From positions 1 to 34,620 of the forward strand of contig JAGYNU010000005.1 of the NCBI GenBank assembly GCA_018399975.1: DNA of 34,620 nucleotides, read 5' to 3'. Below are positions 1 to 34,620 of this stretch, piece by piece; position 1 is the first letter of the stretch; the number at the start of each line of letters is the position of its first letter. Made by a program: the position numbers and the translations under genes. The notes below the pieces were generated by a model that had not been told where the DNA came from, did not search any database, and saw only the letters and a list, made by a program, of their open reading frames with translations. The DNA is from Candidatus Omnitrophota bacterium (GTDB lineage Bacteria; Omnitrophota; Gorgyraeia; M55B152).

Positions 1-1
1 A

Positions 2-1270
2 AATATTAAACAATATAAAAATTGGGGTTATTATAAAGTTGATATAAAAAATAAAAAATTTATAGAAGAAGCAGAGAAAGGAGAAAAGGTTTTAATAATT
101 TTAAATCAGACCCCGTTTTATGGCGAATCGGGTGGACAAGTAGGTGACACCGGAGAATTGATTAGTAAAAACTTACTTGTTGAAATATATGATACTATAA
201 AAGAAGATAATTATATAATTCATAAAGGTGAAATAAAAAAAGGTGTCTTAAATATAAAAGATGAAGTTGAAGCTAAAATTAATGTTAAGCGTAGATTAGA
301 TATACAACGCAATCATACGGCTACCCATCTTTTACATTGGGGATTAAGAAAAGTTTTAGGGACTCATGTTCGGCAAGCAGGTTCATTAGTTTCTCCTGAG
401 AAGTTAAGGTTTGATTTTAGTCATTTTAAAGCTGTAACTTCAAAAGAATTAAATAAAATTGAATTATTGATAAATGAAAAAATTATAGAAGATATAGAGT
501 TAACTTCAGATATATTAGATAAAAATGAAGCTAAAAAAAAGGGAGCATTAGCTTTTTTTAAAGATAAGTACAAAGAAAAAGTTAGAGTTATTGATATTGC
601 TGGTTTTAGTAAGGAATTGTGTGGAGGGGCTCATGTTAATAAAACTGGGGAGATAGGATTATTTAAAATAGTCAATGAAACTTCAGTAGCTTCGGGAATA
701 AGAAGAATAGAAGCTGTTACAGGTAGAAAAGCTTATTTTTATTTTAAAGATACTGAAAATATTATAAATAAATTGTGTGGTATGCTTAATGCTCAGAAAA
801 CTAATATTATCGAGGAAGTTAGGGAAAAACAAAAGTTGATAAAATCTTTAAGCGATAAAATTAATGCTTTAAATAAGAAATTGTGGGCAGTAGAAGTTGA
901 TAAAATTGTTAAAAATGCTATTGAATATGATAAAATTAAAATTGTAACTAATATTTTAAATTCTGTTGATAATGATACTCTTGGTGGGTTCTCTGATTTA
1001 ATAACACAAAATTATGCTTCCTGTATAACGTTAGTTGGGAGTTTATATAATTCTAAGTTTCTTTTTGTAATTGGTATAAGCAAAAATCTTGCCGATGAGA
1101 GTTTTGATGCAGGCAAACTTGTTAAAGAAGTTGCTAAGTTATTTAAAGGTGGTGGAGGAGGCAGTTCTTTTTTTGCACAAGCAGGAGGTAAGGATATATC
1201 TAAATTTGACAAAAAGATTAAAGAAGCTGTTGATATAATAAAAAATTATATAAAAGGGTGTAGAAAATGA
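2..1270 (+). CDS. alaS: Alanyl-tRNA synthetase, C-terminal part (5' truncated by window edge)
   Basis: Frame is open from base 2 (NIKQYKNWGYYKV...LNQTPFYGESGGQVGDTGEL), so the listed ORF start at 158 is internal; motifs HTATHLLHWGLRKVLGTHVRQAGS and CGGAHVNKTGEIGLFKI are typical of AlaRS editing/C-terminal domains. Confidence 0.95.
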   Translation, partial: NIKQYKNWGYYKVDIKNKKFIEEAEKGEKVLIILNQTPFYGESGGQVGDTGELISKNLLVEIYDTIKEDNYIIHKGEIKKGVLNIKDEVEAKINVKRRLDIQRNHTATHLLHWGLRKVLGTHVRQAGSLVSPEKLRFDFSHFKAVTSKELNKIELLINEKIIEDIELTSDILDKNEAKKKGALAFFKDKYKEKVRVIDIAGFSKELCGGAHVNKTGEIGLFKIVNETSVASGIRRIEAVTGRKAYFYFKDTENIINKLCGMLNAQKTNIIEEVREKQKLIKSLSDKINALNKKLWAVEVDKIVKNAIEYDKIKIVTNILNSVDNDTLGGFSDLITQNYASCITLVGSLYNSKFLFVIGISKNLADESFDAGKLVKEVAKLFKGGGGGSSFFAQAGGKDISKFDKKIKEAVDIIKNYIKGCRK

Positions 1271-2499
1271 AAGAATTAAAAGTAACAAGTAAACAATTCC
1301 AAGATGTGTGTAATAGAGGTTTTATTGTAAAAAAGAGGTTGCAAAATAAAGTAAGAACAATTTTAGATAACGTTAGGCATGATGGCGATAAAGCTGTTAT
1401 AAAATATACAAAACAATTTGATAATGTTAAGCTTAGCCGAAAGCAGCTTGAAGTTTCAGAATCGGAAACAAGTGCAGCATTTCATGATATAAACTGTGAT
1501 TTTACTAATAAATTAAAATCTGTTATAAAAAGTGTAACAGATTTTTATGAAAAAAAGACTTTAAAAGATTTTAAAATAAAATTGGAAAATGGAGCATGTT
1601 TAGGAGAATACTATATGCCTATAGAAAAAGTAGGTATTTACATTCCTGCGGGGACTGCCCCTTTGATTTCGACTGTTTATATGACTGTTGTTCCTGCTAA
1701 GATAGCTGGAGTTAAAGAAATAATTTTAGTAAGCCCCCCAAATGAATATAAAACAATAAATCCTTACATATTAGCAGTTGCTAATCTTCTTAAAGTTCAG
1801 AAAATATATAAAGTTGGAGGAGTACAAGCTATAGGTGCATTAGCTTTTGGAACGCAAAGTATCCCAAAGGTAGATAAAATAGTTGGGCCAGGAAATGAAT
1901 ACGTTACTGAAGCTAAAAGGCAAGTGTATGGTTTTGTAGATGTAGATATGGTGGCAGGCCCCAGTGAAGTTGTTATTATAGCTAATCAGTATACAAACAC
2001 AGATTTTTTGATACAAGATTTAAAAGCTCAGGCAGAACATCATAAAGCATTGGTTATTCTTATAACTACATCGAAAAAACAAGCAAAATGTATAAAAGAT
2101 AAAGTAAAAAGTGGTTATATAATTCGTGCTAAAAATCTGAGTTATGCAGCTGATTTAGCTAATAAATTAGCACCGGAGCATCTACAAATAATGGTTAAGT
2201 CTCCATCTAGATTATTGAGGAAGATTAAAAATGCTGGAGCTATTTTTACTGGACAATATTCTCCTGTTGCTGCAGGGGATTATTTTGCTGGGCCTTCACA
2301 TGTTTTACCTACGGGCGGAACAGCTAACTTTTTTTCTGCTTTAGGTGTAGAAGATTTTTTAAAAAGAACTCATATCATTTCTTATACAAAAAAGGCTCTT
2401 GAAGAATATAAAGAGCCTTTGGAAAGTATAGCAACAATTGAAGGATTACAAGAGCATTTAGCTTCTGTGATGATAAGGCTGGAGGATAAAAAGGCTTAA
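1267..2499 (+). CDS. hisD: Histidinol dehydrogenase
   Basis: [63 protein letters not shown] motifs; overlaps alaS stop by 4 bp. Confidence 0.96.
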
Positions 2500-2531
2500 T
2501 TTTTTTATATTAAAAATAGGAGGATTTTGTA

Positions 2532-3122
2532 ATGGAAGAGCGTATTGCAGAAATAAATAGAGAAACTAAAGAAACAAATGTAAAAATAGAATTAAATTTA
2601 GACGGAAAAGGTAATTTTGATATAGATACAGGTATACCATTTTTAGATCATATGCTTTCGCTTTTTTCAAAACATGGTTTGTTTGATTTAAAAATAAAAG
2701 CTGAAGGTGATTTAGATGTAGACCATCATCATACTAATGAAGATGTTGGTTTAACTTTAGGAGAGGTTATAAATAAAGCCTTAGGTGATAGAGCTAAAAT
2801 AAAAAGATTTGGATTTTTCAGTGTTCCTATGGATGAATCATTAGTTTGTATAAGTTTAGATTTAAGTAATAGGCCTTCTTTATATATCAACGGTAATATT
2901 GATTTGCCTGCCAGTGGTGATTATAGTAGTAACGATGCAAAGCATTTTCTTAATAGTATGGTTACTAAATTAGGAGCAAATGTTCATATTGACATTGAAA
3001 AAGGAGAAGATTTTCATCACACGATTGAAGCATTATTTAAATGTTTAGCAAAAGTTTTAGATCAAGCTACTTCTATAGATAAAAGAATTCAAGGAGTTCC
3101 ATCAACAAAAGGACAACTTTAA
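2532..3122 (+). CDS. hisB: Imidazoleglycerol-phosphate dehydratase
   Basis: DTGIPFLDHMLSLFSKHGLFDL, DVDHHHTNEDVGLTLG, EDFHHTIEALFKCLAKVL, STKGQL C-terminus. Confidence 0.97.
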   Translation: MEERIAEINRETKETNVKIELNLDGKGNFDIDTGIPFLDHMLSLFSKHGLFDLKIKAEGDLDVDHHHTNEDVGLTLGEVINKALGDRAKIKRFGFFSVPMDESLVCISLDLSNRPSLYINGNIDLPASGDYSSNDAKHFLNSMVTKLGANVHIDIEKGEDFHHTIEALFKCLAKVLDQATSIDKRIQGVPSTKGQL

Positions 3123-3215
3123 CAGGCTACATGCTACAAGCCTCAAGTTTCATGTTGTATTATTGATATTTATCTCTGACTTGAAGCATGCAGCTTAAAC
3201 CATGGAGCTGGAAGC
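3123..3215. repeat. Degenerate 7-bp-period repeat in hisB-hisA spacer
   Basis: aggctac-atgctac-aagcctc-aagtttc-atgttgt; also gaagcatgcag twice. Confidence 0.65.
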
Positions 3216-3941
3216 ATGCAGATTATTCCTGCCATAGATATTCAAAATTCTAAAGTTGTAAGATTAACAAAAGGTAAATTTGATAAAAGCAAGATATATT
3301 CTGATTTTCCGGTTGAGGTTGCTAAAAACTGGGAATCTGAAGGAGCAAAATATTTACATGTGATAGATTTAGATGGAGCTAAAAAAGGCAAAATTTCAAA
3401 TAAAGAAGCTATAAAACAAATAGTGCAAAAAAGTTCTTTAAAAGTCCAAGTAGGAGGAGGAATAAGAGATATAAATACAGTTAGAGATTTGTTTTCTATA
3501 GGAGTAGATAAAGTTATTTTAGGCACAATAATTAAGGAAGAATTCGATGTTTTTTTAAATTTGTTAAATTACTACAAGGAGAAGATTATAGCAGCTGTTG
3601 ATATAAAAGATTCTAAAATTGTTTCAAGGGGATGGACCAAAAAAACAAATGTAGATTATCTTAATTTTGTTAGAAAATTACAATATGTTGGGGTTAAGGA
3701 AATCATATTTACAGATGTTTTAAAAGATGGGACTTTAACTTCTCCTAACTTTAAGGCTATAGAAGAATTGTTAAATTCGACTAATATCTGTGTTATAGCT
3801 TCTGGTGGTATAACTAATATAAAAGATATTGAGAATTTATATAACTTGCGTAATAAAGGGTTAAAAGGTATAATCATTGGTAAAGCATTATATGAAGCTA
3901 AAGTATCTTTAAAAGAGTGTATAAGTAGATTCGGAGATTAA
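3216..3941 (+). CDS. hisA: ProFAR isomerase (phosphoribosylformimino-5-aminoimidazole carboxamide ribotide isomerase)
   Basis: MQIIPAIDIQNSKVVRL, HVIDLDGAKKG, VQVGGGIRD, VIASGGI, IIIGKALYEAKVSL. Confidence 0.94.
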   Translation: MQIIPAIDIQNSKVVRLTKGKFDKSKIYSDFPVEVAKNWESEGAKYLHVIDLDGAKKGKISNKEAIKQIVQKSSLKVQVGGGIRDINTVRDLFSIGVDKVILGTIIKEEFDVFLNLLNYYKEKIIAAVDIKDSKIVSRGWTKKTNVDYLNFVRKLQYVGVKEIIFTDVLKDGTLTSPNFKAIEELLNSTNICVIASGGITNIKDIENLYNLRNKGLKGIIIGKALYEAKVSLKECISRFGD

Positions 3942-3999
3942 AATAGTAGAAAGCTAAATAAAAAAATTTATCAGGATAAATAAGAAGTTTAAATTTTAT

Positions 4000-4368
4000 A
4001 TGTTAGAATTTATAGAAAAATTGAAATTCAATAATAATGGCCTTATTCCTGCAATAATTCAGGATTATAGTAATAATGAGGTTTTAATGTTGGCTTATAT
4101 GAACAAGGAGTCTTTAGAAAAAACTTTAAAAACAGGAAAGACTCATTTTTGGAGTAGGTCTCGTAATAAATTATGGCTAAAGGGAGAAACTTCAAAGCAT
4201 TATCAGTATGTGAAATCTATATATATTGATTGTGATAAAGATACAATTTTAGTTAAAGTAAATCAGGCAGTTGCTGCCTGTCACAAAGGATATAGGAGTT
4301 GTTTTTATAGAAAAGTAGATACAGAAGGCAATATAAAAATAATTGCTGAAAAAGTTTTTGAACCTTAA
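4000..4368 (+). CDS. hisI: Phosphoribosyl-AMP cyclohydrolase
   Basis: [76 protein letters not shown]. Confidence 0.96.
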
Positions 4369-4392
4369 TAGCTATTATTTTTAGCCAGTATA

Positions 4393-5976
4393 ATGTTCTA
4401 TCCAAATAAACAAAAATTTATACAGTTAGCCCAAAAAGGTAATTTAATTCCTGTCTATCATGAGTATTTTTCTGATTTAGATACGCCCGTATCTGCTTTT
4501 ATGAAAATAGCAGATTCTGAATATTCTTTTATATTAGAATCTGCAGAAGCAGGTAGGCATATGGGTAGATATTCTTTTTTAGGCAGTGAGCCAAGTCTTA
4601 TTTTCTCCTTTCATTTAAATAAAATAAAAATAGAAGTTAAAAATAAAAGGTTTTTATCCCATAGGAGTGGTTTTGAGAATCAAGAGTATAGGATAGATGA
4701 AGGGAAGGACCCGTTAGATGAGATAAAAAAAATTCTGTCAAAATTTAAATTTGTTAAAGATTCTACAATGAATCTACCAAGGTTTTTAGGAGGTTTTGTT
4801 GGCTATATCGGATATGATGTAGTAGATTTTTTTGAGCCTGTTTTACCCTTTAAAAAAGATGATTTAAAATTGCCAGATATTTTAATGATGTTAGTAGATA
4901 ACTTAATTATCTTTGACCATTTGACTAAAAAATTAAAATTAGTTTGTAATGCTTATGTAGATGATAAAAATAAAAAAAGGCTATCTGAAATCTATGACGA
5001 TACTATTAAACGCCTTGAAATAATGATTCATAAAATTAGTTCTCCTTTAGATAAAACTGCTGATTTGTTTTTTGAATCTTTTTATGAAAATTCAAAAAGT
5101 AATATCGATATAAAATACAGCGAAGATAAAGAGAATTTTATAAATAAAGTTATTGAAATAAAGAAAGATATTAAAGAAGGCGAAATAATTCAAGCGGTAT
5201 TGTCTCAAAGATTATCTGTTTCTTTTAAAAGTAATCCTTTAACATTATATCGTGTTCTTAGAGCTATAAATCCTTCCCCTTATATGTTTCTATTAAATTT
5301 AAAGGATATGCATTTAATTGGTTCTTCTCCAGAAGTGATGGTTAGATGTGAAGACCGTAAAGTAGAATTACGTCCAATAGCAGGGACAAGGCCCAGGGGA
5401 AAAGATGATGAAGAAGATGTAATATTAGAAAATGAGCTGTTAAGTGATGAAAAGGAAAAAGCCGAACATATTATGTTAGTTGATTTAGGCAGGAATGATT
5501 TAGGAAGAGTTTGTGAATACAATTCTGTGAAAGTTCCCGAAATTATGACAGTAGAAAAATATTCACATGTTTTACATTTGGTAAGTAGTGTTGTTGGGCA
5601 TTTAAAAAAAGATAAGGATATTTTTGATTTATTTCGAGCTTGTTTTCCTGCAGGGACGGTTACTGGAGCTCCAAAAGTTAGAGCGATGCAGGTTATAAGA
5701 GAAAAAGAAGAAATTAAAAGAGGCCCTTATGCAGGATGTGTGGGATACTTTAGTTTTTCAAAGAACATGGATACTTGTATAACTATAAGAACTATTATAG
5801 CTAAAGATGGAGTTGCTTATGTGCAAGCTGGAGCAGGTATTGTAGCAGATTCGATTCCGGAGAAAGAGTATGAAGAAACTTTAAATAAAGCAAAGGCATT
5901 GATAAAAGCTATACAAATAGCAAATCAGGATGCAGGCTACAAGCTGCAAGATACAGGACAAAGCGAGTCGTCCTGA
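4393..5976 (+). CDS. trpE: Anthranilate synthase component I
   Basis: GEIIQAVLSQRLSV, SPSPYMFLLNL, GSSPEVMVR, RPIAGTRPRGKD, HIMLVDLGRNDLGRV, FPAGTVTGAPKVRAM, YAGCVGYFSF; last ~20 codons are repeat-derived (see findings). Confidence 0.96.
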   Translation: MFYPNKQKFIQLAQKGNLIPVYHEYFSDLDTPVSAFMKIADSEYSFILESAEAGRHMGRYSFLGSEPSLIFSFHLNKIKIEVKNKRFLSHRSGFENQEYRIDEGKDPLDEIKKILSKFKFVKDSTMNLPRFLGGFVGYIGYDVVDFFEPVLPFKKDDLKLPDILMMLVDNLIIFDHLTKKLKLVCNAYVDDKNKKRLSEIYDDTIKRLEIMIHKISSPLDKTADLFFESFYENSKSNIDIKYSEDKENFINKVIEIKKDIKEGEIIQAVLSQRLSVSFKSNPLTLYRVLRAINPSPYMFLLNLKDMHLIGSSPEVMVRCEDRKVELRPIAGTRPRGKDDEEDVILENELLSDEKEKAEHIMLVDLGRNDLGRVCEYNSVKVPEIMTVEKYSHVLHLVSSVVGHLKKDKDIFDLFRACFPAGTVTGAPKVRAMQVIREKEEIKRGPYAGCVGYFSFSKNMDTCITIRTIIAKDGVAYVQAGAGIVADSIPEKEYEETLNKAKALIKAIQIANQDAGYKLQDTGQSESS

Positions 5977-6024
5977 AAACTTAAACTTGATGAAGCATGC
6001 AACCTGAAGCCGGGAGTTTGATAG
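5925..6024. repeat. Degenerate 7-bp-period repeat overlapping trpE 3' end
   Basis: aggctac-aagctgc-aagatac-aggacaa; gaagcatgcaacctgaagc. Confidence 0.6.
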
Positions 6025-6594
6025 ATGATATTAATAATAGATAATTATGATTCGTTTACCTATAATCTAGTGCAGTATTTTGGTGAATTAAATTCAGAGG
6101 TTAAAACAATACGTAACGATAAAATAAATTTAAAAGATATTAAAAAACTTAATCCTGATAAAATAGTTATTTCTCCAGGGCCAGGAAGGCCTGAAAATGC
6201 TGGCATTTCTTGTCAAGTTATAAAAGAATTTTCTAAAGATATTCCCATTTTAGGCGTTTGTTTAGGGCATCAGTGCATTGCTTATACTTTTAGTGGGAAA
6301 ATAGTTCATGCTAATAAACTCATGCATGGAAAAACTTCTCTTATATATCATTCAGGGCAGGGTATTTTTAAAGGTGTTAAAAATCCTTTTGTAGCTAATA
6401 GATATCATTCTTTGATTGTAGATCCTAATAGTTTACCTATTTGTTTAGAAATAATTGCCTATACAAAGAAAAACGAAATTATGGGTATAAGACATAAAAA
6501 TTTTGCAATATGGGGAGTGCAATTTCATCCTGAATCCATATTAACATCTGAAGGCAAGAAAATACTTCGTAATTTCTTAGATATTGGGGGATGA
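6025..6594 (+). CDS. trpG: Anthranilate synthase glutamine amidotransferase component
   Basis: [65 protein letters not shown]. Confidence 0.95.
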
Positions 6595-6601
6595 TGTTAT
6601 T

Positions 6602-7657
6602 ATGATAAAAGAAGCTATACGTAAGGTAGTTGAAGGTTTTGATTTAACAGAAAAAGAGGCCAAAGATGTATTTAATGAAATTATGAGTGGTAAGGCTTCG
6701 CAAGCACAGATAGGTTCTTTTTTGACAGCTTTAAGATTGAAAGGAGAAACCATAGAAGAAATTACTGGAGCAGCAAGAATTATGCGTAAGATGGCGACTA
6801 ATATAGATGTAACTGCTTCGGTTGATATTGATAGAGAGGAAATCAATATGGATGAGGAAACAATTATTGATACATGCGGAACAGGAGGGTCTGGGACAAA
6901 TACATTTAATATTTCTACTGCTTGTGCTTTTGTAGTAGCTGGTTGTGATGTAAAAGTTAGTAAACATGGTAATAGGTCTGTATCTAGCCAGTGTGGTAGT
7001 GCTGATGTAATAGAACAACTTGGTATAAATTTAGATTTACCGCCTGAAAAGGTAGCAGATTGTATTAAAAAAATTGGGATAGGATTTCTATACGCCCCTT
7101 TATTCCATTTGGCAATGAAAAATGCTATTGGGGCGAGAAAAGAAATTGGTATAAGGACTATATTTAATATTATAGGCCCACTTACAAATCCAGCTGGTGC
7201 AAATGCTCAAGTTCTTGGAGTTTATGAAGAAAAATTAACTGAGATAATGGCTCATGTTTTGAGAAATTTAGGAGTTAGATATGCATTTGTGGTTCATGGT
7301 TTAGATACTTTAGATGAAGTTACTATAACAGGCCAGACTAAGATAACAGAACTAAAAAATAAAGAAATTGTTACTTACTATATAAAGCCACAAGATTTTG
7401 GTATACCTGTAGCTATGCTTGATGATTTAAAAGGTGGCGATGCTAAAAAAAATGCTGAAATTATATTAAATGTTTTAAAAGGGGAAAAGGGCCCTAAAAG
7501 GGATATAGTTTTATTAAATTCAGCATTTGCTTTAGTATCATCGGTTAAAGCTAGAGATGTTAAAGAAGGTATAGAAAAAGCAAAGGAATGCATCGATAGC
7601 GGAATGGCTTTAAATAAGTTAGAACAACTTAAAGAATATACCAATTCAAGGTTATAA
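6602..7657 (+). CDS. trpD: Anthranilate phosphoribosyltransferase
   Basis: [68 protein letters not shown] at 6602 preferred over TTG at 6584. Confidence 0.95.
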
Positions 7658-7662
7658 AAAAA

Positions 7663-8433
7663 ATGGATATTTTAGATAAAATTGTCGAAAATAAGAAAAA
7701 TGAAGTTAATAGATTTAAAAAGAAAAATCCTATAGATAAAAGTAATTTAAGGCCCTTTTTACCTGTTAGAGATTTCAAAAAAGCTATAAGTAAGCCAAAT
7801 TGTATAAATTTAGTAGCAGAAGTCAAAAGATTTTCACCTTCGGCTGGCCTTATAAGAGAGAATTTTAATTTTATTGAAATAGCTAAACAATATGAAGAAG
7901 CAGGTGCTTCTGCTGTAAGTGTTCTCACTGACGAAAAATTTTTTCAAGGTTCCTTATCTTATCTTAAACAAATAAAAAAACAAATTTCTATACCTGTTTT
8001 AAGAAAGGATTTTATAATTGACGAATATCAGGTGTATGAGTCAATTTTAAATGGTGCTGATGCTATTCTTTTAATTGCCGATATTTTATCTGAGTTTAAG
8101 TTAAATAAATATATTAAAATTGCAAAAAAATATAATTTAGATTGTTTAATCGAATCGCATACCGAAAAATCACTTAGAAAAAGTTTAAATGTTAAAGCTG
8201 AGATAATTGGCATAAATAACCGTAATCTTAAAACATTTAAAGTCGATATAAAAAAGACGCATAAATTAATTAAGATTATTCCAGATAAAAAAGTTATTGT
8301 AAGCGAAAGCGGTATAAAAAGTCATAAAGATATATTATATTTGAAAAATTTAAAAGTAAATGCTGTTTTAATAGGTGAGATTTTGATGAAAGCTGATGAC
8401 ATTAATGCTAAAATTAATGAAATCATGAAATAA
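7663..8433 (+). CDS. trpC: Indole-3-glycerol phosphate synthase
   Basis: LVAEVKRFSPSAGLI, YEEAGASAVSVLTDEKFFQGS, PVLRKDFIIDEYQVYES, GINNRNLKTFKVD, VSESGIKSHKD. Confidence 0.95.
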   Translation: MDILDKIVENKKNEVNRFKKKNPIDKSNLRPFLPVRDFKKAISKPNCINLVAEVKRFSPSAGLIRENFNFIEIAKQYEEAGASAVSVLTDEKFFQGSLSYLKQIKKQISIPVLRKDFIIDEYQVYESILNGADAILLIADILSEFKLNKYIKIAKKYNLDCLIESHTEKSLRKSLNVKAEIIGINNRNLKTFKVDIKKTHKLIKIIPDKKVIVSESGIKSHKDILYLKNLKVNAVLIGEILMKADDINAKINEIMK

Positions 8434-8445
8434 TATCCTTATAAT

Positions 8446-9084
8446 ATGACTAATATTAAAATTTGTGGCATAACAAATTTAAAAGATGCAAAAGTAGCAG
8501 TAGATTTAGGAGTGAATGTATTAGGTTTTATTTTTTATCCTAAAAGTCCACGCAGCATAAATTTTTTTTCAGCAAAACAAATCATAGAACAATTACCGCC
8601 TGTGGTTGATAAAACAGGAATTTTTGTAGATGAAAGAAGAGAGGTTGTTGAACGTATTGCTAAAAGTTGCAAATTAAATATACTACAGTTTCACGGAAAC
8701 GAAGATTTTGAATATTGTAATGAGTTTAAAAAAGCTTACAGAGTAATGAAAGCAATAAGAGTGAAAAATAAAAAATCTATTTTAAATATATCCAGTTATC
8801 TTAGCTTGGATTATATTTTGTTGGATACTTATGTAAAGAAAATAGCAGGAGGGACAGGAAAACAATTTAACTGGGATTTGGCAGCTATAGCGAAAAAAAG
8901 ATTTAATGTTCCCATAGTTTTGTCTGGGGGGTTAAATCCAGATAATGTAAAGGAAGCGATAAGAAAAGTTAAACCTTATATGGTAGATGTGTCAAGTGGG
9001 GTAGAAAGTTCTCCGGGCAAAAAAGATCATAAATTAATGAAAGAATTTGTTGAAAGAGTTATAGAAGTAGATAATAAGTTGTGA
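8446..9084 (+). CDS. trpF: Phosphoribosylanthranilate isomerase
   Basis: IKICGITNLKDA, LGFIFYPKSPRSI, LQFHGNED, LLDTYVKKIAGGTGKQFNWDL, LSGGLNPDNV, VDVSSGVESSPGKKD. Confidence 0.95.
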   Translation: MTNIKICGITNLKDAKVAVDLGVNVLGFIFYPKSPRSINFFSAKQIIEQLPPVVDKTGIFVDERREVVERIAKSCKLNILQFHGNEDFEYCNEFKKAYRVMKAIRVKNKKSILNISSYLSLDYILLDTYVKKIAGGTGKQFNWDLAAIAKKRFNVPIVLSGGLNPDNVKEAIRKVKPYMVDVSSGVESSPGKKDHKLMKEFVERVIEVDNKL

Positions 9085-9094
9085 TTTGCAAATT

Positions 9095-9625
9095 ATGCAA
9101 AAAGTAAAAAAAACACCAAAAGTTAGATTAATTATTGGAATGATTTCAAATAAGATCGAATTATTTGCTAAAGTAGAATATTTGTTGTCTAAAAAATTTG
9201 GGAATGTTGATGATATAAGCAAGGTTATAAATTTTGTGCATACCGATTACTATAATGAGGAAATGGGGCAAAATTTAAAGAGAAGATTTTTGAGTTTCAA
9301 AAAACTTATGCTACCTGATAAAATATCTTATATTAAATTATTCACTAATAAAATAGAAAAGAAACTTTCAGATAATTCGGGGAATCGTAAAATAAATATT
9401 GACCCTGGCTATATTAGTGCATCCAAACTTATTTTGGCATCAACTAAAAATTATTATCATCGTATTTATGTTGGCAGGGGTATATATGCAGAGGTTACTT
9501 TATATTATGAAGATAATAGTTTTAGATATTTTGGTTGGACTTATCCTGATTATAGAACAAAGGAATATATAAATTTTTTCAACGAAGTAAGGAAAAAATA
9601 TATGAAACAATTAACAAATGACTAA
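9095..9625 (+). CDS. DUF4416 family protein
   Basis: Full-length resemblance: PKVRLIIGMISN, FVHTDYYNEEMG, KINIDPGYISASKLILASTKNYYHRIYVGRGIYAEVTL, FGWTYPDYRT; ATG at 9095 preferred. Confidence 0.75.
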   Translation: MQKVKKTPKVRLIIGMISNKIELFAKVEYLLSKKFGNVDDISKVINFVHTDYYNEEMGQNLKRRFLSFKKLMLPDKISYIKLFTNKIEKKLSDNSGNRKINIDPGYISASKLILASTKNYYHRIYVGRGIYAEVTLYYEDNSFRYFGWTYPDYRTKEYINFFNEVRKKYMKQLTND

Positions 9626-9636
9626 TTAACCTAAAT

Positions 9637-9716
9637 TAGCTCATAGCTCATAGTAAAACAAGCTACAAGCTACAAGTTGCAGGTCGCAGGTAACAAGTAA
9701 CAAGTTGCAGGTAACC
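9637..9716. repeat. Degenerate heptamer array
   Basis: agctcat-agctcat, then aagctac-aagctac-aagttgc-aggtcgc-aggtaac-aagtaac-aagttgc-aggtaac. Confidence 0.85.
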
Positions 9717-9741
9717 CCGTAGAAATAAAAATTTCACGGGG
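9715..9741. repeat. Hairpin (inverted repeat)
   Basis: CCCCGTAGAAAT-AAAA-ATTTCACGGGG with one bulged base. Confidence 0.7.
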
Positions 9742-9846
9742 CAGGCAAGATACAAGAAACAAACAAACAACAAATTTCTAATTGCTCTAATTAACCTAAT
9801 TGATCTAAAGCAAGTAGGAAGTAACAAGTAGCAAGACATAGGACAT

Positions 9847-9925
9847 AGCCCGTGAACCAGGGATTTATTTTATAAATCACGGTTCAGGGCTAGGGTGAAC
9901 CGTACTTCGTTCTGGTTCCCCCTAG
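9847..9925. repeat. Two abutting hairpins
   Basis: AGCCCgtGAACC...GGTTCaGGGCT and CTAGGGtGAACC...GGTTCccCCTAG. Confidence 0.75.
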
Positions 9926-10030
9926 GACATAGGACATGAGAATAACAAATGTCAAATCAGGCTGCAGGCTACAGGCTGCAAGCTATCTGAAGTTAAGGAA
10001 AATTAGGACATAGGACATAGGACATGAGAA
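9924..10030. repeat. Heptamer arrays AGGACAT and AGGCTRC
   Basis: aggacat-aggacat; aggctgc-aggctac-aggctgc-aagctat; aggacat-aggacat-aggacat. Confidence 0.8.
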
Positions 10031-10109
10031 TGACAAATTACAATAACCAAACAAAAGTATTAGTTTGAATATTAAATAATTGTATCTTGATCATTAATCT
10101 GTGATAATC

Positions 10110-10129
10110 CCTGCCTGCCGGCAGGCAGG
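10110..10129. repeat. GC-rich palindrome copy 1
   Basis: cctgcctgccggcaggcagg, perfect palindrome. Confidence 0.9.
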
Positions 10130-10164
10130 TGTGTAGCTTTTAAAAATCTGTGATAATCTGTGTT

Positions 10165-10215
10165 TGCCGGCAGGCAGGCGAATGAGGACACCACTTAGTG
10201 AACGCCTGCCCGCCA
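10165..10215. repeat. GC-rich palindrome variant (copy 2) with distal arm
   Basis: tgccggcaggcaggcg ... cgcctgcccgcc. Confidence 0.65.
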
Positions 10216-10245
10216 ATGTTTGTGGCAGAATACAAAAAAGATGTT

Positions 10246-11544
10246 ATGAATAAAAATGTTAAATTAAAGATTAAAGAATCGTATCCAGAGAGAGTACTGG
10301 ATATTTTAAACTTGGTATCAAATATAGCAGAAAATAGAAAAGGTAGAGTTTTCTTAGTAGGAGGTATGGTTAGGGATTTATTATTAGATAATCCTAGTAT
10401 AGATTTAGATATTGCAGTAGAAAGACAGGGTATAGAATTTGCCAAAAAGCTTGCTTTTACTTTAAAGAAAAAGATAAACATTTATCCTAAATTTTATACA
10501 GCTTCGGTAAAAATAGATAATAATTTAAGCATAGATATTGCTACTTGCCGTAAAGAGACTTATGCTAAACCCGGAGCTTTGCCTGAAGTTGAGCCTTCAG
10601 ATATAAAAAATGATTTATTTAGAAGGGATTTTACGATTAATGCTATAGCTTTAAGTCTTAATAGTAAATCGTTTGGAAATATATTAGATTTTTGTAATGG
10701 GATAGAAGATTTAAAAAATGGTCGTATTAGAATTTTACATAATGATAGTTTTAAAGATGACCCAATTAGAATTTTAAGAGCAATTAGATTTATAGGAAGG
10801 TTAAATTTTAGGCTTGATAGCCATACTGAAAAATTAATGATTGATGCTATAAAACAAGACAATTTTAAGAATGTAAGTAAAGATAGGATAAGAAAAGAAT
10901 TAATATTATTTTTTAAAGAGGAAAATTTTTTAAAGCAAGTTGATGTTTTTGATAAATATTTAGGTTTAAATTTTATTTATAAAAGTATAAGAAAAGAATC
11001 AGTAGATAAAAAGCTATTAAAGAATGTAGAACGATATCTAAAACAATATAAACAAAATGTAAACACAAATAAAGCAGATGTGCCTGTATCCAATTATAAA
11101 TGGGTTGTTAGGCTTATGGTATTTGTTAGAAATTTGCAATTAAACGAGATTAATGAATTGTGTAAAAATTTTAATTTTTCTAAAGAGGTCAGTAATAAGT
11201 TAAAAAATTACAAAAAGCTTCAGTCGATTGTCTTAGAAAAAGCTAAAAAATTTAAAAAAGCTAAACCCGGAGAAATATATAATATTTTAAATCCTTTTGA
11301 TATAGAAGCAGTTTTTGTTATAATGTCAGCAATTAAAGATAAAGAGATTATTGCTAAGATATGGCGTTTTGTTATAAAAGACAGGTTTATTAAACTTGAT
11401 ATTAATGGTAAGGATTTAAAAGAATTAGGAATTTCTCCAGGGCCAGTTTTTAATACTGTTTTAAATAAAGTTTTGTGTGCTAAAATAGATGGTGAGATTT
11501 ATAGCAAGAAAGATGAGTTAAATTTTGTAAAAAAATTTATTTGA
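10246..11544 (+). CDS. Class II tRNA nucleotidyltransferase (A-adding or CCA-adding type, with flexible loop)
   Basis: FLVGGMVRDLLL, SIDLDIAVE, CRKETYAKPGALPEVEPSDIKNDLFRRDFTINAIA, DDPIRILRAIRFIGRLNF; ATG at 10246 preferred because the 10198 start lies in repeat sequence. Confidence 0.88.
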   Translation: MNKNVKLKIKESYPERVLDILNLVSNIAENRKGRVFLVGGMVRDLLLDNPSIDLDIAVERQGIEFAKKLAFTLKKKINIYPKFYTASVKIDNNLSIDIATCRKETYAKPGALPEVEPSDIKNDLFRRDFTINAIALSLNSKSFGNILDFCNGIEDLKNGRIRILHNDSFKDDPIRILRAIRFIGRLNFRLDSHTEKLMIDAIKQDNFKNVSKDRIRKELILFFKEENFLKQVDVFDKYLGLNFIYKSIRKESVDKKLLKNVERYLKQYKQNVNTNKADVPVSNYKWVVRLMVFVRNLQLNEINELCKNFNFSKEVSNKLKNYKKLQSIVLEKAKKFKKAKPGEIYNILNPFDIEAVFVIMSAIKDKEIIAKIWRFVIKDRFIKLDINGKDLKELGISPGPVFNTVLNKVLCAKIDGEIYSKKDELNFVKKFI

Positions 11545-11575
11545 TTTTAGTTAAATTTTTAATAATAATTTTTTT

Positions 11576-11857
11576 ATGAAAATCGGTTTATTACAAACTG
11601 AAGTTTATATACCTGATAGTCATTCTATTAAAGATAAAAGAACAAGAATATCAAAATTGAAGTGGGGATTAAGAAAAAGATTTAATGTTTCTGTATTAGA
11701 ATTGGGTGATAGAGATAAATGGCAGGTTGAACTTTTGGGTATATTATTTTTGGGACGCAGAAGCAATTATGTAGATAAAACATTTAATGATATATTAACT
11801 TATGTAAAGAAAGTTCCTAATTTGCAGTTAATAGATTATAATATACAAGTGATGTAA
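11576..11857 (+). CDS. ylxP: DUF503 / YlxP-like protein
   Basis: Small protein with SIKDKRTRISKLKWGLRKRFNVSVLELGDRDKWQ, adjacent to rbfA as in many genomes. Confidence 0.8.
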   Translation: MKIGLLQTEVYIPDSHSIKDKRTRISKLKWGLRKRFNVSVLELGDRDKWQVELLGILFLGRRSNYVDKTFNDILTYVKKVPNLQLIDYNIQVM

Positions 11858-11882
11858 ATCAATTAAATTAAATTTATATTTT

Positions 11883-12239
11883 ATGGAATTTAGAAGGCCT
11901 AAAAAAGTAGCGCAGTTATTAAAAGAAGAAATAAGTAGAATTGTACGTGAGGATTTAGAAGATCCTAACTTAGGATTTGTTACTGTTACACATGTAAATG
12001 TCAGTAAAGATTTAAAACATGCTGTAGTTTTAATTAGTGTATTTGGTAATAAAGAAGAACAAAGTGAATCTGTAAAAGTAGTTCTTAAAGCTAAAGGATT
12101 GATTAAGAAAATTATTGCTGATGTTCTTCCTCTGAGGTTTGTTCCTGAAATTAAATTTAAATTAGATAAGTCGTTAGAATATAGTGTGTATATAAATAAT
12201 AAAATAGATCAAATAAGGCAGGAAGATGAACGAAAATAG
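11883..12239 (+). CDS. rbfA: Ribosome-binding factor A
   Basis: RPKKVAQLLKEEISRIVREDLEDPNLGFVTVTHVNVSKDLKHAVVLISVFG, LPLRFVPEIKFKLDKSLEYSVYINNKIDQI. Confidence 0.93.
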   Translation: MEFRRPKKVAQLLKEEISRIVREDLEDPNLGFVTVTHVNVSKDLKHAVVLISVFGNKEEQSESVKVVLKAKGLIKKIIADVLPLRFVPEIKFKLDKSLEYSVYINNKIDQIRQEDERK

Positions 12240-13218
12240 AGAATTATTCGAAGTAATTGATGTTATAGAAGCTCATCATAGCTTTTTAATTTCTTCACAT
12301 ATTAGCCCTGAAGGTGATGCTTTAGGCAGTCAATTGGCTTTTGCCTCAGTTCTTGAATCTATGAATAAAGAAGTAGTTATAGTTGATGCCCATCCTGTGC
12401 CTAAACGGTATGATTTTTTACCCCTGGTCGATAAAATTTTAAGTTTAAAGGAATATAATGTAATGACTCAAGGGATTAATAATATTGATGTAGCGGTTTT
12501 ATTAGATTGCCCTACTATAGATAGAATAGGTGCAGTTAAAAAAATTATTCCAGATGAATGTGTTTTATTAAATATAGATCATCATACAAGTAATTCTTAC
12601 TTTGCAGATGTAAATTATGTAGATTCTTCTGCTGATTCGACTTGTCAGGCATTATTTGATTTATTTAATTTGATGAATAGTAAAATAGATATTTCTGTTG
12701 CTACTAATTTGTATACGGGTATATTAACTGATACTGGAGGATTTAAGCATTCTAATACTATTCCAAAAACTCATATGGCAATAGCTAAATTGCTTGAAAC
12801 AGGGATTAAACCTGATAAGATTTTTAGTCTACTTTATGAACGTTGGCCTATAGAAAGATTAAAATTATTGTCAAAAGTTCTTGGAAGTGTTGAATCGAGT
12901 TTTAATGGAGCATTTATATATATGACATTAACTCCTAATATGTTAAAGGAAGCTGGGGCAGGTAAAGAATTATCAGAGGATTTTATTGATTATTGTTTAA
13001 CTGTTGAAGGGGTTGAGGTAGCAGCTTTTTTTAGAGAAGAGGATGAATATGTTAAGATAAATTTTAGGTCGCGGGGTAAAATTGATGTAAATAAGATAGC
13101 TGGCAAATATGGTGGAGGTGGACATGTTAAAGCCAGCGGTTGTAGAATAAAGGGAACTCTTTCACAAGCTAAACAGGAAATCGAAAGAGACATAGCTAAA
13201 GCTCTGAATTGCAAGTAG
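12226..13218 (+). CDS. nrnA: DHH/DHHA1 phosphoesterase (NrnA-like bifunctional oligoribonuclease/pAp phosphatase)
   Basis: SSHISPEGDALGSQLA, LLDCPTIDRIG, NIDHHTSN, YTGILTDTGGFKHSNT, NFRSRGKIDVNKIAGKYGGGGHVKASG. Confidence 0.9.
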   Translation: MNENRELFEVIDVIEAHHSFLISSHISPEGDALGSQLAFASVLESMNKEVVIVDAHPVPKRYDFLPLVDKILSLKEYNVMTQGINNIDVAVLLDCPTIDRIGAVKKIIPDECVLLNIDHHTSNSYFADVNYVDSSADSTCQALFDLFNLMNSKIDISVATNLYTGILTDTGGFKHSNTIPKTHMAIAKLLETGIKPDKIFSLLYERWPIERLKLLSKVLGSVESSFNGAFIYMTLTPNMLKEAGAGKELSEDFIDYCLTVEGVEVAAFFREEDEYVKINFRSRGKIDVNKIAGKYGGGGHVKASGCRIKGTLSQAKQEIERDIAKALNCK

Positions 13219-13266
13219 AGAGTTCTATATTTTAAGTGTTTGGATTTATTTAGTTAGGAGGTTTTA

Positions 13267-15429
13267 ATGTATCGTAACATGAAGTGGAAGATATTATTGA
13301 TTATTGTTATAGTTGGATTAGCTTTTTGGTCACAATATCCTTTGTCTGAAAAGATAAATTTAGGCTTGGATTTAAAAGGAGGGATGCATTTAGTTTTAAA
13401 AGTAGATACTTCTAAAATACCCGAAGGAGCTAAGCAAAATGCCACTAATAGAGCAGTACAGGTTTTGAGAAATCGTATTGATGAATTTGGGGTGAGAGAA
13501 CCTTTAATTCAAAAACAGGGTAGTGATAAGATAGTTATTCAACTTCCAGGGATAGAAGACAGAAATCGTGCTTTAAATATAATAGGTAAAACTGCTCAAT
13601 TGGAATTTAAGCTTGTTGAAGATGACCCTGAATTAGTTAAACAAGCTTTAGAAGATAGTATTCCCGAAGGCTATGAATTGAAAGCTCATAAAGATGGCAA
13701 ATTGCTTTTGGAAAAAGACCCTGTACTTACTGGAGACGCTATAGAAGATGCTATTACAAGTTTTAGTTCGCAAATGGGAATTCCTTACATTTCTTTGACA
13801 TTTAATTCTGAGGGAGCAAAAAAATTTGCTCGTATTACTGAGAAAAATGTTGGAGAAAGATTAGCTATAGTTTTAGATGAAAAGGTTCAATCTGCTCCTA
13901 CTATCCGTGAGAAAATACCCTCTGGGAAAGCTCAAATTACCGGTAGGTTTTCTGTGGAAGAAGCTAGAGATTTATCTATTACCTTACGAGCTGGCGCATT
14001 ACCAGCTCCTATTGACATAATTGAAGAAAGGACAGTTGGTCCTACACTTGGAGAAGATTCTGTTCGTAAGGGTATACGTTCAATAATTATCGGAGGCATT
14101 TTAGTATTATCATTTTTAGCTTTATATTATTTATTAGCTGGTATTATAGCTAATTTTGCTTTATGTCTTAATATTATTATTATAATGGGAGCTTTAGCTT
14201 ATTTTGATGCTACTTTAACTTTACCTGGTATGGCTGGTATTTTACTTACTATAGGCATGGCAGTAGACGCTAATGTGCTTATTTTTGAAAGAATAAGAGA
14301 AGAATTGAAATTAGGGAAACCTCTTAGGCCTGCAATTGGGGCAGGTTATGATAAAGTTTTTTTAACAATTTTCGATGCAAATATCACTACCTTAATTATA
14401 GCCCTTATGCTTTTTCAATTTGGGACTGGGCCTATAAGAGGATTTGCTACTACTTTAAGTATAGGTATATTATCTAGTATGTTTACAGCATTGGTTATAA
14501 CTAGGTTGGTTTTTGATATTTTAACTAAAACTATAAGTCGATTTAAAAAGTTACCTATGTTGCAGATAATTTCTGAAAGTAAAATAAGATTTTTAGATTT
14601 AAGAAAAATAATGTTTAGTCTATCTGTTATTTTAATAATTGTTGGTATGGTTGTTTTCGGCATCAAGGGAGAAAAGAATTTTGGCGTAGATTTTTCTGGT
14701 GGCAGTATACAAGAATTTGAATTTAAAAATAGTATAAACATTAATAATATAAGAGATATATTAAAGGGTATAGGTTTTGGTGATTCTGTAATACAGCAGG
14801 TCAAAGATACTAACCGTGTTATTATCAGGTCTTATAAAGGTGCTACCGATAAAATAGAAATGGCATTAAAACAGGCTTTTGAAGATGTTAGGGTTTTAAG
14901 AATAGAAAAGGTTGGTCCAATTATAGGTAATGTTTTACGTAGAAAAGCTTTGTTGGCTGTTATATATTCTTTAATTGGTATATCTTTATATATATTTTTC
15001 AGGTTTAAACACTTAAAATTTGCTACCGGAGCTATAATAGCTTTATTCCATGATGTTTTGATATGTCTTGGAGCTTTAAGTTTTAGTGGCAGAGAATTGT
15101 CTTTACCGGTTATAGCTGCATTACTTACAATAGTGGGTTATTCTATTAATGATACAATAGTTGTATATAGCAGAATTAGAGAAAATTTAAAAGTAAAAAA
15201 GGATGAATTAAAAAAGGTTATAAATTCAAGTATAAATCAAGTTTTAAGCCGTACTTTACTTACTTCTTTAACGACCTTATTAGTGGTTATATCACTTTAT
15301 TTTTTTGGAGGAGAAGTTATTAATGATTTTGCTTTTGTTTTATTGGTTGGGATAATTGCTGGCACCTATTCTTCTATATTTATAGCTGCTCCATGTCTTG
15401 TATACGGTAAAAATAAGAACTTGAGTTAA
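13267..15429 (+). CDS. secDF: Fused protein-export membrane protein SecDF
   Basis: SecD half: LGLDLKGGMHLVLKVD, VLRNRIDEFGVREPLIQKQG, LPGMAGILLTIGMAVDANVLIFERIREEL; SecF half: NFGVDFSGGSIQEFEF, LTIVGYSINDTIVVYSRIREN; AGGAGG ribosome-binding site. Confidence 0.95.
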   Translation: MYRNMKWKILLIIVIVGLAFWSQYPLSEKINLGLDLKGGMHLVLKVDTSKIPEGAKQNATNRAVQVLRNRIDEFGVREPLIQKQGSDKIVIQLPGIEDRNRALNIIGKTAQLEFKLVEDDPELVKQALEDSIPEGYELKAHKDGKLLLEKDPVLTGDAIEDAITSFSSQMGIPYISLTFNSEGAKKFARITEKNVGERLAIVLDEKVQSAPTIREKIPSGKAQITGRFSVEEARDLSITLRAGALPAPIDIIEERTVGPTLGEDSVRKGIRSIIIGGILVLSFLALYYLLAGIIANFALCLNIIIIMGALAYFDATLTLPGMAGILLTIGMAVDANVLIFERIREELKLGKPLRPAIGAGYDKVFLTIFDANITTLIIALMLFQFGTGPIRGFATTLSIGILSSMFTALVITRLVFDILTKTISRFKKLPMLQIISESKIRFLDLRKIMFSLSVILIIVGMVVFGIKGEKNFGVDFSGGSIQEFEFKNSININNIRDILKGIGFGDSVIQQVKDTNRVIIRSYKGATDKIEMALKQAFEDVRVLRIEKVGPIIGNVLRRKALLAVIYSLIGISLYIFFRFKHLKFATGAIIALFHDVLICLGALSFSGRELSLPVIAALLTIVGYSINDTIVVYSRIRENLKVKKDELKKVINSSINQVLSRTLLTSLTTLLVVISLYFFGGEVINDFAFVLLVGIIAGTYSSIFIAAPCLVYGKNKNLS

Positions 15430-15572
15430 GAGAAATATAATATTTATTATTTTTCTTAAAAGCACTTGAAATTATAAAAATATAATGATATTATTAACGC
15501 GTTTTGTGCCGTTTTTAGTTTTGTCATTTTTAAAATTTATTATTTTATAAGATTTGAAAAAGGAGACTGTAT

Positions 15573-15761
15573 ATGAAGGTTGTAATAAATACGGATACTT
15601 GTATTGCTTGTAGTGTATGTGTTAGCATGTGTCCAGAGGTTTTTGAAATTTCTGGAGATACAGTTATAACGAAAGTTGATGAGATTCCAAGTGATTTAGA
15701 GGAAAGTGTTAGAGATGCGGCAAATAGTTGCCCTACAGATGCAATTTCTATAGAAGAATAG
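15573..15761 (+). CDS. Ferredoxin, single [4Fe-4S]-type
   Basis: VNTDTCIACSVCVSMCPEVFEISGD...SCPTDAISIEE; AAGGAGA ribosome-binding site. Confidence 0.88.
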   Translation: MKVVINTDTCIACSVCVSMCPEVFEISGDTVITKVDEIPSDLEESVRDAANSCPTDAISIEE

Positions 15762-15856
15762 TAATGTTTAATAGTTTTTCACAATATATAGTGATTTTTT
15801 AATTTTACAAATAAGTTTTTTGATTTATATGTAATAGATTGGGAATCAAGATAGTT

Positions 15857-17875
<2,019 letters not shown>

Positions 17876-17879
17876 TTAT

Positions 17880-18110
17880 TACCACATTTTAAATCCTAAT
17901 ATCAAAATCCTAAACAAATATTTTTCAAATTCTAAATCCGAAATTCTAAATCCTAAACACCTGCCTGCCGGCAGGCAGGAATTCTAAATCATAAATTACA
18001 ATGTTTCAAACTTGCAAGTTTGGGATTTGGAACATTAGAATTTTGATATTGTTTAGAAATTCGAATTTAGTGCTTAGTATTTTTATCAGTTAGTGCTTAG
18101 AATTTATGAC
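17880..18110. repeat. AT-rich heptamer-based imperfect inverted-repeat element containing GC-rich palindrome copy 3 (17960-17979)
   Basis: aaattct-aaatccg-aaattct-aaatcct-aaacacc, palindrome, then aagtttgggatttggaacattagaatttt...aaattcgaatttagtgcttagt. Confidence 0.7.
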
Positions 18111-18118
18111 TACATTTA

Positions 18119-19843
18119 CTATTCCTTATTAAAAAACTTTTTAAGTTTTGACAGAGGATATGTATTTATTACATCCTCTGATTCTAACCAACCACGCCTT
18201 GCAGTATATATTCCATATTTAATGTTATTTAATTGAAGGATGCTATGTGAGTCTGTATTTATAGCAATTTTGACTTTATTTTCTTTACATGCTTTACAAT
18301 ATTTTGAGCTTATATCTAATCTGTCAGGATATGCATTTAATTCCAAAGCTATTTTGTATTTTTTAGCAGCTTTTATTAGTTCGTCCATATTTACTTTATA
18401 TGGTTCTCTTTTTTTTAATATTCTACCAGTAGGATGTGCAAAAATATTTACATTTTTATTTTTAAAAGCAGTTACTATCCTTTGAGTCATTTCATTTTCT
18501 TCCATTCCAAATTTTGAATGTATTGCTGCGATAACTATATCGCATTGTTTTAATATGTCATCAGGAAAATCCAATTTGCCATCGTTTAAAATATCAACCT
18601 CTACACCAGAAAATACCGTTATATTTTCCATTTTGTTGTTTACTTCTTTTATTTTATCTATTTCTTTTATTAGTTCTTTAGGTTTTAAGCCTCCAGCTAT
18701 TTTGACAGCTTGCGAATGATCTGTGATTGCTATATATTTATAACCTCTATCTTTACAGGATTCTACCATCTCTTCTATAGTATTACTTCCATCCGAGTAT
18801 TTAGTATGCATATGTAAGTCTCCTTTGTAATCATGGAAGTTAATTAGTTTAGGTAGCTTATTTATACGGGCAGCTTCAATTTCTCCATTATTTTCTCTTA
18901 GTTCTGGGGGTATAAAAGGTAAGTCTATGCTTTTGTATACTTCTTTTTCTGTTTTCCCAGCAACTTTTTTTTCTTTTGAGTTTTTAATAGAGAAAACTCC
19001 ATATTCATTTATTTTTAGATTTTTCTTTTTGCTGATTTCTCTAATAGCAATATTATGTTGTTTGGAACCTGTAAAATATACTAATGCAGCTCCAAAACTT
19101 GATGGTTTTATAAGTCTTAAATCGACCTGCAATCCATTATTTAATATTACTGTTGATTTTGTAGTGCCTTTTGCAATTATGTCTTTAACTTCTGATAAAG
19201 AAGTAAATTTATTTATGATGTTAGTGTTATTTTCAGCGGTTACTAAAATATCTAAGTCACCTACTGTTTCTTTCATTCTTCTTAAGCTTCCTGCATATTG
19301 AATATTTTTGATTTCTTTATGTTTTTTTAATTTATCTATTATTGTTTCGGCATAAGGAAGGGCTTCTGATAGTTTAAATCTACCTTTACTTTGTTTGAAA
19401 TACTGAATCCCTTTTAGAACTTTTTCTTCACTTTTTTCGCCCATACGTTCCATTTCTCGCAATTTGCCGTTTTTGGCAGCTTTTTCCAATTTATCCATAT
19501 TTGTAATATTAAGTTTTTTATAAACTTGTTGGACTAATTTGGGGCCTAAACCTGGGATTTTCATCATTTCTATAAGATTAGCTTCAGGGGTTTCTAAAAG
19601 TTCTTTATGATATTGGCAATCTCCGGTTTCTATAATTTCTTTTATTTTTTCTGCTGTGTTTTTGCCTATGCCTGGGATATTTTCTAAATTTTTTTCTTTT
19701 ATTATGGATTTTAAATTTTCAGATAGCCCAGATATAATTTGCGCTACTCTTCGGTATGAACGTATACGGAAAGGATTATCTTCCTTTAATTGTAAAATAT
19801 CAGCTATTTCATTGAATATTTTTGCTACTTCTATATTTTCCAT
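18119..19843 (-). CDS. polX: DNA polymerase X family with C-terminal PHP domain
   Basis: HhH repeats (NIPGIGKNTAEKIKEI), YAGSLRRMKETVGDLDILV, then PHP: DLHMHTKYSDGSNTIEEMV, AITDHSQ, AIHSKFG, AINTDSHS. Confidence 0.94.
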   Translation of the reverse strand: MENIEVAKIFNEIADILQLKEDNPFRIRSYRRVAQIISGLSENLKSIIKEKNLENIPGIGKNTAEKIKEIIETGDCQYHKELLETPEANLIEMMKIPGLGPKLVQQVYKKLNITNMDKLEKAAKNGKLREMERMGEKSEEKVLKGIQYFKQSKGRFKLSEALPYAETIIDKLKKHKEIKNIQYAGSLRRMKETVGDLDILVTAENNTNIINKFTSLSEVKDIIAKGTTKSTVILNNGLQVDLRLIKPSSFGAALVYFTGSKQHNIAIREISKKKNLKINEYGVFSIKNSKEKKVAGKTEKEVYKSIDLPFIPPELRENNGEIEAARINKLPKLINFHDYKGDLHMHTKYSDGSNTIEEMVESCKDRGYKYIAITDHSQAVKIAGGLKPKELIKEIDKIKEVNNKMENITVFSGVEVDILNDGKLDFPDDILKQCDIVIAAIHSKFGMEENEMTQRIVTAFKNKNVNIFAHPTGRILKKREPYKVNMDELIKAAKKYKIALELNAYPDRLDISSKYCKACKENKVKIAINTDSHSILQLNNIKYGIYTARRGWLESEDVINTYPLSKLKKFFNKE

Positions 19844-19873
19844 AGTTACAGATTAGCACAGATTATCTTTTTC

Positions 19874-19902
19874 GAAAACCGATAACCGAAAACCGACAAC
19901 CT
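19874..19902. repeat. Heptamer array
   Basis: gaaaacc-gataacc-gaaaacc-gacaacc. Confidence 0.8.
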
Positions 19903-19905
19903 ATA

Positions 19906-20250
19906 TTAGCAAGTTAGATGAAATGCACCAGCTACTCTTTTATCTTCTTCCTGATACTGATTAAATATTTTATAAGCTTCACCAGTAGGAGCGTGGATTA
20001 ATTCTATATTTTTAGAAAACAAAAGTTTCTTTGCTTCTTCTGATATTTTCATAGCACCATAAGCTCCTTGTCCTACAGTTAAATATTGAGGCTTAGCCTC
20101 GATAACTTCGTCTAAATCTTCAGGTTGTAAAATGTGGCCTTCTTTTCTTCGCCAATTATCAATTATTCTATTTTTGAGAATAATTAAATCTTGGTTAAAA
20201 ACTTTACCATTGATTATCATTTTACCAAAGGAGTAAGATTGTATTTTCAT
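19906..20250 (-). CDS. Mth938-like domain protein (DUF498-type)
   Basis: SYSFGKMIINGKVFNQDLII, YLTVGQGAYGAM, IELIHAPTGEAYKIFNQ, VAGAFHLTC. Confidence 0.75.
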   Translation of the reverse strand: MKIQSYSFGKMIINGKVFNQDLIILKNRIIDNWRRKEGHILQPEDLDEVIEAKPQYLTVGQGAYGAMKISEEAKKLLFSKNIELIHAPTGEAYKIFNQYQEEDKRVAGAFHLTC

Positions 20251-20334
20251 TTTTATTTGGTTTGATTATTTTAACTTATATATGTTAAAATTATACAATA
20301 TATTTGAATTATATTAAAGAGGAGTTTTTTTTAT

Positions 20335-21123
20335 ATGCCTGAGTTGCCCGATGTAGAGTATATGTTGAGGGGTTTTAAAGATTATATTATAGGTAAATCT
20401 GTAAAGGATTTTATTATATTGGATAGGAAGTTTGTTAAAATTTCTGATAGACTGATAAGTGCAGGGGTTGTAAATTCAAAAATTAGAGAAGTTATAAGGA
20501 AAGGAAAATATATATTAGTATTTTTTGATTCTGGATTTACTTTAGTTTTGCATATGGGTATGACTGGTTGGATAGATTTAGTGTCAAAAAGCAAAGAGGT
20601 AAAAAAACATGATAAGTTCAGACTAATATTTAAAGCAGGGAAAGAAATAAGGTATAATTGTTCTAGGAAGTTAGGAAAAATAAGATTAACATTAGATGAA
20701 AGATTTAACGAGTTGTCAGGGCTGAATAATTTAGGAGTAGATGCATTAAGTGAGGCATTTACATGTGATGTGTTAGGATTTTTATTAAAAAAAACCGATT
20801 CATATTTAAAATCTTTTTTTATCAATCAATCTTATATCGCTGGGATTGGCAATGTTTATGCTGACGAAATTCTTTTTAAAAGCAGAATCTCGCCTAAAAG
20901 AAAAACATCCAGTTTAAATAGATTAGAAGTTAAAAGTTTATATAAAAATACTAAGAGAATTTTAAATAAAGCCATCAGTAATTATAATAGTATAAATAAA
21001 AATAATAATTTACTTTTAAATAGGAGAAAAAAGGGGCAAAAATGCCCCAATTGTAACCGGAAATTAAAGATAGAAAAAATATCAGGTAGAACTACTTTCT
21101 TTTGCAGTAAATGTCAAAAATAA
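20335..21123 (+). CDS. mutM: Formamidopyrimidine-DNA glycosylase (Fpg/Nei family)
   Basis: MPELPDVEYM N-terminus, RKGKYILV, HMGMTGW, YIAGIGNVYADEILF, C-terminal zinc finger CPNCNRKLKIEKISGRTTFFCSKC. Confidence 0.92.
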   Translation: MPELPDVEYMLRGFKDYIIGKSVKDFIILDRKFVKISDRLISAGVVNSKIREVIRKGKYILVFFDSGFTLVLHMGMTGWIDLVSKSKEVKKHDKFRLIFKAGKEIRYNCSRKLGKIRLTLDERFNELSGLNNLGVDALSEAFTCDVLGFLLKKTDSYLKSFFINQSYIAGIGNVYADEILFKSRISPKRKTSSLNRLEVKSLYKNTKRILNKAISNYNSINKNNNLLLNRRKKGQKCPNCNRKLKIEKISGRTTFFCSKCQK

Positions 21124-21140
21124 CATTTTAAAAATATGCA

Positions 21141-22274
21141 ATGTTTTCTCATAGTATAAAACTCTTTAAAATTTTTGGTATAGAAGTAGAAATTCATATA
21201 AGCTGGTTTATAATATTTTTGCTTATAGTTTGGACTTTGGCTACTGCTTATTTTCCTTATTATTATCATAATTTAAGTTCTGATACCTATTGGATTATGG
21301 GAGTAGCTGCTGCTATTTTACTTTTTGTTTCGGTTTTACTTCATGAATTGTCGCATTCTTTAGTAGCAAAAAAAAATGGATTATCTATAAAAAAGATAAC
21401 ATTGTTTATTTTCGGGGGAGTAGCTCATATGTCTAACGAACCTCCCGATGCTTCTACAGAATTTAAGATGGCAATAGCAGGCCCACTATGTAGTATTTTT
21501 TTAATGTTATTTTTTCTTTTATTGGGAGAATTTATTAAAAGTATGTATTTATGGATTCCTATTTATGCTGTAGTTAGATATTTATCTATTATAAACGGCA
21601 TGTTGGCAGGTTTTAATCTTATTCCTGGATTTCCTCTTGATGGAGGTAGAGTTCTAAGAGCTGTTATATGGAAATGGACAAAAAATTTGAAGAGGGCTAC
21701 ATGGATTGTTTCTAATATAGGGAAAGTGGTAGCTTTTTTATTGGTAGCTTTAGGACTCTTAAATATTTTGTTTGGTTATAATTTTATTGGAGGGATATGG
21801 TTAATATTTATTGGATTTTTTTTACATCAGGCAGCGACCACTGGGTATATGCAAGTTTCATTAAGACAAGCTTTAAGTGGTGTTTTAGCTAAGGATATTA
21901 TGAAAAAAGATGTAATTACTGTATATAAGCATATGAATTTGAATGAGTTGATAAACGAATATTTTTTAAGATATAAATATAAAAGTTTTCCTGTAATCGA
22001 GGATGATAAAGTTGTAGGTATGGTAGATTTGAATAGCATAAAAGAGATAAATAAAGATAAATGGATTAATGTTACAGTTAATGAAGTAATGAATAATAGT
22101 GTTGATAAAATAAGTGTAACTCCACATCAAGAAGCTGTATTAGTAATGAATAAACTTATGAGAAATGATATAGGTAAAGTGTTGGTAATAGACAGAGGGA
22201 AACATTTATTAGGTATTCTTACAAGAAAAGACATTATACAGCTTTTAAGTTTAAAAACTGATTTAGGCATTTAG
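21141..22274 (+). CDS. Site-2-protease-like M50 metalloprotease with C-terminal CBS pair
   Basis: LLHELSHSLVAKKNG, FGGVAHM, NLIPGFPLDGGRVLRA; CBS-like AKDIMKKDVITV and EVMNNSVDKISVTP. Confidence 0.9.
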   Translation: MFSHSIKLFKIFGIEVEIHISWFIIFLLIVWTLATAYFPYYYHNLSSDTYWIMGVAAAILLFVSVLLHELSHSLVAKKNGLSIKKITLFIFGGVAHMSNEPPDASTEFKMAIAGPLCSIFLMLFFLLLGEFIKSMYLWIPIYAVVRYLSIINGMLAGFNLIPGFPLDGGRVLRAVIWKWTKNLKRATWIVSNIGKVVAFLLVALGLLNILFGYNFIGGIWLIFIGFFLHQAATTGYMQVSLRQALSGVLAKDIMKKDVITVYKHMNLNELINEYFLRYKYKSFPVIEDDKVVGMVDLNSIKEINKDKWINVTVNEVMNNSVDKISVTPHQEAVLVMNKLMRNDIGKVLVIDRGKHLLGILTRKDIIQLLSLKTDLGI

Positions 22275-22277
22275 AAA

Positions 22278-22649
22278 ATGATTAGAATCAAACATATAAA
22301 GCGTATAGTTTTGGAAGCAGTTATATATATATCTATTATTTCTATAATTATGGCTTTATTTGCATTTTTATATTCTCAATTTTGTGAAACTGCAAAATAT
22401 ATTATTGTGCAAGCGGATTTAAGAAATTTAAATATAGCTTTAGAAGTATATAAATATAAAACAGGAAAATATCCATATAGCCTTAGGCAATTAATTGTTT
22501 ATTTTAGTGCTAAAGATGATGAAAATAATTTAGGATTAATTTTCCCGCGGATAGATAAAAAAGGTTATCCGTTAGATCCGTTTAATAATAGATATATCTA
22601 TGATAAAGAGAGCTTTACGATTACACTCTCTAAATCATGTGTTCATTAA
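22278..22649 (+). CDS. Type II secretion G-like pseudopilin-family protein
   Basis: N-terminal TM helix followed by ADLRNLNIALEVYKYKTGKYPYSLRQL...DPFNNRYIYD, resembling GspG/PulG-type minor proteins. Confidence 0.55.
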   Translation: MIRIKHIKRIVLEAVIYISIISIIMALFAFLYSQFCETAKYIIVQADLRNLNIALEVYKYKTGKYPYSLRQLIVYFSAKDDENNLGLIFPRIDKKGYPLDPFNNRYIYDKESFTITLSKSCVH

Positions 22650-22670
22650 ACATTAAAAGGAGGTGAGAGA

Positions 22671-23144
22671 ATGTCAAAAATTTTAATTGGTTACTTTTCA
22701 CGATTAGGTAGCACTGAAAAAATGGCAAAGATTATTCAAGATTCTATAAAAGAAGAGAAAGTTGAAGTAGTTTGTAAAAAAATATCAGATATTGAAGCAG
22801 AAGAGTTTCTCGGATTTGATGGTATTATATTGGGGACTCCTACATATTATGGGTCCATGGCTTGGCAGATTAAAAGAATATTAGATGAAAGTGTTAAATA
22901 TCATGGGGAGTTGGTAGGTAAAGTTGGTGCTGCTTTTTCATCTGCTACCGATATAGGAGGGGGAAACGAAACAGCTATATTAGATATTTTACACTTTTTT
23001 TTAATTCATGGGATGATAATCAAAGGTTATCCTAATGGGGATCATTATGGGCCTGTTAGTATTTCAGAACCCGATGATAGAGTTATTCAGCAGTGTAGAG
23101 AATTAGGCAAGGATATAACTGCTTTAATAAAGAGGTTAGGTTAA
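22671..23144 (+). CDS. Flavodoxin / NAD(P)H-quinone reductase-like flavoprotein
   Basis: ILIGYFSRLGSTEKMAKII, DGIILGTPTYYGSMAWQIKRILDE, VGAAFSSATDIGGGNETAI; AGGAGGTG ribosome-binding site. Confidence 0.8.
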   Translation: MSKILIGYFSRLGSTEKMAKIIQDSIKEEKVEVVCKKISDIEAEEFLGFDGIILGTPTYYGSMAWQIKRILDESVKYHGELVGKVGAAFSSATDIGGGNETAILDILHFFLIHGMIIKGYPNGDHYGPVSISEPDDRVIQQCRELGKDITALIKRLG

Positions 23145-23152
23145 GTTAAGGT

Positions 23153-25033
23153 ATGAATTCAGAAAAACATGAAGCTGATGTTATTGTTGTAGGAGGCGGG
23201 CATGCGGGTATAGAAGCTGCGTTATCATGCGCTCGGTTAGGTTTAGAAGTTTTTTTGTTTACGATAAATTTGGATACTATTGGCTATATGCCTTGTAATC
23301 CAGCTGTCGGTGGATTAGCTAAAGGGCAATTAGTAAAAGAGTTAGATGCTCTTGGTGGAGAAATGGGAAAAGCAGTTGACGCAACTGGTATTCAGTTTAA
23401 AACTTTGAATACTAGCAGAGGGGTGGCTGTTCAATCTTCAAGAGCACAAGTTGATAAGAAAAAATATAATTTATATATGAAGCATATTGTAGAAAAGCAG
23501 GATAAATTATGTGTAAAACAAGCTAAAGTGGTAGACATTTTGGTTGAGGGTAATAAAGCTATTGGAGTTAAAACAAAAGAACAGGGCGAATTCTTAAGTA
23601 AGATGGTTATAATAACTCCCGGAACTTTTTTGAATGGGCTAATACACATTGGACTAAATAATTTTCCTGGTGGAAGAATAGGAGAAGAAGCATCAAATGA
23701 ACTTTCGGATAGATTAAGAAAATTAGGTTTTGAATTGGGTAGATTTAAAACTGGAACTTGTGCAAGATTGGATGCTAATACCATTAATTTTGATATATTA
23801 AAAAAACAGAAGGGTGACCAGAAAATTAATCCATTTTCTTTGTCCACTTCAGAGCTAAATAGAAAACAAATTTTTTGTTATATTACTTATACTAATCCTG
23901 AAACCCATCAAATAATAATGGATAATTTAGATAAATCTCCTTTATATACTGGAGTTATTATAGGAAAAGGGGTGAGATATTGTCCTTCTATTGAGGATAA
24001 AGTAGTTAAGTTTCCTGACAGAGAAAGGCATCATGTTTTTTTGGAACCTGAAGGTGAAGATACTATTGAGATTTATCCTAATGGTATATCTACTAGTTTA
24101 CCCATAGATGTGCAGGAGAAGATGATTTCTACTATAAGGGGTTTGGAAAATGCTCGTATTATGAGGCCGGGATATGGAATTGAACACGATTTTGTACAAC
24201 CTACTCAGTTAAATGCTACGTTAGAAACAAAGTTGATTAAAAATATGTTTTTTGCAGGACAAATAAATGGGACTACTGGATATGAAGAAGCGGCTGTGCA
24301 GGGTTTTGTAGCTGGGATAAATGCTTGCCATAAAATATTTAATAAACAGCCATTTATTATGAATAGGACGCAGAGTTATATCGGGGTTTTAATCGATGAT
24401 TTAATTACAAAGGGAGTAGATGAACCTTATAGAATGTTTACTTCACGTGCAGAATACCGGCTTTTACTAAGAGAAGATAATGTAGATTTGAGGTTGAGGA
24501 AATTAGGATATGATATAGGTTTAGTATCTAAAGAGGAGATCTATAAGTTAGAGGAAAAAATAAAAAAAATAAAAGAATTGAAAGCAAGATTAAGAAAAAC
24601 TATAGTTATTCCTAATAAAGTAAATAAAAAGTTAAAGGAATTAAATATTGGGATTCTCAAGAAAAATGTTACTGCTGAGAAATTGTTAAAACGTCCTGAT
24701 ATTAATTATAAAGATTTGTTAGAAATTTTAGGTAGTAATATTGAAAATTTTTCGGATAGTGTAACTAAACAGGTTGAGATTCAAGTAAAGTATCAAGGTT
24801 ATATAAATAGACAAGAGAAAGAGATTGAGAAATTTTATAAATTTGAGAGGATTAAAATTCCTAAAAGTTTAGATTATAGTAAAATTTCAGGTATTTCACG
24901 AGAGATAGTCGAAAAGTTAGATAAAATTAAACCTAAATCTTTAGGGCAAGCTTTAAGAATTACTGGAATTACTCCAGCATCAATATCAATATTAAGTGCA
25001 GTGATTAATAAAAGATATCAGAAACAAAAATAA
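23153..25033 (+). CDS. mnmG: tRNA uridine 5-carboxymethylaminomethyl modification enzyme
   Basis: VIVVGGGHAGIEAALSCARLG, CNPAVGGLAKGQLVKELDALGGEMGKA, RGVAVQSSRAQVDK, MRPGYGIEHDF, GQINGTTGYEEAAVQG, MFTSRAEYRLLLREDN. Confidence 0.97.
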   Translation: MNSEKHEADVIVVGGGHAGIEAALSCARLGLEVFLFTINLDTIGYMPCNPAVGGLAKGQLVKELDALGGEMGKAVDATGIQFKTLNTSRGVAVQSSRAQVDKKKYNLYMKHIVEKQDKLCVKQAKVVDILVEGNKAIGVKTKEQGEFLSKMVIITPGTFLNGLIHIGLNNFPGGRIGEEASNELSDRLRKLGFELGRFKTGTCARLDANTINFDILKKQKGDQKINPFSLSTSELNRKQIFCYITYTNPETHQIIMDNLDKSPLYTGVIIGKGVRYCPSIEDKVVKFPDRERHHVFLEPEGEDTIEIYPNGISTSLPIDVQEKMISTIRGLENARIMRPGYGIEHDFVQPTQLNATLETKLIKNMFFAGQINGTTGYEEAAVQGFVAGINACHKIFNKQPFIMNRTQSYIGVLIDDLITKGVDEPYRMFTSRAEYRLLLREDNVDLRLRKLGYDIGLVSKEEIYKLEEKIKKIKELKARLRKTIVIPNKVNKKLKELNIGILKKNVTAEKLLKRPDINYKDLLEILGSNIENFSDSVTKQVEIQVKYQGYINRQEKEIEKFYKFERIKIPKSLDYSKISGISREIVEKLDKIKPKSLGQALRITGITPASISILSAVINKRYQKQK

Positions 25034-25060
25034 ATGGAATAAAACATATTTTAGATTTTT

Positions 25061-25252
25061 TTAGATATGCGAGAAGTGTTTCCAATTTAAGCCTTTTTCT
25101 ATTTGGGGAAGCCCATTTTTTAGAGGGACTCTAGCTCTTCTTATTTCATTATTTATATCGATAATAAATATATAAGTCATTTGTTGCCCACGATGGTTAT
25201 GTTTAAATAATTCTGCCAGTATTTTAAGTTTATTAGTATTTTTATTTTTCAT
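25061..25252 (-). CDS. Hypothetical protein, 63 aa
   Basis: Start directly follows the stop of the upstream minus-strand ORF, suggesting coupling; no family recognised. Confidence 0.5.
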   Translation of the reverse strand: MKNKNTNKLKILAELFKHNHRGQQMTYIFIIDINNEIRRARVPLKNGLPQIEKGLNWKHFSHI

Positions 25253-25253
25253 T

Positions 25254-25592
25254 TTAAACCTTTTTGTTCTTTGCTAAATTTACAATTTCGAGTTCATATG
25301 TATGTTCATAATCTATCGGAATAATTTGAGCATTAAATTTTATTAATATTTTTCCTTTTATTTTCCAATTAAATTTTTTGGTATTTTTACAAGTGTCAAT
25401 ATCTTTTAATATATGTATTTCAGGTTTTTTTATAGAAATATTTCTTATGGACCTTAAAGGGTTGTTTATAAAATATTTTGTTTCTCGGTTACTTTCTATC
25501 AGTATATTGTTTTTTCTTAGTATTTCCGTAGCAGATATATTTTTTATTCTTTTGTTTTTTGAAGTTAAATTTTTGAAAATTATTTCTTTCAT
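25254..25592 (-). CDS. Hypothetical protein, 112 aa
   Basis: Good AAGGAGA ribosome-binding site on minus strand; no family recognised. Confidence 0.55.
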   Translation of the reverse strand: MKEIIFKNLTSKNKRIKNISATEILRKNNILIESNRETKYFINNPLRSIRNISIKKPEIHILKDIDTCKNTKKFNWKIKGKILIKFNAQIIPIDYEHTYELEIVNLAKNKKV

Positions 25593-25850
25593 TTTTTCTC
25601 CTTTTTTATATTTATGGTTTAAGTAATAAGCAAAAAATATGCCAATTTAATATTTAATTTAATTTTTTATTTTAAGTATCTAATAATAAATAACTTATGT
25701 AATTTGTATGTATTGTTGTGTATCTATTTTAGATATAAAAAGATGATTGATAATAGCCTAATTTGTAAATATTTATTTTATTTTATTTTATTTTTTTACA
25801 CCCTAATTATTTTTTTTTATCAGTAGGCTGTTTCTATTTTTTAAAAACCC

Positions 25851-25880
25851 TTGAAAGTATTAGTACATAGATGATATAAT
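25851..25880 (+). promoter_or_regulatory. Sigma70-type promoter for the DUF167-bioY-trxB group
   Basis: TTGAAA (25851-25856), 18-bp spacer, TATAAT (25875-25880). Confidence 0.55.
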
Positions 25881-25922
25881 TCATGCACTGCCAGATTATT
25901 TTTTTTGAAAGGATAGTCTTAT

Positions 25923-26150
25923 ATGAATATTGAAGTGAAGGTTATTACTAATGCTGTCAAACAAAGAGTTATAAAAGAGTATAGTGGATTGAAAGTTTAT
26001 GTTAATTCTTCGCCTACTAAAGGGAAAGCTAATAAGGAATTAAGAGAGGTTTTATCCAATTATTATAATTTACCTAAATCTAATATAAACATAGTGAAAG
26101 GTATAAAGAGTAGAAAAAAAATAGTGCAAATAAAACAGGAGTTTAAATGA
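25923..26150 (+). CDS. DUF167 / YggU family protein
   Basis: IEVKVITNAVKQRVI...LKVYVNSSPTKGKANKELREVLSNYYNLPKSNINIVKGIKSRKKIV. Confidence 0.85.
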   Translation: MNIEVKVITNAVKQRVIKEYSGLKVYVNSSPTKGKANKELREVLSNYYNLPKSNINIVKGIKSRKKIVQIKQEFK

Positions 26151-26713
26151 TGAAAAAGGAGTTAATAATTGATAATTTAAATAGGATTATAAATAAAAAG
26201 CTTATTGTAAATCCTTTGTTGCTCAGTATATTAGGCATAATGACATTTAGTATTTTAACTGCACTTGGTGCTTTTATTCATATACCATTGCCTTTTACTC
26301 CTGTTCCAATTACGTTACAAACATTCTTTGTTTTGCTTTCGGGTTTAATTTTGGGACAAAGAGATGCTGCTTTTAGTCAGATTGCTTATTTTTTGTTAGG
26401 GGGATTAGGGGTTCCTATTTTTGCTGTTGCAGGTATTGGTTTAATGTCTGTAACCACAGGTTATTTAATTGGTTTTATTTTTGCTGCATGGATAGTGGGT
26501 AAATTAACTATAGAAAATAAGTCTTTATTATGGTTGACCTTTGTTTTAATTATAGCAAGTGCATTAATATTGGTTTTTGGTAGCGTTTGGCTAATTGTTT
26601 TTTTAGATATAAGTTTATCACAATCATTATTTTTAGGAATGTTTCCTTTTATTATAGGTGATGTAGTTAAAATATTTTTAGTATTATTAGTATATAAAAA
26701 TTTGTTTAATTAA
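26147..26713 (+). CDS. bioY: Biotin transporter BioY (ECF S-component)
   Basis: HIPLPFTPVPITLQTFFVLLSGLILGQRDAAFSQIAYFLLGGLGVPIFA, TTGYLIGFIFAAWIVGKL. Confidence 0.92.
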   Translation: MMKKELIIDNLNRIINKKLIVNPLLLSILGIMTFSILTALGAFIHIPLPFTPVPITLQTFFVLLSGLILGQRDAAFSQIAYFLLGGLGVPIFAVAGIGLMSVTTGYLIGFIFAAWIVGKLTIENKSLLWLTFVLIIASALILVFGSVWLIVFLDISLSQSLFLGMFPFIIGDVVKIFLVLLVYKNLFN

Positions 26714-26719
26714 AACATT

Positions 26720-27673
26720 ATGAATAAGAAAATTTACGATTTGGTAATCATTGGAGCTGGGCCTGCTGGGTTGACTGCTGCTATTTTTGCAGCCCGATAT
26801 GGTTTAAATATAGCAGTATTTGAAAAATTAGTTCCGGGAGGACAAATTACTGTAACTGACACTATAGAAAATTATCCAGGGATTAATGATAAGATTTCTG
26901 GATATGAATTAGCTAATAGATTTAAAAAACACGCTGAGAGATATGATATAGATTTTGAAAATGAAGAGGTTATAAAATTGTCAAAGGAAAAATCAAAGTT
27001 TTTAATACAATTAAGAGAATATAATATTGAAAGTTATTCTGTGATAATGGCTACGGGTTCTCAACCTAGAAAGTTGTCTATTCCAGGGGAAGAGGAATTT
27101 ATCGGTAGAGGAGTGAGTTTTTGCGCGACTTGTGATGGTCCTTTTTATAAAGATAAAAATGTTGCAGTAATAGGTGGAGGCAACACTGCTGTTGAAGAAG
27201 CTTTATATTTGTCTGAAATAGCAAATTCAGTTAAGTTAGTGCATAAGCGTGACAAACTAAGAGCAGTAGAGGTTTATCGAAAAAGGATTGAGAAAAAGGG
27301 GAATGTAGATTTAATACTTGAATCTGTGCCTATTGAAATTATAGGAGAAGATAAAGTTAAAAGTTTAAAGATTAAATCATTGCCTAAAAACAAAAAGTTT
27401 GATGTAAAATGTGATGGTATATTTGTTTTTATTGGATATCTTCCTAATAAAAAGCTTGTTGAAGATATTGTTGACCTTGATGATAAAGGACATGTTATAA
27501 GTGATGATAATATGAGTTCTTCTTGCGAAGGTTTGTTTGTTGCTGGCGATTTAAGAAGAAAGAGACTAAGGCAAGTAATTACAGCTTGTTCTGATGGAGC
27601 TATCGCTAGTGATTCAGCTTATCGATATGTAAGTGAATTAAAAGGTGAAGCATATTCAGGTTGGGCAGAGTAA
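26720..27673 (+). CDS. trxB: Thioredoxin-disulfide reductase
   Basis: DLVIIGAGPAGLTAAIFAARYG, PGGQITVTDTIENYPG, FCATCDGPFYKDKNVAVIGGGNTAVEEALYL redox CxxC, GLFVAGDLRRKRLRQVITACSDGAIAS. Confidence 0.95.
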   Translation: MNKKIYDLVIIGAGPAGLTAAIFAARYGLNIAVFEKLVPGGQITVTDTIENYPGINDKISGYELANRFKKHAERYDIDFENEEVIKLSKEKSKFLIQLREYNIESYSVIMATGSQPRKLSIPGEEEFIGRGVSFCATCDGPFYKDKNVAVIGGGNTAVEEALYLSEIANSVKLVHKRDKLRAVEVYRKRIEKKGNVDLILESVPIEIIGEDKVKSLKIKSLPKNKKFDVKCDGIFVFIGYLPNKKLVEDIVDLDDKGHVISDDNMSSSCEGLFVAGDLRRKRLRQVITACSDGAIASDSAYRYVSELKGEAYSGWAE

Positions 27674-27707
27674 AAATTTATTTTTAAAATTTAACAATTT
27701 TCAAATA

Positions 27708-28139
27708 ATGGCTGTTAGTACTATAAGAGAATTTTCTGCGGGGGGAGTAGTTTTAAATTTACTTAAAAAAAATGCAGATATTATATTAATAAATAGAAGA
27801 AACAGTAATATTTGGTGTTTACCAAAAGGTAAGATAGAAGAGGGCGAAAAAAAAGAGCAGACAGCTTTACGAGAAGTACGGGAAGAAACAGGCGTTTTTG
27901 CTAAAATAATAAAAAGAATTGATAAAATAAACTATCGGTTTTATAAAGATAGAAATGTTAAGTGTTTTAAAACAGTTTATTTTTATATGATGAAATATAA
28001 AAGTGGGGATATTAATGCTAATAGTTTTGAAGTAGATAATGTTAATTGGTTTAATATAGATAAGGCATTGTTGAAAATGAATTATAAAAGTGAAAAGGAA
28101 ATCGTTAAAAAAGTAAAAATAATGTTAAATAATAATTGA
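27708..28139 (+). CDS. NUDIX hydrolase
   Basis: AGGVVLN..., NUDIX box GKIEEGEKKEQTALREVREETGVFAKI; ATG at 27708 preferred over upstream start overlapping trxB. Confidence 0.88.
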   Translation: MAVSTIREFSAGGVVLNLLKKNADIILINRRNSNIWCLPKGKIEEGEKKEQTALREVREETGVFAKIIKRIDKINYRFYKDRNVKCFKTVYFYMMKYKSGDINANSFEVDNVNWFNIDKALLKMNYKSEKEIVKKVKIMLNNN

Positions 28140-28143
28140 ATTA

Positions 28144-28521
28144 TTAAAATGAAGTTAGTTTAAAATATTTTTTAATTAAATTTTTGAATTCAACGTTTTC
28201 TTTTATATTATTAAAATCAGAATCTTGCAACATATACTCTACATCATCATATCCAAGTTTTATTGCTTTATTTAAATAATTTAAAGCTTCTTTTGAATTA
28301 TTGAGCAACGAGTAATTACATGCAATATTATAAAATACTATTGGGTCTTTTGGCTTAAGTTCTGCTAAACGTTTATCAATTTCAAGCCCCTTTTTATATT
28401 GTCCTGTTTTTGTATATGCATTGGCAAGTGGAATTAAAGCTTCTGTATAGTTTGGTTTTTCCTGTATGATTTTTTTAAAAAAATCTATCTCGAATTTGTA
28501 ATTATTATTTTCTTCTTCCAT
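28144..28521 (-). CDS. TPR-repeat protein
   Basis: PNYTEALIPLANAYTKTGQYKKGLEIDKRLAELKPKDPIVFYNIACNYSLLNNSKEALNYLNKAI. Confidence 0.75.
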   Translation of the reverse strand: MEEENNNYKFEIDFFKKIIQEKPNYTEALIPLANAYTKTGQYKKGLEIDKRLAELKPKDPIVFYNIACNYSLLNNSKEALNYLNKAIKLGYDDVEYMLQDSDFNNIKENVEFKNLIKKYFKLTSF

Positions 28522-28645
28522 TATATTTTAATATTGTATTTTGATGTTGACTTTTATTGTAGTTTAAGTTATCATATTAACAGTTTGATGTCAACTTAGT
28601 TTTAATATGTATTTTTTTAATTTTCAAGTAAGGAGGTGTAGGTGC

Positions 28646-28975
28646 ATGGGAAAGTTTATAGCAGTTATAGGTGGATTAATAGCTATTATTTTAGGCGTTA
28701 TAGGCATAGTAGTATGGTGGCCTGAATTTGTTTTAGTTCTTAAAGGGATTGTTCCTGCATTTTTAGTATTAGTAGGTTTAATTGCTTTAATTGCTGGAAT
28801 AGGAGAAATAAAAGATACTATGGCCAGGAAAAAAGAAGAAAAAAAAGAAGAAGTTACAGAGACAGAATCTCCTGAAGCAGAAAAGAATAAAGAACAGGAT
28901 GAAAGTAGCGAAGCAAGTGAAAGTTCTGAAGAAACTTCAGAAGAGTCAGAAGAAACCGAAGAATCTGAAGAATAA
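28646..28975 (+). CDS. Small two-helix membrane protein with acidic low-complexity tail
   Basis: AGGAGGTG ribosome-binding site at 28631-28638 then ATG at 28646; two hydrophobic helices followed by a Glu/Ser-rich tail. Confidence 0.7.
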   Translation: MGKFIAVIGGLIAIILGVIGIVVWWPEFVLVLKGIVPAFLVLVGLIALIAGIGEIKDTMARKKEEKKEEVTETESPEAEKNKEQDESSEASESSEETSEESEETEESEE

Positions 28976-29005
28976 ATAATATTGTATAAATTTGTGTATA
29001 AGAAG

Positions 29006-29040
29006 GAGGTGGTTGGACAATAACAATCACCTCTTTTTTT
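29006..29040 (+). terminator. Rho-independent terminator
   Basis: GAGGTGGTTG / CAATCACCTC stem (one G-U pair), 8-nt loop, T-run. Confidence 0.75.
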
Positions 29041-29068
29041 TATAGGTTTTAAGATTAATAGTAAGAAA

Positions 29069-30523
29069 ATGGAAATAAAAAATATAAAAAATAAATTACG
29101 TGATTTATATAATCAAGCTTGTAAAGAAGATGTATCTATATATATAGTTGGCGGTTTTATTAGAGATTTAATGATGGGGTATGATTTAAGTAAAAAAATA
29201 GATATAGATTTTACATTAAATACAAATATAGCTTCGTTTACCAAAAAAGTATCTGATAAATTTAAAGCTGATTATATTATCTTAAACAGAGATTTCAATA
29301 CGATTAGGATTATTATAAGAGATTTTGATTTTGATTATCAGATGGATTTTACAGAATTTAAAGGTAAAACAATCCAAGAAGATTTATATAAACGTGATTT
29401 TACAGTTAATGCAGTAGCAATAGAATTAGGCAAATTTTTAAATGCTAAGTCAAAAAAAGATTTAAGAAAATATTTGATATATCCAACTAATACCTTAAAA
29501 CATTTTTGTAACAAAAAGATAGTTTCTGTTAATTCAAATTCCTTAATTGATGATTCTTTAAGGATGCTTAGAGCTTTTAGTATAGGAGCACATCTAACTT
29601 TTGAAATAGAAAAAAATACTTTAAGAGAAATTAATGAAAATAAAATGGCTATACATAAAATTTCTTTTGAAAGGATAAGAGATGAAATCTTTAGATTGTT
29701 ATCAACAGATAATTCTTATAAATATATTTTGAAGATGGCCGAAACTGGTTTATTCGATGAAATTTTCCCTGAATTAAAAAATGGGAAAAATATTGAACAA
29801 GGGCCTTATCATAAATTTGATGTTTATTATCATAGTTTGGAGTGTATCAAACAATTTGAAAGTATTTTAGGTAAAATTTATCAAGATGATTATTTAAGGG
29901 TAAGATTAAAAAAAATTTTAGAGGATTATATATCTGGGTATAGGTCCCAAAAAGCTTTATTAAAATTAGCTTTACTTTATCATGACGTTGGAAAACCCAA
30001 TGTTAGATTTATAGAAGATGGTAAAATTAAGTTTTGGGGGCATGAAAAAGTTAGTCAAGATATAACCGAAGAAATGGCTAAAAGATATAGATTATCAAAT
30101 GCTGAAATGAAGAGTTTAAAAAATATGGTTTATAACCACATGCGTCCAGGGCATTTAGTAGAACAAAAAGAATCAACAAAAAAAGCACGTTATAGATTTT
30201 TCAAAGATGCAGGGCTTAATACTCCCTTAGTAATCTTGCTTTCTATTGCAGATAAATATGCAACTGCAGGAGAACTTATAACCAAACAGTCTATGAGGGA
30301 TCATGAAAAGTTCTTGATCAAATTACTTAAAGAATATTTTCATATTCAAGAAAGAATTGAACCTGAAAAATTAATAGATGGTAATGACATAATGAAGATT
30401 TTAGATATTAAGCCTTCTCCTATGGTTGGCAAAATAATTGAGGAAGTAGAACTTTTGCAAATGCAAAATAAAATAAAAAATAAAAAGCAAGCTATTGCTT
30501 TTATAGAAAAGTATAAAATATAA
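29069..30523 (+). CDS. Class II tRNA nucleotidyltransferase with HD domain, flexible loop absent (CC-adding candidate)
   Basis: IVGGFIRDLMMG, KIDIDFTLN, FTEFKGKTIQEDLYKRDFTVNAVA, DDSLRMLRAFSI, HD domain LLYHDVGKPNVRF...WGHEKVSQD. Confidence 0.85.
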   Translation: MEIKNIKNKLRDLYNQACKEDVSIYIVGGFIRDLMMGYDLSKKIDIDFTLNTNIASFTKKVSDKFKADYIILNRDFNTIRIIIRDFDFDYQMDFTEFKGKTIQEDLYKRDFTVNAVAIELGKFLNAKSKKDLRKYLIYPTNTLKHFCNKKIVSVNSNSLIDDSLRMLRAFSIGAHLTFEIEKNTLREINENKMAIHKISFERIRDEIFRLLSTDNSYKYILKMAETGLFDEIFPELKNGKNIEQGPYHKFDVYYHSLECIKQFESILGKIYQDDYLRVRLKKILEDYISGYRSQKALLKLALLYHDVGKPNVRFIEDGKIKFWGHEKVSQDITEEMAKRYRLSNAEMKSLKNMVYNHMRPGHLVEQKESTKKARYRFFKDAGLNTPLVILLSIADKYATAGELITKQSMRDHEKFLIKLLKEYFHIQERIEPEKLIDGNDIMKILDIKPSPMVGKIIEEVELLQMQNKIKNKKQAIAFIEKYKI

Positions 30524-30552
30524 TTGACATTTTTTTTTGTTTTTGTTAAAAT
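30524..30552 (+). promoter_or_regulatory. Sigma70-type promoter for tRNA-Phe
   Basis: TTGACA (30524-30529), 17-bp spacer, TAAAAT (30547-30552), right after the upstream gene's stop codon. Confidence 0.7.
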
Positions 30553-30629
30553 CTTTCAGCAAGGTGAATTTGAGATTTCCGGTTGGGTATTTTTTTATCT
30601 GTAATCTTATATTTATCATCTGCCTTATT

Positions 30630-30702
30630 GGCGAGGTAGCTCAGGCGGTAGAGCGCTTGACTGAAAATCAGGGCGTCGGCGGTTCGATTCCGTCCCTCGC
30701 CA
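30630..30702 (+). tRNA. tRNA-Phe (anticodon GAA), CCA not encoded
   Basis: Acceptor GGCGAGG/CCTCGCC, D-arm GCTC...GAGC, anticodon loop CTGAAAA, T-loop TTCGATT; 3' discriminator A followed by TTC rather than CCA. Confidence 0.96.
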
Positions 30703-30766
30703 TTCTCTTCTTAATTTTTTTACTCTATTCTTTTTATTACACTTATTAAAAAAGTTTAAAATCTAT

Positions 30767-30795
30767 TTGACTTTCGTAATTTTATATAGTATACT
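30767..30795 (+). promoter_or_regulatory. Sigma70-type promoter for micropeptide 1
   Basis: TTGACT (30767-30772), 17-bp spacer, TATACT (30790-30795). Confidence 0.65.
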
Positions 30796-30824
30796 TATTG
30801 TGAATCACAAACAGGAGAAAAAAA

Positions 30825-31004
30825 GTGAAAAGAAAATTTTTTTTCTTATTAATTCTAATGATTTTTGTGACATACTGGATAATATGGCCTGTTGAAAGCT
30901 GTTTATCTACAAGTGCTTCTCCTACAGTGGGTAGCGGAAATGGGGGATGCAGTATGGGCCCTATCAATTTCCAATTCAGTGGTTCATTTCAATGCCAGCA
31001 GTAG
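30825..31004 (+). CDS. 59-aa secreted/membrane-anchored micropeptide 1 (not in ORF track)
   Basis: GTG start after AGGAGA; MKRKFFFLLILMIFVTYWIIWPVESCLSTSASPTVGSGNGGCSMGPINFQFSGSFQCQQ; paralogous to 31303-31482. Confidence 0.75.
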   Translation: MKRKFFFLLILMIFVTYWIIWPVESCLSTSASPTVGSGNGGCSMGPINFQFSGSFQCQQ

Positions 31005-31229
31005 TAATCCTTTCCAATTTCTAACCTTATTTTTACATATATTGTAATAATTTTTCAAATTTCGTGTTATATAAATAAAGAAGTTGAATTTAAATGTTAA
31101 AATATTTTTAAGGTTATATATAAATTTTACAGTTTTTGTATTTTTTTGTTTTTTTATAATAAAAATTTTATTTTTATAATTACTTAATAATTAAAGGTTT
31201 ATATATAAAAATATAAAAATATACTAATT

Positions 31230-31245
31230 TGGCATTCTATTTGCT
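31230..31245 (+). promoter_or_regulatory. Candidate sigma54 (-24/-12) promoter for micropeptide 2
   Basis: TTGGCATTCTATTTGCTT: GG at 31231-31232 and GC at 31243-31244 separated by exactly 10 nt, as in TTGGCACG-N4-TTGC. Confidence 0.5.
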
Positions 31246-31302
31246 TTTATTATTATTAAAAAGAAGATAAATTTTTTTACTTCACAAGGGAGGTGAAGAA
31301 AA

Positions 31303-31482
31303 ATGAATAAAAAATGGTTTTTATTATTACTGCTTATTGCTTTTGTAATATACTGGATGGTATGGCCTGTTGAGAATTGTCAAGCTACAGGGGCATCTCA
31401 GGTAACTCCGGGGAGCGGTGGTGGTTCTGGTTGTGATCTTGGTCCTGTCCAATGGCAACTGGGTGGCAGCACTAATATGTAG
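31303..31482 (+). CDS. 59-aa secreted/membrane-anchored micropeptide 2 (not in ORF track)
   Basis: ATG after GGGAGGTG; MNKKWFLLLLLIAFVIYWMVWPVENCQATGASQVTPGSGGGSGCDLGPVQWQLGGSTNM; paralogous to 30825-31004. Confidence 0.82.
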   Translation: MNKKWFLLLLLIAFVIYWMVWPVENCQATGASQVTPGSGGGSGCDLGPVQWQLGGSTNM

Positions 31483-31508
31483 TAAAAAAGTTTGCATAAA
31501 GTAGTTTT

Positions 31509-31545
31509 AAACCCCTCGTTTATTTTAAACGAGGGGTTTTTATTG
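31509..31545 (+). terminator. Strong Rho-independent terminator after micropeptide 2
   Basis: Perfect 13-bp stem AAACCCCTCGTTT/AAACGAGGGGTTT, 5-nt loop, followed by TTATT. Confidence 0.88.
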
Positions 31546-31614
31546 TGCTTAAACTTTTCTATTCTAAATTATTCTTGCCTTATTTTTAATTCAATAGTAG
31601 TATATAAAATAGCT

Positions 31615-31649
31615 TATAGTTTCCACCAAAAAATGGCGGACAGGCATAG
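31615..31649. repeat. Dispersed 35-bp repeat, copy 1
   Basis: tatagtttccaccaaaaaatggcggacaggcatag; near-identical to 34437-34471. Confidence 0.85.
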
Positions 31650-31732
31650 TATTTAGATTATAGGAAAACAGAAATTAGAATTTTATTATTAAAAACATAT
31701 TCGATAATTTCCAAAAAAGTCAATTTTAAATT

Positions 31733-32419
31733 ATGTGTTGTGATAGGAATAAATATCAAGAAGAATTCCAAAATTTGGTTGATATAATAAAAACATTACG
31801 CGGACCAAATGGATGTCCTTGGGATAAAAAACAAAAACCCGAAGATGTAAAAACTTACCTTTTAGAAGAAGTTTATGAAACAATTGAAGCTATTGATAAT
31901 AAAAATTATAATAATATCCAGGAGGAATTAGGGGATCTTTTACTTCTTATTATTTTTTTGGCTGATTATTATGAAAAAGAGGGTAAATTTGATTTATCTA
32001 ATGTTATTCAAGATATATCCAATAAATTAGTTAGAAGGCACCCTCATGTTTTTGCAGATGAAAATTTAGAAACCCCCGAGGAAGTCATAAAAAACTGGGA
32101 TAGATTAAAGAAAAAAGAAAGAAAGGGTAAAAGAAAAAATTTTTTCGATGGAATTCCAAAATCTGCGCCTGCTTTATTACGTTCTTATTTATTTTTTAAA
32201 AAAGCTTATAGGTTTCATAAAATTAAATCTTTAAGTCCTGAAAAATCCATTCGAAATATTAAAGATGAATTAAAAGAGTCTAATCTTAAAGATGATAAAA
32301 CTATGATAGGTAAGTTATTGTTTCAAGTTGTTGAACTTTCTGCAAAATTAGGAGTAGAGCCTGAATCTGCTTTACTTTTTTACCTTGAGGATTGTTCTAA
32401 AAATTTTATAGATGAATAA
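31733..32419 (+). CDS. mazG: MazG-family nucleoside triphosphate pyrophosphohydrolase
   Basis: LRGPNGCPWDKKQKPEDVKTYLLEEVYETIEAID, EELGDLLLLIIFLADYYEKEG, RRHPHVFAD. Confidence 0.92.
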   Translation: MCCDRNKYQEEFQNLVDIIKTLRGPNGCPWDKKQKPEDVKTYLLEEVYETIEAIDNKNYNNIQEELGDLLLLIIFLADYYEKEGKFDLSNVIQDISNKLVRRHPHVFADENLETPEEVIKNWDRLKKKERKGKRKNFFDGIPKSAPALLRSYLFFKKAYRFHKIKSLSPEKSIRNIKDELKESNLKDDKTMIGKLLFQVVELSAKLGVEPESALLFYLEDCSKNFIDE

Positions 32420-33329
32420 TAATAGATATTATACCCTTAATAATTATTTTAAAAGTAAGTATAAAGAACGGGTCCAGAAAATAACAGTTGATGGTGGATT
32501 TTCGTGTCCTAATATAGACGGGACTATCAGTAAAAGTGGGTGTATATTTTGTAATAATTTAGCTTTTAGCCCACAGTTAAGGCAAAAGGAAAAAGATATA
32601 AAAAAACAGATTGAATATGGAATAAGATTTGCCGAAAAACGGTATAATGCAAAAAAGTATATGGTTTATTTTCAGCCATATACAAATACTTATGGTAAAT
32701 TAGCTGAATTGAAATCTAAATATGATATAATAAAAGAGTTTAAGAATGTGGTTGGATTAGCTATTGGAACAAGGCCAGATTGTGTCGATGAAGAAAAACT
32801 AAATTTATTGGATTCTTATACTGACCAATATGAAGCATGGATTGAATATGGACTTCAAAGTGCAAGAGATAAAACTTTAAAGTTAATTAATCGAGGGCAT
32901 GATTATGAAAGATTTAGGCAAGCTGTTTTAGACACAAAGAAAAAACGGCTGAAAATTTGTGTGCATGTTATAATTGGGTTGCCTAAAGAAAATTTAAAAG
33001 ATTATATTTATACTGCTAAGAAATTAGCTGAGTTAAAAGTTGACGGCGTTAAAATACATCCTGCCCATGTCGTTAAAGATACGACATTAGAAGTAATTTA
33101 TAAAAAAGGGAAATATAATCCGATTAGTTTTAATGATTATGTCCAATCTGCGGCTACGATGATAGAATACTTACATTCTGATTGTATTATACAAAGAGTT
33201 GGGGCTTCAGCTCCAGATGATATGCTTTTGGCGCCTGATTGGATAAACGAAAAAGATGCAAAAATGGCTATTAATAATTATTTAGAAGAAAGAAATAGTT
33301 GGCAGGGAAAGCATATAAATAATAAATAA
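32412..33329 (+). CDS. YhcC-type radical SAM protein
   Basis: KITVDGGFSCPNIDGTISKSGCIFCNN (extended Cys motif), YFQPYTNTYG, GLAIGTRPDCVDEEKLNLL, YGLQSARDKTLKLINRGHDYERF, HVIIGLPKE. Confidence 0.9.
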   Translation: MNNNRYYTLNNYFKSKYKERVQKITVDGGFSCPNIDGTISKSGCIFCNNLAFSPQLRQKEKDIKKQIEYGIRFAEKRYNAKKYMVYFQPYTNTYGKLAELKSKYDIIKEFKNVVGLAIGTRPDCVDEEKLNLLDSYTDQYEAWIEYGLQSARDKTLKLINRGHDYERFRQAVLDTKKKRLKICVHVIIGLPKENLKDYIYTAKKLAELKVDGVKIHPAHVVKDTTLEVIYKKGKYNPISFNDYVQSAATMIEYLHSDCIIQRVGASAPDDMLLAPDWINEKDAKMAINNYLEERNSWQGKHINNK

Positions 33330-33485
33330 TAAATAATAAATACTAAACAATATCTAAATTGCAATGTTTCAAATTACAAACAAGGAAATTTAGAGCATAA
33401 ATTCGGAGTATTGATTAATTAGAAGATTAAAATTTGTTTAGTATCTAGATATTAGAAATTCGGATTTCGGGCTTAGATTTTTATT
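33312..33485. repeat. AT-rich heptamer-based element, related to 17880-18110
   Basis: aataaat-aataaat-aataaat-actaaac; shares gcaatgtttcaaa-like core and ...agaaattcggatttcgggcttag. Confidence 0.65.
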
Positions 33486-34085
33486 ATGAAGAAAGTATTA
33501 TTACATATATGTTGCGGAGTATGTGCTGCCGGGATAGTAGAAAGGCTTCGTGAGGAAAATTATGAAGTTACTGGTTTTTTTTATAACCCTAATATACATC
33601 CTAAAGAAGAGTATGCCAAAAGATTAGAATCTGCAAGAAAAATTGTAAATCATTTTAATTTTCCTATGATAGAAGGAAAGTACAATAAAAAGGATTGGTT
33701 TTATGAAATTAAAGGATTAGAAAAGGAACCAGAGGGTGGAAAGAGATGCAGCAAATGTTTTAAAATGAGGCTTAAGGAAACTATGGAATATTTCAAGGAA
33801 GGTGGATTTGATTTTTTTACTACTACACTTACTATAAGTCCTCATAAAAATGCAGCAGAAATAAATAGAATTGGAAGACAAATAAGCGAATTTAAGTTTT
33901 TAGAGAGAGATTTTAAAAAAAAAGAGGGGTTTAAAAAAGCTATACAAATTTCTAAAGAATTAGATCTTTATAGACAAAATTATTGCGGATGTGTGTTTAG
34001 TCGGAGGACAGATGACAGAAAACAGAAGACAGAAGACAGAAAACAGAAAATAGATGGCAGAAGACAGAAGATTATAGATTGTTAG
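33486..34085 (+). CDS. queH: Epoxyqueuosine reductase QueH (DUF208) with repeat-derived C-terminal tail
   Basis: LLHICCGVCAAGIVERL, GFFYNPNIHPKEEYAKRLE, GGKRCSKCFKMRLKET, FTTTLTISPHKN, YRQNYCGCVFS. Confidence 0.9.
   Translation: MKKVLLHICCGVCAAGIVERLREENYEVTGFFYNPNIHPKEEYAKRLESARKIVNHFNFPMIEGKYNKKDWFYEIKGLEKEPEGGKRCSKCFKMRLKETMEYFKEGGFDFFTTTLTISPHKNAAEINRIGRQISEFKFLERDFKKKEGFKKAIQISKELDLYRQNYCGCVFSRRTDDRKQKTEDRKQKIDGRRQKIIDC
34008..34080. repeat. AARACAG-type heptamer array inside queH 3' end
   Basis: aaaacag-aagacag-aagacag-aaaacag-aaaatag-atggcag-aagacag. Confidence 0.9.
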
Positions 34086-34162
34086 GGATATTAGGAAATT
34101 GGGATTTGGTTATTGGGAAATCAGATTTTGGAATATTTTTACCCAATATCCTGATATCCGTG
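34085..34162. repeat. Imperfect inverted repeat with 7-bp period
   Basis: ggatattaggaaattggg ... acccaatatcctgatatcc. Confidence 0.65.
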
Positions 34163-34204
34163 TTTTAATCAGCGGTAATCAGTACGTTTTTAAAAATCAG
34201 CTTG

Positions 34205-34234
34205 CCCCATTAGATAATTTATTATTTAATGGGG
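34205..34234. repeat. Hairpin
   Basis: CCCCATTA ... TAATGGGG perfect 8-bp arms. Confidence 0.7.
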
Positions 34235-34244
34235 TGTTAGTCCT

Positions 34245-34262
34245 TGTCTGCCGGCAGGCAGG
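34245..34262. repeat. GC-rich palindrome copy 4
   Basis: gtctgccggcaggcaggt; shares gccggcaggcaggtgtgta with copy 1. Confidence 0.85.
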
Positions 34263-34284
34263 TGTGTATTAAAAGGGGTGTAAT

Positions 34285-34434
34285 ATGAAATGTGATACAT
34301 GTGGTAAAGAAACAGATGAAGTTAGACGAGTTGTAATTTATAAGGGATATGATAAAACAAGAGCAGTTCCTATCTATAATTGTCTTGAATGTTATAAAAA
34401 GAAAGAAAAAACAAAAGGTTACAATAAAAAGTAG
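34285..34434 (+). CDS. 49-aa zinc-ribbon-like protein (not in ORF track)
   Basis: AAAAGGGGTG upstream; MKCDTCGKETDEVRRVVIYKGYDKTRAVPIYNCLECYKKKEKTKGYNKK with two CxxC motifs. Confidence 0.65.
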   Translation: MKCDTCGKETDEVRRVVIYKGYDKTRAVPIYNCLECYKKKEKTKGYNKK

Positions 34435-34436
34435 CT

Positions 34437-34471
34437 CATAGTTTCCACCAAAAAATGGCGGACAAGCATAG
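34437..34471. repeat. Dispersed 35-bp repeat, copy 2
   Basis: catagtttccaccaaaaaatggcggacaagcatag. Confidence 0.85.
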
Positions 34472-34484
34472 CTTATAGAAAAAC

Positions 34485-34540
34485 ATACAGGTTTCAGGTA
34501 ACATGCTACAAGTAACATGTTTCAAACTGCAGACCACATA
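34485..34540. repeat. Degenerate heptamer array
   Basis: aggtttc-aggtaac-atgctac-aagtaac-atgtttc-aaactgc. Confidence 0.8.
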
Positions 34541-34553
34541 TCTCATAAATTAA

Positions 34554-34601
34554 ATAAATCCCCGTTCGGATAAATCCCCGTTCGGATAAGTCCCCGTTCG
34601 G
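34554..34601. repeat. Three tandem 16-bp repeats near window end
   Basis: ataaatccccgttcgg x2 plus ataagtccccgttcgg. Confidence 0.9.
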
Positions 34602-34620
34602 GACAGAAATTTAGCTTCAA

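What the first reader, a model, noticed from the sequence alone, without database searches (positions are those of the whole stretch)
30825..31482. Paralogous pair of unlisted 59-aa secreted micropeptides with a shared YWxxWPVExC...GSGxG..GC..GP signature
Seen directly: two short ORFs below the ORF-track cutoff, about 300 bp apart on the same strand, each exactly 59 codons plus stop, each with its own ribosome-binding site. They share 15 of the first 26 residues (basic N-terminus, hydrophobic stretch, invariant FVxYWxxWPVExC), then a variable Ser/Thr/Ala linker, then a Gly/Ser-rich segment ending in Cys followed by GP. Conserved blocks with divergent linkers and tails suggest selection on a membrane-anchored or exported peptide, such as a signalling peptide, a Cys-linked surface peptide, or a RiPP-like precursor (the last is speculative; no modification enzyme is adjacent). 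I do not recognise the family.
Basis: partly seen in the sequence, partly recalled or inferred. Interest (0 to 1): 0.8.

Follow-up and report, generated by a model that had tools for sequence, protein, structure and literature searches.

The report
Orphan pair of exported micropeptides
Two neighbouring, duplicated tiny genes in an uncultured bacterium each encode a 59-residue peptide that is probably threaded through the cell membrane; they look real, but no relative was found anywhere searched, so their job is unknown.

Summary
ORF A (30825-31004, GTG start) and ORF B (31303-31482, ATG) are each 59 codons and 54% identical (BLASTP E 4e-21). They arose by a local duplication (109 nt, 75% identical, including the RBS). 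Both look translated. The reading frame is conserved beyond neutral expectation (P about 0.001 or less), GC is 38-44% in AT-rich flanks, each has a Shine-Dalgarno site (B's among the strongest in the genome), promoter-like sites precede each, and a strong terminator follows B.

Each peptide has a basic N-terminus, one transmembrane helix, then about 35 exported-type residues without K, R or H and with two conserved cysteines. They are most likely N-in/C-out single-pass or secreted envelope peptides.

No homologue turned up: no third copy in the genome, none in several hundred same-class or same-phylum genomes, GTDB contigs, viral contigs, phages, plasmids, Pfam, NCBIfam, PHROGs, PADLOC or PDB. 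No other order-mate is held, so absence says little about age. YcaO and C39 RiPP markers are absent, there is no canonical lipobox, and no type I toxin family matches.

Verdict: a real lineage-restricted paralogous pair, ordinary in kind, function untested.

The parts
30825..31004 (+). ORF A, 59 aa, GTG start, ends TAG TAA; exported micropeptide
31303..31482 (+). ORF B, 59 aa, ATG start, ends TAG TAA; paralogue of A (54% identical)
30813..30817 (+). Shine-Dalgarno AGGAG of ORF A (duplex energy as strong as the top quarter of larger ORFs)
   Evidence: sequence
31286..31296 (+). Near-perfect Shine-Dalgarno AAGGGAGGTGA of ORF B; among the strongest of the genome's larger ORFs
31272..31301 (+). 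Predicted 5' leader hairpin of B that holds its Shine-Dalgarno in the loop and 3' arm; may gate translation or be chance (z -2.0)
   Evidence: start region as stable in 6% of genes
30767..30795 (+). Sigma-70-like promoter before A (TTGACT, 17 nt, TATACT)
   Evidence: consensus match only
31229..31256 (+). Sigma-70-like promoter before B (TTGGCA, 16 nt, TATTAT)
   Evidence: consensus match only; AT-rich region gives many
31509..31539 (+). Intrinsic terminator after B, 14-bp perfect stem
   Evidence: (z -6.6)
30813..30921 (+). First copy of the 109-nt direct repeat (75% identical to 31291-31399): trace of the gene duplication, including the RBS
31291..31399 (+). Second copy of the 109-nt direct repeat

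Best explanation
A tandemly duplicated, lineage-restricted gene pair, probably expressed from its own small transcription unit(s), encodes two 59-residue single-pass membrane peptides. Shown: protein-coding constraint, duplication, one hydrophobic helix, a basic N-terminus, a K/R/H-free tail, two invariant cysteines (C26 and C43/C44), RBSs and a terminator. Inferred: the N-terminus stays in the cytoplasm, the helix inserts through Sec/YidC, and the Gly/Ser/Asn/Gln tail lies outside the inner membrane, where the two cysteines may form a disulfide. There the tail stays tethered and acts as a small structural or accessory component of the envelope or of a membrane complex, with A and B as two versions of it.
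For: Pair similarity; neutral-scatter test; third-position excess and GC contrast; duplication including the RBS; strong SD of B; terminator; helix 3-29 at pLDDT about 83, tail mostly disordered; tail free of K/R/H, matched by only 59 of 48,396 genome windows; the two ORFs rank first and second of 105 genome small ORFs for an N-terminal helix followed by a G/S/T/C-rich tail.
Against: No homologue to confirm constraint beyond this pair. A conserved T-x-A-S at residues 29-32 could be a signal-peptidase I site, and a signal peptidase I is encoded, so the tail may be released instead of tethered. No partner gene is linked: the neighbours are tRNA-Phe, a CCA-type nucleotidyltransferase and MazG. 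dN/dS of about 0.5 shows only moderate constraint. The structure model is low-confidence overall (pLDDT 61).
Confidence: 0.5

Rival explanations
1. Secreted peptide: residues 1-31 are a cleaved signal peptide (T-x-A, then S) and a Gly/Ser-rich tail of about 28 residues with one conserved Cys is released, for example as a signal or antagonistic peptide.
For: T29, A31 and S32 are identical in both peptides and fit the -3/-1 rule as I know it; the genome encodes signal peptidase I.
Against: The hydrophobic stretch (about 17 residues) and the stretch from W21 to the site are long for a diderm signal peptide; A/S/T-rich linkers match the rule by chance; no receptor, transporter or immunity gene is linked; no C39 peptidase in the genome.
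Confidence: 0.28
2. Type I toxin-like hydrophobic peptides: small membrane-damaging proteins in tandem, silenced by an antisense RNA or by the leader hairpin of B.
For: Size, single helix, tandem duplication, intergenic home, and the SD of B in a predicted hairpin.
Against: No match to any Pfam or NCBIfam family, which include known type I toxins; no Rfam antitoxin; tail uncharged and Gly/Ser-rich; A has no comparable leader hairpin; antisense promoter-like sites are not credible in such AT-rich DNA.
Confidence: 0.1
3. RiPP precursors: the Gly/Ser/Cys tail is enzymatically modified.
For: GSGGGSGC-like segment recalls Gly-rich cores such as microcin B17 (from memory).
Against: No YcaO, no C39 peptidase; the only SPASM radical-SAM protein is on another contig without a nearby precursor; the N-terminal half is a membrane helix, not a soluble leader.
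Confidence: 0.04
4. Chance ORFs or decaying remnants of a duplicated sequence, not translated.
For: No homologue anywhere searched.
Against: Neutral-scatter test, intact length in both copies, RBSs, terminator.
Confidence: 0.04

Closest known systems
Lineage-restricted transmembrane or secreted small proteins, as catalogued in GMSC (PMC11364881; 15.3% of its families predicted transmembrane or secreted)
   Same: Under 100 aa, single-pass or exported, no assigned function, narrow distribution
   Different: Here a tandem paralogous pair supplies its own evidence of constraint; whether it is in that catalogue could not be searched
Hok/Gef, Ldr, Ibs and similar type I toxins
   Same: Small, N-in/C-out single helix, tandem copies in intergenic DNA; Hok also has a Cys after the helix (from memory)
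   Different: No profile match, Gly/Ser-rich tail almost without charged residues, no antitoxin RNA found
Small accessory subunits such as CydX
   Same: Single-helix micropeptide with aromatic residues in the helix
   Different: Not in an operon with a partner complex; no profile match; long exported tail

Membership tests
Type I toxins (Hok/Gef, Ldr, Ibs, TisB, Fst) | Match to a curated family profile | tested here: not met
   Pfam and NCBIfam: no match
Type I toxins (Hok/Gef, Ldr, Ibs, TisB, Fst) | Antisense or cis RNA antitoxin | tested here: inconclusive
   No Rfam hit besides tRNA; unknown antitoxins would be missed; promoter-like matches uninformative in AT-rich DNA
Type I toxins (Hok/Gef, Ldr, Ibs, TisB, Fst) | Toxic on expression | not testable with these tools
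   Needs an expression test in a laboratory strain
Bacterial lipoproteins | Lipobox [LVI][ASTVI][GAS]C with no D/E/K/R just before the Cys | tested here: not met
   C26 is preceded by V-E-S (A) or V-E-N (B); sequence
Type IV prepilin-like peptides | G followed by F and E at +5 ahead of the helix | tested here: not met
   No Gly before the helix and no E5 in either peptide
RiPP precursors | Modification or maturation enzyme linked or in the genome | tested here: not met
   YcaO and C39 absent; one unlinked SPASM protein. Lanthipeptide enzymes were not searched; genome is 89% complete
Signal-peptidase-I-cleaved secreted peptides | n/h/c regions and a -3/-1 site | tested here: inconclusive
   T-x-A then S conserved but the hydrophobic segment is long; SignalP not available
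Single-pass membrane small proteins | One hydrophobic helix with basic inside flank | tested here: met
   Hydropathy 2.7 and 2.9; helix 3-29; no K/R/H after residue 4
Known phage or defence proteins | Match to PHROGs or PADLOC | tested here: not met
   also no phage, plasmid or viral-contig relative

The most novel reading that the evidence does not exclude
A new family of duplicated secreted peptides used for cell-cell signalling or antagonism in an order of uncultured bacteria, with the conserved FVxYWxxWPVExC block as export signal and the Gly/Ser/Cys tail as the released peptide.
Probability: 0.12. Interest if true: 0.55.

Novelty: new member of a known kind. Interest (0 to 1): 0.27.

Why it matters
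It is a clean example of a real small-protein gene family below usual annotation cut-offs: the internal duplication gives evidence of coding constraint without any outside homologue. The sequence family itself is new to every library searched, but the kind (orphan exported micropeptide) is common, and nothing links it to a pathway.

Tried and rejected
Homologue searches by protein, profile and degenerate DNA pattern: own genome, 59 relatives, 384 same-class and 384 same-phylum genomes (the two draws overlap), GTDB contigs, IMG/VR, phages and plasmids, PDB. The weak hits and the ten pattern hits were translated and look like chance: interrupted frames or unrelated proteins. Ten is near the roughly 15 I estimate by chance for that pattern.

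Positional orthologues: 29 relatives' loci around the CCA-type nucleotidyltransferase and 29 around MazG hold no comparable small ORF.

Rfam found only the tRNA. No fold search was run because the model is low-confidence.

Full report
What was checked. ORF A (30825-31004) and ORF B (31303-31482) are present exactly as described, 59 codons each, same strand, 298 bp apart. Of the first 26 residues 15 are identical; over the whole length 30 of 56 aligned residues are identical, BLASTP E 4e-21. At DNA level a 109-nt direct repeat (30813-30921 and 31291-31399, 75% identical) starts 12 nt before each ORF, so a gene with its RBS was duplicated.

Are they genes? Yes, very probably. The two ORFs have 38% and 44% GC, against 15% between them and 20-24% on either side. 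Differences fall most often at third positions (28 against 19 and 14), and NG86 dN/dS is about 0.5. Scattering the same nucleotide changes at random gave 20-21 identical residues on average against 29 observed (P 0.0007 or less), and never reached the observed BLOSUM score in 3000 trials in either direction. B has a near-perfect SD, among the strongest of the genome's larger ORFs; A's is as strong as the top quarter. A perfect 14-bp terminator stem follows B. Promoter-like sites lie at suitable distances before both, but the region is AT-rich and such matches are weak evidence. B's leader can fold into a hairpin that holds its SD (z -2.0); A's start is not similarly structured, so regulation by this hairpin is only a possibility.

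What do they encode? Each peptide starts with a basic end (MKRK, MNKK), followed by a hydrophobic helix (residues 3-29 in the model, pLDDT about 83), then P-V-E-x-C and a Gly/Ser/Thr/Asn/Gln-rich tail. After residue 4 neither peptide has a single K, R or H; only 59 of 48,396 windows of that length in the genome's larger ORFs are like that. By the positive-inside rule (established knowledge) this predicts N-in/C-out export. Two cysteines are invariant (C26 and C43 or C44). The lipobox rule is not met (V-E-S-C, V-E-N-C). T29-x-A31-S32 is kept in both and could be a signal-peptidase I site; a signal peptidase I is encoded. Tethered versus released therefore stays open; I favour tethered because of the long helix.

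Relatives. The window is contig 55 of a 1.18-Mb, 89%-complete genome; no other genome of its order is held. No third copy exists in the genome. No relative was found in 384 same-class genomes, 384 same-phylum genomes with a profile, GTDB contigs by protein or by the YWxxWPVExC pattern (with chance-like hits inspected), viral contigs, phages or plasmids, Pfam, NCBIfam, PHROGs, PADLOC or PDB sequences. Nor is there a positional counterpart near the CCA-type nucleotidyltransferase or MazG in relatives. Neighbouring proteins of these relatives are only about 35-45% identical, so a 59-aa fast-evolving peptide could easily be missed; absence does not show that the family is young.

Function. No linked partner gene suggests one: the neighbours are tRNA-Phe, a CCA-type nucleotidyltransferase, MazG, a radical-SAM protein and QueH. 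RiPP biosynthesis is unlikely: YcaO and C39 are absent, and the single SPASM protein is unlinked. A type I toxin is possible but has no positive evidence beyond size and topology. The best reading is a duplicated small envelope peptide with an extracytoplasmic tail.

Verdict. The interpretation as an exported peptide is supported; the claim of a wider family is not. Orphan exported micropeptides are common (GMSC, PMC11364881), so interest is modest.

Noticed in passing
window 28607-28975 (+): A 122-aa membrane protein (MGKFIAVIGGL...LIALIAGIGEIKD) with an acidic tail upstream of the CCA-type nucleotidyltransferase; shorter 73-aa relatives lie beside the same enzyme in other members of the class (L049 3084-3305 -, L057 3099-3320 -), so it is a conserved small gene of unknown function.
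   Followed up: partly
window 9658-10179 and 34007-34071; many other contigs of the genome: Dispersed arrays of short imperfect repeats, often with 7-base-like units (TAGGACATAGGACGTAGG, TTTCGTCATTCGTCATTC, GACAGAA), scattered through the genome; one runs into the 3' end of the QueH gene and gives a repetitive DDRKQKTEDRKQK tail.
   Followed up: partly
window 10198-11544 and 29069-30523: Two CCA-type nucleotidyltransferase genes about 18 kb apart; the first best matches the A-adding tRNA nucleotidyltransferase model (below its cut-off), suggesting split CC- and A-adding enzymes.
   Followed up: no
window 31272-31301: Hairpin that holds the Shine-Dalgarno of ORF B; a start region this stable is seen in only about 6% of the genome's larger ORFs. 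Possible translational control, or chance.
   Followed up: partly
window 34554-34601: Three near-perfect tandem copies of a 16-nt unit (ATAAATCCCCGTTCGG) at the contig end.
   Followed up: no
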